A stretch of 64,000 bases of DNA. Source: Lachnospiraceae bacterium 10-1. GTDB lineage: Bacteria > Bacillota > Clostridia > Lachnospirales > Lachnospiraceae. The stretch is from positions 1,041,940-1,105,939 of the forward strand of contig KE159799.1 of NCBI GenBank assembly GCA_000403495.2, read 5' to 3'. This document shows, piece after piece, positions 1-64,000 of the stretch. Position 1 is the stretch's first letter, and the number at the start of each line of letters is the position of its first letter. The position numbers and the translations under genes are program-made. The notes beneath the pieces are model-generated. The model did no database searches. It was not told where the DNA came from and was given only the letters and a program-made list of their open reading frames with translations.

Positions 1-234
1 ATCAACATTCCGCCCCGTGACAGTGACGAATGGAAAACGGAATTTAATGCAAGAACTTCTGTAGAACGTTCCAACAAACGTGAGAAATATGATTTCTTAT
101 TAGAAAACGGCAGACACCGTTCTACTAAGATGTGGTACTGCCGCCTCTATAACATCCTGATGCTCCAACATCTTGATGCATGGGATTTGCCTTATGAATC
201 CGCCCTGAGAAAGTTGATTCTGAAAACGGCATAA
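1..234 (+). CDS. DDE transposase, C-terminal fragment (runs off window edge)
   Basis: The frame is open from the first base to a TAA at 232-234 and gives 77 residues. It contains R18-(3)-E22-(6)-K29, the R/E/K part of the YREK signature of IS4-like DDE transposases, with F15 in place of the usual Tyr. E22 would be the third catalytic acidic residue. The basic, aromatic tail ending in LQHLDAW and a short helix is typical of the C-terminus of these enzymes. The IS family cannot be settled from the tail, and no terminal inverted repeat could be identified in 235-401. The gene continues outside the window, so whether it is intact is unknown. It is convergent with the permease gene that follows. 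Confidence 0.8.
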   Translation: MNIPPRDSDEWKTEFNARTSVERSNKREKYDFLLENGRHRSTKMWYCRLYNILMLQHLDAWDLPYESALRKLILKTA

Positions 235-401
235 TCCTATGGGTATTATACACCTTTTTAAGGCATAGCGACAGTTATGTCTGTTTCTCATATTTATTTT
301 TATTCATTTCAGATAATATTCACTTTTCAATGTCCACTGCCAACTGTGCTGACTATAATCACTCAGGATTCCGAGAGATTATTATAAAATTATGTACATG
401 T

Positions 402-1316
402 TTATCCTTTTACTGCCCCAATAGTAACCCCCTTTACGAAATATTTTTGCAGGAAGGGATATAATAAAACAATAGGCCCCGTTGCAATTACCGTCATTGC
501 CAGTTTCATTGGCTCACTGGGCACATCACTTGCCGGAATGCCGCTTCGGGCGGCCGCGGCATTAATTGCCTGTGCTTTGGTCAATATATTATTTAAATAA
601 TACTGTAACGGATAGAGATCCCTGCGTCCCTCATCTAAAAAAAGCATTGCATTATACCAGTCATTCCAATAATTTAAAGCAATAAACAAACCTACCGTAG
701 CCAAACCTGCTTTGCAGAGCGGAAGCGCAATCCTGAAATAAACCACCATATCTCCCGCACCATCTAAATATGCAGATTCATATAATGATTCCGGTATACT
801 CATCATATAGCTTTTTAAAATCAGCAGGTAAGTCACATTGACCATAATTGGAAGAATCAATGCTATAATATTATTGTGAAAATGCAGGTATTTTGTATTA
901 AATATGTACCAGGGAACCAGACCTCCCCCAAAAATAGATGTAAAGTAAAAGAAAAAGGAAACCTGATACCGATATCGGAAATTCTTATTTGCTAAAACAT
1001 AGGATGCCATACTTGTCACCAACAACCCAAGTCCGGTTCCCGACACTGTTACCAATATCGTCACCCCATATGCACATAGCAGTTCCTGTGGAATCCGAAA
1101 CAACATTTTATATGCATCCAGAGAAAAATGTGTGGGAATCAGTTGATACCCATTTAACCAGATGGACTGTTGGTCGGACACTGAACCACTTATTACCAGC
1201 CAGAATGGAAGCAGGCATGCCGCAGCAAGCACAAAAAGCGTCACGTGCGAAACAACATTAAATACTAATTTATCATAACCTTTGTATTTCTTTTTTCTAT
1301 CCTTTGCCGCTGCCAT
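402..1316 (-). CDS. Carbohydrate ABC transporter permease, LplC/YteP-partner type
   Basis: Inner-membrane subunit of a binding-protein-dependent sugar importer. The 304-residue product has about six membrane segments, the first at roughly 16-44, and an EAA loop (ESAYLDGAGD, about 179-188) that contacts the ATPase. The C-terminal KGVTIGAVKG is characteristic of the LplC family, which partners LplB. An upstream in-frame ATG exists at 1373, inside the previous gene, but AAGGAGGG lies just before the ATG at 1316, so 1316 is the chosen start. It follows the other permease by 31 nt. No solute-binding protein or ATPase gene is present here; the ATPase of this family is often shared (MsmX type), and the binding protein would be expected downstream, where the transposase lies. 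Confidence 0.9.
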   Translation of the reverse strand: MAAAKDRKKKYKGYDKLVFNVVSHVTLFVLAAACLLPFWLVISGSVSDQQSIWLNGYQLIPTHFSLDAYKMLFRIPQELLCAYGVTILVTVSGTGLGLLVTSMASYVLANKNFRYRYQVSFFFYFTSIFGGGLVPWYIFNTKYLHFHNNIIALILPIMVNVTYLLILKSYMMSIPESLYESAYLDGAGDMVVYFRIALPLCKAGLATVGLFIALNYWNDWYNAMLFLDEGRRDLYPLQYYLNNILTKAQAINAAAARSGIPASDVPSEPMKLAMTVIATGPIVLLYPFLQKYFVKGVTIGAVKG

Positions 1317-1347
1317 GAAAGCACCCTCCTTCTGTTTATCCATCCTT

Positions 1348-2274
1348 TTAAAATAGTGCATAATCCGGTTCAACTTTCTTTACAATATAATTTGCAATCA
1401 GTACCAATACAAAAGAAATTCCTGACTGATATAGTCCCGCCGCACTGGTCATTCCAAATTCCTGCAATGTCAGCAGTGAACGTGTTACATAAGTATCAAT
1501 AACGTCGGTAACATCCAAAACCATAGGATTATTGCCTGTTACCTGCCAGAACATCTGGAAATCTCCTTTCATGATTGTGCCAATGGCAAGCAGGAACAAA
1601 ATAACTACTGTAGGGCGGATACATGGCAGGGTAATATAACGTATTTTCTGCCACATCGTTGCGCCATCCAGATCGGCTGCTTCAAACATTTCCCCATCAA
1701 TGTTAACAATGCTTGCCAGATACATGACCGTACCATATCCTACATTTTTAAAAGCACTGACTATAATAAGAATAACAGGCCATGCATTTTTATTGGAGTA
1801 TACATCCACCGGCGCTAATCCCATTCCTTTGAGAAAAGCATTTACCGCACCAAATTCATAATTAAAAAGATTATAAATGAAAGCACCCACCACTACCCAG
1901 GAAATAAAATAGGGAAGAAACATAACTGACTGGGTGATTCTTTTAAACGCTTTTCCTGCAAGTTCACTTAACATAATTGCACAGGTGATCTGTAAAAAAG
2001 TATTTATAAACAGAAACGCAAGATTGTAAAGTATTGTATTCCTTGTGGTAAGCCATGCCTTGCCGGATTTAAAAAAGTACTGAAAATTCTCAAAACCAAT
2101 CCACGGACTTCCAAAAATGCCATCGTGGTAATTGAACTCCTTAAATGCCAGCACAATACCTGCCATTGGAATATAACACATCAAAATCACCACCACTGCC
2201 GCCGGCATTAACATCAGCCATTTGGTCCGGTTCTGCCTTAAATCATGTAAAAACGGATGTTTCCTGCTCTGCAT
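1348..2274 (-). CDS. Carbohydrate ABC transporter permease, LplB type
   Basis: First permease of the sugar importer, 308 residues, with a cytoplasmic basic N-terminus, membrane segments from about residue 18, and an EAA loop at about 198-217 (EAADLDGAT). The VEPDYALF C-terminus matches the LplB family. The start at 2274 is preceded by a GGGGGGAG ribosome binding site. It is transcribed divergently from the two-component regulator at 2490, which suggests control of the transporter by that system, as in other YesN/YesM loci. Confidence 0.92.
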   Translation of the reverse strand: MQSRKHPFLHDLRQNRTKWLMLMPAAVVVILMCYIPMAGIVLAFKEFNYHDGIFGSPWIGFENFQYFFKSGKAWLTTRNTILYNLAFLFINTFLQITCAIMLSELAGKAFKRITQSVMFLPYFISWVVVGAFIYNLFNYEFGAVNAFLKGMGLAPVDVYSNKNAWPVILIIVSAFKNVGYGTVMYLASIVNIDGEMFEAADLDGATMWQKIRYITLPCIRPTVVILFLLAIGTIMKGDFQMFWQVTGNNPMVLDVTDVIDTYVTRSLLTLQEFGMTSAAGLYQSGISFVLVLIANYIVKKVEPDYALF

Positions 2275-2424
2275 AAAAATCTCCCCCCATGCGAATATGC
2301 CTTTTGTTTTCCTGACACCCTCATCTTAACAAAAACATATAAGTACTTACAACGGAACTAAGTTATGAAAGGAGCACAGAATTATGTTAATTGTCATTTT
2401 GCGCATAAATTGACTCATTTTAAA

Positions 2425-2453
2425 TTGAAATATTAATTTATTTTGTATATTAT
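2425..2453 (+). promoter_or_regulatory. Sigma-A-like promoter of the two-component/fucosidase operon
   Basis: TTGAAA at 2425-2430 and TATTAT at 2448-2453 are separated by exactly 17 nt. They lie 37 nt upstream of the response-regulator ATG, which has a GGGGGA site. The surrounding 2275-2489 region is very AT-rich and must also hold the promoter for the divergent permease genes, which I could not place. Motif match only. Confidence 0.5.
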
Positions 2454-2489
2454 GAATATAAAATAAGTTTTTATCAGGGGGAATATTGA

Positions 2490-3605
2490 ATGAATTACAC
2501 AGTATTGATTGTAGATGATGAAGCAATGCCCAGAAAAGTGCTTAAAGATCATCTTCCCTGGGATACGCTTAGGGTTACGGAAATCTTTCAGGCATCGGAC
2601 GGTCAGGAAGCAATAGAACAGGCGCGTCTTTGCCAGCCGGATATTATTATAAGTGATATTAAAATGCCGCGTATGAACGGCATTCAAATGGCTTTTGCCA
2701 TACGTGAATTCTGTCCGCACTGCCAGTTTATCTTTTTAAGCGGCTATTCGGACAAGGAATATTTAAAAGGCGCGATCAAATTAAAAGCTGCTAATTATGT
2801 GGAAAAGCCCATTGATCTTGATGAAATAAAGCAGGCACTGGAAGAAGTTATAGATGAACTGGACAAACTTAAGAAAATAGAAACCCCCGGCTCACTGCGC
2901 ACATTATTTTTTCATGGATGCAGGGATTCAGATTCTCCCTTAAATACCGCCATATTTGAAGGCAGTCAGATTCATCTTGATTCCATTGCTGAAAGTATCC
3001 GGCAGCGAAAAGAATCCGACACGGAAACTGCTTTGCGCAGATTATACAGGGAAGCTTCCCGGTGTGAAGGCACTGAACCTGATTATCTTCGTCATTTTTA
3101 CCGTCAAATCGTATTTTTATTTCTGACAGCTGCTGAAGATTATAACATAACCGGAATTACCCAGAAATCCGATTTTTATTTATATACCGCTGCAGGCAAA
3201 GAAACTTTATCAGAACTTTGGGATGCCCTTCTTACGCTTTCACGGACATATTTTGCTTCCCTCACATATCAGGACACAGATATTGTCTCCCGTGTAGACC
3301 GCTATTTGGAACAGCACTACCAAAACCCATGCCTTACCGTACAGGATGCCGCCCATGATCTTGGCTTTGCCAACACTTATCTATGCGCTGCATACAAAAA
3401 AAGCTGTGGCAAAACAATTAACCAGCACCTTACACAGCTACGTATCCTGCATGCCAAAGAACTTCTTTCCGGTTCCAGCCAAAAGCTTTATGAGGTAGCC
3501 AAAAATGTAGGTTATGCCAACGGCAAATATTTTACCAGACTGTTCACCCGCGAAACCGGGCTTTCGCCTAAAGAATACAGGGAGCGGCATCGTCATGAAA
3601 AATAA
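2490..3605 (+). CDS. Response regulator with AraC-type DNA-binding domain (YesN family)
   Basis: A 371-residue transcription regulator. The receiver domain occupies about 1-125, with the acidic pocket D9-D10, phospho-acceptor D56 (ISDIKMP) and conserved K106. The middle, about 150-260, is the helical connector usual in YesN proteins. The C-terminal 100 residues contain two helix-turn-helix motifs of the AraC/XylS type, ending in TGLSPKEYRER. The stop overlaps the kinase start by 11 nt, so the pair is translationally coupled. It likely activates the divergent permeases and the downstream hydrolases. Confidence 0.93.
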   Translation: MNYTVLIVDDEAMPRKVLKDHLPWDTLRVTEIFQASDGQEAIEQARLCQPDIIISDIKMPRMNGIQMAFAIREFCPHCQFIFLSGYSDKEYLKGAIKLKAANYVEKPIDLDEIKQALEEVIDELDKLKKIETPGSLRTLFFHGCRDSDSPLNTAIFEGSQIHLDSIAESIRQRKESDTETALRRLYREASRCEGTEPDYLRHFYRQIVFLFLTAAEDYNITGITQKSDFYLYTAAGKETLSELWDALLTLSRTYFASLTYQDTDIVSRVDRYLEQHYQNPCLTVQDAAHDLGFANTYLCAAYKKSCGKTINQHLTQLRILHAKELLSGSSQKLYEVAKNVGYANGKYFTRLFTRETGLSPKEYRERHRHEK

Positions 3606-5388
3606 ATTATTTTTCCCCCACCGTCCTTTTTTAAAAAGTCTCAAAGATAAACTTCTATGTACTTATTTTTTGCTGGTTGTACTCCCTTTGGGTTTTTTTA
3701 CTTTATATACTTATCTGCGTGTACGGAGTGTTATACAAGAGCAAACCTTTACCGCCATGCAAAATGCATTTGAAGACACAGTAAATTCCATGCAGCAGTC
3801 TCTTGATAAACTGGACACTATAATTGATATTCTTGCCATGGATCCTCTTGTATATGCTATGGCCTCAAATGATCCGGAAGATTACACTTATATCCACCGA
3901 TTGGAAGATTCGGACAAGCTTGCCCTTACCTTTGAGCATCTGTGCAGTCTGTCCGGCATAGAGCGCATCCGGCTTTATGCCAACAACGACTATCTATATG
4001 CTTCCGGTCAAAATAGTATTATCCAGCTTCGTGAAGCATCAGATGCCAGTTGGTACCATACCCTTTCCGGTCAGAATGAAAGAATGTGGTTTGCTCCCAC
4101 AGATTTTGATGACCAGCCCTTGCAGGAACAGTCTTATTTTTCATCCATGCAGGTTATTTACAATCCACGGAATGTCAATGAGCCTCTTGCAGTACTGCGT
4201 GCTGATGCAGATGCTTCACACATGATATCTATGGTAGAAAACACCTCCGTTACGGAAAATGGGATTTTACTCCTTTTAAAAGACAAGGAGATTCTTTACC
4301 ATTCATCCGACAATGCTCTTTCCGATGCCTTGTATGCTATCGCAGAAGAGCTTCCGGTTCCGGATACCAACGAATGGGTTCCTATCCAGGCTGACGGAAA
4401 GCATTATTATGCACAATGCTGCTCCCTGTCCAAATCCGGCTGGTACATGGCAAGCATTCTTCCTTTTAACGACATTTTCCGTCTAAGTCATGAGCTGCGT
4501 TTTGAAATGCTGTTGGTCGTAATCCTGGTGAGCATAATTGCTTATCTGCTTGCTGTGGCAATCAGCCAATCCACCTTAAACCGGATTTCAATACTTACAA
4601 AAACAATGCAGTCCGTGCAGGAGGGTAATGTAAATGTCAGGCCTGAGCCATCCGGCAATGACGAAGTTGCACAGTTAATGGGTAATTTCAACAAAATGAT
4701 GGATCGTATCGATCAGTTGATGGAGGAAAAGATTGTTTATGGGCAGCAGATTAAAAATTTAGAGTTAAAAGCCCTTCAGGCACAAATCAATCCTCATTTT
4801 CTCTACAATTCGCTGGATCTGATTAATTGTACTGCCATATCCCACAGCGTACCGCAAATCAGCCATATGGTAAAAGCACTGGGGCAGTTTTACCGCCTTT
4901 CTTTAAGCGGGGGAAGTGAGCAGATACCTTTGGTCTCTGAAATGAAACATGCCCAGCTTTATGTAGATATACAAAATATGCGTTTTAAGAACAGCATACA
5001 GACACATTGGTCATTAGATAAGGAAGCTGAAAAATGTTTAATAATAAAAATTATTCTCCAGCCTTTAATTGAAAATGCCATTATACACGGTATTTTCGAA
5101 AAACCCTCCAAGCATGGAACTCTCCATGTATGCGCTAAGAGGAATAACGATGCCATTACCATTACCATTTCTGATGATGGTGTTGGTATGAATGATGAAG
5201 AAGTTTTTGCAAATTTCCATTCTTCTACTGAAAGGGTTGCCGATACTTCCGGCGGCTACGGCGTTCGTAATATATGTGACCGGCTGCGCATTGCCTATGG
5301 GGAGCCCTATGGACTTTTATGCGAAAGTACTCCTGGAAAAGGAACTACTATAACAATCTCTATTCCAGCAATTGAACCTGTACAATAG
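3595..5388 (+). CDS. Sensor histidine kinase, YesM family
   Basis: A membrane sensor of 597 residues that phosphorylates the preceding regulator. A membrane segment at about 20-42 is followed by an extracytoplasmic sensor region of about 260 residues (Cache-like by position), a second membrane segment at about 304-326, HAMP, and the His-kinase box with H401 in NPHFLYNSLD. The ATPase domain shows N (LIENAIIHG), DDGVGM and GGYGVRN. The open frame begins at 3514, but ATG 3595 has AGGGAG upstream and keeps the normal overlap with the regulator, so it is preferred. Its ligand is probably a sugar bound to the missing or distant solute-binding protein, or free glycan. Confidence 0.93.
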   Translation: MKNKLFFPHRPFLKSLKDKLLCTYFLLVVLPLGFFTLYTYLRVRSVIQEQTFTAMQNAFEDTVNSMQQSLDKLDTIIDILAMDPLVYAMASNDPEDYTYIHRLEDSDKLALTFEHLCSLSGIERIRLYANNDYLYASGQNSIIQLREASDASWYHTLSGQNERMWFAPTDFDDQPLQEQSYFSSMQVIYNPRNVNEPLAVLRADADASHMISMVENTSVTENGILLLLKDKEILYHSSDNALSDALYAIAEELPVPDTNEWVPIQADGKHYYAQCCSLSKSGWYMASILPFNDIFRLSHELRFEMLLVVILVSIIAYLLAVAISQSTLNRISILTKTMQSVQEGNVNVRPEPSGNDEVAQLMGNFNKMMDRIDQLMEEKIVYGQQIKNLELKALQAQINPHFLYNSLDLINCTAISHSVPQISHMVKALGQFYRLSLSGGSEQIPLVSEMKHAQLYVDIQNMRFKNSIQTHWSLDKEAEKCLIIKIILQPLIENAIIHGIFEKPSKHGTLHVCAKRNNDAITITISDDGVGMNDEEVFANFHSSTERVADTSGGYGVRNICDRLRIAYGEPYGLLCESTPGKGTTITISIPAIEPVQ

Positions 5389-5405
5389 AAAGGAGATATT
5401 TCTTT

Positions 5406-6989
5406 ATGCAATATTCAATTTTTACCGACACTGACTGGATTTATCCTGATTCCTCTTTTAGCGGATCACAAAACATTGGGCTGACCATTCCCCGTGGCGG
5501 CCATTCTGGAGTTCAAATTCTGGGAGAAATTCCTAAAACACCTTTGCACTTAAAATTTATTTGGCACCAGGAAATCCCGAATGAAAGCCTGACTGTCAGC
5601 CTGTACCGTCTTCTGCCTGTAGGCGTCAATGAAAATACTGACTGTGATCTGATGACAACTACTGATTTTGAACGCTGTAAATCCTTTGTCACCAGAAAAG
5701 CGCCTTTTGACGTTTATGATGCACTGTGTCCAATTGACAATACACCTATTACAGACAGACTGGCTCTTTATCTGTGCATAGACGTAAATCCCCATACAAC
5801 ACCTGGGAATTATTCCGGTGAATTATGCCTCTATGAGGGAAATCAGGAAACGAAGATTCCATTAACATGCAGAATCAGTCCGGTTTTGGTTCCTTCTCTG
5901 CCCTCTTCTCATCTTGGCATGCTAAACTTTTTTGACTACGACGGACTTGCCGCACAGCATCATGTTTCAAAAAACAGCCCGGAATACTGGGAATTATTCT
6001 CCGGCTATGTAAAAGCACAAATAGAAATGCGGTGTACCCACATTCTTCTTCCCCCGGGAGAAGCACGATTTGAAAATGGAAAACTTATAGATTTTGATTT
6101 TTCTATGGCAGAAAAGGCTGGGAGAATTGCCCGAAAAGAAGGTGCAAAATGGCTTTGCGGCGGTCATATCGCCCACTGGCATGAATGGGATGAACAGGAA
6201 TATTATCCCAACTGGGATCAGTCTCTCGGCATCACAACCACAGATGGATACCTGCAGTTAAAACTTTATCTTACAAAATGGAATGAAATTATCCGCAAAA
6301 ACAACTGGCTAAGCTGTATGACACAGGCGCTTGCTGATGAACCCCAGACTCATAATGATTCCACTTACCGCATTCTGGCCGGCATATTCCGAAAATTTTT
6401 GCCTGGCATTCCCATTATAGATGCTGTGGAAACTACTCATCTAGGAGGCGGCATTGACATCTGGGTTCCAAAGCAGGACACTTATGAAAAATGGCGCGAG
6501 GAATTTGAAAAACTTCAGGCAGCAGGAGAAACCATGTGGTTTTACACCTGCGCTTTTCCAGCAGGTCCGATCATGAACCGCAGTATGGATCTGCCCCTTA
6601 CGGCCAGCCGGGCAGTATTTTGGATGGGAGCATTCTACCAGCTAAGCGGCTTTTTGCATTGGGGATTTAACTATTATATTGGCAGCGATATTTGGCACAG
6701 CGCCTGCTGCCCGCATAAAGGCGCCCTGCTTCCGGCAGGGGATGCCCATATAGTCTATCCGGGAAAAAATGGTCCTCTTCGCAGTATGCGCTTTGAGGCG
6801 CAGCGTTCCGGTGCTGAGGATTATGAGCTTCTTATTCAGGCCCTGAAAGCTGCTCCTGAAAAAACCCGGAAATTAATTGAAAAAGTATGTACCAGTTTCC
6901 GAAATTATACGCGGGAAGGTACTGTTTTAGTTGAAGTTAAAAACGATCTTATTAAACTATTAGAAAGGGAGGTATCTTTTGATGTCTGA
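5406..6989 (+). CDS. DUF4091 domain protein, putative glycoside hydrolase
   Basis: A 527-residue protein with an N-terminal beta-rich part (about 1-165) and a TIM-barrel-like part. Signature stretches of DUF4091 are visible: DEP at 311-313, WFYTC at 378-382, GFLHWGFNYY at 415-424, GDAHIVYPG at 445-453 and an SMRFEAQRSG segment from 460. DUF4091 proteins are thought to be carbohydrate-active, but the substrate here is not known. There is no signal peptide, so it should act in the cytoplasm. It starts 17 nt after the kinase, behind AAAGGAG, and overlaps the fucosidase by 8 nt. Confidence 0.85.
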   Translation: MQYSIFTDTDWIYPDSSFSGSQNIGLTIPRGGHSGVQILGEIPKTPLHLKFIWHQEIPNESLTVSLYRLLPVGVNENTDCDLMTTTDFERCKSFVTRKAPFDVYDALCPIDNTPITDRLALYLCIDVNPHTTPGNYSGELCLYEGNQETKIPLTCRISPVLVPSLPSSHLGMLNFFDYDGLAAQHHVSKNSPEYWELFSGYVKAQIEMRCTHILLPPGEARFENGKLIDFDFSMAEKAGRIARKEGAKWLCGGHIAHWHEWDEQEYYPNWDQSLGITTTDGYLQLKLYLTKWNEIIRKNNWLSCMTQALADEPQTHNDSTYRILAGIFRKFLPGIPIIDAVETTHLGGGIDIWVPKQDTYEKWREEFEKLQAAGETMWFYTCAFPAGPIMNRSMDLPLTASRAVFWMGAFYQLSGFLHWGFNYYIGSDIWHSACCPHKGALLPAGDAHIVYPGKNGPLRSMRFEAQRSGAEDYELLIQALKAAPEKTRKLIEKVCTSFRNYTREGTVLVEVKNDLIKLLEREVSFDV

Positions 6990-8283
6990 TCATAAATGGT
7001 TTACCGATGCAAGATTCGGAATGTTTATTCACTTTGGACTTTATTCTGTAGCTGCCAAAGGAGAATGGATTGCAAGTATTGAACAAATATCTTCAGAGAA
7101 ATATAGAAATTATTTTGAAACCTTTTCCCCCATTCATTACGATCCTGCATTTTATGCCCGAACCGCAAAGGAAGCAGGAATGAAATACGCTGTACTTACT
7201 GCAAAGCATCATGAAGGCTTCTGTCTCTTTGATTCCGCATATACAGATTATAAATCTGTCAACACCCCCATCGGGCGGGATCTGGTGCGTGAATATGTAG
7301 ATGCTTTCCGCAAAGAAGGCTTACGGGTTGGCATCTATTATTCCCTGGTAGACTGGCATCATCCTGATTACCCGGCCTTTCAGGATCCTTTCCACCCTTT
7401 ACGCGGCAATGAATCTGTCCGGAATGAAAAATGTGATTTTAACCGCTACCTTGATTATATGCACGCACAAGTAAGAGAATTGTGCACCAACTATGGAAAA
7501 ATTGATTTACTCTGGTTTGATTTTTCCTATGAAGGCCATTCCGGTACTGACTGGCGTGCCCAGGAATTAATTGAAATGGTTCGTTCCCTTCAGCCGGATA
7601 TTCTTATCAACAGCCGCTTAGAAGCAAGCGGCGGAAATCTGGGAAGCCTGCTTACCGGTTCTCCAACCCCCTGGGCCGGAGACTTTATAACGCCTGAACA
7701 AATCGTTCCGCCGGCACCCCTTAAAACGCCTGATAATATGTCCGTATGCTGGGAAGCCTGTCAAACCTTAAATAATAGTTTTGGTTATACTGCCGATGAT
7801 CACGTCTGCAAAGATGCCCGCATCTGTATCCAGCAATTGGCAGACTGCGTTTCAAAAGGTGGAAATTACTTATTAAATGTAGGGCCTGATGCCAATGGAG
7901 CCATTCCCCCCTGGGCAGTTGAAACTTTACAGGAGATTGGAAAATGGATGAAATACAATCAGGAAAGTATCTATGGCTGTAAGGAAAGCGCTCTTCCAAT
8001 TTCCGCCTTTGGCTGTCGTACCACCGCCAAAGACAATATTGTATATCTCCATGTTATGCAGCAGCCCGTAGGTCCTCTACCGCTTTCCGGAATCCGTCCG
8101 GAAGATATTTGTTATGCCAGAATGCTTTCTACCGGAGCTGAAGTGGAAATTTTAACAAAAGGATGGGCAGTAGACAATTATCCTGATTATACCTTTTTAA
8201 GCCTTTCCTCAAAGGCAAATGAGACGCAGCTTCTTCCTGATCCGGCCGATACAGTAATTAAGCTGGTTCTAAGACAGCAATAA
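6982..8283 (+). CDS. Alpha-L-fucosidase, GH29
   Basis: Exo-hydrolase that removes alpha-L-fucose from oligosaccharides. The 433-residue product has the GH29 hallmarks: MFIHFGLYS near the N-terminus, TAKHHEGF at 73-80 and the catalytic nucleophile D180 in LLWFD. The C-terminal 90 residues look like the usual beta-sandwich. There is no signal peptide, so fucosylated oligosaccharide would be imported first. ATG 6982 is chosen over the adjacent TTG at 6979; AAAGGGAGG precedes it. Last gene of the regulator-kinase-DUF4091-fucosidase operon, followed by a strong terminator. Confidence 0.92.
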   Translation: MSDHKWFTDARFGMFIHFGLYSVAAKGEWIASIEQISSEKYRNYFETFSPIHYDPAFYARTAKEAGMKYAVLTAKHHEGFCLFDSAYTDYKSVNTPIGRDLVREYVDAFRKEGLRVGIYYSLVDWHHPDYPAFQDPFHPLRGNESVRNEKCDFNRYLDYMHAQVRELCTNYGKIDLLWFDFSYEGHSGTDWRAQELIEMVRSLQPDILINSRLEASGGNLGSLLTGSPTPWAGDFITPEQIVPPAPLKTPDNMSVCWEACQTLNNSFGYTADDHVCKDARICIQQLADCVSKGGNYLLNVGPDANGAIPPWAVETLQEIGKWMKYNQESIYGCKESALPISAFGCRTTAKDNIVYLHVMQQPVGPLPLSGIRPEDICYARMLSTGAEVEILTKGWAVDNYPDYTFLSLSSKANETQLLPDPADTVIKLVLRQQ

Positions 8284-8320
8284 TGAATGAAAAAAATTGA
8301 ACTATTGAGAAATCATACAA

Positions 8321-8351
8321 ACATAAGGCGCTTTCTCTCAGCGCCTTATGT
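8321..8351. terminator. Bidirectional rho-independent terminator
   Basis: A perfect 11-bp stem, ACATAAGGCGC (8321-8331) with its complement at 8341-8351, and a 9-nt loop, flanked by T-rich and A-rich ends. It separates the convergent fucosidase and double-Nudix genes. The TAA stop of the Nudix gene (8346-8348) lies inside the right arm. Confidence 0.85.
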
Positions 8352-9416
8352 TTTAGTCCGGGGGCAGTCTGCCACCCTTACGCCCTGTGCTGAAAATCCC
8401 GGTTCCAAGGCTTTTTTAATCAATTTAAACTCTTCCGGATAAATACACGTTTTAAGCGTTCCCTCCAGAATTCCCGCAAATACCTTATCATAGTCCCAAA
8501 AGCTGACTTCTTCTACTTCACTTTTCTGGATTACAAGGTTCTCTGGCTTTACCGGCTTTTCATACAGATAAACCGCGCTGATTTCCCAATCCTTAAAAGG
8601 CTGTCCCCAAAAAGCAGCCTCCACATAGCCCTCATGGTATCCAATAAACCGAAGCTCTCCCTCCTGTGCATCAATGCCCAGTTCCTCAAAAAGCTCTCTG
8701 GATGCGGCAGCTTCAAACTCCTCTCCTGCAAGCATATGCCCCGCTGCTGAAACATCATAACAGCCCGGATAGGCATCTTTCGCCTGGCTGCGTTTTTGAA
8801 GCAGCACTTCCACACTGCCATCCGCTTTTTTGTTAACCACCCATATATGTACTGTTCGATGAAGCTCTCCTCTTTTATGAACCATACATCTTTCCATCAC
8901 ATGTCCCGTAGGACTTCCATCTTCCCTGACAAGATCAAACAGCTCAAGCTCCCTGCCGTCTAACAGAGCGCGGTGCCAGGAGCCATTCTTCCGGTAGCAG
9001 AGTTTTAAGGAGAAAAAAGGAACATTTCTGTTTAACAGATCCAGAAACAAAATGTCCCCATCCCAAAGATTTAATTCTTCCATTTTGTCCTTTTCCACCC
9101 ATTCAAGGTTTCCTTCCTCACATTCCTTAAGTTCTCCCTCAAAGCCATCTGCAGTGTAAAGGCACATGTATTCTACAAGATACCCTTCCGAGCAGAAGGT
9201 GACAATTCCCCGAAACTGATAGGAGGTAAGAGTTAAGCCGGTTTCTTCATATACCTCCCTGAGCAGACATTCCTCAGGACTTTCCTCCCCCTCAAAATGA
9301 CCGCCCACTCCTATCCACTTATCTTTATTAATATCATTTTTTTTAGAAACCCTGTGCAGCATCAGGTATTTCTCACCTTTTTCAATGTAGCACAGGGTTG
9401 TAAGCTGACTTTTCAT
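8346..9416 (-). CDS. Double Nudix hydrolase (MutT-like plus IPP-isomerase-like)
   Basis: A 356-residue fusion of two Nudix domains. The first has a complete Nudix box at 39-61 (G-x5-E-x7-RE-x2-EE-x-G) and resembles 8-oxo-dGTP/ADP-ribose hydrolases. The second, with a complete box at 226-248, resembles the YfcD/isopentenyl-diphosphate isomerase-like group (VHKRGELHRTVH just before it). Both metal-binding sites look intact, so both may be active on nucleoside or other diphosphates. The usual single-domain length is about 150-180. Soluble, cytoplasmic. It follows holA by 39 nt and could be co-transcribed. Exact substrates cannot be inferred. Confidence 0.85.
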   Translation of the reverse strand: MKSQLTTLCYIEKGEKYLMLHRVSKKNDINKDKWIGVGGHFEGEESPEECLLREVYEETGLTLTSYQFRGIVTFCSEGYLVEYMCLYTADGFEGELKECEEGNLEWVEKDKMEELNLWDGDILFLDLLNRNVPFFSLKLCYRKNGSWHRALLDGRELELFDLVREDGSPTGHVMERCMVHKRGELHRTVHIWVVNKKADGSVEVLLQKRSQAKDAYPGCYDVSAAGHMLAGEEFEAAASRELFEELGIDAQEGELRFIGYHEGYVEAAFWGQPFKDWEISAVYLYEKPVKPENLVIQKSEVEEVSFWDYDKVFAGILEGTLKTCIYPEEFKLIKKALEPGFSAQGVRVADCPRTKT

Positions 9417-9455
9417 ATTTAACCAGGCCTTTCTTCAAAGCGTCTTTATCGTATT

Positions 9456-10436
9456 TTAATGGAGGCCGCTATACTTAATGATTAGTATTTCCACACTCAT
9501 ATTATCATTCATCCTGCCTGTCTTAATAGCCTCTTCTGCTTCCACACAGGCTTCCAGCGCATCCCTTAGTTCTTCCGCCTTAAAACGTGACGCCTGAGTA
9601 CAATATTTTCCTGCAATAAAACCCGGAAGCCCTACCTTTTCACCAATTACCTTATTTTGATATCCCTTTCCCCGAAGCTCCTTCACCTGATACAGCAGAT
9701 TAAACTGTCTGGCAATCAAAAACAAAATCCGCATGGGCGGCTCTTTTTGGGCAAGAAGCTCATAGTATAAATTAAGGGCTTTTTCCTGCTTTCCCTCAGC
9801 AATTGCACTGACCATATCAAAAATATGGTTCCCAATTTGTTTTGTGCATATCTCCTCGATATCCTGACCTGAAATAATTTCCTTATCAAGACAGTAGCAA
9901 AAAAGCTTTTCCGTTTCCTTTCGGATATTTTCCATATCGGTTCCGGTTTTTTCCAGAAGCAGATTTAAATCCCGCTGGGAAATTTTCTTGTTCTCCTTTT
10001 TCATCATTCCAAGAATCCAGCGTTTCAAGGTTTCTTCATCCTGAATGGCAAATTCAACGCAGCATCCTTTTGACGCAATGGTTTTATACAATTTGCTTCT
10101 TTTATCTATCTGGCTTTCCACCAGCAGAAAATATGTGGTCTGAGGAAAATCAGCAAGATACTCTGCAAGCTGTTCTCCGCCACTTTTTAAAAGGCCGCTG
10201 TTCTCAATAACAATAAGGCGTTTCTCTGAAAAAAAGGGAAGAGTTTCAGCCTGATCGATTACTTCCCCTATGGAAATGTTTTTCCCTTCATAGTAATGAT
10301 AATTCATATTGTCATCACCAATAAGGGCTTCCTTCAGCCTGTCCCTGTATTGTCTGCGCAGATAGGCTTCCTCTCCATAGAGAAGATACAGATGATTCAA
10401 TTGTCCTGTCTTAATATCCTGCACCAACCGCTGCAT
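9456..10436 (-). CDS. holA: DNA polymerase III subunit delta
   Basis: Clamp-loader delta subunit that opens the beta sliding clamp. The 326-residue product begins MQRLVQDIKTG and keeps LYGEEAYL, the family's near-N-terminal motif, followed by the RecA-like and collar regions; the length is typical. The frame stays open to 10496, but ATG 10436 has GGGGGAAG upstream and matches the family start. In many Firmicutes holA directly follows comEC; here a 9-kb sugar locus lies between them. Confidence 0.9.
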   Translation of the reverse strand: MQRLVQDIKTGQLNHLYLLYGEEAYLRRQYRDRLKEALIGDDNMNYHYYEGKNISIGEVIDQAETLPFFSEKRLIVIENSGLLKSGGEQLAEYLADFPQTTYFLLVESQIDKRSKLYKTIASKGCCVEFAIQDEETLKRWILGMMKKENKKISQRDLNLLLEKTGTDMENIRKETEKLFCYCLDKEIISGQDIEEICTKQIGNHIFDMVSAIAEGKQEKALNLYYELLAQKEPPMRILFLIARQFNLLYQVKELRGKGYQNKVIGEKVGLPGFIAGKYCTQASRFKAEELRDALEACVEAEEAIKTGRMNDNMSVEILIIKYSGLH

Positions 10437-10516
10437 ATGCTTCCCCCAGCTTTTTTCTTTATGTTTTAGTATATCACATATGGAATCATTAATCATTCAA
10501 AAATTATACGAAAACA

Positions 10517-10541
10517 GGAGGAAACCGGTATGGCTTCCTCC
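10517..10541 (-). terminator. Rho-independent terminator of the sugar-import operon
   Basis: Read on the minus strand this is a 10-bp stem (GGAGGAAGCC with one G-U pair) and a 5-nt loop, followed by TGTTTT. It begins 11 nt after the stop of the zinc dehydrogenase gene. Confidence 0.75.
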
Positions 10542-10551
10542 CATAAACACT

Positions 10552-11598
10552 TTAACAGATCTTTACCACGCTTTTTACTATATTGGCCTTATCTTCCACG
10601 CTTTTTTCCATAGCATTTTGAATATCATCCAAGTCAAAAACATTGGAAACAATTCCTTTTAAGTTTACCCTTCCCTCTGCAACTGCCGCAATCGCTGTTT
10701 CGTACAGATGGCGGGAACGGAAAATAGTTCTGAAAGTAACTTCTTTATCAAGGGCAAGACTCATTTCCACATTTATCCTGCCTGTTTTTCCATAACCTAC
10801 AAGCACAATATTAGAGCCTTTCTTTACCATATGAATCGCCTGATTTGTTGTGATTTCTGTTCCTGCTGTTTCAATGGCAAGATCTGCACCTTCTCCCCTT
10901 GTCAGCTCCATCACTTTTGCAACTGCGTCACATGTGCTTCCATTTACCACATAAGAAGCTCCCAGCTCCAGCGCCTTTTCCAAACGCTTATCCATAATGT
11001 CCACTACGATTACTTTAGACACACCTTCTGCTTTCAGGGCAAGCAGACAGACAAGTCCAATGCATCCTGCTCCAAATACCACAGCGGTCTGTCCCACGTG
11101 GGCTTCTCCCCTGTTGGCAGCATGAAAGCCGATTGCCAGCGGCTCAATCAGTGCTCCTTCCATAGTAGATACCTGATCTGGCAGCTTATGGCACAATCCT
11201 GCCTCATGTGCTACATACTCCTGGAACACCCCATCCACTGGCGGCGTTGCAAAAAACACAACATCGGGACAAAGATTGTATCTGCCTGACTTGCAAAATT
11301 CACACTCACCACAAGTAGTTCCTGGTTCCAAAGCCACTTTATCCCCGGGTTTTAAATTCTTTACCTTTTTTCCAACCTCCACAACAACGCCTCCCGGCTC
11401 ATGTCCCAGGACGAAAGGAGGTTTTACTACATAATTTCCAATTGCTCCTGTTTCATAATAATGCATATCGCTTCCGCAGATTCCCACATATTCTAATTTA
11501 ACCAATGCTTCGTTATCTTTTGGCACCGGAATATCACGCTCTTCAAAGCCCATTTTTCCAATGCCTTCCATAACAGCAGTCTTCATCTTTCCTTCCAT
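10552..11598 (-). CDS. Zinc-dependent polyol/alcohol dehydrogenase (sorbitol dehydrogenase-like)
   Basis: Medium-chain NAD(P)-dependent dehydrogenase, 348 residues, cytoplasmic. Catalytic zinc ligands are visible as the GICGSD Cys (about 41), GHE (about 66-67) and E152 region, and the four structural-zinc cysteines are all present (C96, C99, C102, C110). The nucleotide fold has GAGCIG near 176. The nearest family is L-iditol/xylitol/sorbitol 2-dehydrogenases, which interconvert polyols and ketoses. AGGGAGG sits 7 nt before ATG 11598; an ATG 6 nt upstream is too close to it. Last gene of the rbs-like operon. Confidence 0.88.
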   Translation of the reverse strand: MEGKMKTAVMEGIGKMGFEERDIPVPKDNEALVKLEYVGICGSDMHYYETGAIGNYVVKPPFVLGHEPGGVVVEVGKKVKNLKPGDKVALEPGTTCGECEFCKSGRYNLCPDVVFFATPPVDGVFQEYVAHEAGLCHKLPDQVSTMEGALIEPLAIGFHAANRGEAHVGQTAVVFGAGCIGLVCLLALKAEGVSKVIVVDIMDKRLEKALELGASYVVNGSTCDAVAKVMELTRGEGADLAIETAGTEITTNQAIHMVKKGSNIVLVGYGKTGRINVEMSLALDKEVTFRTIFRSRHLYETAIAAVAEGRVNLKGIVSNVFDLDDIQNAMEKSVEDKANIVKSVVKIC

Positions 11599-11622
11599 AC
11601 TCATGCCTCCCTGTACATCTTT

Positions 11623-12042
11623 CTATTTTTCACAATACCAGCGTGGTCCTCCGGCCGACACCAAAATAATATTAGAGTTGGCAGTAAAATCACCTGTACG
11701 AATAACAAATTTAACCTTTCTTGTAAGTTCATCCCTTAAAAGCGCATGAGGAACCACTTCCACTTCTACGTTTTCATCAAAATGCTTTAGAAATTCCTTT
11801 TCCCTTGATGGGCTGACATCTACTGTTGCCTGTGAATAAATAATCTTTTCTACTGAAAAATGTTTCAGCACTTCTTCCAAAACCTCAATGGATGTAGGAA
11901 TATTTTCTTTTAAAGAAATATCAATTACCGGAGTGGTATTGGGCACTGCCAATCCTGCATCTGCAATAAGCATCATATCCGTATGTCCCATTTTAGCTAT
12001 TTGGGCAGCTATTTCTCTGTTTAAAATACCGGTTTCTGTCAT
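11623..12042 (-). CDS. rbsD: D-ribose pyranase / sugar mutarotase
   Basis: RbsD/FucU-family enzyme that interconverts pyranose and furanose forms of a pentose or deoxy-hexose. The 139-residue product has the conserved GHTD with H20 and D22, the family's usual length, and the C-terminal SAGGPRWY segment. AAGGAG precedes the ATG. It lies between the two dehydrogenase genes, implying that the imported substrate is a free reducing sugar such as ribose or a relative. Sequence alone does not decide the sugar. Confidence 0.9.
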   Translation of the reverse strand: MTETGILNREIAAQIAKMGHTDMMLIADAGLAVPNTTPVIDISLKENIPTSIEVLEEVLKHFSVEKIIYSQATVDVSPSREKEFLKHFDENVEVEVVPHALLRDELTRKVKFVIRTGDFTANSNIILVSAGGPRWYCEK

Positions 12043-12062
12043 CTTTAAATCTCCTTTATCCC

Positions 12063-13229
12063 TTATTTACGTTCATAGCATGCCATCAGCAGCTCATACA
12101 TTTCGTCAATAGATGCCACTTTCGGATTATTTAAGTAATCCCCCAGCACCTGGCCGCAATCTGCTATTTCGCGAATCTCTTCTTTAGATACATTCAAATC
12201 TTTGAATCCAATCCAAAGACCTATTTTCTTTAAAAAGCTGTCAATCTCCTCACATGCTCTCTCAGCCGCAGCTTCATCTGTTTCTTTTTTCAATTCGGGA
12301 TTAAAAATGCGTCCTACTTTGGCAAACTTCGCCACTGCACTTTTATATGTATACCTTGTAAATTCAGGATAAATAGCCGCCAGTGCCTGGCCATGGGTAA
12401 CATGAGGGCAGTGTCCTCCCACCTGCATTCCCAGCCCATGGGGAAGGGTAACGCCTGCATTGGAGTTGGTAAATCCTCCTAAAGTATCTGCCCATGCCAT
12501 CTTAGAACGTGCCTCTAAATCATTTCCATTTTCCAGTGCTTTGGGAAGATATTCCGCAATGATCTCAATTGCATTTTCCGCCATAATTTCCACCAGCGGA
12601 TTTGTATTCACAGACAAATATGCCTCAAAATTATGGCAAAATGCATCAAATCCCGTTTGTGACGTTACTGATTTGGGCATGGATGCTGTAAGCTCCGGAT
12701 CTACAATAGCTGCCTTCGGAAAAATATTTTTATGCCAAATTGCAGATTTATCTTTATCTTCTGTTTTTGTAATTACCGCACACTGTGTCACCTGCGAGCC
12801 AGTGCCTGCCGTAGTGCTCACTGCAAGAATAGGAAGGGTTTTATCAGTGGGCCCGTCGGTATGGCAGTTATAATCCCAGGCGGTTCCCAAATGGGTTGCC
12901 TCCACTGCAATTGCTTTTGCAGTGTCCATAGAAGATCCACCCCCTATTCCAACTACAACCTGTGCACCAAATTCTTTTGCAAGGCAGGCGCCTTTTGTTA
13001 CAATATCCGTAGTGGGATTGGGTTTTACACCGTCAAACTGTGCTACCTTTAAGCCTCCTTTTTCCAGAATGTCCTTCACTCTCGTAAAAACAGACGCAAC
13101 CGGGGAATCCATGCTTTCTGTCACCATCAGTACTCTGCTTCCATATTCCCTGGCAATCTTTCCGATTTCCTCTATGCATCCACAGCCAAATACGATTTCC
13201 GTGGGTGAAAAATGATTAAAGTTTTTCAT
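12063..13229 (-). CDS. Iron-containing alcohol dehydrogenase (group III)
   Basis: A 388-residue NAD(P)H-dependent oxidoreductase. The GGGSSMD nucleotide motif is at 96-102. Metal ligands expected for the family are D195 and H199 (FDAFCHN), H264 (PHGLGM) and a downstream histidine, H276 or H279. Close relatives reduce aldehydes, including butyraldehyde, and some act on aldoses. The start has AGGAG 10 nt upstream. It follows the binding-protein gene after a strong hairpin and is probably co-transcribed with rbsD and the zinc dehydrogenase. Confidence 0.88.
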   Translation of the reverse strand: MKNFNHFSPTEIVFGCGCIEEIGKIAREYGSRVLMVTESMDSPVASVFTRVKDILEKGGLKVAQFDGVKPNPTTDIVTKGACLAKEFGAQVVVGIGGGSSMDTAKAIAVEATHLGTAWDYNCHTDGPTDKTLPILAVSTTAGTGSQVTQCAVITKTEDKDKSAIWHKNIFPKAAIVDPELTASMPKSVTSQTGFDAFCHNFEAYLSVNTNPLVEIMAENAIEIIAEYLPKALENGNDLEARSKMAWADTLGGFTNSNAGVTLPHGLGMQVGGHCPHVTHGQALAAIYPEFTRYTYKSAVAKFAKVGRIFNPELKKETDEAAAERACEEIDSFLKKIGLWIGFKDLNVSKEEIREIADCGQVLGDYLNNPKVASIDEMYELLMACYERK

Positions 13230-13287
13230 ACGCTTTCTTCTCCTGTCCGGCTTACAACCAGCCTTATTTTTAATAATTCTTAAAATG

Positions 13288-13315
13288 AAGGAAGGAACTT
13301 TTACGTTCCTTCCTT
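13288..13315 (-). terminator. Intra-operon hairpin after the binding-protein gene
   Basis: A perfect 11-bp stem, AAGGAAGGAAC paired across a 6-nt loop, placed just after the SBP stop and before the iron dehydrogenase. No good U-run follows on the minus strand, so it probably acts as an attenuator or an RNA 3-prime stabiliser that keeps binding-protein levels above those of the enzymes. Confidence 0.6.
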
Positions 13316-13335
13316 ATTCCCTGCAAAAGGAACCT

Positions 13336-14316
13336 TTATTCTTTTACATAATAGTTATCAACTGTATCTTTTGTCACTATTGTTACACCGGTATCAACAA
13401 ATCCCGGAAGATCCACTGCTGACAGATCATGGGCCTGTGTATATAACATTACCATTGACCAATATCCCATATTGTACTGTCCCTGTGCAACCGTTGCATC
13501 AATGTCACCTGATTTAATCATATCTAAAACTGTCTTATCCACATCAAAAGCCAGTACCTTTACGCCTTCTCTTCCGGCTTCCTTTACAGCAGTCGGACCT
13601 GCCGTACCTGCAATACCATCTACACAAAATACGCCGACAATGTCCTCATTTGCCTGAAGAGCCGCTGCCATGTTATCTGTAGCAGTTGTAGTATCACCGG
13701 CATCATTTACATCTACAAATGTAATTCCAGGTGCGTTTTCCTCACACCAGCTCTTAAAACCTGTTACACGGGATTCGGAATTTTCAGCTCCCACTGTATA
13801 AAGAATTGCAATTTTTCCCTGACTGTTGCACAATGGTGCAAGATAAGCCGCTGCCTTTTCACCAGCTTCCACATTACCTGTTGACAAATATGCGGACCGG
13901 TTGGATGTAGGTGAGTCAGAATCAAAAGTAACCACTTCTATCCCCTGCTCAATTGCTGAATTAATGGTATCTTCCAAAGCAGTTGAATTCACGCATGTAA
14001 CTGCAATGCCTTTTGGATTCTGTGCAATAACCTGCTCCAAAACAGCTACCTGTCCTGCCACGTCAGAATCTGTCTGTCCTGTATACTGTGCCGTCACACC
14101 ATACAGTGCTGCCGCATCTTCCATACCCTGAAAACATGTTTTCCAGTAATCAATACCGGATAAAAAACTTACCATATAGTATTCCTCTGACGAATCACCT
14201 GCAAGCTTTGAGCCTTCACCACTGTCTGCCGCCTGCTGATTATCCGCTTTTCCACATGCTGCCAATCCTAATGTCATTGCTGCACATAGTAACAATGCTA
14301 ATAATTTCTTCTTCAT
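13336..14316 (-). CDS. Sugar ABC transporter substrate-binding lipoprotein, RbsB type
   Basis: Periplasmic-binding-protein-1 fold (Peripla_BP_4) lipoprotein, 326 residues. A signal peptide ends in LGLAAC with lipidated C21, followed by a short acidic linker and two alpha/beta lobes. Expected ligand class is a monosaccharide such as ribose, xylose, galactose or allose. AGGAGG precedes the ATG. It delivers sugar to the permease and ATPase encoded upstream in the same operon. Confidence 0.92.
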   Translation of the reverse strand: MKKKLLALLLCAAMTLGLAACGKADNQQAADSGEGSKLAGDSSEEYYMVSFLSGIDYWKTCFQGMEDAAALYGVTAQYTGQTDSDVAGQVAVLEQVIAQNPKGIAVTCVNSTALEDTINSAIEQGIEVVTFDSDSPTSNRSAYLSTGNVEAGEKAAAYLAPLCNSQGKIAILYTVGAENSESRVTGFKSWCEENAPGITFVDVNDAGDTTTATDNMAAALQANEDIVGVFCVDGIAGTAGPTAVKEAGREGVKVLAFDVDKTVLDMIKSGDIDATVAQGQYNMGYWSMVMLYTQAHDLSAVDLPGFVDTGVTIVTKDTVDNYYVKE

Positions 14317-14386
14317 GCTCTTTCCTCCTAAAAGTAATATTATCTATTTCTTAACGCTCGTACGCTGCGTTTTGAAATTCTCATTT

Positions 14387-15400
14387 TCAACCTTTTCTAA
14401 TACAAAATAATCTTTGAATCACACTGGGTTTTCCGTTCTTTCTGTGAGTTACATAATCCATTGTCACTGCCAATACCAGGATAGCCCCCTGTACAAAATC
14501 CTGCCAGTATACAGATACATTAAGCATTACCAATGCAGAATTTACTACTTTTAACAACACAATGCCAAGAAATGTTCCCAAAATACTTCCTACACCGCCG
14601 GTAAAAGAGGTTCCGCCGATAACGGCTGCTGAAATTGCTGTTGTCTCAGCCCCCACACTCAGCTCCGGTGTTGCAACATTAAAGCGCCCTAAGCTTAAAA
14701 TCCCTGCCAAGGTAGACAAAAGCGCAACCGTTATATAGACGCTGATCTTCACCTTATCCACGTTTATGGCGGAAAGCTTCGCTGCATTTTCATTGCTTCC
14801 TACATAAAAAATATTTCTGCACACATTGGACTTTTTCAGCAGCACATGAGCAATAACCGCCACTATAATGAAAATAAGAAACAACATTGGCACTCCTCCA
14901 ATGCTTCCTGTTGCCAAAAAGCGGAAGGAATCCGGTAAATAACCTGAAAGGGAAAGGGGAGAGCCCTCTGTCAGAATATAAGCCACGCCTCTTGAAAGGT
15001 TCATCATCCCCAAGGTTACAATAAAGGGAGGCAATCCCACTTTACTAACCATAAATCCATTAAATAATCCAATAAACAGTCCGGCTACAAAACTGATGAT
15101 ACATGCCAGCCATATATTCACCCCTGACAGCGTCAAATATCCTGTTAGTACACAAGTCATTGCCGCTACCCCTCCAACGCTTAACTCAATCCCTCCCAGG
15201 ATCAGTGCCAGACACAGGCCAATGGAAAACAAACCATCAATAGAAACACTTAATGCAATACTCCTTAAATTATTTGGATTTAAAAATTTAGGCTGAATAA
15301 TCTGTACTATGATTACTGCTGCTACAATAATTAAAAAAACGCTCATTTCACGCTGTGCAAGCAGCCTGGTAATTAAATTACTTTTTTTATCTTTTCTCAT
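14387..15400 (-). CDS. Sugar ABC transporter permease, RbsC type
   Basis: Branched-chain-permease-fold inner-membrane subunit of 337 residues with 8-10 hydrophobic segments. The glycine-rich GGIELSVGG near 65-75 and the VIGGTSFTGG block near 260 are characteristic of RbsC/XylH permeases. GGAGGAG lies 6 nt before the ATG. Homodimers pair with the double ATPase encoded immediately upstream. Confidence 0.92.
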   Translation of the reverse strand: MRKDKKSNLITRLLAQREMSVFLIIVAAVIIVQIIQPKFLNPNNLRSIALSVSIDGLFSIGLCLALILGGIELSVGGVAAMTCVLTGYLTLSGVNIWLACIISFVAGLFIGLFNGFMVSKVGLPPFIVTLGMMNLSRGVAYILTEGSPLSLSGYLPDSFRFLATGSIGGVPMLFLIFIIVAVIAHVLLKKSNVCRNIFYVGSNENAAKLSAINVDKVKISVYITVALLSTLAGILSLGRFNVATPELSVGAETTAISAAVIGGTSFTGGVGSILGTFLGIVLLKVVNSALVMLNVSVYWQDFVQGAILVLAVTMDYVTHRKNGKPSVIQRLFCIRKG

Positions 15401-15413
15401 CTCTCTCCTCCTT

Positions 15414-16913
15414 CTACAGCTTTTCGCCAGATGCCAGCCGCATAATGTTTTCTTCCGTTATCATTGTGCTTTCCGTCAGTTCTCCTGCCAGTTTTCCTTC
15501 ATGTACCACGATAACCCGGTCACTGACACCGATTACCTCAGGAAGCTCGCTGGATACAATAATGACTCCCACACCTTCTTCTGCCAGCTTTCTTAAAAGA
15601 TTATGAATTTCTGACTTTGCCCCTACATCAATTCCTCTTGTAGGCTCATCCATGATAATAATCTTCGGCCCTATTGAAAGCCATCTTCCAAGAAGACATT
15701 TTTGCTGGTTTCCCCCTGAAAGTGAGCTGATCGGATATTCTATGCCGGCTATTTTTATGGAAAGCTGATCTACATATGTTTCCACCAGGCTTTCTTCCAT
15801 CTTTTCCTGCAGCCACATTCCTTTGGACACTGCTTTCAGGTTGGCGCTGGTCATATTGCTTTTTATTGTCATGTCAAGAAAAAGCCCTTGTGTCTTTCTA
15901 TCCTCTGTTAAATAGCAGATTCCTTTATCTACTGCATTCCTGTAATTTTTGAAATTTTGTTTTTCACCATTTAACCACACATCCCCAGAAAGTACAGGAT
16001 CAATACCGCACAGCGCCCTCATGATTTCACTTCTCCCGGCACCTACCAGGCCGGCAAATCCCAGTATTTCTCCTTTATACAAGCGAAAGCTTACATTTGA
16101 AAAAATATTGCTGCTTAAATTTTCCACCCTTAAAATTTCTGTCTTTCGATCAATATTACTGCTCTTTGGCGGGTATAAGCACCCAAGTTCTCTGCCTACC
16201 ATAGCCCTTATAATATCATCGCTGGTAACATCCGCCACATTCATGCAGGTTACATATCTGCCATCCTTAAACACCGAAACCTTATCACAAATTGCAAATA
16301 TTTCCGGCATACGGTGGGAAATAAACAAAACGGAAATATTGTCTTTCTTTAATCCTCTTACAACCTCAAACAATTTTTTAGTTTCTTTGTCCGTAAGGGA
16401 AGAAGTTGGTTCATCCAGAATCAAAAGCTTACAATTTAGTGAAACTGATTTTGCAATTTCCACCAGCTGTTGTTCACTGACCGTTAAATCCGATACCACT
16501 GCTTTTGAACTGAAATTTGCACCAAATCTGGCAAGCACCTCATCCGCATCCTCATACAATTTTTTAAAATCTATAAGATCTCCTTTATGAGGCAGCCTTC
16601 CCATGTAAATATTTTCAGCCGCTGTCAAATGCGTACAAAGACTTAATTCCTGATGTACAAACCCAATTCCTATGTTTTGTGAGTCCCTTGGACTTTTGGG
16701 TTTTATTTCCTTTCCCTCAAAGAACAGCTGTCCTTTTGTAGGCAGAAACAATCCACCGATAATATTCATTAATGTAGATTTTCCTGCCCCGTTTTCTCCA
16801 CATAATGCATGTACTTCTCCTTTTGCAACCTGCAGTTGTACACAGTCTAATGCCTTTGTTCCCGGAAATTGCTTAGTTACATTTTTAACTTCTAATAGCA
16901 ATTTACTGTTCAC
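15414..16913 (-). CDS. Sugar ABC transporter ATPase, RbsA type (two ABC domains)
   Basis: Energises the sugar importer. The 499-residue protein has two ABC domains: the first with Walker A GENGAGKST (39-47) and Walker B LLILDEPTS; the second with the degenerate P-loop GLVGAGRS (288-295), signature LSGGNQQ (398-404) and IIMDEPTRG. Loss of the second Walker A lysine is normal for RbsA-like proteins. Its ATG overlaps the ROK regulator stop by 4 nt (ATGA), so the two are translationally coupled. Confidence 0.93.
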   Translation of the reverse strand: MNSKLLLEVKNVTKQFPGTKALDCVQLQVAKGEVHALCGENGAGKSTLMNIIGGLFLPTKGQLFFEGKEIKPKSPRDSQNIGIGFVHQELSLCTHLTAAENIYMGRLPHKGDLIDFKKLYEDADEVLARFGANFSSKAVVSDLTVSEQQLVEIAKSVSLNCKLLILDEPTSSLTDKETKKLFEVVRGLKKDNISVLFISHRMPEIFAICDKVSVFKDGRYVTCMNVADVTSDDIIRAMVGRELGCLYPPKSSNIDRKTEILRVENLSSNIFSNVSFRLYKGEILGFAGLVGAGRSEIMRALCGIDPVLSGDVWLNGEKQNFKNYRNAVDKGICYLTEDRKTQGLFLDMTIKSNMTSANLKAVSKGMWLQEKMEESLVETYVDQLSIKIAGIEYPISSLSGGNQQKCLLGRWLSIGPKIIIMDEPTRGIDVGAKSEIHNLLRKLAEEGVGVIIVSSELPEVIGVSDRVIVVHEGKLAGELTESTMITEENIMRLASGEKL

Positions 16914-18148
16914 ACATTTTCCTCCCTTCTACATTGCCAGTCAGGGGCTGCCCCCATTTCAACAAAACGTTTTAATATGATAGTTGCCGCTCCTATCGCG
17001 GCTGCATCCTGTCCTAATTTTGCCACTTCTATTTTTACTTTTCTTCCTGCATATTTCATCTGCCTTGATTTAATTGCCGCCTTTAAATTTTCCACAAAAA
17101 TGTCTCCTGCGTTGACAATTCCCCCCGCTAAAACAACCAGATCAGGATCCATCAGATTAATATAACCGGCCAGTGCAATTCCAATATATTCTATTGCTTT
17201 TCTGATAATCTCATTTGCGGCTTCGTCCCCTGCTTTTGCCGCATCAAATACTTCTTTTGCATCAATATCATCTACATTATATTGCGCCATCTCAAGGATC
17301 ATTGTTTTATTGCCATCTGCTATGTACTTTTTCGCTTGTGAGGCAATGGCATTGCCGCTGGCTAAGGCTTCTAAGCATCCGTAATTTCCACACTGGCAGA
17401 GAGGTCCGTTTTTTTCCAAGGTCAGATGTCCGATTTCACCACTGCTTCCTGACGTACCGCTATACATTTCTCCGTCCTCCACAATTGCAGATCCAATTCC
17501 ATGACCTAAGTTCAGGCAAATAAAATTATCTGAGCAGACTGCAACTCCAAACCACTTTTCCCCAACTGCCAAAGTTCTGTTAGAATTTTCCAAATAAACC
17601 GGAATATGAAATTCTTTTTCAAATACATCTGTTACGGAAACATTTTCCCACATAAAATCCGGTGAAAAAACCACTTCTCCTTTTTCCGGATTCAAAACCC
17701 CCGGCGTTCCGATTCCCAAGCCAAGTATTTTCTCTTCTTCAATCCCGCTGTCCAATACGATCTGCTTTACAAGATACACAGTTCTGTTTAAAAGTCCTTC
17801 CGCCGGAAAAGTATCTCCTGTATTCATCACTCTTTTTGAAATCAAATTGCCGCCTAAGTCCATCATAATTACCGTTGTGCGGCTTCTGCCCATATCAACC
17901 CCGATAATATAATAAGCGTCCTGTATTAGCTCTAATAGCTCCGGTCTTTTTCCTCCGTGTGACTTTCCTTTCCCAATTACCCGGATCAGACCATTATGAA
18001 TAAATTCATTTGTAATTTTCATAACAGTTGGAATACTCAATCCTGACAGCTTTGCCAATTCCGCTTTATTGATAGGACCATTTTTTCTAATCAGATTTAT
18101 AATATTTTTTTTGTTTATTTGTGCCATTACGAATTTATCATATCTCAT
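16910..18148 (-). CDS. ROK-family transcriptional regulator (first of two)
   Basis: Probable sugar-responsive repressor, 412 residues. An N-terminal winged helix-turn-helix (about 18-60, PINKAELAKLSGLS) is followed by a ROK sugar-binding domain with the zinc site H241 and CQCGNYGC (251-258). ATG 18148 is chosen because GGGGAG precedes it; an in-frame ATG at 18184 would lie on the likely -10 box. It heads the operon of ATPase, permease, binding protein and dehydrogenases. It closely resembles the ROK protein encoded 314 nt upstream, above all in the recognition helix. Confidence 0.92.
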   Translation of the reverse strand: MRYDKFVMAQINKKNIINLIRKNGPINKAELAKLSGLSIPTVMKITNEFIHNGLIRVIGKGKSHGGKRPELLELIQDAYYIIGVDMGRSRTTVIMMDLGGNLISKRVMNTGDTFPAEGLLNRTVYLVKQIVLDSGIEEEKILGLGIGTPGVLNPEKGEVVFSPDFMWENVSVTDVFEKEFHIPVYLENSNRTLAVGEKWFGVAVCSDNFICLNLGHGIGSAIVEDGEMYSGTSGSSGEIGHLTLEKNGPLCQCGNYGCLEALASGNAIASQAKKYIADGNKTMILEMAQYNVDDIDAKEVFDAAKAGDEAANEIIRKAIEYIGIALAGYINLMDPDLVVLAGGIVNAGDIFVENLKAAIKSRQMKYAGRKVKIEVAKLGQDAAAIGAATIILKRFVEMGAAPDWQCRREENV

Positions 18149-18182
18149 AGTCTCCCCTTCTTTTGTCTGTATTTTACCCTGC

Positions 18183-18332
18183 AATTATATTTATACATTT
18201 ACTTACTTAACTTAACTAATTAAGTATTTAAAAAAAATTCTTGTTTTTTTCTTTTTTCTTATCAAAGATTACTAAAAATTTAATACCTAATAAACTATTT
18301 TCTCCGTTACTTACTTAATTAACTTTACTAAC
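18183..18332 (-). promoter_or_regulatory. Promoter with two operator-like repeats between the ROK genes
   Basis: The 313-nt gap 18149-18461 is AT-rich. On the minus strand TATAAT lies at 18188-18183, 35 nt before the ROK start, with a poor -35 about 17 nt further up. Two related 27-nt elements, at 18198-18224 and 18306-18332, share AAGTAAGTAA and TAGT/TTAA blocks; the first contains CTTAA-N4-TTAAG and covers the -35 position. This is a common arrangement for ROK operators. The part next to 18461 holds nothing else I can name. Confidence 0.45.
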
Positions 18333-18461
18333 TATGCATAAAGCTTACCACTATTGTGCAGTTCTGTCAACAAAGTTCTTTAATTTTTTTAATTTCCGAC
18401 ATAATGCACAAAATGGGATTTACATCTTCATGCAAATCCCATAAAGAAACAGAAAAATAAC

Positions 18462-19655
18462 TCAATTTCCGCCTTTTTCAATTAAATTTTTTAAAATTAA
18501 GGTGGCCGCTCCTATTGCACTTGCATTTTCACCTAAATGACCATAGCAAACTTTCACTTTCGTTCCTGCATTCCGCATACGGTGTTTTTCTATGGTCTCC
18601 ATTAAATAAGAATGATATATTTCTTTGGATTTTGTAATTCCTCCTGACAAAACAATCATATTAGGATCTAACAAATTAATACTGCCCGCGATTCCTATTC
18701 CCATATACTCCACGGCTTCCCATATGATCTTCTCCGCCTCTTTGTCCCCTTGCTTCATAAATGTAAAGACATCATCAGCCTGTACATTTTCCATATCGGC
18801 TTCCGCCATGCAGTTCCTTTGCCTTAAAATCTTCCGCATTTGCTTTGCTATCGCATTCCCGCTGGATAATGCTTCTAAACATCCTCTGTTTCCACAATCA
18901 CACAAGGGCCCGTCTTTTTCTAATGTAAGGTGGCCAAATTCCCCACTGCTTCCATTATATCCCTGCAGCAGACTGCCTTCTTCCAGAATTGCCGCACCAA
19001 TGCCATATCCCCAGTTAACGCAAAATATATAATTGCAGTCTTTACCTGCGCCAAACCACTTTTCTCCAAGCGCCATCGTCCGATTGGAATTTTCCATTGC
19101 AATGGGCAGATCGAAGTATTCTTTTAACTGCTGCACTACTTTTACATTGTTCCATCCGAAGTCTGCTGAAAATACGTTCACCTGCTTTTGCTCATCCACT
19201 ATTCCTGCAATTCCAACGCCAATTCCTAAAATAGGCTTTCCAATCTCTTCTGCATATTTTATGCATGCGGAAATCATCTTTGCAATACCTTCTATGTACA
19301 CCTGGGGATTTTGAATCTCATCTTCCGACACAATTTCCTGATTTCTTTTTATAATCCTTCCGGCCATATCCATTAAAATAACATTTTTTCGATGCCGCCC
19401 AAGGTCTACCCCTATAATGTAATAAGCATCTTCTATGAATTCCAGCATATCAGGTTTTTTTCCACCTGTAGATTCTCCCTTTCCAATAGACCTCACAAGT
19501 CCCGCCTGTATAAAGTCATCTGTTATTTTCATAATTGTGGGAATACTTAACCCGGTAAGCCGGGCAATCATAGCTCTATTAATAGGACCTTTCGTCCGAA
19601 TCAGTTCAATCACTGCTTCCTTGTTTGCTGTCAACAACATCTGCTTATTTTTCAT
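18462..19655 (-). CDS. ROK-family transcriptional regulator (second of two)
   Basis: A 397-residue paralogue of the previous regulator: winged helix-turn-helix at about 15-55 (PINRAMIARLTGLS), then a ROK domain with GHLTLE and CDCGNRGC zinc ligands. The recognition helix LSIPTIMKITDDF differs from its neighbour only conservatively, so both should read similar operators. AAAGGGG precedes ATG 19655; the open frame extends 135 nt further but has no better site. Its own operon content is only itself; it is separated from comEC by about 100 nt. Confidence 0.92.
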   Translation of the reverse strand: MKNKQMLLTANKEAVIELIRTKGPINRAMIARLTGLSIPTIMKITDDFIQAGLVRSIGKGESTGGKKPDMLEFIEDAYYIIGVDLGRHRKNVILMDMAGRIIKRNQEIVSEDEIQNPQVYIEGIAKMISACIKYAEEIGKPILGIGVGIAGIVDEQKQVNVFSADFGWNNVKVVQQLKEYFDLPIAMENSNRTMALGEKWFGAGKDCNYIFCVNWGYGIGAAILEEGSLLQGYNGSSGEFGHLTLEKDGPLCDCGNRGCLEALSSGNAIAKQMRKILRQRNCMAEADMENVQADDVFTFMKQGDKEAEKIIWEAVEYMGIGIAGSINLLDPNMIVLSGGITKSKEIYHSYLMETIEKHRMRNAGTKVKVCYGHLGENASAIGAATLILKNLIEKGGN

Positions 19656-19756
19656 CTGAACCCCTTTCCTCATTTTCCATTGTCTGGAAACACAAATGAA
19701 GTCATTTTCAGTATACCATACTATAAATAAAAAACAAGATTCCGAAAAAACATTTG

Positions 19757-21985
19757 CTATCCGGCATCCTGATAAAAACTGCTTATCCAAAGCCGCCTTC
19801 CATCTGTCTTTATGGTTACCGCGCCTCTCTCAGGCGTAGAATAAACATGGCTACCAACAGCTTTCAATCTTTCCAGCAGTTCTTTATGAGGATGTCCATA
19901 CTTGTTTTTTTCCCCACAGGATATTACCGATATACCAGGCTGCATCTGCCATAACATATTTTCACTTGTTGAATATTTCGATCCATGATGTGCTACTTTT
20001 AAAAAAGTCATCGGGACTTTGTCCTCGTTATCATAGTGATTTTTCATCCATTCCCATGCCGCCGCTTCTCCCTGCCCTTCCACATCTCCTGTAAGCAGTC
20101 CATTCATTGTGCCATAGGAAAGCAGCAGTACAAGCGAATATTCATTTGCATCTTCTATCATGGCTCCTGCCTGAGGATGCATACAGGTAAGCGCCAGTTC
20201 CCCATCCTTTAGCTGTTGTCCCCTGCCCATATAGGAAACTGTAATCCCGGCAGCGGCAGCTTTCTGTTCCAGCTCAATATAAGCTGGATTTTTTATTTCC
20301 CTGTGAATATCCGGAAGAATCAGGTTTTTAATCCTTATGCCCTCCTCTTCACCGATTTCTATTAATTCTTTAATTCCATTACAGTGATCCTCATCCGGAT
20401 GGGTGATAAAAACTGCCTGCAGGCTTGAAACACCCTGATATTTTAAAAATGGAATTATCCGATACTTTCCCACACTGCCTGCCGAAGAACTTCCCCCATC
20501 AATCAAGTAGTCATTTCCGTTATCATTTGTAATAAAAATACAGTCTCCCTGTCCCACATCCAAAAAAGTAATTTCCATCTCCTTTGAAACTATTTTTTCC
20601 ACAGGACACAAAAGCAATACTGCTGCCGGCAGTATCATACACCACCTGATCAAAGGTTTTGTTTTTTTCCTTACTGCGATCAAAAGAAGTAAAACCAAAA
20701 GATAACATATCATCTTCCATTTTTCCGGTCTCCCAACCGTTAGCAGCAAGCCGGGAAGTCTGTCTCCTAAATGCAGAAATATTTCTATTAAATGAAATAC
20801 ACTTTCAACAAACCATATAAAAGGAACTGCAAGCTGAGGACATATAATCTGAAATAGAATTACACCTATACCTGCCGCCATTAAAAAACTCATCACCGGA
20901 AGAATCAGCAGATTTAAGAAAATAGAATAAACCGGATATTGATAATAAAACCATAAGTAAATCGGCAGCGTAATAATGCTCATCCCTAATCCGCCGGTAG
21001 CTGCCCTTATCATAAAATTCCTGCCTTTCACCGCCTCTGTTAATAGCGGCATTAACAGGGCAATTCCAAGCACACAGCCAAAAGAAAATACAAAACCGCT
21101 GTGAAAAAGATAGCGCGGCTGCCGGAAAAGAAGAAGCACCGCAACAACTGCCAGAGCTGTCAGCATATCATAAGTTCGTTCTAAAATAACAGCCGCCATA
21201 TGAATTACAAACATAAAAACAGCCCTGAGCGCCGACACCGAAAAGCCTGTCATCACGCCATAAAGAAGCATAACTATGGCAGAAATCCCTGCTGATATTT
21301 TCATGGGAATGCCGCATTTTCTAAGAAGTTTATAAAGTCCCATTCCCAGTACGGAAACATGCAGTCCTGATATTGCAAGTATATGAGCGACACCATTTCT
21401 CTGATAAAGGGCCTTTAAGTCCTTATCAAGACTGCCCTTTTCTCCCAGCAGAATTGTCTGCATGAGGGAAGCTGTTTCCTCATCAAACCCTTCTTTAATT
21501 TTTTCCGCAAAAAATACACGCAGTTTATACATTGCATTGGTAAATTTATTATATGTAGCTGTTTTTGCTTTAATTTCCGCCTGATTTATGCGATATGAAA
21601 TTCCAGAAATCTGATAATAAGAATAGGCATCGAATTGTCCCGGGTTTGATGCCCGCTCAAAACAGGATAACTTTCCCTCAAGCCTTACCCAGCTTCCTAT
21701 TTGGGCGTCTGGCTGGTCTGCTTTAAGATAGCATATGACTTTTTCTCCAGGGGGACCTGTGTTTTCTTCCCTGCCATCTGTGCTGTCCTTTAAATCGAGA
21801 TATAGGACTAAGGCCGGACCTTTCGTCTGCATTACTGTTTCTTTTTTATATACTTTCCCCGTTACAGTTACTTTCTTTCCCTGATATGCACTGTAATCTA
21901 TATAGGGGGCATCCACCAGATTTACATAAATGCATAAAAGCAATACCACTGCCAGACACCCCAGCCCCAATGGGCGTTTTATCAT
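19757..21985 (-). CDS. comEC: DNA internalization channel protein ComEC/Rec2
   Basis: Forms the membrane channel for single-stranded DNA uptake in transformation. The 742-residue protein is full length: an OB-like extracytoplasmic region (about 30-190, DUF4131), the polytopic Competence domain (about 195-460, with HILAISGLHVS at 201-211), and a C-terminal metallo-beta-lactamase domain with FLDVGQGDC (474-482), HPDEDH (529-534) and AHHGSKYS (665-672). All expected metal ligands look intact, so an active nuclease is plausible. Last gene of the comEA-TCS-gerMN-comEC cluster. Confidence 0.93.
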   Translation of the reverse strand: MIKRPLGLGCLAVVLLLCIYVNLVDAPYIDYSAYQGKKVTVTGKVYKKETVMQTKGPALVLYLDLKDSTDGREENTGPPGEKVICYLKADQPDAQIGSWVRLEGKLSCFERASNPGQFDAYSYYQISGISYRINQAEIKAKTATYNKFTNAMYKLRVFFAEKIKEGFDEETASLMQTILLGEKGSLDKDLKALYQRNGVAHILAISGLHVSVLGMGLYKLLRKCGIPMKISAGISAIVMLLYGVMTGFSVSALRAVFMFVIHMAAVILERTYDMLTALAVVAVLLLFRQPRYLFHSGFVFSFGCVLGIALLMPLLTEAVKGRNFMIRAATGGLGMSIITLPIYLWFYYQYPVYSIFLNLLILPVMSFLMAAGIGVILFQIICPQLAVPFIWFVESVFHLIEIFLHLGDRLPGLLLTVGRPEKWKMICYLLVLLLLIAVRKKTKPLIRWCMILPAAVLLLCPVEKIVSKEMEITFLDVGQGDCIFITNDNGNDYLIDGGSSSAGSVGKYRIIPFLKYQGVSSLQAVFITHPDEDHCNGIKELIEIGEEEGIRIKNLILPDIHREIKNPAYIELEQKAAAAGITVSYMGRGQQLKDGELALTCMHPQAGAMIEDANEYSLVLLLSYGTMNGLLTGDVEGQGEAAAWEWMKNHYDNEDKVPMTFLKVAHHGSKYSTSENMLWQMQPGISVISCGEKNKYGHPHKELLERLKAVGSHVYSTPERGAVTIKTDGRRLWISSFYQDAG

Positions 21986-22022
21986 ACTTTTGCATCCTTT
22001 CTTTCATTTAATGGCTTATTGA

Positions 22023-22949
22023 TTACTCTACAAGTTCAAGGTTTCTTTCAAAAACAGTAGACAGACTTGTATTTTCCCTATAGGTTACATTAATATTGCC
22101 GTTAATGGATATCTGCACTTTGTTCACATTTGAAAGCTCCACCAGCGAATTGGTAATTGAATAAATTGTCACGTCAGATGTCACATTATAAATTTGTGTC
22201 AGAAAAGTATTATCCAGATCCACATAGCAGATTCCATCCTTAACATTGACACTGATAATCTTGGTATTAGGATTTATGGTGGGATACACCTTTTCGTTTT
22301 CAAGAGCTCCTAAGATCAATTGCTCCACGATCAGCCTTTCCGTAGAAATATTGCTGTTATAAACAACAGACCGGGTTATCTTTTTAAGGCCGTCTCCTGT
22401 TTCGTTCGCCAGATACAAAGGAAGTTTTACTCTTTCATAGGTATTAATCTCATCTCCCGCATTGTCAATAAACAGATCCGCGCTCATAAATCCAAGCACT
22501 GTCCCTGATGCATCCGTAAGAGGTTCTGATTTGATCTGGAAAGAAACATAGGAAACACCTTCAACCTGTGTCACAGTCCTTACAATCGCCGCTCTTATCA
22601 AAACCTCTGTTGTAACAGGAAGCTGCTTGTAAGTTTCATCAAAGCTTAAAGTAAGCTGGCCTTCCGCCAAAACACTTTTCAACAAAGTTACATTACCGGA
22701 TATAGGCGCTTTATATTCCAGTCTTTCCGGAATCACCGACATCTGCAATAAAAGCTCATCTATTAAATCCAATGTGTCTGTTGTCTGCGTTGCAAATTCT
22801 TTAGAGAAAATTGCCGTCTCTTCACTGTTCACATAATACACTTTATAAGTCTGTGCCTCCACGCTTTCCTTAGAACGTCCGCAGGCGCAGAATAAAATCA
22901 TCAGGAATATAATTGTTAATAAATATTTTCCTTTTTTTCTCAGAACCAT
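22023..22949 (-). CDS. GerMN-domain lipoprotein
   Basis: A membrane-anchored extracytoplasmic protein of 308 residues. A short signal with a lipobox-like end, FCAC (C23), is followed by two GerMN/sporulation-germination domains (about 35-150 and 170-300). GerMN domains occur in GerM and in the LpqB lipoprotein that modulates the MtrB sensor kinase. Its place directly after a sensor kinase gene therefore suggests a role in signal input to that kinase. AAGGAG precedes ATG 22949. Function is inferred from family and context only. Confidence 0.82.
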   Translation of the reverse strand: MVLRKKGKYLLTIIFLMILFCACGRSKESVEAQTYKVYYVNSEETAIFSKEFATQTTDTLDLIDELLLQMSVIPERLEYKAPISGNVTLLKSVLAEGQLTLSFDETYKQLPVTTEVLIRAAIVRTVTQVEGVSYVSFQIKSEPLTDASGTVLGFMSADLFIDNAGDEINTYERVKLPLYLANETGDGLKKITRSVVYNSNISTERLIVEQLILGALENEKVYPTINPNTKIISVNVKDGICYVDLDNTFLTQIYNVTSDVTIYSITNSLVELSNVNKVQISINGNINVTYRENTSLSTVFERNLELVE

Positions 22950-22981
22950 TTCCGCTCCTTTTATATGATAAACCATGCACT

Positions 22982-24478
22982 TTATACCAATGATCTGGTA
23001 AGCGGGATCTTTACAATAAATACTGTGCCTTCTCCTAAAACACTTTTAACTTTAATGGATCCCCGATGAAGCAATATTGCATTTCTTGTAATTGCAAGTC
23101 CCAAACCGGTACCGCCTATTTCTCTGGAATGGGATTTATCCACCCTGTAAAACCGCTCATAAATTCGTCCAAGCGCATCTTCCGGTATCCCTATGCCCGT
23201 ATCTTCCACCTGTATGGTAAAAAACTGATGATCCGCATCTAACGTAACCTCAACGGTTCCCTGTTCTCTGTTATATTTTATGGCATTTTCAACCAGATTC
23301 GTTAAAATTAATGTGATTTTTACCTCATCTACCTCGGCAAGAATCCCCCTCTTGCTAATCAAGGTCACTTCCACATTATTTTTTCTTGCAATCGGTCTGA
23401 GTCTTTTTAATATAATCTCTGCAAGATTGTTAATATCCACCACACTAATGTTAAGCTTCGCCACAGATTTATCCAGCTTCACCAGTGCCAGCAGGTCATT
23501 AATAATCTTATCTTCCCTCTCAATTTCGGCTGCAATATCTACCATAAATTCACGGTATAATTCAGCAGGAACATCTTTTTGTACCAAAAGGGAATCCGCC
23601 AGAACCTTAACAGATGTTATAGGCGTTTTCAACTCATGGGATACATTAGCTACGAATTCCTGTCTGGAATCATCCAGTGCCTTCATTCTTTCAAACAAAC
23701 TGTTAAAGGCATCCACAATATGTTCTGTTTCCAGATAGTCAGGAACGGAAATCGGATCATTGGTATAGCCTTCCTTAACTTCATTGATGGCTTTAAAAAT
23801 ACGGTCAAAGGGACGGATGAGAATCTGCGCCAGAACCAGTGCAATGGCAAAAATACAGATCACCATAATAATCTCTACAATATGTGCCTTTCGATTTAAA
23901 ATATCCATAGTTGTTACGATAATATCCGTTGAGACGCTTGTGAGCATAACTCCCCTGACAACTTCCATACTTTCCGGCTTATCTTTATCTCCCTCAGCAT
24001 TAACAAATGATATGGTTTCTACAATCGGTATGGTAATTTCAATAAACCCGTTTACCGAATCATGGTTCACCGAGTTTGTTCCCTTCATACAGCGAACCAC
24101 TTCCTCTGAAATAATTGTTTTTCCCTCACTAATTCCATAAGTATCCTTAACCACCTTTAGCGACTCGTTAACAATAAGGATACGTCCGTTATACAGATTT
24201 GAAATCTGCTCCAGCTCCGCATTGATAACCTCTGAAGAAGGGTCCTGTAAATAATTGTATGTAATCAGGTGATTTGCGATAATTCTAAGCTGTGTCTGCA
24301 CATCTAAAGTCCGCACGTCAATAGCACGTCTCTCGTAATTTTCCAGTATGCCCACACGCATAAAGATACTGGGAATCATTCCCATAAGAAAGATAATGAT
24401 AAACAGGCGCATTTTAAGACTGCGCCATATTTTTAAATTTTTCAGAAATGCTTTTATACTACCAGCCATAAACGGCAC
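22982..24478 (-). CDS. Sensor histidine kinase (WalK/PhoR-like)
   Basis: A 498-residue membrane kinase. Membrane segments lie at about 24-44 and 201-221, enclosing an extracytoplasmic sensor region of about 155 residues. HAMP follows (about 222-275), then HisKA with H281 in NVSHELKTP, and a complete ATPase domain with N, DTGIGIP and GTGLGLAI boxes. A GTG at 24478 and an ATG at 24469 are both possible starts; AAAGG lies between them and the upstream stop. It pairs with the regulator 25 nt upstream. Confidence 0.92.
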   Translation of the reverse strand: MPFMAGSIKAFLKNLKIWRSLKMRLFIIIFLMGMIPSIFMRVGILENYERRAIDVRTLDVQTQLRIIANHLITYNYLQDPSSEVINAELEQISNLYNGRILIVNESLKVVKDTYGISEGKTIISEEVVRCMKGTNSVNHDSVNGFIEITIPIVETISFVNAEGDKDKPESMEVVRGVMLTSVSTDIIVTTMDILNRKAHIVEIIMVICIFAIALVLAQILIRPFDRIFKAINEVKEGYTNDPISVPDYLETEHIVDAFNSLFERMKALDDSRQEFVANVSHELKTPITSVKVLADSLLVQKDVPAELYREFMVDIAAEIEREDKIINDLLALVKLDKSVAKLNISVVDINNLAEIILKRLRPIARKNNVEVTLISKRGILAEVDEVKITLILTNLVENAIKYNREQGTVEVTLDADHQFFTIQVEDTGIGIPEDALGRIYERFYRVDKSHSREIGGTGLGLAITRNAILLHRGSIKVKSVLGEGTVFIVKIPLTRSLV

Positions 24479-24503
24479 TGCCTTTCAATTCTGCTTTTAG
24501 GCA

Positions 24504-25184
24504 CTACGCAAAGTAGTAGCCTACGCCCCACTTTGTATGAACATATTTAGGTTCGGAAGGATTTGATTCAATCTTTTCCCTCAGCCTCCGAATATGTACA
24601 TCCACTGTACGCACATCACCCGGATAACTGCTTCCCCATACCAGTTTCAACAAGTTTTCCCTGCTGTATACCTTGTTTGCATTTACAACAAGAAGTTCCA
24701 AAAGTTCAAACTCCTTTGCAGTAAGGTTAATTTCTCTGCCTGAAATATAAACTCTTCTTCCCTCACAATCAAGTTTCATATCTCCGCTTTCAATTACCTT
24801 ATCCGCTTCCTTAGGTTTAGGTGAAGTGCGCCTGATAATCGCCTTAATTCTGGCTTTCACTTCCAAAATATTAAATGGCTTGGTAATATAATCATCAGCC
24901 CCATACTCAAGGCCTAAAATCTTGTCCATATCTTCGCCCTTAGCAGTCAGCATAACAACAGGAACACTGGAAAATTCCCTGATATGCTGACAGACCTCAA
25001 AACCGGTGAGCTTAGGAAGCATTACGTCAAGAAGTATGATATCGTACTCCTTGTTCCTTATCATCTCCAAAGCTTCTTCCCCGTCATAGGCACAGTCTAC
25101 TTCCATTCCATCCTGTTCAAGGCTGAAACGAATTCCCTTCACAATTAATTTCTCATCATCCACTACCAGAACTTTTTTCGCCAT
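24504..25184 (-). CDS. OmpR-family response regulator
   Basis: A 226-residue regulator. The receiver domain has the acidic pair in VVDDE, phospho-acceptor D53 (LLDVMLP) and K102 region (TKPF), and the C-terminal 100 residues form an OmpR/PhoB winged helix (DVHIRRLREKIE). ATG 25184 is preferred because GGGGAG lies 5 nt upstream; that site is inside a 4-codon in-frame extension. Lies between comEA and its kinase, so it may control competence genes. Confidence 0.92.
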   Translation of the reverse strand: MAKKVLVVDDEKLIVKGIRFSLEQDGMEVDCAYDGEEALEMIRNKEYDIILLDVMLPKLTGFEVCQHIREFSSVPVVMLTAKGEDMDKILGLEYGADDYITKPFNILEVKARIKAIIRRTSPKPKEADKVIESGDMKLDCEGRRVYISGREINLTAKEFELLELLVVNANKVYSRENLLKLVWGSSYPGDVRTVDVHIRRLREKIESNPSEPKYVHTKWGVGYYFA

Positions 25185-25202
25185 TTTACTCCCCATTCAT
25201 AA

Positions 25203-25853
25203 CTATACCGTAATGCTGTCTTTTATTTTTTGAAACAGCCCATCCTTGATTCCATCCACATTCATGATGTCCTCTATCTTTTGAAATCTTCCGTTCTTTT
25301 CCCTGTAAGCAATGATACTCTTTGCCCTGGTGCTTCCCACGCCTGAAAGCGTGCACAAGAGTTCCTCCCCTGCCGTATTAATATTTACCAGCGTGCTTTC
25401 CGCCTGTAGAGTAGTTTCACTCATCCCCTGCCAGCCTCCGGCTCCACTTGCTCCGGCGGTCTCTTCCATTGTAGGCACATAAAGCTTCATGCCATCTGTA
25501 AGACGGTCTGCCTGATTCAAATAATCCTGATCTGCTTCTTCTGTAAATCCACCGGCCTTTTGGATGGCCTGATAAATCCTGCTTTCCTCTTCCAATATGT
25601 AAATTCCCGGGTTTTGAACTGCGCCGCAAATATGTACCACATAAGTCTCTTTTACAGGCGCATTCTTCGGATACTCTTCCTCCATCTGCCGTCCATCTGC
25701 CGCTTCTTCTACTTCCATACAGGCCTCCCCGCCTGCAGGAAGAAGCAGTAATTCCTCCATCGGTTCTTTGCTCTCACAGCCTGAAAATAAACAGCCTGCC
25801 AATAGAAAAATTCCTGCTGCTACTTGTATTTTCATATTCATCGTTACATCCAT
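25203..25853 (-). CDS. comEA: ComEA-like DNA-binding lipoprotein
   Basis: Surface receptor for double-stranded DNA in transformation. The 216-residue product has an N-terminal signal ending in LFSGC, a SLBB-type region (VHICGAVQNPG), and a C-terminal helix-hairpin-helix pair (NINTAGEELLCTLSGVG ... SIIAYREKNGRF) that binds DNA. Most ComEA proteins use a plain membrane anchor; here a lipobox is visible. AGGAAAGGA precedes ATG 25853; ATG 25841 is an alternative. First gene of a five-gene cluster that ends with comEC. Confidence 0.88.
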   Translation of the reverse strand: MDVTMNMKIQVAAGIFLLAGCLFSGCESKEPMEELLLLPAGGEACMEVEEAADGRQMEEEYPKNAPVKETYVVHICGAVQNPGIYILEEESRIYQAIQKAGGFTEEADQDYLNQADRLTDGMKLYVPTMEETAGASGAGGWQGMSETTLQAESTLVNINTAGEELLCTLSGVGSTRAKSIIAYREKNGRFQKIEDIMNVDGIKDGLFQKIKDSITV

Positions 25854-25988
25854 TCCTTTCCTGCATGAGCCCCATAAAACAGACTCAATTCCATTTGCAG
25901 ACAAGAAAGCCCCTTATAACGATTCCTTATCATTGTAAAATAAATTCCGGTGCTTGACAAGCCAAAACTTCTATGATTTTTTCCTGTT

Positions 25989-26420
25989 TTATTCCCATTT
26001 AAAAATAACAATTCCTGCAATTGCTACCACCATGCCGATTACTTTCCGCCATTCTAAAGGCTGCTTTTCTACTCCAAACCATCCCAAAATTTCTATTACA
26101 TAGGCTACAATCAACTGGGCAATCACAATTAACATGACTGCTCTGGCAGGCCCTAACATATCCATGCTTCTTATTACGGTATAAGTAATGAAAGCTCCGA
26201 TAGCTCCTCCCAAAAGCATATACTTTGGCTCCACTTTAAATAATGCCGAAAAAGAAGTCCGGTCTGCAAACAGCCATGCCGCCAGACAAACCAAAAGCGC
26301 AGTAAGCTGCACAAATGCATTTGCCACCCAAATACTTGACGACTTTGTAACCTGTGTATTAAATACTCCCTGTACACTCATTAATGCACCTGAAAGCAGC
26401 GCAATAAAAAATCCAATCAT
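25989..26420 (-). CDS. DMT-superfamily transporter, YdcZ/DUF606 type
   Basis: A 143-residue integral membrane protein with four or five hydrophobic segments, matching the short DUF606 (YdcZ) half-size members of the drug/metabolite transporter superfamily, which usually act as pairs or dimers. No second half is encoded next to it. AGGAGG lies 5 nt before the ATG. Substrate unknown. Confidence 0.8.
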   Translation of the reverse strand: MIGFFIALLSGALMSVQGVFNTQVTKSSSIWVANAFVQLTALLVCLAAWLFADRTSFSALFKVEPKYMLLGGAIGAFITYTVIRSMDMLGPARAVMLIVIAQLIVAYVIEILGWFGVEKQPLEWRKVIGMVVAIAGIVIFKWE

Positions 26421-26485
26421 ACATGCCTCCTGAAATTACATTTCTAAATTCAGCATACCCATATGATTGGAAATTTATTCAACTT

Positions 26486-28012
26486 CTATTCTTCCTCAAA
26501 ATCTTCTTCCGTATATTCCTCTTCTTCCGGTTCTAAATCCGGCTCAACAAGATATTCTTCCTCATAAATTTCTCCTGTCACCTGTTCCATGATCTGCTCT
26601 GACAATTTTTTTAGCTTTTCGTTGGCATCTGCCCCATTCCATACCTCTGAAAACAATACCTCAAGCTGTACCCAGAAGTTACTGGTTTCTATCATCTTGG
26701 GCATGGAGATAGATTTCTCATACTCTGCTGCAAACATGGCAAGGGCTTCATAACCATACTCCACATTCTTTGCTGCCGAAACCTTTCCACCCCTTGCATA
26801 TAAAATATCACTATACCGGGTAGTCAAAAATCTTGCAAAATCATTGGCTGTCTCTTTATTTGCAGAGTATCCGTTTACAACAACACAGCTGGTCATGGAA
26901 AGAGATCTGCTGGGCTTTCCTTCGTCAATATCAGGCACAAGGGCAATCCCGTAGTCGTAAGCCATAAGTCCGTCCGACTTTGCATCCTCCAGTTTAAATA
27001 CTGCATCTGTTGTTGCTATGGTAAATACAGTTTTTCCTGCCATAAATTCATCTAATATGGCCTCATAGTCAATCTCACTGGTATCTATGGAAAAGAATTG
27101 GTTCAATTCCTGATACACCCGCAGACTTTCAATGGTTTCCAGATTGTAAATATCTATCTGTCCGGTATTCCAGCCGGCTTCTCCGCCCATCTTTAAGGTA
27201 TTGCCAACAAAAAAGTAGTTATAAAAAATATCTGTAACATCCCATTTAAACACACCTTCCACCTGTTCAGGTGCATCATATTCATCTGCAAAGGTTTCAA
27301 TATCTTTAATCGTAGCCGGAAGAATTTCCTTTATTCTGGCCTCAACCTGCTCCTTTGTAAACCGCTCACCTTCCATTCCTGCTTCTTCAGATTCCGTACT
27401 GCTTTCCCCTGATTGTCCCTCTTCTGAGTCAGGCGGCGTTTCTTCCACCTGAGCCTGGGCTTCTTCTCCCTCTGCCAGATCGGCCTCCGCTTCCAACTGG
27501 CTCTTAGCCATATCTTCCAGATAAGTTCTATTATACAAAAGGCCGCTTGTTTCAAAATAAAAAGGATAGCCTATTACTTTATCTTTATAGGTTGCAGCCT
27601 GCAGGCCGGTTTTCAAATAAGCTTCCTCCATAGAACCTTCACCGGAAAATGCCACTTCACTGGCAAGTCCTGCAAGATATGCTTTTTCTAAAGAATCATG
27701 TCCCAATATATAAAGATCCGGTGTATTTGATTCCAATGACGCCTGATTAATCCCTTCTAAATATTCAAGAGCCGGCTGTAAAACCGGTACAATCCTCACA
27801 TCATGATCTTCATTATAGGCTACTGCTGCTCCGGTCAAATAAGAGGTAAGCATTTCATCCGTATACCACAGATAAAGGGTTTCCTTCCCACCAGTAAAAA
27901 CAGTCTCCTCCTGCTTTTCACTTATGGCCAGTCCTGATCTGGCAATTCCAAAAACTGCGGCCGCTGCTATCGCAATAATTCCTGCTGCTTTCAGTCGTTT
28001 TTTCAGACTCAT
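26486..28012 (-). CDS. Orphan MalE-like solute-binding protein with acidic insert
   Basis: A 508-residue extracytoplasmic protein of the family 1 (MalE-like) binding fold. The N-terminal segment (about 9-30) is a signal or signal anchor without a lipobox cysteine. An acidic, Gln/Ser/Glu-rich insert at about 172-220 interrupts the domain, and the last 25 residues are almost all Glu, Asp and Tyr. No permease or ATPase gene is nearby. It lies 14 nt downstream of argD on the same strand and may be co-transcribed with the arginine genes. Whether it feeds a remote transporter or has another role is unclear. Confidence 0.8.
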   Translation of the reverse strand: MSLKKRLKAAGIIAIAAAAVFGIARSGLAISEKQEETVFTGGKETLYLWYTDEMLTSYLTGAAVAYNEDHDVRIVPVLQPALEYLEGINQASLESNTPDLYILGHDSLEKAYLAGLASEVAFSGEGSMEEAYLKTGLQAATYKDKVIGYPFYFETSGLLYNRTYLEDMAKSQLEAEADLAEGEEAQAQVEETPPDSEEGQSGESSTESEEAGMEGERFTKEQVEARIKEILPATIKDIETFADEYDAPEQVEGVFKWDVTDIFYNYFFVGNTLKMGGEAGWNTGQIDIYNLETIESLRVYQELNQFFSIDTSEIDYEAILDEFMAGKTVFTIATTDAVFKLEDAKSDGLMAYDYGIALVPDIDEGKPSRSLSMTSCVVVNGYSANKETANDFARFLTTRYSDILYARGGKVSAAKNVEYGYEALAMFAAEYEKSISMPKMIETSNFWVQLEVLFSEVWNGADANEKLKKLSEQIMEQVTGEIYEEEYLVEPDLEPEEEEYTEEDFEEE

Positions 28013-28026
28013 TCTTCACTCCATTT

Positions 28027-29235
28027 CTATGCCTGATGAGTAATTTCATCCAGACAACTTTTTAAAATGACAATCATGTCATCAATATTTTCTTTTGTAA
28101 TAATAAGAGGCGGTACAAAGCGGATAATATTTGTTCCTGCATTAATTAAGACCAGCCCCTTTTCAAGCGCTTTTGTTATTATATCCCCTGCCGGCCTTCT
28201 AAGTACAAGCCCCTGCATTAATCCTAATCCCCGTCTTGTTTCAATCAAATCATATTCGGAAACAAGCCCGTCCAGTTTTTCTTCCAGATAGCTTCCTGCC
28301 ACTTTCACATTATCTATTATATGGTTCTCCTCAAATAAATCAAGTACAATATTGATGGCTGCTGCTGCCAAAGGATTTCCCCCATAGGTAGTTCCGTGGT
28401 CGCCGCTTGTGAGTGAATTTGCCCCCACTTTTTCCGTCATCAAAAATGCTCCTACCGGCACACCGCATCCTAATGCCTTTGCGGTAGTCATAATATCAGG
28501 CTTCACACCATACTTCTGCCATGCATACATATAACCGGTTCGTCCCATGCCGCACTGAATCTCGTCCAAAATCAAAAGAATGTCTTTTTCCTCACAAAAC
28601 GCCTTCACCTGCTTTAAAAAGCTTTCTTCCGCCGGAAAGATTCCTCCCTCCCCCTGCAGGGTTTCAAATAAAATGGCACAGGTTTTATCTGTCACATTGG
28701 AAAGCACACTTTCAAAATCATTTATCTTTGCAAAACGGATATTTCCAATCATTGGCTCAAAAGCTTCCCTGTATTTAGGATTTCCCGTTACCGACAAAGC
28801 CCCCATGGTTCTCCCGTGAAAGGAATGTTCCATTGCAATGATCTCATGATCTGTACTGCCATCCTTAAGATAGGCATATTTTCTGGCAGCCTTGATAGCG
28901 CCTTCCACTGCTTCCGCACCGCTGTTTGTAAAAAATACCCTGTCCATTCCGGAAACTTCTTTCAATTTCTTAGCGGCTTCGATTGAAGGCACATTATAAT
29001 AGTAATTGGATGTATGAATAATTTTATCAATCTGCTCTTTTAAGGCATTGTTGTATTTTTGATTGTTATAACCAAGGGCAAAAACTGCTATGCCTGCGCA
29101 AAAATCCAGATACTTTTTCCCTTCCATATCATAAAGATACACTCCGTCGCCCTTATCAAACACCACCTGATAGCGGTTATAGGTATGAAGCAGCGCCTGC
29201 TCTGCCTCTTGTATATATTGCTTCATTGTTTCCAT
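28027..29235 (-). CDS. argD: Acetylornithine aminotransferase
   Basis: PLP-dependent step of arginine synthesis: N-acetylglutamate semialdehyde to N-acetylornithine. The 402-residue product has the class III aminotransferase pattern: NSGAEAVEGAIK near 104-115, D224 (LILDEIQCG) and PLP-binding K253 (TTAKALGCG). Full length, cytoplasmic. Follows argB by 43 nt in a -argJ-argB-argD order. Confidence 0.95.
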   Translation of the reverse strand: METMKQYIQEAEQALLHTYNRYQVVFDKGDGVYLYDMEGKKYLDFCAGIAVFALGYNNQKYNNALKEQIDKIIHTSNYYYNVPSIEAAKKLKEVSGMDRVFFTNSGAEAVEGAIKAARKYAYLKDGSTDHEIIAMEHSFHGRTMGALSVTGNPKYREAFEPMIGNIRFAKINDFESVLSNVTDKTCAILFETLQGEGGIFPAEESFLKQVKAFCEEKDILLILDEIQCGMGRTGYMYAWQKYGVKPDIMTTAKALGCGVPVGAFLMTEKVGANSLTSGDHGTTYGGNPLAAAAINIVLDLFEENHIIDNVKVAGSYLEEKLDGLVSEYDLIETRRGLGLMQGLVLRRPAGDIITKALEKGLVLINAGTNIIRFVPPLIITKENIDDMIVILKSCLDEITHQA

Positions 29236-29278
29236 ATGTATTCCGCCCTTTCTATCATTTTAAATTTTATCCTGGCAG

Positions 29279-30163
29279 TCAGTTCATATCTTCATCCTTT
29301 ACAATTGCAGTTCCTACGCCTGAATTAGTAAAGATTTCCAAAAGCAGGCAGTGGGGAATCCGCCCGTCCAGTATATGCACCCGGTTTACCCCATTTTTAA
29401 TTGCCGAAGTGCAGTTATTTAACTTAGGAAGCATACCGCCTCCAATAATTCCATCTCCAATCAGCGCATCTGCATCTGAAGCTGTGATTCTTGAAATAAA
29501 AGAGCTTTTATCTTCAATATCTCTGTACAAACCTTCAATATCAGTAAGAAATACCAGCTTATCCGCCCCCACTGCTTTTGCAATGGCACAGGCAGCATCA
29601 TCCGCATTGATATTGTAGGTCTGAAATCCATCATCCAATCCAATGGGTGCAACAATAGGCAGAAAATCTTTTTCTAAAAGATCGTAAAGAATTTTAGGAT
29701 TTACCTCTTTGATGTTTCCTACATATCCAATATCCTGGCCATCTGCATATTTCTTTTCCACGTTTAACAGTCCGCCGTCTTTTCCACTTACGCCTACTGC
29801 ACTGACGCCAAGCTCCTGTACCATACTGACCAGACTCTTATTTACCTTGCCAAGCACCATCTCGGCAATCTCCATCGTCTCGTCATCTGTAACCCGAAGT
29901 CCGTTTACAAACCGGGCTTCCTTTCCCACTTTGCCAACCCATCGGCTGATCTCCTTGCCGCCGCCATGAACAATAATAGGTTTGAAACCAACCAGTTTCA
30001 GCAGTGTTACATCCTTAATCACATTTTTTTGAAGCTCCTCATTACTCATGGCGCTGCCGCCATACTTTACCACAATAATTTTTCTGTTGAACTTTTGTAT
30101 ATAAGGCAGGGCTTCTATTAACACCTCCGCCTTTTTTAACACTTCCTGCATATCTTTATCCAT
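29279..30163 (-). CDS. argB: Acetylglutamate kinase
   Basis: Phosphorylates N-acetylglutamate, the second step of arginine synthesis and often the arginine-inhibited one. From ATG 30163 the product has 294 residues, the normal length. [17 protein letters not shown] and the INADDAA segment are typical of the amino-acid kinase fold. GGAG lies 6 nt before ATG 30163, inside a repeat described separately; in-frame ATGs at 30175 and 30256 are less likely. Clustered with argJ and argD. Confidence 0.95.
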
Positions 30164-30169
30164 TTTAAT

Positions 30170-30235
30170 CTCCATTCCGGAACGTTTATGCGACGGAGCA
30201 ACGCAAATCTCAAATTTGCGTCTGCCATCAGGCAA
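30170..30235 (-). repeat. Dispersed repeat copy A, supplying the argB Shine-Dalgarno
   Basis: On the minus strand this element ends in CGGAATGGAG followed by 6 nt and the argB ATG. It aligns without gaps, about three quarters identical over 57 nt, with the element before rarA (47263-47320), and its end also matches the one before the helicase gene (56515-56542). It contains an 8-bp hairpin (ACGCAAAT/ATTTGCGT), and three CAAATTTG palindromes lie in or next to it up to 30262. Confidence 0.6.
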
Positions 30236-30299
30236 ATTTGTGACGCTCCAACACAAATTTGCAAAACAAATAAATTCGTTTGCGAAAAATCAGCACATC

Positions 30300-30317
30300 A
30301 GTGTGATTTTTCACACT
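30300..30317. terminator. Short hairpin after argJ
   Basis: A perfect 7-bp stem AGTGTGA/TCACACT with a TTTT loop, 8 nt beyond the argJ stop. There is no immediate U-run on the minus strand, so termination is uncertain; partial attenuation between argJ and argB is possible. Confidence 0.35.
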
Positions 30318-30325
30318 AATCTCCC

Positions 30326-31549
30326 TTAACTCCTGTAGTCGGCATTGATCTTCACATAATCGTAAGTCAGATCACATCCCCAAGCGGTTGCTTCTTTTGT
30401 TCCCATTTTCATATCCGCTAAAATTGTAACCTCAGGCTGCGCTAAAATTTTGCTGGCTTCCTCCTCATCATAATTAGTGGATACGCCATCTTTAAACACC
30501 TGTATCCTGCCTGCCTTACTTTCGAAGAAAAGCTCAATTTTACCAGGATCAAAAGCCACTCCCGAATAACCCAGCGCACAGATCATCCGTCCAAAGTTTG
30601 CATCATGGCCATAAACCGCTGCCTTGGTAAGACTGGAGCAGACTACAGATTTACTTAAAATCTTTGCTTCTTCCTTGGTGGCTGCACCGATTACCTTTGC
30701 CTCAATCAGGGCAGTAGCCCCTTCTCCGTCGCCTGCCATCATCTTTGCAAGGGTTTCATTGATATAATGTACCGCTTCTTTAAATGCTTCAAATTCCGGT
30801 GTACCCTCTTTAATTTCTTCATTTTCAGCCATACCGTTGGCCATCACCAAAAGGGTATCGTTGGTGGAGGTGTCTCCATCCACGGAAATCATATTAAAGG
30901 TGTCCTCCACATCTTCTTTTACGATCTTAGTCAGTGCATCCTTTGAAATCACCGCATCCGTAGTTACAAAAGCAAGCATGGTACACATATTAGGATGAAT
31001 CATGCCGGAGCCTTTGCTCATACCGCCTAATGTTACCTTAAAGCCGCCAATCTCAATTTCCACTGCTGCCTGCTTGGAGTGGGTATCCGTTGTCATGATG
31101 GCTTCTGCGGCCTGGGTACCTGCTTCTATGGTGTCTGTCTTTTCCCTTACAAGCTTTTCAATCCCTGTCTCTATCCTGTCTATGGGAAGCTGCATCCCAA
31201 TGACGCCGGTTGATGCCACCAAGACCGATTCTTCCGGAATGCCAAGCGCTTCTGATGCACGAAGCGCGGTCTTCCTGCAATACTCATACCCCTCTTTTCC
31301 GGTACAGGCATTTGCAATTCCCGCATTGACAATCACAGCCTGTCCGTAAGGCGATTCTTCCACCACCTTTTTATCCCATAAGACCGGAGCCGCCTTCACC
31401 ACATTGCTGGTAAAGGTTCCCGCCATCACGCAGGGCTTCTTACTGTAAATGATCGCCATGTCCTTTCTATTCTTATACTTGATAGCAGCTTCCACACCTG
31501 CTGCCTCAAAACCTTTTGCTGCGGTTACACCGCCTGTTATTACTTTCAT
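30326..31549 (-). CDS. argJ: Bifunctional ornithine acetyltransferase / N-acetylglutamate synthase
   Basis: Recycles the acetyl group from N-acetylornithine to glutamate, and may also use acetyl-CoA. The 407-residue precursor has the self-cleavage Thr at T190 (NMCTML), giving alpha and beta chains, and the usual STGVIGMQLP and DGDTSTNDT blocks. Full length, with AAGGAG before the ATG. First gene of the argJ-argB-argD run; argC lies 4.2 kb upstream. Confidence 0.95.
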   Translation of the reverse strand: MKVITGGVTAAKGFEAAGVEAAIKYKNRKDMAIIYSKKPCVMAGTFTSNVVKAAPVLWDKKVVEESPYGQAVIVNAGIANACTGKEGYEYCRKTALRASEALGIPEESVLVASTGVIGMQLPIDRIETGIEKLVREKTDTIEAGTQAAEAIMTTDTHSKQAAVEIEIGGFKVTLGGMSKGSGMIHPNMCTMLAFVTTDAVISKDALTKIVKEDVEDTFNMISVDGDTSTNDTLLVMANGMAENEEIKEGTPEFEAFKEAVHYINETLAKMMAGDGEGATALIEAKVIGAATKEEAKILSKSVVCSSLTKAAVYGHDANFGRMICALGYSGVAFDPGKIELFFESKAGRIQVFKDGVSTNYDEEEASKILAQPEVTILADMKMGTKEATAWGCDLTYDYVKINADYRS

Positions 31550-31584
31550 AATTTCTCCTTTTTCATGCTTAAAATTTCAGAAAT

Positions 31585-32043
31585 TTATTTATTATAATTT
31601 ACAATGTTCTCTTTATTCAGGGTAAAATCATAATAATTCAAGTCCTCCCGTTTTGTCCACCCTATTTCTTCCCAAAATGCATTTCCTATATCATTCCGGG
31701 TAAAAGCAATCAGGGAAACTTTGCTGATTTTCTCTTCTTCCAGAGCCTTCATGCAGTGCACTACCATGCTCTTGCCTATCCCCTGCATACGGTAGTTTTC
31801 ATGTACACATACATGGTACAGACACCCCCGTCTGCCGTCATGACCACAGAGAATGCTTCCCACAATTTTTCCATCCTCAACCGCTACCACACTGGCAGTT
31901 GGATTTCTTTTTAAAAACCGCTCCACCCCTTCTTTTGAATCATCAATACTTCTGATTGCAAAGCCCCTGATGGTTTTCCACAGATCATGCACCCCTTCAT
32001 AATCTGCTATTGTCATTGTCCTTATTTCCATTAAAATAACCAT
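31585..32043 (-). CDS. GNAT-family N-acetyltransferase
   Basis: A 152-residue single-domain acetyltransferase. The acetyl-CoA loop is visible as NYRMQGIGKSM, after VCVHE on the preceding strand. The proposed start at 32043 (GGGAAAGGA just before) or 32031 gives the normal family length; the longer frame to 32139 runs into a hairpin-rich region. Position 35 nt upstream of argJ raises the possibility of a link to N-acetylglutamate metabolism, but the sequence does not show ArgA features. Substrate unknown. Confidence 0.8.
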   Translation of the reverse strand: MVILMEIRTMTIADYEGVHDLWKTIRGFAIRSIDDSKEGVERFLKRNPTASVVAVEDGKIVGSILCGHDGRRGCLYHVCVHENYRMQGIGKSMVVHCMKALEEEKISKVSLIAFTRNDIGNAFWEEIGWTKREDLNYYDFTLNKENIVNYNK

Positions 32044-32125
32044 TTCCTTTCCCGTCATACTGCCTTTGACGACACAAACAATATGTAAAGAATGACCGTC
32101 AGGGCATTCTTCTGAGTGTGAAGAC

Positions 32126-32185
32126 AGCTTGCTTTGCAAGCTTTAAAAGTTCTTAGGTGGCGTTTTTTGACGCCTTAGAACTTTT
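32126..32185. promoter_or_regulatory. Pair of hairpins upstream of the GNAT gene
   Basis: Two inverted repeats stand side by side: a perfect AGCTTGC/GCAAGCT stem with a TTT loop (32126-32142), and a longer imperfect stem joining AAAAGTTCT (from 32145) to AGAACTTTT (to 32185) with GGCG/CGCC near the loop. They separate the GNAT-YbaK fusion gene from the GNAT gene and may form an attenuator or terminator. Confidence 0.4.
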
Positions 32186-32194
32186 CTTCACATT

Positions 32195-33235
32195 TCACTC
32201 TTCTCCCACCAGATGCACCACCTGATATTCATGGGCTGTAAAGGGCAAAAATTTTTCAACTACATCTTTGGTTTTCAGCTTTAAACTTGCAGTATTCACG
32301 CAGGGATGGCATCCTAAAAATTCTTCTTTCAACACATCCTCGTCTATCAGCAGCTTCACATGATTTTCTTTGTCATTCATCAGCCCCATGATGCTCACTG
32401 CACCAGGTGAAATATGCAGATATTCTTCCATTGCTTCCTCTGGTGCAAAGGACAGCCTTGCGCTTTTAATCTGTTTTGACAATTCCTTTGTCTTGAATTT
32501 CTTTTCTCCCGGCATCAAAAGCAGGTAAAATTGCGTTTTCTGACTGTTACATAAAAACAGATTCTTGCACATATGTATTCCCAATATCCTGTCAATTCCC
32601 TGACAGGCTTCTATGGTTGCCATAGGCTCATGATCCAGCCTTTTGAAAGGAATTCCAAGATGCGCAAGGAGCCTGTATACCTCCATTTCCCTGGGAGGCC
32701 TTCCTGTTTCTTCCGGAATGTTTTCATAAAGAGTAACATTATGGATAAGTTCCAATTCCCTGCACTTCCACTTTTCATTTAAAATTTGATATTCCTCTGT
32801 CTGCTGCAGATCTTTAAACCCGGCTGACAAATAGCAATGATAAGCGGGGGCATTATTTTCAAAAACTCCAATCGTTATCTTTTCCACCTTAAGGATATCA
32901 AATGCATATGCTGCCGCCACCTTAATCATTTGCTTCCCATAGCCTTTTCCACGTTTTGTATCATCCACAATCACAAACCCAAAGCGCAGGATCTTTTTTT
33001 CCTCATCAGTAAACCGCATAATCATGTGTCCCACTACTCCGGTTTCGTCAAAAGCAGTCATTTCATAAAAATTGTCCTCATAAGCTGCAGCATTATAGTG
33101 TCCATTCAGATCATCCTCCGTGATCGGATAGCTTTCAAATCTGTCCGCACACCATCTACGAAAGGAAACTTCATCCTTTATCCATGAAATAATTGTTTTA
33201 GCATCACATGCTTTGTATGGTCTTAATCTTAACAT
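32195..33235 (-). CDS. GNAT acetyltransferase fused to YbaK/ProX aminoacyl-tRNA deacylase
   Basis: A two-domain protein of 346 residues. Residues about 1-165 form a GNAT domain of the RimJ/RimL type, with the acetyl-CoA loop RGKGYGK at 95-101 and a typical AYHCYLSAGF end. Residues about 186-346 match the PrdX/ProXp branch of the YbaK editing fold, which deacylates mischarged tRNA(Pro); the conserved Lys is K224 (CKNLFL). AGGAGG precedes the ATG. Both halves look complete. The fusion suggests coupling of amino-acid or tRNA-linked acetylation with editing, which is inference. Confidence 0.85.
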   Translation of the reverse strand: MLRLRPYKACDAKTIISWIKDEVSFRRWCADRFESYPITEDDLNGHYNAAAYEDNFYEMTAFDETGVVGHMIMRFTDEEKKILRFGFVIVDDTKRGKGYGKQMIKVAAAYAFDILKVEKITIGVFENNAPAYHCYLSAGFKDLQQTEEYQILNEKWKCRELELIHNVTLYENIPEETGRPPREMEVYRLLAHLGIPFKRLDHEPMATIEACQGIDRILGIHMCKNLFLCNSQKTQFYLLLMPGEKKFKTKELSKQIKSARLSFAPEEAMEEYLHISPGAVSIMGLMNDKENHVKLLIDEDVLKEEFLGCHPCVNTASLKLKTKDVVEKFLPFTAHEYQVVHLVGEE

Positions 33236-33256
33236 TTTGCTGCCTCCTGAATAAAT

Positions 33257-33811
33257 TTAAAGTCCCCAGAACTCATCAATCTTTGCCAGCAGTTCTTTAT
33301 CTGTCTGATAAGCAAAATCATTGGCATTAATTTGTATTACGTTTCCATCAATTTCTTCTTTTCGCGCAGATTCAATGTAATCTTTAAAATGATCAAAAAT
33401 ATCCAGCGTCGTGCTCAAGTGAACCGGATGCCTGTTTTCATTGTACATCCGGTTCAAATATCTTTTATGTAAAATATCAAGGTCGCCGCGAAGAAGTAAA
33501 ACCAGCACCTCATAGTTATTGGCGGCAGCCATTTCATATAATCTTTCCAATTCGGCTTTATGAAAGTTTGACTCCAGAATAAGGTCTTTGTTCAGCTTCG
33601 TAAATTCTGAAAAAAGAAACAGCATTAATTCTAATGTCACTGCGGAGAGCTTTAGGTTTTCTTCCCTGTTTGTGAAGCCAATGGTATCTCCCAAAACTTC
33701 TTTAATTGAATCTTTCTTAAAAACATTGACATCATATCTTTTGGAAAGAATGGCTGAAAAAGCTGACTTTCCCGTAGCTAAGTCACCTGTAAGCAATAAC
33801 AATTTATTCAT
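33257..33811 (-). CDS. P-loop ATPase/kinase (AAA_33, zeta-toxin-like fold)
   Basis: A 184-residue nucleotide-binding protein. Walker A GDLATGKS is at 9-16; LILESNFH near 78-85 resembles the Walker B region of small-molecule kinases and zeta-like proteins. GGAGG lies just before the ATG. No antitoxin-like partner is adjacent, so a free-standing phosphotransferase is more likely than a toxin. Substrate not known. Confidence 0.7.
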   Translation of the reverse strand: MNKLLLLTGDLATGKSAFSAILSKRYDVNVFKKDSIKEVLGDTIGFTNREENLKLSAVTLELMLFLFSEFTKLNKDLILESNFHKAELERLYEMAAANNYEVLVLLLRGDLDILHKRYLNRMYNENRHPVHLSTTLDIFDHFKDYIESARKEEIDGNVIQINANDFAYQTDKELLAKIDEFWGL

Positions 33812-33826
33812 CTGTTCCTTCCTCCA

Positions 33827-34237
33827 TTATAAAGTATAAAAGCACATGTACACCCAAAAAGCTGAAAATATCCAGCATCCAATTAACCCGCCAAGGCGGG
33901 GACGCGGCATACAGCATTCATTGGGCTTTTTGGGATTTACCCGAACTTTAATCTTTGCCCCTTCCCACAGCCAAAAACTCTTCACTTTTGTTTTCATGAC
34001 CAGTCCCTTATACTTATATCTTACAAAAGTATGACCTGTGGGAACACGTTGACTCCTGTGGGCATCCATACCATCTGCATAGCTTTTGTATTCAGGTTTC
34101 CACTCTTCCAGACCAAGTACAAGGGCTTCCACCTCATCAGAGTAACGTCATACAGTAATGGCACTACATATAAAAAGAATAATTCCTATCAAAATTGCCG
34201 TTATTACACAAAAAAATACAAAGCTTTCCATTGTCAT
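33827..34237 (-). pseudogene. Small membrane protein (DUF3592-like) with in-frame TGA
   Basis: Reading from ATG 34237, 29 codons encode one strong membrane segment (MTMESFVFF ... CSAITV). A TGA at 34150-34148 then interrupts, and the same frame continues for a further 106 codons (RYSDEVEALVLG ...) to a normal stop at 33829-33827. The second part has a beta-rich stretch with VRYKYKG and VRVNPKKP and ends in another membrane segment, which resembles DUF3592-type proteins. A GTG at 34132 is open but has no convincing ribosome binding site. Most likely a recent nonsense mutation; a sequencing error is possible. Confidence 0.7.
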
Positions 34238-34393
34238 TTTTTCACCATCCCGAAGCACTATGCTTTTTTCCATTTACACTTGCATCTTATTTATTCTCTC
34301 TCATTACCCGGCAGGGATTCCCATAGTGCATTGTATTTGCTCATATTATACCGTACCTTTCCCACATGTTTCCTTCCCTTAAAAAAATTTCTC

Positions 34394-34639
34394 TCAGCTC
34401 TTGCCCTTATGTGCAGTAATAATCGTATAGCTGTACGCATTTACTGTTATAATGCAGCCATCAACATCTATGTACCAGTTTTTTCCGTTTCTGGTAATGA
34501 TTGCACTTGCAGAACTAATTTTATCTTTACACCATTTTACAACATCATCTGTCTCTAAGGATAAGTTTCTTTTCATCCGCACCACACCCAATTCTGTAGT
34601 ATGTAATTGATTCAAATTATCCAGTAATTCATTTTTCAT
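34394..34639 (-). CDS. DUF3781 family protein
   Basis: An 81-residue soluble protein. The block LHTTELGVVRMKRNL followed by D-DVV-WCK and a C-terminal ITVNAYSYTIITAHK matches DUF3781, a small family of unknown function common in Firmicutes. AAGGGG precedes ATG 34639; the frame is open to 34705 but overlaps the upstream gene there. It follows the CPBP-like gene by 20 nt. Confidence 0.8.
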   Translation of the reverse strand: MKNELLDNLNQLHTTELGVVRMKRNLSLETDDVVKWCKDKISSASAIITRNGKNWYIDVDGCIITVNAYSYTIITAHKGKS

Positions 34640-34659
34640 AACTAACCCCTTTTCAAAAT

Positions 34660-35370
34660 TTAAAGTGCATTCCAGTAAATCATGAAAATCAGTACACATC
34701 CCCATGCATTTCCTGTCAGCTTGCGTACAAGCAGCATTCCATAAATCAGGAACATTGTAACCACCATCTCAATTACTGCATCAGGCGTCACGCCAATGGC
34801 GCCATGAACCAAAATACACATAATGGCACAAATAAGCGCCCCCCAATCCAGAAATTTATACCGGGAAGGATAAAGCTCACTTAGTTTATCACGAATTACC
34901 ACATAATTAAATCCTTCAAAAAATCCCCAGCACACTGCTGTAATCAACATTCCCAGCACATTTGCGGGGAACCCACTTTTCAACACTTCAGGCGTTGTGT
35001 TAACATCCCAAAAAGGACACCATGCATGAACATTCCTGCTGCTCACACAGTAAATAAAATCAGGGATACAGCAGGCAAGACTAAGAAACAGCGCCGGAAG
35101 CAGGTTCTTTGTATTTAAACCAAAAGACTGAAACTTTTCCTTTCTCAAAATACAGACAATCGTAATGCCCAGTCCTGCCAGTCCAAACTGTGCTCCCACG
35201 CCTATAACCAGAACTCTAAGCACAATATTAATTGATGAATCATAGGCAAAATTTTTCATCTTATTATTCAAAAACATAAATATTGCCAGCACGACAAATG
35301 ATACGATAAAAATAATCCACAGATCCTGTGATAATTGTTTTTTCCTGTTTTTCGTTAATGTCGTTTCCAT
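34660..35370 (-). CDS. Multi-pass membrane protein, possible degenerate CPBP protease
   Basis: A 236-residue protein with about seven hydrophobic segments. FFEGFNYVVIR at about 149-159 and a later VHG recall motifs 1 and 2 of CPBP (Abi/CAAX-like) intramembrane proteases, but the first motif has E-G instead of E-E, so activity is doubtful. AAAGGA precedes the ATG. Function unknown; it sits in a run of small membrane and accessory genes between argC and argJ. Confidence 0.55.
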   Translation of the reverse strand: METTLTKNRKKQLSQDLWIIFIVSFVVLAIFMFLNNKMKNFAYDSSINIVLRVLVIGVGAQFGLAGLGITIVCILRKEKFQSFGLNTKNLLPALFLSLACCIPDFIYCVSSRNVHAWCPFWDVNTTPEVLKSGFPANVLGMLITAVCWGFFEGFNYVVIRDKLSELYPSRYKFLDWGALICAIMCILVHGAIGVTPDAVIEMVVTMFLIYGMLLVRKLTGNAWGCVLIFMIYWNAL

Positions 35371-35385
35371 TTTTATGCATTCCTT

Positions 35386-35709
35386 TCATGAATACTTCCT
35401 CAAAATAACTTTATACCTTTTATAAACCACATAAATTCCCACTGTGCATTCCAGTAGAATAATTGCGATTCCCAGAATAAGGTGGATAAGACATCCAACT
35501 CCTGCTGCTACAAACGCAATGGCACACTTTTTATATAAATCTGCCATTTCTTTGTTATAACCGGCAACATTATGTACTTTCTCCATTAAAGATTTATCTC
35601 CTGACCAGAAAGATATGGGGGTGCTGCTTTCTCTATCATAAACACCAATAATCAAAAATGGAACTGCACACAGTAAACATGCAATTAAACCAACGATTCT
35701 TCCTGCCAT
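35386..35709 (-). CDS. Small two-segment membrane protein, unknown function
   Basis: A 107-residue protein with a membrane segment at about 5-25, an extracytoplasmic or cytoplasmic stretch containing FWSGD and V-GYN--MADLYKK, and a second hydrophobic region at about 60-95. The middle pattern resembles small uncharacterised membrane proteins of Clostridia. AAGGAG 7 nt upstream fixes ATG 35709. No function can be given. Confidence 0.7.
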   Translation of the reverse strand: MAGRIVGLIACLLCAVPFLIIGVYDRESSTPISFWSGDKSLMEKVHNVAGYNKEMADLYKKCAIAFVAAGVGCLIHLILGIAIILLECTVGIYVVYKRYKVILRKYS

Positions 35710-35746
35710 ATTATTTATCTCCTTTCCCATCAGCATCAGATGTCTG

Positions 35747-36700
35747 TCAAAGATTCAACCCCTTATCCTCTTCGCACCCCAGCATAATATTAAGACACTG
35801 AATGGCCGCACCGGAAGCGCCTTTTCCCAGATTGTCAAACCGTGTGCTCACCAGCACCCTGTCTTCATTTCCAGTCACAAAAATTTCTATTCCATCCCAC
35901 CCTGCACAGGCATTTCCGGCAAGAAAGCCATTATATTCCGCCTCTTTGCCAAAAGGCATAACCTTTACAAACTTTTCTCCGGAGTAATATCCGCTTAAAA
36001 ATTCATGAATTTTTTCCGGCGTCTGCCCATCTGAAAGCATATCCGTATAAAAAGGAGTTGTAAGGAGCATTCCGTTATAATAATCACATATAATCGGTGA
36101 AAACAGCGGCGCTTTATCAAGCCCTGTTATTTTCTGCATTTCCTTTAAATGTTTATGCTTCTGCGTAAGCGCATACTCTCTTGGAGCATCAAGCTCTTTT
36201 TCTCTTTCCTTTGCCTCATAGACCGCAATTGTTTTCTTACCAGCCCCGCTGTAGCCTGACAGTGCAAATGCTGACACCGGATAATCTTTCGGGAGTAATC
36301 CGCCTGCAATCAATGGGTAAATGATGGTAATAAATCCGGTGGCATAGCATCCCGGAACTGCAATTCGCTTTCCTTCCTTTATATTCTTTCTATGTATTTT
36401 CGACAATTCAGGAAAACCATACGCCCAGCCTTCCTTAGTTCTGTGAGCTGTAGATGTATCTATTATTTTCACAGCTTCATTTTCCACAAGGCTTACGGAT
36501 TCCCGGGCTGCATCATCCGGGAGACAAAGAAAAGTAATATCTGACTCATTAATCAATCTTTTTCTCTCTTTAACATCCTTCCTGAGCTCAGAAGAAACAG
36601 GAAGCAGTTCAATATCTTCTCTGCCTTCAAATCTTTCATGAATCCTAAGTCCTGTAGTGCCTTCGCTTCCATCAATAAAAATTTTTGTTTTTTTACTCAT
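35747..36700 (-). CDS. argC: N-acetyl-gamma-glutamyl-phosphate reductase, type 2
   Basis: NADPH-dependent third step of arginine synthesis. The 317-residue length and the N-terminal IFIDGSEGTTG mark the short, type 2 form. Catalytic Cys lies in VPGCYATG (about 112-119), and the SGYSGAGKK segment follows. AGGGAG precedes ATG 36700; the open frame extends 54 nt further. It is separated from argJ by seven accessory genes, an unusual break in the usual argC-argJ-argB-argD order. Confidence 0.94.
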   Translation of the reverse strand: MSKKTKIFIDGSEGTTGLRIHERFEGREDIELLPVSSELRKDVKERKRLINESDITFLCLPDDAARESVSLVENEAVKIIDTSTAHRTKEGWAYGFPELSKIHRKNIKEGKRIAVPGCYATGFITIIYPLIAGGLLPKDYPVSAFALSGYSGAGKKTIAVYEAKEREKELDAPREYALTQKHKHLKEMQKITGLDKAPLFSPIICDYYNGMLLTTPFYTDMLSDGQTPEKIHEFLSGYYSGEKFVKVMPFGKEAEYNGFLAGNACAGWDGIEIFVTGNEDRVLVSTRFDNLGKGASGAAIQCLNIMLGCEEDKGLNL

Positions 36701-36765
36701 TTCACTTTTCTCCCTAATTGGTTGATCTGAATCAGAGCACGCGCCTCTTTTCATCTCTTGAGGCG

Positions 36766-37455
36766 TTATTTCCAGGGGCGCTTTTTCCCCATCCAGCCCT
36801 TTTCTTTCCAGTAATCCCCATCCGCCTTGTTAAATCCGTTTTTCTGCATCATGCGCATAACGTTGAAATATACTTTCGTTTTTATGGAGGGCTTTACCTT
36901 TCTCTGATTCTTTTTTATTTTTTTCGCCAGCGCAGTCGTCTTTTTATCAATCCGCCTCTTTACCCTGCTGTTTACTCTTGCCCATGAAGTTTCAAAAACA
37001 GCAATCCCATATTTATAGGTTTTAGCAACTCCCCAAAAGAAGGTGCTGTCTGCCATATCTTTATTTGTGCTTTTCATTCCGGCTCCTGCCGCAGTGGAAA
37101 TACATACCGCCTGCTTACGAAACATTTTTTCCTCCGGACGGTGCACCATCCACCTGTAGCCATAATGGTCCAAAAATGCTTTCATTGCTCCCGTTACATG
37201 ATAAACATATACAGGACTTGCCAGAATAATCACGTCCGCCATATCCATAGCCTGTGTAATTGGCTTAAGCTTTTCATAATGGGGACACAGTTTTTCATCT
37301 TTTCCAAAACAACTGGTACACCCTGCACAGAAAGAATCAAAATCCTTTGGCAGAAAAAATTCTTTCATCTCTCCTCCCAGTTTTTCTGCAAGCATCCTTG
37401 CAATATGGTAGGTGGAACCTTTATGGTTCTGTCCATGAATTATCGTTATCCTCAT
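36766..37455 (-). CDS. Flavodoxin-fold NAD(P)H:FMN oxidoreductase / iron-sulfur flavoprotein
   Basis: A 229-residue cytoplasmic redox protein. The FMN-binding start MRITIIHGQNHKGST and SPVYVYHVTGAMKAFLDH are typical of the NADPH-dependent FMN reductase superfamily. Cysteines C43, C46, C49 and C57 could bind an Fe-S cluster, as in iron-sulfur flavoproteins. The C-terminal 60 residues are strongly basic. AGGAGGG precedes ATG 37455, whereas the frame runs on to 37572. Physiological partner unknown. Confidence 0.83.
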   Translation of the reverse strand: MRITIIHGQNHKGSTYHIARMLAEKLGGEMKEFFLPKDFDSFCAGCTSCFGKDEKLCPHYEKLKPITQAMDMADVIILASPVYVYHVTGAMKAFLDHYGYRWMVHRPEEKMFRKQAVCISTAAGAGMKSTNKDMADSTFFWGVAKTYKYGIAVFETSWARVNSRVKRRIDKKTTALAKKIKKNQRKVKPSIKTKVYFNVMRMMQKNGFNKADGDYWKEKGWMGKKRPWK

Positions 37456-37665
37456 TGAATTCCCTCCTGTAAGCTGCTGAAACACATCAGGATAACTATA
37501 CGCTTTCCTGTTTAAAATCTCAACCAAATTTATACAGGTTAATGAAAAATTAAGTTCAGCCATGTCGTTCATAAGCCACCAGAATATACATTTTGCCTGG
37601 CTAGATAATTAACTGGCTGGCGACTTACAACGCATCTATAAATCATACCGGTGTCGCATTGCATG

Positions 37666-37782
37666 ATTATACAATATAAATGTATAATATTCAATAATAT
37701 TTTATTTTTATGCATAAAAAAAGATATTTATTTAAATTTTATACATTATACTATTGCATTTTAAAGTAATCTGTTGTATATT
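37666..37782 (+). promoter_or_regulatory. argG: argG promoter and operator-like palindromes
   Basis: The 426-nt gap 37456-37881 is AT-rich. TTGCAT (37754-37759) and TATATT (37777-37782) are 17 nt apart and form a good promoter about 100 nt before argG. Upstream are a 23-nt inverted repeat with arms ATTATACA/TGTATAAT (37666-37688) and a perfect 16-bp palindrome TTTTTATGCATAAAAA (37705-37720). TGTATA half-sites recur, one overlapping the -10. ArgR binding is plausible but was not tested. I saw nothing else in 37456-37660. Confidence 0.5.
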
Positions 37783-37881
37783 GTCAGAAGAAAGTTATCT
37801 TTGCTAAAGCGATTTTTTGCCAGGTCTATTTTTCCAGGAAAATATTGCTTTGTACTAAAAATAATATGGAGGCAGTAAATT

Positions 37882-39102
37882 ATGAAAGAAAAAGTTGTCT
37901 TAGCGTATTCAGGGGGACTTGATACCACCGCCATTATTCCCTGGCTTAAAGAAAACTTCGATTATGAAGTAATCTGCGTCTGCATCGACTGCGGACAGGG
38001 TGAAGAACTTGACGGGCTTGAGGAAAGAGCTAAATTCTGCGGCGCTGAAAAATTATACATATTGGATGTTACAGATGAATTTTGTGATGAATACATTGTT
38101 CCCTGCGTGCAGGCACATGCTGTATATGAAAACAAATATCTTCTCGGCACTTCAATGGCAAGGCCGCTGATTGCAAAAAAGCTGGTTGAAATTGCAAGGA
38201 AAGAAAATGCAAGCGCAATCTGTCACGGCGCTACCGGAAAAGGAAATGACCAGATCCGGTTTGAACTTGGCATCAAAGCACTTGCCCCTGATTTAAAAAT
38301 TATTGCCGCATGGCGGAATGATAAATGGACTTTAGATTCCCGTGAGTCCGAAATTGCATACTGTAAGGCACATGGCATTGACCTTCCTTTCTCCGCAGAT
38401 TCAAGCTACAGCCGCGACCGGAACCTGTGGCATATCAGCCATGAAGGACTGGAACTGGAAGATCCTGCAAATGAACCCAACTTTGAGCATCTCCTGGTAC
38501 TTGGAACCACGCCTGAAAAGGCTCCTGATGAGGGTGAATATGTTACCATGACTTTTGAAAAAGGGGTTCCCACTTCCGTAAATGGTCAAAAGATGAAAGT
38601 ATCTGATATTATTCGGGAATTAAACAAATTGGGCGGTAAGCACGGCATTGGCATTGTTGATATTGTAGAAAATCGTGTGGTAGGCATGAAGTCCAGAGGT
38701 GTATATGAAACCCCTGGAGGAACCATCCTTTATGAAGCACACCAGCAGTTAGAAGAACTGATTCTTGACAGGGATACGTACGCTGCCAAGATGGACATGG
38801 GAAATAAACTTGCACAGATCGTATATGAGGGGAAATGGTTCTCTCCTTTACGGGAAGCAGTACAGGCATTTATTAAATCCACACAGCAGTACGTGACAGG
38901 TGAAGTAAAGTTCAAACTTTATAAGGGAAATATTATAAAGGCCGGTACTACCTCTCCTTACTCTTTATATAATGAAAGTATTGCGTCCTTTACCACCGGT
39001 GATCTGTATGACCATCATGATGCAGAAGGCTTCATCAACCTGTTTGGTCTTTCCACCAAAGTCCGGGCCATGAAAATGCAGGAATGCGGCGAATTAAAAT
39101 AA
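37882..39102 (+). CDS. argG: Argininosuccinate synthase
   Basis: Joins citrulline and aspartate with ATP, the penultimate step to arginine. The 406-residue product has the PP-motif AYSGGLDTT at 8-16, [14 protein letters not shown] and [11 protein letters not shown]-like (here [10 protein letters not shown]) segments. Full length with GGAGG upstream. argH does not follow; instead a DUF1294 gene begins 41 nt later. Divergent from the other arg genes. Confidence 0.96.
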
Positions 39103-39143
39103 CTGTTCATTAGTTGTTTATTACAATGGAGGCTGATTCGCTT

Positions 39144-39437
39144 ATGGATGTGATCACATTATTATTATCTTATTTCATAGCAGTCAACTTAATCGGCTTT
39201 GTCCTGATGGGCATAGATAAATATAAAGCAAAAAAAAGGGGCTTCCGTATTCCGGAAGCAACCCTTTTTACTATTGCTGTTATTGGCGGAAGCATAGGTT
39301 CCATTGCAGGAATGTATGCTTTTCGTCATAAAACAAGGCATAGGTCGTTTGTGTATGGAATGCCTTTTATTTTATTTGTTCAAATCGTTCTTATTATTGC
39401 TGTTTTAAATGCACCAATTGAAATTTCCATCTTATAG
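39144..39437 (+). CDS. DUF1294 membrane protein
   Basis: A 97-residue inner-membrane protein with three hydrophobic segments and the DUF1294 core: GIDKYKAKK--FRIPE and GG--GS-AGM--FRHKT. GGAGG lies 11 nt before ATG 39144; the open frame starts 30 nt earlier. Function of the family is unknown. Confidence 0.82.
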   Translation: MDVITLLLSYFIAVNLIGFVLMGIDKYKAKKRGFRIPEATLFTIAVIGGSIGSIAGMYAFRHKTRHRSFVYGMPFILFVQIVLIIAVLNAPIEISIL

Positions 39438-39453
39438 TGGGAGGAATAAATTT

Positions 39454-40179
39454 ATGCATATCGCAATCTGTGATGATAATGTGGCCGACAGAAAACAATT
39501 AGAACGTCTCCTTTGCAGGGAATCTGACAAACGCAAAGCTGATACAGGTGTTTTTTACACAGATTCTTTTGGCGATGCCGATGCCCTTGGCAAGAATCCC
39601 ATGCCTTATGATCTTTTCTTTTTAGACTTCATTTCAGACAGTGAAAATGGATTTACTTTTGCACTAAAACTGCGCAGCATCGGCGTCACAGCTCCCATTG
39701 TGCTTTGTTCTTCTAAAATTAATTATCTTTCCAGAATGACTTCTGCTGAAAATCCTTCTGATTTTATGCATCTTAATAAGCCGATTATAGTGTCCGAACT
39801 TTGCCAGGTACTGGATAAAGCGATTCAAATGCAGCAAAGCCGCGTCCCTACAATTGAACTGCGCTCAGAAAAAGACACCTTGTATGTAAAAGAAGATGAT
39901 ATCGTTTATGCGGTTTCGGAAGGGTTGTTCGTTCATGTATTTTTAAATAACGGAACTAAAGTTTCATTGATTACCAGTATGGAAAACTTCTACCACAGTG
40001 TATCTATGTACTCTCACATGCTTATGCTCACAAACAAATCTTTAATCAATATTGCTTATCTTGATAAAGTACTGCCTGCAAAGGTTATTTTAAAAGACGG
40101 AACCGCCGTAAAATCTTCACTTTTTTTACAGAAATATATTAAAAGCGCCCTGCAGGAATATCTTGCAGAGCACCCTTAA
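39454..40179 (+). CDS. LytTR-family response regulator (orphan)
   Basis: A 241-residue regulator of the AgrA/ComE/VirR class. The receiver domain shows D7-D8, phospho-acceptor D58 (FFLDF) and K109 (NKP). The LytTR DNA-binding domain covers about 133-238 (YVKEDDIVYAVSEG, NKSLINIAYLDKV). GGGAGG 9 nt upstream fixes ATG 39454. No histidine kinase gene is adjacent, unlike most AgrA-type systems. The next gene, degV, is convergent and ends 8 nt away. Confidence 0.9.
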   Translation: MHIAICDDNVADRKQLERLLCRESDKRKADTGVFYTDSFGDADALGKNPMPYDLFFLDFISDSENGFTFALKLRSIGVTAPIVLCSSKINYLSRMTSAENPSDFMHLNKPIIVSELCQVLDKAIQMQQSRVPTIELRSEKDTLYVKEDDIVYAVSEGLFVHVFLNNGTKVSLITSMENFYHSVSMYSHMLMLTNKSLINIAYLDKVLPAKVILKDGTAVKSSLFLQKYIKSALQEYLAEHP

Positions 40180-40187
40180 CATACCAT

Positions 40188-41024
40188 TTACAGTGTAACA
40201 ATCACGCCTCCGTCATTTGCATACATACTGCTGACGCCTCTGGTGTCCATCACCAAAACATCCTTCACGTGAATTTTAGCAAGAATCATTTCCTTTACTC
40301 TCTCCGCCCTTTCAGGACAGTTGCAGTGAGTAATCATCAGTCTTTTGTCCTCAGGATGCACAGCCTCTTTTGCCACTGTTTCCGCCATCTTTGCAAGAGA
40401 TTTCTTAATCCCAATGGCCTGGCCTAACTGAATAATCTCACCAGCATCTGCGCCCATAACAGGTTTAATGCTTAAAGTAGATGCCACAAGTGCCTTTACT
40501 CCGGTTAAACGTCCATTTTTCCGCAGTGTTTCCAAATTATCCAACACAAAATAAGTATTCATATGATCTCTGTATGCTGTCAGCTTCTTGCAGATTTCTT
40601 CGAAAGGCAGACCTTCCTCGGACCACTCAGCCGCCATAAAGGCAAGCTGTGTTTCTCCGCAGCTTGCAGAATGGGAGTCGCATACAAAAATATTCTTTTT
40701 CCCATACTCCTCTTCATACATTTTCTTTCCAAGTTCCGCGCTGTTATAGCTGCCGCTTAATTTAGAGGATAAAGTAAACACAAATACATTCTCCGCCTCT
40801 GTCCGATATGCCTCCTTAAAATTTTCAGGTGAAGGACAATAGGATTTAGGACATTTAGGGGATGCTGCCACCTTTGCAAGAAACTCTTTTTGATTAAAAG
40901 TTTCATCATCTATGATTACCTCGCCCTCCACTTCCAATCCCAGTGCCACTGATTCATACCGGGGATCGTTTGCAAGGGTAAGCGGGAATTCACAACAACT
41001 GTCTGCCACAATCTTATAGCTCAT
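40188..41024 (-). CDS. DegV-family fatty-acid-binding protein
   Basis: A 278-residue cytoplasmic protein of the FakB/DegV fold, which binds a fatty acid and presents it to a FakA kinase. The N-terminal KIVADSCCEFP, the FTLSSKLSGSYNSA segment and LETLRKNGRLTG are typical. The RGVSSMYANDGGVIV C-terminus is normal. GGAGG fixes ATG 41024. The ligand in this branch is not known. Confidence 0.88.
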   Translation of the reverse strand: MSYKIVADSCCEFPLTLANDPRYESVALGLEVEGEVIIDDETFNQKEFLAKVAASPKCPKSYCPSPENFKEAYRTEAENVFVFTLSSKLSGSYNSAELGKKMYEEEYGKKNIFVCDSHSASCGETQLAFMAAEWSEEGLPFEEICKKLTAYRDHMNTYFVLDNLETLRKNGRLTGVKALVASTLSIKPVMGADAGEIIQLGQAIGIKKSLAKMAETVAKEAVHPEDKRLMITHCNCPERAERVKEMILAKIHVKDVLVMDTRGVSSMYANDGGVIVTL

Positions 41025-41268
41025 AATAACCTCCAAACCATATCATATGTTTATTTTTCACCATTCCACATAGTTTTCATTACTACATATGATAGCATAT
41101 TGTATCTCCTTTGTAAACCATTATTCAAAACTTGCAGTTCCGCCATAAACTAATGACAAGACTGAGTATTATGAATTTATAACAAAAATACGTGGATGCT
41201 TGCACCCAAAGATGAAATATTATATTATGTTACAGTAAGTTTTAAAATAATAGAAATGAGGACATATC

Positions 41269-42420
41269 ATGACCACAAATGAAAAAGCATTAATGCTTCA
41301 TGAAAAATGGAACGGAAAGCTGGAAACCACCTCCAAAGCCCCTGTCAAATCCAGGGAAGATTTATCTTATGCCTATACCCCCGGCGTTGCAGAGCCCTGC
41401 AAAGTCATTGCACAGGATAAGGAGGCCGCCTATAAATACACAATGAAATCCAATACCGTGGCTGTTGTCTCTGACGGAAGCGCAGTATTAGGGCTTGGAA
41501 ATATCGGCCCTTATGCGGCAATGCCTGTAATGGAAGGAAAAGCTGTTCTTTTTAAAGAATTTGGCGGCGTCAATGCAGTTCCCATCTGCTTAGATACCCA
41601 GGATACGGAAGAAATCATTAAAGCTGTCACTTATCTTGCCCCCGGCTTCGGCGGCATTAATCTGGAAGATATCAGCGCACCCCGCTGCTTTGAAATTGAA
41701 GAGCGTTTAAAGGAAATTCTGGATATTCCTGTTTTTCATGATGACCAGCATGGCACTGCCATTGTTGTTTTAGCAGGCATTATCAATGCCCTTAAAGTTG
41801 TAGGAAAGAAAAAGGAGGAATGCCAAATTGTTGTAAATGGTGCCGGCAGCGCGGGCATCGCCATTACCAGACTGCTTCTCACCTATGGATTCCCTCACAT
41901 TATTATGTGCGACAAGGCAGGTATTTTATCCAAAGATACAAAAGATCTGAACTGGATGCAGCAAAAAATGACTCAGGTTACCAATCTTGACAATAAAACG
42001 GGTACTTTAGCCGATGCTTTAAAAGGTGCGGATATCTTTGTGGGTGTTTCTGCTCCCGGCATTGTTTCTCCTGAAATGGTTGCTTCCATGAATAAAGACT
42101 CCATTTTATTTGCTATGGCAAATCCTGTTCCTGAAATCATGCCTGACGATGCAAAGGCTGCCGGTGCAAGAGTTGTTGGCACCGGCCGGAGTGATTTCCC
42201 CAATCAGGTCAACAATGTAATTGCCTTTCCCGGCATTTTTAAAGGAGCCTTAGAAGGACGCGCCACACAAATCACCGAAGAAATGAAGCTTGCAGCCGCT
42301 TCTGCCATTGCTTCTCTCGTTCCTGATGATGAATTAAATGAAACTAACATTCTGCCGGAAGCCTTTCATCCTGAAGTTGCCGGCCTTGTTGCCCAGGCAG
42401 TAAAAACACATATTAAATAA
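41269..42420 (+). CDS. NAD(P)-dependent malic enzyme
   Basis: Oxidative decarboxylation of malate to pyruvate. The 383-residue product is the short bacterial form. Visible blocks are YTPGVAEPC, SDGSAVLGLGNIGP, FHDDQHGTA (metal site) and the nucleotide fold VNGAGSAGIA. GAGG precedes the ATG after a 244-nt gap in which I saw no other feature. It overlaps the radical SAM gene by 1 nt (TAATG). Confidence 0.92.
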   Translation: MTTNEKALMLHEKWNGKLETTSKAPVKSREDLSYAYTPGVAEPCKVIAQDKEAAYKYTMKSNTVAVVSDGSAVLGLGNIGPYAAMPVMEGKAVLFKEFGGVNAVPICLDTQDTEEIIKAVTYLAPGFGGINLEDISAPRCFEIEERLKEILDIPVFHDDQHGTAIVVLAGIINALKVVGKKKEECQIVVNGAGSAGIAITRLLLTYGFPHIIMCDKAGILSKDTKDLNWMQQKMTQVTNLDNKTGTLADALKGADIFVGVSAPGIVSPEMVASMNKDSILFAMANPVPEIMPDDAKAAGARVVGTGRSDFPNQVNNVIAFPGIFKGALEGRATQITEEMKLAAASAIASLVPDDELNETNILPEAFHPEVAGLVAQAVKTHIK

Positions 42421-43424
42421 TGGAAATTTTAAGTAAAAACTCCGGTCATACTACCGGTATTCCTTACAAAAACTGGCATGGAAAGCCCTACTACTCCCTG
42501 GATGCCTATTGCAAAAACACTTATGGGGAAAAATTATATAAAGTGGCTTTAAATGCAGGACTTACCTGCCCCAACAGAGATGGTACACTAGGAACAGGGG
42601 GCTGCATTTTCTGCAGTGCAGGGGGAAGCGGTGATTTTGCCGCCTCCACAGCAGATACTGACAGCGCCTTTGAACAAGCTTTTTTACAAAGTAAAAACTC
42701 CTTATCCGGAAAGAAAACCGGTCAGAAATTTATTGCTTACTTTCAGGCTTACACCAACACCTACGGTCCTGTTTCCTATTTGGAAAAAGTATACCGGCTT
42801 GCCCTTAAGGAGCCTTCTGTTGCGGGAATTTCCATTGCCACCCGGCCGGACTGTCTGCCTGACAATGTTATGGCGCTGCTATGCCGGCTGAAAAAGGAAT
42901 ATCCTGCTAAATTTATCTGGCTGGAGCTGGGGCTTCAAACGATTTTTGAATCTTCCGCCGCTTTTATCAGACGTGGGTATCCTCTCTCCTGTTTTGAAGA
43001 AGCTGTGTATATGCTCCATGAGGCAGGCATTCCTGTTATCACTCATATGATTTTAGGCCTGCCCCATGAGACAAAAGAAGATATTATTTCCTCTATGGAA
43101 TATTTAAATCAAAAACCTGTCTGGGGTGTTAAACTACAGCTTTTGCACATACTTAAGGACACGGATTTAAGTTTTCTCTATGAAAAAGAGCCTTTCCTTT
43201 ATGGTTCCTATGAGACCTTAGCGCTTTACTTAGACACACTGATCCCATGTCTTGAACATCTGCGCCCCAACATGGTAATCCACAGAGTAACCGGTGATGC
43301 TCCAAAAAAACTGCTTTTAGCTCCCTGCTGGAGTTCCAATAAAAGGGTTGTGCTAAATACCCTGCATAGACAAATGAAAAAATGCGGTTCCTTTCAGGGA
43401 AAACACTGGAAAGCCACACCATAA
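42420..43424 (+). CDS. TIGR01212-family radical SAM protein (YtqA-like)
   Basis: A 334-residue iron-sulfur enzyme of unknown reaction. Cluster cysteines are C50, C62 and C65 (C-x11-C-x2-C in NAGLTCPNRDG ... GCIFC), the spacing specific to TIGR01212, related to the Elp3 group. IATRPDC and LELGLQT are also typical. Start overlaps the malic enzyme stop by 1 nt, so translation is coupled. Confidence 0.88.
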   Translation: MEILSKNSGHTTGIPYKNWHGKPYYSLDAYCKNTYGEKLYKVALNAGLTCPNRDGTLGTGGCIFCSAGGSGDFAASTADTDSAFEQAFLQSKNSLSGKKTGQKFIAYFQAYTNTYGPVSYLEKVYRLALKEPSVAGISIATRPDCLPDNVMALLCRLKKEYPAKFIWLELGLQTIFESSAAFIRRGYPLSCFEEAVYMLHEAGIPVITHMILGLPHETKEDIISSMEYLNQKPVWGVKLQLLHILKDTDLSFLYEKEPFLYGSYETLALYLDTLIPCLEHLRPNMVIHRVTGDAPKKLLLAPCWSSNKRVVLNTLHRQMKKCGSFQGKHWKATP

Positions 43425-43484
43425 ATTTTTGAAACTATAAACTACTTTTACTTTGATATGATTCATGGGAAAGGATAAATTATT

Positions 43485-44000
43485 ATGCATGATCCTTTGA
43501 CTCTTTATAAACTAATCGTTCTCTATATGCTTGACCGGGTAGACTTTCCTTTGACTAAATCCCAGATCGGAGATTTTATTCTCGAAAAGGAATATACGAA
43601 TTTTCTTACCCTTCAGCAGGTTATTGGAGAACTAACAGATGCCGGCCTTATTACCGCCCAGTCTATCCGCAACCGCACCCACTTAAGCATCACCCGTGAA
43701 GGACGGGAGACTTTAAGCTTCTTTGGAAATCAAATAAACGAAGGTATCAAGACCGACGTGAATCTTTTTTTCAAAGAAAATGAAATAACCCTTAGGAATG
43801 AAGTTTCCATCCTGTCCGACTTCTATAAATCCACCTCTGGAGAATATGAAGCCCACTTAATTGCAAAAGATAAAAACATCAATTTGATAGACATAACAAT
43901 TTCAGTTCCCACTAAGGAAACAGCAGGCGCTATCTGTGATAACTGGCAGCGAAAAAATCAGGAAATCTACCAGTACCTGATCAGCCAGCTTTTTGGATGA
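43485..44000 (+). CDS. DUF4364 family protein
   Basis: A 171-residue protein with an N-terminal winged-helix-like half (about 5-80, ending in THLSITREGRETL) and a beta-rich C-terminal half. This matches DUF4364, a clostridial family of unknown function suspected to be regulators. Good GGAAAGG site upstream. Ends at a shared terminator. Confidence 0.82.
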   Translation: MHDPLTLYKLIVLYMLDRVDFPLTKSQIGDFILEKEYTNFLTLQQVIGELTDAGLITAQSIRNRTHLSITREGRETLSFFGNQINEGIKTDVNLFFKENEITLRNEVSILSDFYKSTSGEYEAHLIAKDKNINLIDITISVPTKETAGAICDNWQRKNQEIYQYLISQLFG

Positions 44001-44010
44001 CAAAGAAAAA

Positions 44011-44028
44011 AGGCTGTTGAAACAGCCT
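44011..44028. terminator. Terminator between convergent DUF4364 and DUF5722 genes
   Basis: AGGCTGTT-GA-AACAGCCT (effectively a 7-bp stem with a TGAA loop) preceded by an A-run and followed by a T-rich stretch, in the 36-nt gap between two stop codons. Confidence 0.75.
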
Positions 44029-44036
44029 CATTTCTT

Positions 44037-45923
44037 CTATCTTATAATCTCACTCCAGCTTGAAATTCCAATAATTCCTTTTGCAAAATCCGTATATTGG
44101 GCATGCTGAGGCGTGTCAATGTATTTAAACACTGTGTATAGCTGCTTTTGGCCTCCCCCTCCGTGGTTAAGTCCAAAGGCCAGCCCCTGGGCTACCTCTT
44201 CTCCTGCATCTGTCTGCCGGTTCAGCAAAAATCCATCTATCTCATCATAAGCTTCCATTTTGTAATATGCATAGGCAAAGGCTGCCGCCTGCATAGCTTC
44301 TCCAGCTGTGGAAGTATATCCTAATTCACTGATCAGAATACTTCTGACCTGTCCAGTGCTGTCAAGGAAATGTTCCTGCCTTAAGTAATTAATCAAAACT
44401 TCAATATTTTCCATTGTCATCATGGAAGTGCCCGGATTGTGCTCCACGTATTTAGATGACTTCCATATCCTTGTTTCTGTAAGGGGCACATTGTAAGGAT
44501 GTTGTGCAAGCCCCCAGTCAATATTCCCTTTTTCCGTTATATTATTGTTAAATACATCCAGAATGTCTCTTCCGTCATAATTGGTATTATTTTTTATATT
44601 TCTATCCCATTGCTGATCTAAGGAAATATATACCCTTGCACTGCTGCTTACACTTTTAATCGCAGTATAAAGTACGCGGAATCCTTTTGCAAATTCCTCC
44701 ACATAAGTTTCAATATCCGTATGTGCCATATAATTCCATTCCTTACGGGCATTAATTTCATTTGCAATAATCCAGTTGGAAATTTTTCCATGTCTGGTAT
44801 CCGAGTAACGTTCCGCAAGGAAAGAGCCAATTGCCGCCATATATTCCACACCGGATTCCTCCGCACCATTAAACATGTAATAAGGTGCTGATCCTCCCCG
44901 CCTTGCCTGCGGATGAATCAGTTGCGGATAAGAAGGAGAGTAGTTATTCAAAATAATGGCGGTAGTGGTAATCCCCTTGGCAGTGAGCGTACTGAACACA
45001 AGATCGTACTCTGCCACCACCTGCCCGTTAAGTGTATAGGTTTTTCCATTGTATGTATATTGTATCGAAGGATACGCCGCACTGGTGGTAGGTCCTAATA
45101 ATCTGGCTACAGGAATATTATAGGCTGCCTGTTTGACTCCAAGGTCATCCAGCTCGCTTCCCCGCAGTCTGTTGGGATCCACCAAAAGCCCCTTTATGGA
45201 AGCCGGTTCCTGAAATACGGAAGTATATCTGGCAATTGCCTCCGGATTTGTGATGTATTTAGGCGTACTTACCGGCACATATTCTCCATCCTTTTTTACC
45301 GCTACTACAAACTTTTTAAAAAGCCTGCTGCTTGAAGTATTATAATTTAAGGAAGTAAAAAGTACTGTTTCATTATCCTTATAATCTCTGGCAACATAAT
45401 TGTTGTTTCCTGAAATTGCAGTATCATAGGTATTTAAGGCAAACAAATAATAATATTTGTCATCGCTTTTCGGTATTCCTTCCCCTTTTGCAGTAACGGA
45501 AATTCTGCCCGAGGAGTCTATAATGCATTCCGTGATATCAGCAAAGTCCTCTGCTGTATCAACTGTGATCTCATGACTTTCAGGACGTCTGTTAAAAGCA
45601 TCCCACACAGCATTTCCAGCCGTGACAATATGGCCGATTACGTCCTCTCCCATATCCACTTCCGGCAGCGGCACAGGCTCCTTTTCTTCCACTATTTCCG
45701 AAAGGTTTGGTTCCGGTTCAGCTTCTTCTTTTTGTCTGATTACAGTAAAAAAGAAAATCGTACCCGTCACAGCAAGAACCAATGCGGATGCCAGTAAAAT
45801 CCAAAGTCTGTTTGTAAACCGCTTTCTTGCTCCTGCGGCCGGTTTTTTTCTTATTTTTTTCTTTCGTCTGTTTGCAGGCTTATATTTTGCCGGCTCTTTA
45901 TCGTTTCCGGTTTTAAAACTCAT
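44037..45923 (-). CDS. DUF5722 surface protein, glycoside hydrolase-like
   Basis: A 628-residue membrane-anchored protein. A basic cytoplasmic tail (RRKKIRKK) leads to one membrane segment at about 38-62 and an acidic linker. The extracytoplasmic part has a beta-sandwich-like region and then DUF5722 (about 230-625), a TIM-barrel-like family related to glycosidases; WIIANEINARKEW and a late ISELGYTS segment look like catalytic-Glu strand ends. It overlaps the rarA stop by 11 nt. Substrate unknown. Confidence 0.8.
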   Translation of the reverse strand: MSFKTGNDKEPAKYKPANRRKKKIRKKPAAGARKRFTNRLWILLASALVLAVTGTIFFFTVIRQKEEAEPEPNLSEIVEEKEPVPLPEVDMGEDVIGHIVTAGNAVWDAFNRRPESHEITVDTAEDFADITECIIDSSGRISVTAKGEGIPKSDDKYYYLFALNTYDTAISGNNNYVARDYKDNETVLFTSLNYNTSSSRLFKKFVVAVKKDGEYVPVSTPKYITNPEAIARYTSVFQEPASIKGLLVDPNRLRGSELDDLGVKQAAYNIPVARLLGPTTSAAYPSIQYTYNGKTYTLNGQVVAEYDLVFSTLTAKGITTTAIILNNYSPSYPQLIHPQARRGGSAPYYMFNGAEESGVEYMAAIGSFLAERYSDTRHGKISNWIIANEINARKEWNYMAHTDIETYVEEFAKGFRVLYTAIKSVSSSARVYISLDQQWDRNIKNNTNYDGRDILDVFNNNITEKGNIDWGLAQHPYNVPLTETRIWKSSKYVEHNPGTSMMTMENIEVLINYLRQEHFLDSTGQVRSILISELGYTSTAGEAMQAAAFAYAYYKMEAYDEIDGFLLNRQTDAGEEVAQGLAFGLNHGGGGQKQLYTVFKYIDTPQHAQYTDFAKGIIGISSWSEIIR

Positions 45924-47256
45924 TTTTCTTTGTTTCCTTCTGTTTTTTGATCCACCTCATGTGTTCTTTCACCTTTACCTCATACCCGTTTCCTGAAGGA
46001 TGGTAAAACTCCTTTCCGTCAAGTTCATAAGGCAGGTATTGCTGTTCCACATAATGATTGGGATAATCATGTGCATATTTGTATCCTGTTCCATGTCCCA
46101 ATTTAGCCGCTCCTTTGTAATGAGCATCCTGCAAATGGGTTGGAATTGGCAGGTTTCCTGTTTCTTCCACTTCCTTCATAGCCTCTCCTATGGCTTTCAC
46201 ACAGGCATTGCTTTTAGGCGCACATGCCACGTACATGGCTGCCTGTGAAAGAATGATCTGGGCCTCTGGCATTCCAATCCGCTCTACCGCCAAAGACGCA
46301 TTTACTGCCACCGAAAGGGCCTGTGGATCTGCAATTCCCACATCCTCCGCCGCACAGATCATAATTCTTCTTGCAATAAAAGTAATACTTTCTCCTGCAT
46401 AAAGCATCCGGGCCAGATAATAAACCGCCGCATCCGGATCAGAGCCACGCATACTCTTGATAAAGGCGGAAACCGTATCATAATGATTGTCTCCTGTTTT
46501 ATCGTATCGCACCGCCCGTTTCTGGATACATTCCTGCGCTACCTCTAAAGTAATATGTATTTTTCCATCTTCACTCCGGTTTGTAGTCATAATACCAAGT
46601 TCAATGGCATTTAACGCATGACGGGCATCTCCTCCGGCTATGTCCGCCAAAAACTCCATAGCCTCTTCACTTACCTGGGCGCCATAGGCTCCCATCCCTT
46701 TTTTCTCGTCATAAACCGCTCTTTGAATCAGCTTTTTGATATCCTCTCTGCTAAGAGGTTTGAGTTCAAAAATGACAGAGCGTGAAATAAGCGCACTGTT
46801 CACTTCAAAATACGGGTTCTCCGTAGTTGCTCCGATTAAAATAATTGTTCCATCTTCCACAAAGGGCAAAAGGTAGTCCTGCTGACCTTTATTAAACCGA
46901 TGGATCTCATCAATAAAAAGTATGGTTTTCTTTCCATACATCCCCTGAGTATCCTTAGCTTTCCCGATGACTTCCTCCATATCCTTTTTTCCAGCCACCG
47001 TGGCATTGATCTGGGTAAATTCCGCACTGGTGGTATTAGCAATCACCTTTGCCAGCGTGGTCTTACCGGTACCGGGCGGTCCATAAAAGATAAGAGAACT
47101 CAACTTATCAGCTTTAATTGCACGGTAAAGAAGCTTGTCTTTCCCTATAATATGCTGCTGCCCCACCACCTCATCCAAAGTTTCCGGACGCAGCCTTGCC
47201 GCTAAAGGAGACTCCTTTTCCATTTGCGTTGAACGCATATATTCAAATAAATCCAT
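45913..47256 (-). CDS. rarA: Replication-associated recombination protein A (MgsA/RarA)
   Basis: AAA+ ATPase related to clamp loaders and RuvB, acting at stalled forks. From ATG 47256 the product has 447 residues; Walker A GPPGTGKT is at 59-66, Walker B LFIDEIHR and sensor TTENP follow, and the C-terminal tetramer domain ends in a basic tail. GGAG lies 6 nt before ATG 47256, within a dispersed repeat; ATGs at 47262 and 47268 are alternatives. Confidence 0.93.
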   Translation of the reverse strand: MDLFEYMRSTQMEKESPLAARLRPETLDEVVGQQHIIGKDKLLYRAIKADKLSSLIFYGPPGTGKTTLAKVIANTTSAEFTQINATVAGKKDMEEVIGKAKDTQGMYGKKTILFIDEIHRFNKGQQDYLLPFVEDGTIILIGATTENPYFEVNSALISRSVIFELKPLSREDIKKLIQRAVYDEKKGMGAYGAQVSEEAMEFLADIAGGDARHALNAIELGIMTTNRSEDGKIHITLEVAQECIQKRAVRYDKTGDNHYDTVSAFIKSMRGSDPDAAVYYLARMLYAGESITFIARRIMICAAEDVGIADPQALSVAVNASLAVERIGMPEAQIILSQAAMYVACAPKSNACVKAIGEAMKEVEETGNLPIPTHLQDAHYKGAAKLGHGTGYKYAHDYPNHYVEQQYLPYELDGKEFYHPSGNGYEVKVKEHMRWIKKQKETKKNEF

Positions 47257-47262
47257 ATCCAT

Positions 47263-47320
47263 CTCCATTCCGGAGCATCTGCGCGGTGAAGCGGTGCAAA
47301 TCTCAAATCTGCGTCACTTA
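47263..47320 (-). repeat. Dispersed repeat copy B, supplying the rarA Shine-Dalgarno
   Basis: Ungapped match to copy A before argB. On the minus strand it ends CGGAATGGAG plus 6 nt plus the rarA ATG. It contains GCAAATCTC and ATCTGCGTC blocks that can pair imperfectly. It fills nearly all of the gap between the carboxypeptidase stop (47334) side and rarA. Confidence 0.6.
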
Positions 47321-47333
47321 CACAGCCTGCCGG

Positions 47334-48575
47334 CTAGGGCAGATACTTGCGGTAAAGTCCTGCATGATCATAAATGCATTTCCACTGACTTTCCGCTCCT
47401 GCTGTCACACAGATATAACCGTTTCCTTCCTTATCCTCAGCATAGCTTGCAGCACAGCTTTTCGACTGTGCTACATAACCGGTCTTTGCACAGACAACCC
47501 CTTCTCCGCCTTCTTTATCTTCAATGCGCCTTAAAAACCAATTTGAAATAATTAACCCTTCAGGATGCTGCTCAGTTTCTGATGTGGTGTAGGTATGGGC
47601 TGTCAGAATCTCTCTGCACAGTTCATTGTCTATAGCTGCCTGCATAATCATTGCCATATCATAAGCAGTGCAATAATGGTTCTCGTCATAGATTCCCACA
47701 CAATTGGTAAAATGCGCAGTTTCTGAAAGACCAAGCTCTGCAAGCTTTTCATTCATCAGTTCCACAAAATCTTCCTGACTGCCTGATACATAAACTGAAA
47801 GTCCCACTGCCGCATCTGCACCGGAAGGAAGAATTGTTCCATAAAATAAATCTCTGACTGTAACAACTTCATCTTTCTCAAATCCTGCACTGCTGCAGTC
47901 ATGAATATACCCATAATCCGTAATTTCCAGCGTCATTGTAAATTTATCGTCCAGATCTTCCGGTTCGATGTGCTCCGCCGCTACCAAAACGGTTAGTATC
48001 TTGGTCATGGACGCTGGATTAATCCTTCTCTTTCCGTATTTTTCGGCAATCACCCTGTTATCACTTAAGCCAATCAATATTGCATACTCACTGTAAAACT
48101 CCTGATCGTCTAACAGATATGCCCCGATCTGTGCAGTGTCTGATGTGATAGACGCCTGATAGACTTTCGTATCGGCTTCCTTAAGCTGGCCTTCAGAGCC
48201 TGCCTCATCTTTTGTTAAATCATTTGCTGCCCCGCTTTCCACTCCTATTCCCGACGTTTGAATCCCTCTTAAAATCTGCTCCATGGAAAATGGCCGGCTG
48301 TCTTTAGGTTCTTCGCCAATATCAGGCGTTTTTTCCTGCTGCCCTGCTGCCAAAACCTGATCTGCTGCCTGCTTCTCTCCATTAGGTTTGGCAAAAAGCT
48401 TTTTTCCTCCAAGAATTATAATAAATATGATAAAAGCTCCTAATACAAAAGGCGCTGCTTTCTTCATGTACATACGCCGCATCATCTGTTTTTGTTTGCT
48501 GATGCGCATTTCTTCCAGACGCTTCTGCCTGTTTCTTCTTCTCTCTTCTTCCTCTCCGCTTAATTGTTCCTCCAC
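47334..48575 (-). CDS. D-alanyl-D-alanine carboxypeptidase (class C-type low-mass PBP)
   Basis: Trims the peptidoglycan pentapeptide outside the membrane. The 413-residue protein has a charged, Arg/Lys-rich cytoplasmic N-terminus, an uncleaved membrane segment at about 39-56, a long linker, and a serine-peptidase S11 domain with S189-x2-K192 (SMTK), SGA at 251-253 where SxN is usual, and KTG at 364-366. The SGA form is frequent in clostridial homologues. Start is GTG 48575 with AAAAGGAG upstream. Confidence 0.85.
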   Translation of the reverse strand: MEEQLSGEEEERRRNRQKRLEEMRISKQKQMMRRMYMKKAAPFVLGAFIIFIIILGGKKLFAKPNGEKQAADQVLAAGQQEKTPDIGEEPKDSRPFSMEQILRGIQTSGIGVESGAANDLTKDEAGSEGQLKEADTKVYQASITSDTAQIGAYLLDDQEFYSEYAILIGLSDNRVIAEKYGKRRINPASMTKILTVLVAAEHIEPEDLDDKFTMTLEITDYGYIHDCSSAGFEKDEVVTVRDLFYGTILPSGADAAVGLSVYVSGSQEDFVELMNEKLAELGLSETAHFTNCVGIYDENHYCTAYDMAMIMQAAIDNELCREILTAHTYTTSETEQHPEGLIISNWFLRRIEDKEGGEGVVCAKTGYVAQSKSCAASYAEDKEGNGYICVTAGAESQWKCIYDHAGLYRKYLP

Positions 48576-48618
48576 TAAAAGCTCCTTTTCCCTGTTATTT
48601 CATTTAACTTTTGGGTAC

Positions 48619-48641
48619 AAAAAAACTTGCCTTTTGGCAAG
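48619..48641 (-). terminator. Rho-independent terminator downstream of cyuA
   Basis: On the minus strand CTTGCC-AAAA-GGCAAG is followed by seven T residues. It is about 195 nt after the cyuA stop and 44 nt before the carboxypeptidase start. The rest of the gap 48576-48836 shows no feature I can name. Confidence 0.8.
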
Positions 48642-48836
48642 CTCTGTTGTACAGCATTTATAAAAGAGTTATCTGTTAACCTGAACCCTATCTGCTCTTA
48701 CAGCTACTTTGCAAAATTCTTATACAGTTTCTACACAGTTTCCCCAAAATTGGTAATTATATTTCCTCTGATGAAAATTTTTCTCCATATATGAGTCTAT
48801 ATGATTTTTCTTTGGATTGCAAGAGGGAATAGATGC

Positions 48837-50129
48837 CTACTCATTCTTTTCCTGCATAATTCCTACGATTACCTTATCGGCAAATGCCATCCCCTGAGCC
48901 GATACCCTGGCCATATTTCTGATTGCCTGCTCTGCCGACTCGTCCAAAATTCCATTGTCTCCAGGTATGTAAATATCAGCAAGCGCAAGGTCGGAAGCAT
49001 CCACTGCCGCATCCACCGCTACTGAAAGCTTGCAGGCGCATCCTAATTTTGCACCATCACAGATCATTCCTGTTAACCCTGCAAGCATGTTAATAACAGA
49101 TGCTTTAATTTGAACATCCGTACCTTCTCTTAAAAAAGTAAGCCCTGCCGTACAGCCTACCCCTGCTGCCACGCCGCATCCGCAGACAGGCGAAAGGGCT
49201 CCCAAATAAGATTTCACAAAAATAGTAATCATGTGGCTGAAAGCAATTGCTCTCTTTATGTCCTCTTCCCCATATCCTAATTCCTGTCCATATATATTAA
49301 TGGGAATAATCGCTGTCAGGCCATGATTTCCGCTTCCGGCACTGCTCATTACCGGCAGCGGCCAGCCAGCCATTCTGGCTTCCGACGCCGCAGCAGTATA
49401 TGCTTTTGCTTTTCCCTTCAACGTTTTTTCTCCCTGAGCCATCATAAAATGACCAATCCCGACTCCAACACTGTGCTCCAGGCCTGCTTTGGCAATACAC
49501 ATATTCATTTGGATGCCGTCTTGGATAAAATCAAAAGCTTCTATGGGAATTATCTTAGCCAAATCAATTAATTCCTGTACGCTGTAATCCTGAATCTGCT
49601 CCTGAAGAGAAGCCTCTATGGGAACCGTCTCTGGACAGGCTGCCGCCTGCACATTGTCAAACAATACCTCTCCGTCTTTCTCTTCCCTTGCAATATTGGT
49701 ATGGTTTCTATAAATCACCACCTGTGCGCTATGCAAAGCTCCCACCGCCTGCGCAGTTATCTCCAGGCAGGAAGCATCTTTATTAAAAAGCATAGCTACC
49801 TGTCCTTCATCCAAAAGCTGCTTTGCTTTCCCAATTGCAGCTTCATTCACATCCTTTAATGCCTCAAGCCCATATTCCGACTTTCCACATACAACGGAAA
49901 GAGCTGCTGCAAACGCATTCCCATGTTCTTTTGTTCCTGGTATGCCGACTCCCATACCATTTTTCAGCACATTCTTATCCACACTTACATTCATCTTTAC
50001 CACTGGCTCACCCAGCAGCTCTTTCGCCCTTGCAACTGCCAAGGCAATTGCTCCCGGCTCCGTACATCCCAATGCCGGTCTTACCTGATTTTTCAAAATC
50101 ATGACCAGTTTTTCTTCTTTATTATTCAT
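48837..50129 (-). CDS. cyuA: L-cysteine desulfidase, UPF0597/CyuA family
   Basis: Fe-S enzyme that converts L-cysteine to pyruvate, ammonia and sulfide. The 430-residue product has the family start RPALGCTEPGAIALA and a cysteine-rich C-terminal part (PVCGCGVAAGVGCT, ICDGAKLGCACK) that would ligate the cluster; MSSAGSGNHG is also diagnostic. The same fold is seen in L-serine dehydratase, so serine activity is possible. GGGGAG/AGGA precede ATG 50129; the frame is open to 50180. Confidence 0.88.
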   Translation of the reverse strand: MNNKEEKLVMILKNQVRPALGCTEPGAIALAVARAKELLGEPVVKMNVSVDKNVLKNGMGVGIPGTKEHGNAFAAALSVVCGKSEYGLEALKDVNEAAIGKAKQLLDEGQVAMLFNKDASCLEITAQAVGALHSAQVVIYRNHTNIAREEKDGEVLFDNVQAAACPETVPIEASLQEQIQDYSVQELIDLAKIIPIEAFDFIQDGIQMNMCIAKAGLEHSVGVGIGHFMMAQGEKTLKGKAKAYTAAASEARMAGWPLPVMSSAGSGNHGLTAIIPINIYGQELGYGEEDIKRAIAFSHMITIFVKSYLGALSPVCGCGVAAGVGCTAGLTFLREGTDVQIKASVINMLAGLTGMICDGAKLGCACKLSVAVDAAVDASDLALADIYIPGDNGILDESAEQAIRNMARVSAQGMAFADKVIVGIMQEKNE

Positions 50130-50200
50130 TCCTGCTCCCCTTGGTACTTTAATAGTAAAAATATTCCATAATTTCCACATTTATATTTAATGGTTAACAT

Positions 50201-50302
50201 TCAATGTAAAATATAAATTGCACCAATCTCAGTATAACCATACTCCAAAGACCAGCCATTTGCAATCCCGTTTCGAACTTGATTTTCTTTTTCCTGAGCC
50301 AT
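50201..50302 (-). CDS. 33-residue small ORF with strong ribosome binding site
   Basis: ATG 50302 is preceded by AAGGAGGG at 7 nt, one of the best sites in the window, and the frame codes for 33 residues, begins MAQEKENQ and ends at TGA 50203-50201. The peptide is soluble, with an acidic-polar start and an aromatic end (YGYTEIGAIYILH). No family recognised. It lies 71 nt upstream of cyuA on the same strand and could be a leader peptide, a small protein, or the remnant of a longer gene. Confidence 0.45.
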   Translation of the reverse strand: MAQEKENQVRNGIANGWSLEYGYTEIGAIYILH

Positions 50303-50375
50303 CAGCCTTCCCTCCTTAAATAGGTATCAATTATGTGTGTCAGTTTTACAAAGCTTTATAAAAATAAAGAATTTC

Positions 50376-50405
50376 AAAAGCCACCAGACTAATCTGATGG
50401 CTTTT
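50376..50405. terminator. Strong bidirectional terminator
   Basis: AAAAGCCA(C)CAGA and TCTGATGGCTTTT form a 13-bp stem with one mismatch or wobble and a CTAA loop, flanked by A and T runs. It lies between the small membrane-protein gene (stop at 50534) and the 33-residue ORF. Confidence 0.85.
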
Positions 50406-50533
50406 AATAGCTTACCTTTAATTTATTCACCTTTATAAAAACATCCTAAAACAAAATTTAATGCATCATTAACAATTTCAATGATTTCCAGTCAATCGCT
50501 TATACAAAAAAGTTCATCTATAAGCCGGAATTA

Positions 50534-50755
50534 CTATTCCCTTTCTGTAATGACCGAAAAGAATTTCGCCATTAACGGGATATATGTTGCCACAAAAACA
50601 ACTGCTGCAATAGCCCCTGCCTGCTTCCTGTTCTTTTCCGGTATCTGCATACCTGCTATAACCCCCATAGCAAAAAGGCAGAATTTAAGCATAGCCAAAT
50701 CCTTCCAATTACTTTTTGCTATGTATTTTTCCGCATAACAAAATATTTTTTTCAT
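50534..50755 (-). CDS. Small conserved membrane protein
   Basis: A 73-residue protein. An amphipathic N-terminus (KKIFCYAEKYIAKSNWKDLA) precedes two hydrophobic segments, about 23-38 and 45-66. Similar short proteins are common in Clostridia and are sometimes labelled phosphate-transporter permease, which the size does not support. AAAGGAG 9 nt upstream fixes ATG 50755. It starts 62 nt after the DUF5714 gene and probably belongs with it. Function unknown. Confidence 0.7.
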   Translation of the reverse strand: MKKIFCYAEKYIAKSNWKDLAMLKFCLFAMGVIAGMQIPEKNRKQAGAIAAVVFVATYIPLMAKFFSVITERE

Positions 50756-50816
50756 TTCACTACTCTCCTTTCCGGCTGACTTTACCTTTATAACATCCTG
50801 TTCCCTCATAAACCAA

Positions 50817-51500
50817 TCATCTTGAAAACGGGCATTGCTTCCCTATACACTGATTGTTTTGCGCCGAATAACCGCATACTATTTCCGTTTTTTCCATGCT
50901 GATCTGAAAATGTTGCTGAACAAAGTCAATTGCTGCAAGAATGGAAAGGAATGAATCCCTCTTACAGCAACGGGGGCCGCCAGCCATTCCTATCTGTTCC
51001 AGCGCTTTTGACGTCATTAAATGAGACAGTGCAAAAGGTTCAACAGTCAACGGAGTAGAATTTGAAATAATTGAAACAAACATACCCGTACTGATGCCTG
51101 CCCCACAGGCTCCCCAGAACCCGCATGCCCCGCCCGGAACACTTTTCCCCCTATTCATCATTTCAATCAACGCCTGATGCAATTCAATATCCCCGCCGGC
51201 ATTTTTATATGCTGTCAGCAGTGCTGCGCCAACCATAACATGGTGTTCGGGGCCGTGCATATGGCAAAATGACTGTTCCATAAGCTGTTTAATAATCCAG
51301 ACTGGGGATTTCGAAGTCTCACTCATGCAAAATCCAATGATAACATCCATCCCTTTCGTATGGCACTCATTACAAACATAATGCCCATTCACACATCTGG
51401 TTTTGCTGTTTTCTTTTTTATGGCATACAGTGCATACCATAATCTTATCTGATTCCAGATACACAAGCGGTGCCTCACATATTAAGCATTCCTTTTTCAC
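50817..51500 (-). CDS. DUF5714 cysteine-rich protein
   Basis: A 227-residue protein with a possible N-terminal zinc-binding ribbon (C5-x2-C8, C23-x2-C26, C36, C43-x2-C46) and a DUF5714 domain containing CHMHGPEHHVMVGAAL, GACGFWGACGAG and GGPRCCKR. The many Cys and His suggest metal or Fe-S binding. Homologues often stand beside methyltransferases or redox genes in anaerobes. Start is GTG 51500 with GAGGAAA upstream. Function unknown. Confidence 0.8.
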   Translation of the reverse strand: MKKECLICEAPLVYLESDKIMVCTVCHKKENSKTRCVNGHYVCNECHTKGMDVIIGFCMSETSKSPVWIIKQLMEQSFCHMHGPEHHVMVGAALLTAYKNAGGDIELHQALIEMMNRGKSVPGGACGFWGACGAGISTGMFVSIISNSTPLTVEPFALSHLMTSKALEQIGMAGGPRCCKRDSFLSILAAIDFVQQHFQISMEKTEIVCGYSAQNNQCIGKQCPFSR

Positions 51501-51672
51501 CGCACTTTCCTCTCTTTATCTCTCATCTTGCCATCTATTCACGAGTTAACAGCAATAATAAAAATATAAATTCTTTTGATGTAATTATATCACTAAATAC
51601 AGAAAAACAAAAGGTTGTATTCAGTAATTTAACTGTGGCAGTAGAATTCCTGTTTTCTGTTTTACATATCCT

Positions 51673-52596
51673 TTAATTTTCAACGTCATAAATTTCAATC
51701 ACTTCCCTGCACTGCTTTACTATCCGCTGAATCAGCTCCTTTGGTGCAGTCACCTTTGCATCCCTTCCAAAGGATAGTAATACCCCATACCAGAACTGCT
51801 CCCCTTCCGGAACTGTCATGGAAAACTCAAAATCACCATTTTCATGCTCTTTGGTGATTATGCCGTTTAAATATTCCCGGCACCTGGATTTTAATTTTGC
51901 CTTGCAGTGTACCACCACCTGAATTGTGCTTCTCTGCTCCTCTTTTTCTTCCAGCTTCTTTTCTATTTCCCTGATCTGGTGACTCTTTTCGTTTTTCTTT
52001 TCCAGAATTTTAAGTTCATCCATTCTTACCACTTTGAACATGCAGTATTCCTGTCGTTTGGGGTAATATGCTATTAAATACCAGTTATACCATTTGTAAA
52101 TCACTCCTGCCGGCTCTGCCTCTACTTCTCTGACTTCATCTTTACTGTTGGTATATCGGAAAGCAATCTGATGTCTTATCTGTACCGCATGATTTAAAAG
52201 ATACAGTATTTCGTTGGTATCTCTATTTTCATGAGCCGCCCCAAGATCTAAAAGCATAGTATTATCTTTGTCTTTTCTAAGCGCCTGAATCTTTTCCAGA
52301 GCTGCTTCAATTTTCTTATCCCCGTAAGCCGAGACAAGCCCCTCCAGTGCACTGATAATATAACCGTATTCCGTCCCGCTTACTGTCTGCCCGTTCATGA
52401 CAAAGGAGTCCATGATTTCATATCCTCCATCTGTTCCACAAGTAGAAACAATCGGTATTCCGGCCAAACTTAAAGTATCCATATCCCTTATAATAGTGCG
52501 GACAGATACCTCAAACTGCCTTGCCAGCTTTCCGGCAGAAGTTTTCCCATGATTCAGTAAATAAATTGTTATTCCAAGCAGCCTGTCAATTTTCAT
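51673..52596 (-). CDS. WYL-domain transcriptional regulator (YafY family)
   Basis: A 307-residue DNA-binding protein. The N-terminal HTH_11 (about 1-60, with KLARQFEVSVRTIIRDMD) is followed by a WYL domain at about 140-225 that includes WYNWYLIAYYPKRQEY, and a C-terminal WCX-like region. WYL proteins sense small ligands or nucleic acids and often act as repressors of nearby genes; the GNAT gene just upstream is a candidate target or partner. Confidence 0.9.
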   Translation of the reverse strand: MKIDRLLGITIYLLNHGKTSAGKLARQFEVSVRTIIRDMDTLSLAGIPIVSTCGTDGGYEIMDSFVMNGQTVSGTEYGYIISALEGLVSAYGDKKIEAALEKIQALRKDKDNTMLLDLGAAHENRDTNEILYLLNHAVQIRHQIAFRYTNSKDEVREVEAEPAGVIYKWYNWYLIAYYPKRQEYCMFKVVRMDELKILEKKNEKSHQIREIEKKLEEKEEQRSTIQVVVHCKAKLKSRCREYLNGIITKEHENGDFEFSMTVPEGEQFWYGVLLSFGRDAKVTAPKELIQRIVKQCREVIEIYDVEN

Positions 52597-52628
52597 TTTT
52601 ATTCCACGCCTTTTTCTAATCCTAATAT

Positions 52629-53198
52629 TTAAGATGATTTCCTACACACCCAGTAATCTCCGTACTCGCTGCCATCATGACCAATCACTTTTTCTTCCGT
52701 CAAACAATATCCCGTTTCCTTCAGTGCATCTCTTCGTTTCTCTGCAGGAGAAATTGCTTTTGTTGCTATCATGCTGCACTCAAACAGCTCAAAAGCCGGT
52801 TCCGTAATAATTCCAAGAATTTCTGCAATGGGGCCTTTTTCCTCATAATCACTTCTTAAATCCAGGCGGAGTATTCCGCAGTCATTAAAATAGTCTTTCC
52901 CATTTCTGTGAAAAAGCTCTATGGTTCCAACCGCCTCACCTGTGGCTTTATCAAGTACGGACCAGCGCACAAAGCCTCCATTTTCATATTCCAGCAGCCA
53001 GCCTTTCACCGTTCCTTCCATTTCCTCCATAGTGGTAAAGTGAAAATCCGCTCCGTGACAATTGTCACTATTAAAAAAGGGCACTGCCTTTTCATCACTG
53101 TAAACCTTTAAAAGCTCTCCGGCGTCTTCCTTTTGTATCAGACGCAGTATAAATTTTTCATTTTCCAATACCGGACAAGTTTCGTATACCTTCTGCAT
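52629..53198 (-). CDS. GNAT-family N-acetyltransferase
   Basis: A 189-residue acetyltransferase of the RimJ-like type. The N-terminal LENEKFILRLIQKEDAGEL, a central VGTIELFHR strand and a late KAISPAEKRRDALKETGY helix-strand match the fold. The acetyl-CoA loop is weak (YEEKGPIAEI). AAAGGAG precedes the ATG. Substrate unknown. Confidence 0.8.
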   Translation of the reverse strand: MQKVYETCPVLENEKFILRLIQKEDAGELLKVYSDEKAVPFFNSDNCHGADFHFTTMEEMEGTVKGWLLEYENGGFVRWSVLDKATGEAVGTIELFHRNGKDYFNDCGILRLDLRSDYEEKGPIAEILGIITEPAFELFECSMIATKAISPAEKRRDALKETGYCLTEEKVIGHDGSEYGDYWVCRKSS

Positions 53199-53325
53199 AT
53201 TGACTCTCCTTTTCTTTTTTAAGCTGAATATTTTGTTAGGTCATTGCGCAATTCATTGTTATAATAACATAAGAACTGTGACAACTGTATGTCATAGTAT
53301 AGTTCAAATTAACCCATATGGCAGT

Positions 53326-56300
53326 CTAGGCATTAAAAAAATTTCCGCAAAGTCTTAACCAGGCATCCACAATCTCATCTTTTTGTCTTCCTGCTATAAA
53401 ATAATAATCTATCTGCTCTGCATTTTCCATCAAAATACCGGTTCCATATGTAGCAATATCACAAAAAATTACAGGAGCGCCGGCGGCCGGTACAATGCCA
53501 TAGCCTTTGTCAGAAAACATCAATGGCAAATGCACTTCCCTGCTGTTACCGGAAAGATATCTTGCACTTCCACGCAGGTCAAGTATCTTTTCCTTCTCTC
53601 TGCTAAGTCCATATACCTTTTCTCCTTTCTGAAAAGCCAGATACTGCCGGACCTGCAATCCTCCTGATGAGGTTTTCTCAAACTGCCTGCCTTCTCTTTT
53701 TTGTTCTTCCAGAAGCAGCTTTTTATCCTGCGTCCGGAAGCATATTGCTCCCCCTTTTTTGTCCACCTGCAGGCACAATTCATCTGTCATAAGCGTTACT
53801 TCACTGCCTGTCTCCTTATACATCCACTTTTGCTCTGCCCGGTGAATGGATATAGCCGGATGCTTCTTACCTGAAATCTCTCCTCCCTTTGCAAAAGTAA
53901 TGCGGATAATACCGCTTTCCACAGGACTGATGCGCAGAACTCCATATCTGCTTTGAAGGTAAAGTCCATCTTTTTGTTTCATTATCCAAAGGATGCCAAG
54001 GTCAATTTTCCCATGTCCTGCCGGACGCAGCTTTTCATTTACAGGCATATCTCCAAATTCATAGCTATTGTTACTTTTTTCTGCCTGCACTGTCACTACT
54101 CTTTTTCTTGCCAGAAAAGGCTTTTTTTCCTCGGGTGTACTAAGGATCCTCTTATTTCCTGTATCTGCAAGGCGGGCAACCGGTTTTTTTACTTTTAGTA
54201 CTGCTCCGCCTTTATCTGCCGGCTTAAAGTTTCTTACTGCGCCAGCACTGCTTACCTCCGTACTGTTTTGGGTGATGCCATTTTCATTGCTCTTTTCCTG
54301 AATACGAAATCCCTTTTTCTCTTTTTCCGAAACAGGCGCTTTAGAAAGAAGCTCTGTCACATTTCCCAGATGCAGCACACATAACTCATGGAGGGCGCGG
54401 GTTGCCGCCACATAAAGCAGCTTTGCATGTCCGTCGTCTTCCGGGTATTCCTTATCTGTGGGATCTAAGATCAATACTGCATCAAACTCCAGGCCTTTGG
54501 TATATTCCACCGGAAGCACCATGATTCCGCTTCCAAACACTGCTTTTTCAGGATCGGTCTCTGTAACCTGTATATATTCTGCCATCTGCCCTGCTGCCTT
54601 TAAAGCCTTTTCCTGATCCCGACAGACCACCGCAATGGTATCCCTTCCCTTTTCCTTCCATTTTCTGCATATTTCCGCCGCTTCCTTTATTAAAGCGCTT
54701 TCTTTTAAAATCTGTTTTACAAGCACCGGACTTCCATGTCTGATAATGGGCTGGGCAGGGTAAATGGAAAACCTTCCGTGGCGCAGAATATTTGTGGCAA
54801 AGTCTGATATTTCCACAGTATTACGATAGCTTTTTCTTAAAACGCTAAAGCTGTCCGCCCCATCTGTAATGAAAAGCTCCCTCAATTCCTCCCAGTCATT
54901 CAATCCATACCTGAAATGAATGTTCTGGGAAACATCTCCCATAATCGTGTAGGTACATTCCCGAATACAGAATTTTAAAACCAGGTATGCCATCATGCCA
55001 AAATCCTGCGCCTCATCAATCACAACATGATGGGCCTCACTGATTACTTCCGTTTCCTTTACCCGTTTGTATAAATACGCCAGCGCCGCCAGATCATACA
55101 CATGAAAATTTTCTTCAGGAATATCTACCATATATCCTTCCGCTCTCTGCTTTGCAAGAAAATCCCGGTACATCTCAAAAACAGATTTTTTCCACGTCCT
55201 GCCGCCATAGGTTCCACGATATGCCTTAAAAATTGCCTTCCGTTCTGCTTCCGTATAGCGCAGTCCTCTTGTCAAAAACTCATCCTTAATTTTTCCCCGC
55301 AGACGTTCATTCAGCATATTGATTTTGTTTTGTATGGAAACAGCCGGATTTTCCCTGACATAGCTTTCTATTGCTTCCTTTTCCAAAAGGCAGACCAGTT
55401 TTTCTAAAACAGGCTCTTCTCCGCCTCTCTCATCAAACACCCCTGCCTGTCCATCTTTAATACCCTCCACAAACTGTCTGGGATTTAAATAAATATCCTG
55501 TGCCGGAATGACTTCCTCTTCCAGCCTGCGGCAGTAGGTTTCCAGAGCTTCAAACCACTGCCTGCTCCCCTTGATGCTCTCCTTATCCCCACACTGCTTT
55601 GTACTGATAATCCCATATTTCTTATCATCCCAATCCTCATAAAGGAGTCTTACAAAAAGCTGCTCCATTGTCATCTGCCGAACCCCGTATACATCCAGAT
55701 CAGGTAAAATTCCTGTAATATACTCCAAAAGAATCCGATTGCTTCCCACAATATAAAAATCATCCGGCTTAAACCGCTGGGCATAGTTATAAAGAATAAA
55801 TGAGATCCGGTGCATGGCCACTGTTGTCTTACCGGAACCAGCAACTCCCTGCACAATCATATTATGATAAGGCGATTTTCTGATAATCTCATTTTGCTCC
55901 TTTTGGATGGTTGCAACAATTTCACTTAATACTGCCTGCTTATTTTTTGCCAGATATTTTGTCAGAAGATCATCATTGGCAATCACCTCGCTGTCAAAGT
56001 AGTCCAAAAGCCTGCCATCTTCTATCTCATAAGTGCGCTTTAGCTTAAGGTCAATTTTCATTTCCACATCTCCGGGCGCCATATAACTGCACTTTCCCAG
56101 ATTACTTTCATAATAAGCGCCTGCTACCGGTGCCCGCCAGTCCACCACCATAAAATGGGTGGCATCTTTGTGGATTCCTCCTTTGCCAATATAAATTGAT
56201 TCCTTTTTATTTAAAGCCTCATCCTGAAAAATAATTCTTCCAAAGTATGGTTTCTTTTTCGCTTTTTGATTTAGCAAAAGAGCCCGCTTCATATGATCAT

Positions 56301-56508
56301 GCAGCGTAACCGTATTACTTAAGGCAGTATAAACCTCCACGTCATTGTCATGGTAATGCTCTAACATTTCGTCGATTTCCGCCTGCATCCGCGTACTCTC
56401 GCGGCTGTAATTTTCTATGTTTGCGTCAACTACCTTAAGCGTTCTTTGAAGATACTGCTCTTCCGCCTTTTTTGTTATTTCAAATTTTTCTGCTGTATTA
56501 GCTTCCAT
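53326..56508 (-). CDS. helD: HelD/HelR-type UvrD-like helicase fused to GH31 N-terminal domain
   Basis: Positions below use ATG 56520 numbering (1064 residues). Residues about 1-725 form a HelD-like ATPase: coiled N-terminal arm (20-90), Walker A GVAGSGKTT (225-233), DEAQ (502-505), and motif VI VAATRA (704-709). Such enzymes free RNA polymerase from stalled complexes. After a Lys-rich linker (about 725-840), residues about 843-1064 match the galactose-mutarotase-like N-domain of GH31 glucosidases: RYGVLRISP, VYGL near 979-982, LMFSDKGYGI and IDYYFIAG. The protein ends where a GH31 catalytic barrel would begin. HelD alone is about 750 residues. ATG 56508 is preferred, with GGAGG before it. 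Confidence 0.88.
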   Translation of the reverse strand: MEANTAEKFEITKKAEEQYLQRTLKVVDANIENYSRESTRMQAEIDEMLEHYHDNDVEVYTALSNTVTLHDHMKRALLLNQKAKKKPYFGRIIFQDEALNKKESIYIGKGGIHKDATHFMVVDWRAPVAGAYYESNLGKCSYMAPGDVEMKIDLKLKRTYEIEDGRLLDYFDSEVIANDDLLTKYLAKNKQAVLSEIVATIQKEQNEIIRKSPYHNMIVQGVAGSGKTTVAMHRISFILYNYAQRFKPDDFYIVGSNRILLEYITGILPDLDVYGVRQMTMEQLFVRLLYEDWDDKKYGIISTKQCGDKESIKGSRQWFEALETYCRRLEEEVIPAQDIYLNPRQFVEGIKDGQAGVFDERGGEEPVLEKLVCLLEKEAIESYVRENPAVSIQNKINMLNERLRGKIKDEFLTRGLRYTEAERKAIFKAYRGTYGGRTWKKSVFEMYRDFLAKQRAEGYMVDIPEENFHVYDLAALAYLYKRVKETEVISEAHHVVIDEAQDFGMMAYLVLKFCIRECTYTIMGDVSQNIHFRYGLNDWEELRELFITDGADSFSVLRKSYRNTVEISDFATNILRHGRFSIYPAQPIIRHGSPVLVKQILKESALIKEAAEICRKWKEKGRDTIAVVCRDQEKALKAAGQMAEYIQVTETDPEKAVFGSGIMVLPVEYTKGLEFDAVLILDPTDKEYPEDDGHAKLLYVAATRALHELCVLHLGNVTELLSKAPVSEKEKKGFRIQEKSNENGITQNSTEVSSAGAVRNFKPADKGGAVLKVKKPVARLADTGNKRILSTPEEKKPFLARKRVVTVQAEKSNNSYEFGDMPVNEKLRPAGHGKIDLGILWIMKQKDGLYLQSRYGVLRISPVESGIIRITFAKGGEISGKKHPAISIHRAEQKWMYKETGSEVTLMTDELCLQVDKKGGAICFRTQDKKLLLEEQKREGRQFEKTSSGGLQVRQYLAFQKGEKVYGLSREKEKILDLRGSARYLSGNSREVHLPLMFSDKGYGIVPAAGAPVIFCDIATYGTGILMENAEQIDYYFIAGRQKDEIVDAWLRLCGNFFNA

Positions 56509-56514
56509 TTTTTC

Positions 56515-56542
56515 CTCCATTCCGAAGCGTTTTACGCTGTTT
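56515..56542 (-). repeat. Dispersed repeat copy C (partial), supplying the helicase Shine-Dalgarno
   Basis: On the minus strand CGGAATGGAG plus 6 nt plus ATG 56508, as in copies A and B. The next 15 nt still resemble copy A (AAGCGTTTTACGC against AACGTTTATGCG), then similarity stops. Confidence 0.5.
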
Positions 56543-56614
56543 TGTAATCCAATTATTAGATTAAGGGAAGGGAGAAAAAATTACTAGACTTTAATTTTAC
56601 AATGTGGTAAACTA

Positions 56615-56784
56615 TATAATGAAGTGTGGGCAAAATGCAATATACAGCATGCCCATCTTTTTTTCTTAGGAAGTCAAAAATTCTATTATCTATTTTTTCA
56701 ATTAACCTTCCAATCAAAATATGCTTACCCAGGGAACCGAAGGGGCGATATTCCTAGCCACCTACTCACAGAGAAAGGAGCCAG
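56615..56784 (+). promoter_or_regulatory. Promoter and structured leader of the small toxin gene
   Basis: TATAAT at 56615-56620 has no good -35. The predicted RNA begins near 56627 with GGGCA ... TGCCC (56628-56650), a hairpin followed by a T-run, then an element GAACCGAA-N13-TAGCCACCT (56733-56762), and GAAAGGAG 4 nt before ATG 56785. A long structured leader is usual for type I toxin messengers. Confidence 0.45.
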
Positions 56785-56874
56785 ATGCTTATGTACGTTA
56801 CTTTTAATGACTTATTTACATTTGTTATAATGCTAGTTGTGGTAATAACTCTTGTTTTAGAGCATAAAAAATAA
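56785..56874 (+). CDS. Small hydrophobic peptide, probable type I (holin-like) toxin
   Basis: A 29-residue peptide, MLMYVTFNDL then a hydrophobic stretch VIMLVVVITLVLE and the charged end HKK. Size, single membrane segment and basic tail match short type I toxins such as the holin-like family. GAAAGGAG lies just upstream. The stop codon is inside a terminator hairpin, and an antisense RNA with a consensus promoter converges on the same hairpin. The second ATG at 56791 may also serve. Homology to a named family is by inspection only. Confidence 0.65.
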   Translation: MLMYVTFNDLFTFVIMLVVVITLVLEHKK

Positions 56875-56908
56875 CGCCCTCACCCTCACAAAGTGTAGCG
56901 TTATTTTT
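56868..56908. terminator. Shared bidirectional terminator of toxin mRNA and antisense RNA
   Basis: A 12-bp perfect stem, AAAAAATAACGC paired with GCGTTATTTTTT, loop of about 17 nt. T-runs on both strands make it functional in both directions. Confidence 0.85.
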
Positions 56909-56922
56909 TAATTACATATACC

Positions 56923-56956
56923 GAGGTGGCTAAGTGTGTTCTAGCTTTCGGTTCTC
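56923..56956. repeat. Right arm of inverted repeat flanking the toxin gene
   Basis: AGGTGGCTA-N14-TTCGGTTC (from 56924) is the reverse complement of the pattern at 56733-56762 (left arm), with 8- and 9-nt identical ends and a divergent middle. Confidence 0.6.
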
Positions 56957-56993
56957 TTGTTAAGCATATTATATACCAATATACAAAAACCTG

Positions 56994-57878
56994 TCAAACA
57001 GAAAAACCGCCCTCAACAATACCAAAATAATCCATTGCCTTTCTTATGCTGATATCCCACAAGGCATATTCATGGCCAAACCCTTCTTCCTCTTCAAAAA
57101 AAATATCCGCATGTATCTCCTGTGCATATTTTTTAAACCGTAGGAACCGGGGATAAACGTTTTGATCCTTTGTACCGCAGGAGACATACATTTGTGGAAG
57201 CTTCCCTGCTCCTGCCACCTCTGGCAGTCTGTCCCAAGCATTTTCACAGGAATCCAAAAAATCCTGCACCGTATCATATTTGGCAACCTGATTAATTTCT
57301 TTCAGCCGCATACCTGTTCCATTCGGTCCCGAAAATTTTGTTTTATCCACAGCCGCTTTGCGGAATTCCGCCGAAGTCATTTGTGCAAAAGGACGAAGAT
57401 ATTCAACTTCCCTTGCAGTACTTGACAAAACAGCAACTCCCTGAAATAAATCAGGATGTCCCAGCCCTATCATAAGAGCACCATTTCCTCCCATAGAAAG
57501 ACCGGCAATATAATTATCTTCTTTTTTATTGGATACGGGAAGCCAATTAAAAATAAGCGGCATCAATTCTTCCGTCAGATAATCCCACACCCGGAATCCA
57601 TCTGCAAAGGTCATATAATTAGAATAATCGCTGTTAAGCACACTGGGCAGCACTACAATCAAGTCCCTTTCCTCTGCATATCTTGCAATATTCGTATTGC
57701 GTATCCAGTCCGTATGATCACCGCATGAACCATGCAGAAGCCAGAGAACCTGGTATTTTCTTCCTGAACTATAAAATTCCCTGGGTGATTTGGACAATTC
57801 AATACGGGGCATGATAACATTAACCTGGGTATTGACCATCAAATAATTACTAAAAAAATTTAATGTAAAAAGCGCCAT
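56994..57878 (-). CDS. Alpha/beta-hydrolase esterase (EstA/esterase D family)
   Basis: A 294-residue serine hydrolase. VLWLLHGSCGDHTDW carries the oxyanion region, S128 lies in GLSMGGNGA, and GFGHEYALWD near the C-terminus supplies the catalytic His. No signal peptide, so cytoplasmic. Such enzymes cleave short acyl esters, including acetylated sugars. AAGGAG before ATG 57878. Last gene of the opp operon, 10 nt after the MFS gene. Confidence 0.87.
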   Translation of the reverse strand: MALFTLNFFSNYLMVNTQVNVIMPRIELSKSPREFYSSGRKYQVLWLLHGSCGDHTDWIRNTNIARYAEERDLIVVLPSVLNSDYSNYMTFADGFRVWDYLTEELMPLIFNWLPVSNKKEDNYIAGLSMGGNGALMIGLGHPDLFQGVAVLSSTAREVEYLRPFAQMTSAEFRKAAVDKTKFSGPNGTGMRLKEINQVAKYDTVQDFLDSCENAWDRLPEVAGAGKLPQMYVSCGTKDQNVYPRFLRFKKYAQEIHADIFFEEEEGFGHEYALWDISIRKAMDYFGIVEGGFSV

Positions 57879-57888
57879 TTTAACTCCT

Positions 57889-59127
57889 TTATCTTCCTGA
57901 TTTAAAATTATTTTCAATTCTATATATCTTTTTTCTGCATAAAAAAATCACAAGAATTCCAAGCAAAACCGGAACTGCCATAATAATCCACATAAAAGGC
58001 GTATAGCCTGCTGCCGCAATCACATAACCTGCTGTCGTAGATCCGATCAGCGTAGCCAAATCCTGCCCTATATAATTTGTGCTTGATGCCGATCCCCGCC
58101 TTTCAAGGGACACTGCCCTCATGCAAAGAGACTGCAGCGCAGGCATCACTGCTCCATACCCGAAGGCATTTACAAAAGCTGCCAAAAGCAGCATTGGCAA
58201 ATTTGTGGAAAAGCCGATCATCGCAAGCGAAACTGCTGTTGCAAATACGGAAGGTATCCCTGCCTTAACAAAGCCATAGCGGTCTGTCAGTCTGCCTATA
58301 ACCGGCCTTGTAAACAGCATGGTAATTGCATACACCGTAAAAAACAAACTGGCTCCATGTATTCCTCTCTCCTGCGCATATACAAGAAGAAATGCATTAA
58401 TACTTGTAAATCCTAATGCAATTAACAGCGTAACAGCAGCCGGTAAAACTGCTTCTTTTGCAATCATATTTTGCAGCTTCAGGCTAAAGGGCATACGCAC
58501 TGTGGGCGCAAGTCTGATTGTAGACGCAGCCAGAATTGCACAGACCATAATACATCCAAAAATAAAATATGTAGTCGTATACCCAAACCTGTCTTTTAAA
58601 CACACTCCCACTGTTGGCCCCACAGCCTGGGCAACCACCTGTGCACAGGCAAAAATCCCCATGCCGGAAGAAAACTGTTCCCTGGGAATTACATCTGCCA
58701 CAATGGTCAGACAGCATGAGCCGGCAAAGGCGCTTCCCACCCCCTGCAAAAGCCTGAAACACTTAAGAACATTTATCACCTTCACTCCCATAAAAACCGC
58801 GATCTCAGGTGCAAGGCAAAACCCAAAATAGGCCGAAGCCATACATCCCATTGCCATAGCAACGATTATTTTTCGGTTATATGCATTGATAGCCGGCCCT
58901 GCCACAAACCTGAATATTAATGCAGTTATGGCAAACATGCTCATAAGCATACCGATCTGCTCTGCAGGTGCTCCCATCTCCTTTGCGTATAATGACAACA
59001 GGGAATTTGACATATACTGCCCGAAATTCAAAGCCATATTGATAAAAAATATACTGATAAACCATACATTCCAAATCTTTTCAGGAGGCACCCATGCTTT
59101 TACTTTTCTGTCCATCTTTATGTCCAT
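57889..59127 (-). CDS. MFS transporter
   Basis: A 412-residue carrier with 12 hydrophobic segments in two halves. The loop 2-3 motif is weak (GPAINAYNRK), whereas RPVIGRLTDRYGF in the second half is the clearer MFS motif. Most like drug/metabolite exporters. It overlaps the metallo-hydrolase stop region by 10 nt; export of a product handled by the neighbouring enzymes is possible. Confidence 0.88.
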   Translation of the reverse strand: MDIKMDRKVKAWVPPEKIWNVWFISIFFINMALNFGQYMSNSLLSLYAKEMGAPAEQIGMLMSMFAITALIFRFVAGPAINAYNRKIIVAMAMGCMASAYFGFCLAPEIAVFMGVKVINVLKCFRLLQGVGSAFAGSCCLTIVADVIPREQFSSGMGIFACAQVVAQAVGPTVGVCLKDRFGYTTTYFIFGCIMVCAILAASTIRLAPTVRMPFSLKLQNMIAKEAVLPAAVTLLIALGFTSINAFLLVYAQERGIHGASLFFTVYAITMLFTRPVIGRLTDRYGFVKAGIPSVFATAVSLAMIGFSTNLPMLLLAAFVNAFGYGAVMPALQSLCMRAVSLERRGSASSTNYIGQDLATLIGSTTAGYVIAAAGYTPFMWIIMAVPVLLGILVIFLCRKKIYRIENNFKSGR

Positions 59128-59996
59128 GCCTTTTCTCCACCATAAATATTTTCCACATGAAACTGAATTTCAATATCCTCAAAAAAAGCAATATCCACCT
59201 CAGTATCAATCATCTGAATCCATTTTTTCCCCGCTGCATAATTACCTTCCACTATTTTTTTAAGTCCTTCCATTACCGTTTCAAAAACATAACCTTCCAA
59301 AGGCTCTCCCACTTTACGGAAATCTGCATGGGCGCTGTAAATATTCTTTACATCTATTCCCACATTCCAAATATGTTTCATAGCCTCATAGCTTTCTTCA
59401 ATACTCGCATGTTTCATTCCCGGAATCGGCCTTACCCCGATTCCTAAAAATTTATTACAGCAGTCGCCGCTGAAAACATAGCTTGTCCTGTCATCCACAG
59501 CAACCATAGAACCTGGCGTGTGCCCCGGGCATAAATAACAGGTAACTGTACGTCCGCCTAAATCAAATTCCACTTCATCCTCCAGAAGAATGACTTCCGG
59601 CTCCTGTTCCTTTGAAAACATGGAAATATCTTCTTCTTTCCAGGGATATTCTTTTCCCTTCTGTTTTTGTAATGTAACATCTATATACTGCCTCCGGCTT
59701 TCTCTGCTGGTAAGAGGACGAATCATTTTACCCATACCATAGTCAATTCTGCTAATATGTACTTTGGGAAACAAAGGCGCATTGCCTACATGATCCCTGT
59801 GATTATGAGTTAGAAAAACCTCCACCGGCTTTCCTGCAAGCTTTTCTGCAAATGTCTTTATATTTCCTATCCCGATTCCTGTGTCAACAAGCAGCGCTTT
59901 TTCATCTCCCACAATTAAAAACATGGATACATTATCAAATTCATTGATTTCATAAATTCCTTCTCCAATTTCCATATAAGGATATTCTTCTATCAT
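59118..59996 (-). CDS. Metallo-beta-lactamase-fold hydrolase
   Basis: A 292-residue zinc hydrolase. H64-x-H66-x-D68-H69 (THNHRDHV) and the later CPGHTPGS and SGDCC blocks supply the usual ligands. Family members include glyoxalase II, lactonases and phosphodiesterases; the substrate is open. The ribosome binding site is weak (GATGGG). It lies between oppF and the MFS gene in one operon. Confidence 0.85.
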   Translation of the reverse strand: MIEEYPYMEIGEGIYEINEFDNVSMFLIVGDEKALLVDTGIGIGNIKTFAEKLAGKPVEVFLTHNHRDHVGNAPLFPKVHISRIDYGMGKMIRPLTSRESRRQYIDVTLQKQKGKEYPWKEEDISMFSKEQEPEVILLEDEVEFDLGGRTVTCYLCPGHTPGSMVAVDDRTSYVFSGDCCNKFLGIGVRPIPGMKHASIEESYEAMKHIWNVGIDVKNIYSAHADFRKVGEPLEGYVFETVMEGLKKIVEGNYAAGKKWIQMIDTEVDIAFFEDIEIQFHVENIYGGEKAWT

Positions 59997-60054
59997 TTTT
60001 AACCCATCTGCGCGTTGCGGCGCGCGTACAAATCAATAAGCTGAATACGCATTT

Positions 60055-61005
60055 TTATTCAACCTTTTTACACCTGCAGCAGCTTACAAAATGATCCGGC
60101 TTAATCTCAACAAGTTCCTGTGGCTGATAACACTCTTCCTTTACATAGGGACATCTGGCAGCAAAGCGGCATCCGGGCTTTGGATTAACAGGTGAAGTGA
60201 TCTCCCCCTTTAACATGATCCGTTCCCGCCGGTTGTGAATATCTGTAGATGGAATTGCAGAAAGCAGTGCCTTTGTATAAGGATGCAGGGGATTGTCAAA
60301 TAATTCTCTGGCAGGACTGGTCTCCACCAGCTGTCCTAAATACATTACGCAGATATCATCAGAAATATGACGAACAACTGACAGATCATGGGTAACAAAC
60401 ATATAGGTCATATTTCTTTGCTGCTGCAGATCCTGTAACAGATTTAAAACCTGTGCCTGAATGGATACATCCAGTGCGGATACCGGCTCATCACATACCA
60501 CAAATGCCGGATTTAATGCGATTGCCCTTGCAATTCCAACTCTCTGGCGCCTTCCTCCGTCTAACTCATGGGGATATGCCTTCCTCATACGCCGGTCGAT
60601 TCCCACCAGCTCCATCAGCTTATCCATTTCTTCTCCTGCCTGCTTCTTACTAAAACGCTTTGAAAGTACTAAAGGCTCTCTTATTGTTTCTTCTACTGTC
60701 ATACGAGGATTTAACGAAGAATAAGGATCCTGAAAAATAATCTGCATATCGCCCTTTAACTGGTTTTGCTTTGCAGCATTTACATGAGTCACATCCTCAC
60801 CTTTGAAGAAAATCTGTCCCCCTGTACTTTCCTGTAAATGTATAATCGTTCTTCCAAGAGTAGACTTTCCGCATCCGGACTCACCGACCACCCCCATCGT
60901 CCTGCCAGCGCCGATTTTCATTGTCACACCATCTACTGCATGGAGCATTCCTTTTGGTGTACTAAAATACTTCTGTAAATTTTTGACTTCTATCACAGCA
61001 GACAT
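60055..61005 (-). CDS. oppF: Oligopeptide/dipeptide ABC transporter ATPase, OppF type
   Basis: A 316-residue ATPase with Walker A GESGCGKST (41-49), Walker B VVCDEPVSALD and the C-terminal oligo_HPY motif (CRFAARCPYVKEEC) that can bind an Fe-S cluster. The ABC signature reads LDGGRRQR instead of LSGGQ. Its start overlaps oppD by 1 nt (TAATG). Confidence 0.92.
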   Translation of the reverse strand: MSAVIEVKNLQKYFSTPKGMLHAVDGVTMKIGAGRTMGVVGESGCGKSTLGRTIIHLQESTGGQIFFKGEDVTHVNAAKQNQLKGDMQIIFQDPYSSLNPRMTVEETIREPLVLSKRFSKKQAGEEMDKLMELVGIDRRMRKAYPHELDGGRRQRVGIARAIALNPAFVVCDEPVSALDVSIQAQVLNLLQDLQQQRNMTYMFVTHDLSVVRHISDDICVMYLGQLVETSPARELFDNPLHPYTKALLSAIPSTDIHNRRERIMLKGEITSPVNPKPGCRFAARCPYVKEECYQPQELVEIKPDHFVSCCRCKKVE

Positions 61006-61985
61006 TATTCTTCCTCCTGTTTTGGCCTATTAAAGCATCTGCAAAAATGTCCTGGCAAAACTTCCACCATAGGAACCATTTCCTGACATTTTAAAATACA
61101 ATGCTTACACCTGGGTGCAAAATAACACCCCTTTGGTAAATCTGTAGGATCAGGCGGCATTCCTTCTATAGATTTCAGCCTGTCCATGTCCTTTTCAAAT
61201 CCCGGTATCGCGCCAAACAGTCCAATGGTGTAAGGGTGAAGAGGATGGTCAAAAATACTTTCTTTCGATCCATATTCCACGATCTGTCCGGCATAAATAA
61301 CTGCCACATCATCACAAACTTCCGCCACAATCCCCAAATCGTGTGTAATCATGATCATGGATGTATTGAGTTTTTCCTTAAGCTCTCTAATCATTTCAAG
61401 CACTTGTGCCTGAATAGTTACATCAAGCGCTGTGGTAGGCTCATCAGCAAGCAGCAATTCCGGATTGCAGGCCAATGCCATAGCAATCACAACACGCTGC
61501 TTCATTCCGCCGGAAAACTGATGAGGGTAGTCTTTATAACGCTCCGCCGGAATTCCTACCATTTCCAGCATTTCACAGGCCCGCATTTGGGCTTCCTTTT
61601 TATTTCCTTTACTGTGCAGGCGGACTGCTTCCGCAATCTGTTCTCCCACCTTGTGTACAGGGTTCAGCGCTGTCATGGGATCCTGAAAGATCATTGAAAT
61701 TCTGCTTCCTCTTACCTTAAGCATTTCCTTTTCCGAAGCTGCAAGAAGATTCTTCCCTTCAAGAACAATTTTTCCCTTGGGCACTTTCGCCTGAATTTCC
61801 GGAAGAATTCCCATAACCGCCTTTGCAATCGTAGTCTTTCCTGCTCCGGTTTCTCCCACCAGTCCTAATGTTTTACCTTTTTCCAACTGAAAAGACACTC
61901 CGTTTACCGCATGAACACATTCTCCCTCTGACTGGTATTCCACCCATAAATCTTCCACATTTAAAAATACATCTTTTTCCTTCAT
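61005..61985 (-). CDS. oppD: Oligopeptide/dipeptide ABC transporter ATPase, OppD type
   Basis: A 326-residue ATPase: Walker A GETGAGKTT (44-52), signature FSGGMKQR, Walker B LLADEPTTALD, and CYFAPRCKHCILKC at the C-terminus. GGAGG before the ATG. Pairs with OppF. Confidence 0.93.
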   Translation of the reverse strand: MKEKDVFLNVEDLWVEYQSEGECVHAVNGVSFQLEKGKTLGLVGETGAGKTTIAKAVMGILPEIQAKVPKGKIVLEGKNLLAASEKEMLKVRGSRISMIFQDPMTALNPVHKVGEQIAEAVRLHSKGNKKEAQMRACEMLEMVGIPAERYKDYPHQFSGGMKQRVVIAMALACNPELLLADEPTTALDVTIQAQVLEMIRELKEKLNTSMIMITHDLGIVAEVCDDVAVIYAGQIVEYGSKESIFDHPLHPYTIGLFGAIPGFEKDMDRLKSIEGMPPDPTDLPKGCYFAPRCKHCILKCQEMVPMVEVLPGHFCRCFNRPKQEEE

Positions 61986-61999
61986 TTTCCTGCGCCTCC

Positions 62000-62863
62000 T
62001 TATTTCTTCAACTTCGGATCCAGCGCATCCCGAAGTCCATCACCAAGCATATTTAAGCTCAACACGGTCACTGCAAGAACAATTCCGGGAAAAATAACCA
62101 TATGGGGATAATCCCTTAAGTAACTTCTTGCTCCCGAAAGCATGGCGCCCCACTCTGGATTAGGCGGCTGAACGCCCAGTCCCACATAGCTTAATCCGGC
62201 GGCCATCAATATAGAGCTTGCAACTCCCATAGTTGCGGTAACGATCAGCGAAGAAAGAGAATTAGGCAGCACATGTTTAACAATAATCCTAAGCTTACTA
62301 CAATTCTGCAAAGTAGCAGAAGCCTCTAAGTATTCCATATTTCTGATAGACATGATCTGTGCCCGGAGCAGTCTCACATACTGGGGCATAGTGGATACGG
62401 AAATTGCCAGAATACAGTTACCAAACCCACTTCCTAAAACAGCAGAGATAACCACTGCCATCAGCATTCCGGGGATGGAAGAAAAAATATCCAGAAACCG
62501 CATAATAACACTGTCAACTATTCCTCCAAAAAAACCTGCTGCTGAACCCAGCATCAATCCAAAGATTACGGAAAGTCCCACAGATCCCAGTCCAAGTATC
62601 AAAGAATATCTGGCTCCATAAATCAGCCTGCTTAAAATATCCCTTCCCAATTCATCACACCCAAACAAATGCTGAAAGGATGGTTTTGCAAATCTGTTGG
62701 CCATATCCATCTTTGTGTAGGAATAAGGCATGATCCAGGCTGCTAAAAGTGCAATCAGAATCAAAATACTTAAGATCACAAGACCTGTCAGTGAGGCTTT
62801 ATTCCTGGACATTCTTTTTAAAACTGCCAATGCCTGGCTTTCTGATTTGTATCTTTTATCCAT
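62000..62863 (-). CDS. oppC: Oligopeptide/dipeptide ABC transporter permease, OppC type
   Basis: A 287-residue permease with an N-terminal membrane segment at about 25-45 and five further segments. FGCDELGRDILSRLIYGAR is the OppC signature, and the EAA loop EASATLQNCS is at about 178-187. AGGAAAGG precedes the ATG. Confidence 0.93.
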   Translation of the reverse strand: MDKRYKSESQALAVLKRMSRNKASLTGLVILSILILIALLAAWIMPYSYTKMDMANRFAKPSFQHLFGCDELGRDILSRLIYGARYSLILGLGSVGLSVIFGLMLGSAAGFFGGIVDSVIMRFLDIFSSIPGMLMAVVISAVLGSGFGNCILAISVSTMPQYVRLLRAQIMSIRNMEYLEASATLQNCSKLRIIVKHVLPNSLSSLIVTATMGVASSILMAAGLSYVGLGVQPPNPEWGAMLSGARSYLRDYPHMVIFPGIVLAVTVLSLNMLGDGLRDALDPKLKK

Positions 62864-62888
62864 TTTTATTCAACCTTTCCTCCTGCTG

Positions 62889-63818
62889 TTACTTGTACTG
62901 GGCTTTAATACGGGGATCTACGTAGGCATAAATAATATCTACAAGCAGTACAATAAGGCTAAACGCCACTGCCAGGAAAACCACGCTGCCGCGCACCACC
63001 GGATAGTCTCTGTTATTTACCGCGGAAATCATATAATTTCCAATTCCGGGAATGCTGAAAACAGATTCAATTACAATGGTCCCCCCTAAAGTTTTGCCGA
63101 AGGAAGTCCCTACCTGCGTAATCACAGGTATCAGCGCATTAGGCAGTGCGTGCTTATAAACCGCAGTAAATCTGGAAACCCCTTTGGCCCTTGCTGTTGT
63201 CACATAATCGGAGCGAATTACCTCAAGCATACTGGAACGTACCAGCCTTGCCTGTGTAGCAATCCCTCCTAAAGATGTGGCAATAACAGGGATAATATAA
63301 TGCTGCCAGGTTCCTACCCCGGAAGGGGGCAGGATACCCAGATGGACAGAAAAAAGCAACACCAGAAGCAGGCCGATCCAGAATTGAGGCATTGATACGC
63401 CGATCAGTGCAATCAACATGGAAATCCGGTCGCTTAATTTATTTTGGTTGACTGCTGCCGTAATTCCCAAGGGAATACCTGCCACACAGGAAAGTATCAT
63501 ACTTCCAAGCGCTAATATAAATGTATATGGCAGCCTGGCAGCAATTTCCGTGGTCACCGCTTTGTTTGTAAAATAGGAAGTTCCCAAATTAAACTCTATA
63601 AAAGTGTCCTTTAAAAACCGGAACAGTTGTACAATGTATGCATCATTAAGCCCCATTGTTTCCCTTAATGCCTGTCTATCCTCAAAGGTTGCACTTGAAC
63701 CTAGAATCATAACTGCAGGATCACCGGGGGTAAAATACAGAATTGTAAAAATAACAACTGCCACCCCCACAGCAACCGGTATCATCCACAAAAGTCTTTT
63801 TATCACATATTTTGTCAT
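62889..63818 (-). CDS. oppB: Oligopeptide/dipeptide ABC transporter permease, OppB type
   Basis: A 309-residue permease. Opening MTKYVIKRLLWMIPVAVGV, FTPGDPAVMILG, DYVTTARAKGVS (EAA loop) and the VESVFSIPGIGNY block are typical of OppB/DppB. First permease after the binding-protein gene. Substrate may be peptides, though nickel and other ligands are known in this family. Confidence 0.93.
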   Translation of the reverse strand: MTKYVIKRLLWMIPVAVGVAVVIFTILYFTPGDPAVMILGSSATFEDRQALRETMGLNDAYIVQLFRFLKDTFIEFNLGTSYFTNKAVTTEIAARLPYTFILALGSMILSCVAGIPLGITAAVNQNKLSDRISMLIALIGVSMPQFWIGLLLVLLFSVHLGILPPSGVGTWQHYIIPVIATSLGGIATQARLVRSSMLEVIRSDYVTTARAKGVSRFTAVYKHALPNALIPVITQVGTSFGKTLGGTIVIESVFSIPGIGNYMISAVNNRDYPVVRGSVVFLAVAFSLIVLLVDIIYAYVDPRIKAQYK

Positions 63819-63842
63819 TCAAATACCTCTTTGCTTTTCAGC

Positions 63843-64000
63843 TTATCTTTCAAAATCCTTTGTATAAACAGCACATCCCGGTAAGAGCCATCCCTTAAAG
63901 TTCGTCACAATTCCGTTTATACTGCTTTCTGTTACATGGTAAATATTTGCCTGGCAAATCGCATACACATAACACTCATCCTTAATGTATCCCATGTAAG
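63843..64000 (-). CDS. Extracellular solute-binding protein family 5, C-terminal fragment
   Basis: The minus-strand frame is open from the window edge to TAA 63845-63843, 52 codons. A near-terminal N-G-VTNFKGWLLPG segment matches the C-terminal end of peptide-binding proteins (family 5). It would be the binding component of the adjacent opp operon, with most of the gene outside the window. Confidence 0.75.
   Translation of the reverse strand, partial: YMGYIKDECYVYAICQANIYHVTESSINGIVTNFKGWLLPGCAVYTKDFER

What the first reader, a model, noticed from the sequence alone, without database searches (positions are those of the whole stretch)
53326..56508. HelD-like RNA polymerase helicase fused to the N-domain of a GH31 glycosidase
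The single open frame joins a full HelD-type ATPase with a Lys-rich linker and a 220-residue domain that reads as the GH31 N-terminal galactose-mutarotase-like sandwich (RYGVLRISP, VYGL, SDKGYGI, IDYYFIAG). The protein stops where the catalytic barrel of GH31 would start. No start codon with good spacing was seen at the boundary. A carbohydrate-binding fold on a transcription-recycling helicase is unexpected. It might sense a sugar, bind nucleic acid, or dock on a partner; role is inference.
Basis: partly seen in the sequence, partly recalled or inferred. Interest (0 to 1): 0.78.

Follow-up and report, generated by a model that had tools for sequence, protein, structure and literature searches.

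The report
RNA-polymerase recycler wearing a glycosidase domain
In one branch of a bacterial family, a protein of the kind that clears stalled RNA polymerase carries an extra, non-enzymatic domain borrowed from a sugar-cutting enzyme, and the two parts have been inherited together, so the domain probably has a new job in transcription.

Summary
The fusion is real and old. Window 53326-56520(-) is one intact frame: a HelD-type ATPase, an unstructured linker and a GH31 N-terminal beta-sandwich that ends where the catalytic barrel would start. I count it in 33 genomes, 30 as one frame, all with the window's family code or named Lachnospiraceae. Fused HelDs are one side of one branch (support 98), and HelD and C-domain distances agree (r 0.90): one fusion kept by descent fits best. 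It is the only HelD found in the window's genome (E 1e-5). Sugar binding is not supported: no barrel, and residues kept by 17-18 of 18 GH31 enzymes compared are gone in 32-33 of 33 fused domains at three positions. The sandwich has become basic (net +1 to +12 in 33 of 33; -17 to -2 in 18 of 18 GH31s). An FGxxP-type motif precedes it in 31 of 33. Best reading: an exapted docking module that holds HelD to nucleic acid or to an acidic face of RNA polymerase. That function is inferred. Nine searches of a held open-access library showed me no description of this architecture.

The parts
53326..56520 (-). whole gene, HelD-linker-GH31N, 1064 aa from ATG 56520 (1060 aa from the better-spaced ATG 56508); residue numbers below count from 56520
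56514..56518 (-). Shine-Dalgarno-like GGAGG, 5 bases upstream of ATG 56508
   Evidence: read
54316..56520 (-). HelD module, about residues 1-735
56254..56472 (-). predicted helices 17-54 and 61-89, an antiparallel pair like the HelD secondary-channel arm
   Evidence: AF2 full-length model, (overall pTM only 0.46)
55822..55848 (-). Walker A, residues 225-233, invariant in 22 aligned fused proteins except position 226
55006..55017 (-). Walker B DEAQ, residues 502-505, invariant in 22
54058..54315 (-). unstructured linker, about residues 736-821
   Evidence: pLDDT under 50 for 727-818; variable
54043..54057 (-). FGDMP, residues 822-826, conserved motif at the linker's end
53995..54042 (-). leader with LRPxGH, residues 827-842; H836 in 28 of 33 fused, 0 of 18 GH31
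53326..53994 (-). GH31 N-domain-like beta-sandwich, residues 843-1064, without catalytic barrel

Best explanation
A HelD RNA-polymerase recycling ATPase gained, most likely once, in an ancestor within Lachnospiraceae, the N-terminal beta-sandwich of a GH31 glycosidase on a flexible tether. The sandwich is no longer part of an enzyme: it lost GH31-specific residues and most of one segment, is basic where GH31 N-domains are acidic, and has conserved positions of its own. The HelD part most likely works as in B. subtilis (one arm in the secondary channel, one in the main channel, ATP-aided release). The added domain most likely holds HelD to its target by binding nucleic acid (upstream DNA or nascent RNA) or an acidic face of RNA polymerase, raising HelD's local concentration at stalled complexes. 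Shown: architecture, predicted fold, single-branch distribution, co-inheritance, loss of GH31 residues, charge contrast. Inferred: binding, its target and its effect on recycling.
For: Domain identity by profile and predicted fold. 33 genomes; on the HelD tree 32 fused and 19 unfused rows separate at one branch (support 98), and HelD and C-domain distances correlate (r 0.904, 0 of 2000 permutations as high, n=30). C-domain dN/dS 0.16, 0.12 and 0.17 in 3 of 5 pairs, at dS 1.0-1.6. Q974, Q991 and N993 are kept by 17, 18 and 18 of 18 GH31s and by 0, 0 and 1 of 33 fused; the stretch between columns 945 and 956 has 7-12 letters in 33 of 33 fused and 42-45 in 17 of 18 GH31s (the other has 18). Fused-only residues: A986 31/33, S990 31/33, C1020 32/33, each 0/18 in GH31. 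Sandwich net charge +1 to +12 (33 of 33) against -17 to -2 (18 of 18 GH31s), while the HelD core is acidic in both (median -22, 23 fused; -18, 20 unfused). The window genome's own GH31 N-domain, not among the 18, is at -4. Basic residues at 902, 965 and 987 in 31, 29 and 31 of 33 fused against 4, 1 and 0 of 18. No neighbour gene is shared widely. It is the only HelD found in the window's genome. HelD mechanism from PMC7749165 (passages).
Against: No binding was measured and I had no model coordinates, so I could not see whether the basic residues form one patch. The charge contrast compares two clades and may be one ancestral event; the Mann-Whitney p ignores relatedness, and the 18 GH31s are those that matched the C-domain model, not a random sample. 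The C-domain evolves faster than HelD (mean identity 35% against 58%), which suits a loose electrostatic role but also weak constraint. Of 5 pairs, one gave a C-domain dN/dS of 1.17 on a dS of 0.01 and one was saturated, both uninformative. With leader and tail included, one C-domain (L042) is at -1, and one linker (L047) at -5. Loss of GH31 residues is graded: 25 of 33 keep G973, 6 of 33 keep R983 (the window's among them) and 4 of 33 G971. Only 9 of 25 C-domains reach PF13802 at E 0.01 on their own.
Confidence: 0.45

Rival explanations
1. The domain docks HelD on a protein partner (replisome, ribosome or another transcription factor) through the sandwich surface and the FGxxP-LRPxGH stretch, with charge a side effect.
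For: [FY][GR]xxP at the end of a poorly alignable linker in 31 of 33 fused genes (30 with G; the two others have near variants), and the LRPxGH-type leader; fused-only C1020 (32/33), S990 and A986 (31/33 each).
Against: No widely shared neighbour gene, though a partner need not be linked; the charge contrast is uniform.
Confidence: 0.3
2. The sandwich is a ligand sensor that couples sugar or sugar-phosphate level to HelD activity.
For: Ancestry in a carbohydrate enzyme.
Against: No barrel and several GH31-wide N-domain residues lost; N-domains are not the main sugar sites in the two GH31 papers read in passages. A basic pocket for a sugar phosphate is not excluded.
Confidence: 0.12
3. The domain is a tolerated relic of one fusion, with little function beyond stability.
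For: Faster evolution, and members that end right after the last strand.
Against: None of the 19 unfused HelD rows falls inside the fused branch of 32 (the unfused rows are the stronger hits, not all); dN/dS well under 1 in the 3 usable pairs; positions invariant or nearly so.
Confidence: 0.1
4. Assembly or annotation artefact joining two genes.
For: G149 has the halves in two overlapping frames.
Against: 30 single intact frames in different genomes; the two short C-domain-like frames seen in unfused genomes read as pieces of broken GH31 enzymes.
Confidence: 0.01

Closest known systems
HelD of Bacillus subtilis (class I RNA polymerase recycling factor)
   Same: ATPase motifs, N-terminal helical hairpin, similarity to 6wvk at E 8.6e-74
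   Different: Carries an extra linker and sandwich; stop-to-stop frames of 1011-1145 aa against at most 939 aa in the protein list of Figure 3 of PMC8655204 (section 11, part 1 of 2 read)
GH31 glycosidase N-terminal domain (PF13802), e.g. MeXyl31 5zn6, YicI 1we5, BoGH31A 5jou
   Same: Predicted fold (Foldseek E 1.9e-12 to 5zn6, query TM 0.75) and profile match
   Different: No catalytic barrel, shortened, several GH31-wide residues lost, basic instead of acidic, own leader and motifs
RNA polymerase delta subunit (HelD's helper in B. subtilis)
   Same: An extra module that could help HelD clear polymerase (delta data from PMC7749165, passages)
   Different: Delta's tail is acidic; this module is basic. 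30 of 32 genomes checked (21 of 22 fused, 9 of 10 unfused) show no HARE-HTH match, so its absence does not single out the fused lineage

Membership tests
HelD (class I) | SF1 ATPase motifs (Walker A, DEAQ, KGLEFD, TRA) | tested here: met
   invariant in 22 aligned fused proteins, position 226 of Walker A excepted
HelD (class I) | N-terminal helical hairpin for the secondary channel | tested here: met
   helices 17-54 and 61-89 in the AF2 model, weak model overall; entry into the channel itself untested
HelD (class I) | main-channel arm inserted in D1 | tested here: inconclusive
   helices between 381 and 460 in a model with pTM 0.46
HelD (class I) | binding to and recycling of RNA polymerase | not testable with these tools
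   needs biochemistry
NCBIfam NF041464 HelD_BACSU equivalog | 419-bit cut-off | tested here: not met
   338 bits; two other fused (346, 360) and three unfused relatives (352-372) also fall short. Not filed under this equivalog, only under the wider HelD family
GH31 N-domain (PF13802) | profile cut-off and beta-sandwich fold | tested here: met
   46.9 bits against 27; Foldseek on the AF2 model. Only 9 of 25 fused C-domains reach it at E 0.01
GH31 enzyme | catalytic (beta/alpha)8 barrel with nucleophile | tested here: not met
   no barrel family among the Pfam hits of the whole protein, which ends at the N-domain; the genome's strong barrel hit is on another contig

The most novel reading that the evidence does not exclude
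A domain of a sugar-cutting enzyme was recruited into the transcription machinery of one clade in a bacterial family and reshaped, with a charge reversal, into a nucleic-acid or RNA-polymerase-binding module, so that HelD there (the only HelD found in the window's genome) works with an extra contact point that the solved HelDs found, chains of 736 and 774 aa, do not have.
Probability: 0.4. Interest if true: 0.75.

Novelty: new variant of a known kind. Interest (0 to 1): 0.56.

Why it matters
HelD clears stalled RNA polymerase and is linked to rifampicin resistance in studied species (PMC10719064, start of abstract in a listing; PMC12802891, start of abstract and passages). A HelD form kept by one clade (24 of 299 family genomes sampled), with an added domain of known fold but changed chemistry, is a clean case of a metabolic enzyme part reused in transcription, and the role of the added part can be tested by removing it. 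It also shows that a GH31_N hit in an annotation need not mean a sugar enzyme.

Tried and rejected
Delta-subunit replacement: rejected as a specific explanation, since 9 of 10 unfused genomes also lack a HARE-HTH hit and the sign of the charge is opposite; PMC8655204 section 3.4 reports Clostridia mostly with helD and no rpoE.

Conserved operon partner: none found. In 50 loci (25 of them fused; some flanks cut by contig ends) and frames of 150 aa or more, the cluster in most fused loci, after helD itself and frames antisense to helD, has 8 of 25 and reads as ABC-transporter ATPases in varying places.

Fusion outside the family: not seen. In 392 genomes drawn from the order 11 are fused, all with family code f1 (E 1e-15); in 391 drawn from the class only the window's own is (E 1e-20); both draws include genomes of f1. 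The other hits are frames of 769-908 aa, the size of GH31 enzymes. That f1 is Lachnospiraceae rests on UBA7199, named so, being the window's nearest relative.

Stand-alone N-domain gene in unfused sisters: the two candidates (L055, L061) read as pieces of broken GH31 enzymes (by eye, no domain search).

The trees are quick ones without bootstraps. The tree leaves out one unfused row (L111, too short a joined match); G006 has no HelD part to enter. Two long-branch C-domains (L056, L046) were flagged.

A first try at the charge of the window genome's GH31 N-domain read the wrong frame (4 stops) and is discarded; one search repeats it.

Print status: searches of the held open-access library; none of the listings or passages I read describes this architecture. 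Subscription papers and annotation databases were not searched.

Full report
Observation. Window 53326-56520 on the minus strand is one open frame of 1064 aa. The ATG at 56508 has the better Shine-Dalgarno spacing, so the protein is probably 1060 aa. Its first 735 or so residues match solved B. subtilis HelD (6wvk, E 8.6e-74) and the NCBIfam HelD_BACSU model (E 7.6e-101, below cut-off). Residues 862-987 match PF13802, the GH31 N-terminal domain, over its cut-off, and the alpha-xylosidase model PRK10658 aligns only through its N-domain.

Structure. AF2 on 25 aligned C-terminal domains gave pLDDT 91 and pTM 0.90, a nearly all-beta domain. Foldseek against the PDB returned GH31 enzymes at the top (5zn6, E 1.9e-12, query TM 0.75). 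The full-length model is weak (pTM 0.46) but shows a helical hairpin like HelD's and an unstructured stretch at 727-818.

Relatives. One named relative, Lachnospiraceae bacterium UBA7199, has the same architecture, its C-domain 72% identical. In 299 genomes drawn from the window's family, 87 match the C-domain at E 1e-5; 24 of them are counted as fused, and most of the rest have frames of the size of GH31 enzymes. In 392 drawn from the order, 11 are fused, all in the same family, 8 of them new. In 391 drawn from the class only the window's own is fused. Total 33 genomes, 27 genus codes plus UBA7199; 30 as one intact frame. Of the other three, G048 is split over two contigs, G006 shows only the C-domain and linker end at a contig edge, and G149 has two overlapping frames.

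History. On a HelD tree of 32 fused and 19 unfused proteins the fused ones are one side of a branch, support 98 (the same with 24 and 20). The unfused rows were the stronger unfused hits, not all of them. HelD and C-domain distances correlate at r 0.904 (30 proteins, 0 of 2000 permutations as high). On a C-domain tree the 33 fused domains separate from 18 GH31 N-domains, support 99. One fusion followed by descent fits best. The nearest unfused sisters (G115, G265, G161, G173) show no frame matching the C-domain profile in the 12-20 kb fetched around their helD. The window's genome has no other HelD at E 1e-5, but other fused genomes do have a second, more distant one, e.g. G114, G118, G102, G028, G042, G204 and G253.

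What changed in the domain. Q974, Q991 and N993 are kept by 17, 18 and 18 of 18 GH31 enzymes and by 0, 0 and 1 of 33 fused domains; R983 by 18 of 18 and 6 of 33, the window's among them; G973 by 18 of 18 and still 25 of 33. Between columns 945 and 956 the fused domains have 7-12 letters, 17 of 18 GH31s 42-45 and one 18. Residues common in the fused set and in none of the 18 GH31s: H836 28/33, A986 31/33, S990 31/33, C1020 32/33. [FY][GR]xxP stands before the leader in 31 of 33 fused genes, counting G048 once and leaving out two GH31 rows that the script also printed; 30 have G at the second place. Sandwich net charge is +1 to +12 in 33 of 33 and -17 to -2 in 18 of 18 GH31s; the window genome's own GH31 N-domain, not among the 18, is at -4. 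The HelD core stays acidic in both groups (median -22, 23 fused; -18, 20 unfused). Selection on the C-domain is purifying but weaker than on HelD (dN/dS 0.16 against 0.08 for the window and UBA7199); two of five C-domain pairs are uninformative.

Reading. The domain is a former enzyme part kept for a non-enzymatic role. Basic charge on a flexible tether beside a factor that works on nucleic-acid-filled polymerase points to nucleic acid or an acidic polymerase face as the target. A protein partner is the main rival; sugar sensing is less likely. The charge contrast rests on two clades, so it counts as one observation in evolutionary terms.

Context. HelD enters both channels of RNA polymerase and is helped by delta in B. 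subtilis (PMC7749165, passages). HARE-HTH matches are missing from 30 of 32 genomes checked here, fused or not, in line with section 3.4 of PMC8655204 on Clostridia. The Figure 3 list of that survey reaches 939 aa at most (section 11, part 1 of 2), shorter than any intact fused frame here (1011-1145 aa stop to stop). No neighbour gene is widely conserved.

Verdict. Observation confirmed; interpretation partly supported; a new variant of HelD with an exapted GH31 N-domain, mechanism open.

Noticed in passing
window 56785-56874 (+) and 56997-56968 (-): A 29-aa ORF upstream of the gene, hydrophobic by eye, with a 12-of-12 sigma-70 consensus on the opposite strand that could drive an antisense RNA. 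It resembles small type I toxin-antitoxin loci (recalled); Pfam gave no hit and Rfam none of that kind.
   Followed up: partly
L052 (G149), about 9400-9540: The one fused relative whose HelD and C-domain lie in two overlapping frames; sequencing slip or real split not decided.
   Followed up: partly
L055 (G161) and L061 (G115): GH31 enzyme genes that read as broken into pieces, in two genomes whose nearest HelD is unfused.
   Followed up: partly
window 50817-51500 (-): A DUF5714 protein, family of unknown function.
   Followed up: no
window 51673-53198 (-): A WYL/WCX regulator and a GNAT acetyltransferase beside the gene; relatives of both lie downstream of the fused gene in UBA7199 too, starting about 1.9 kb past it.
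   Followed up: no
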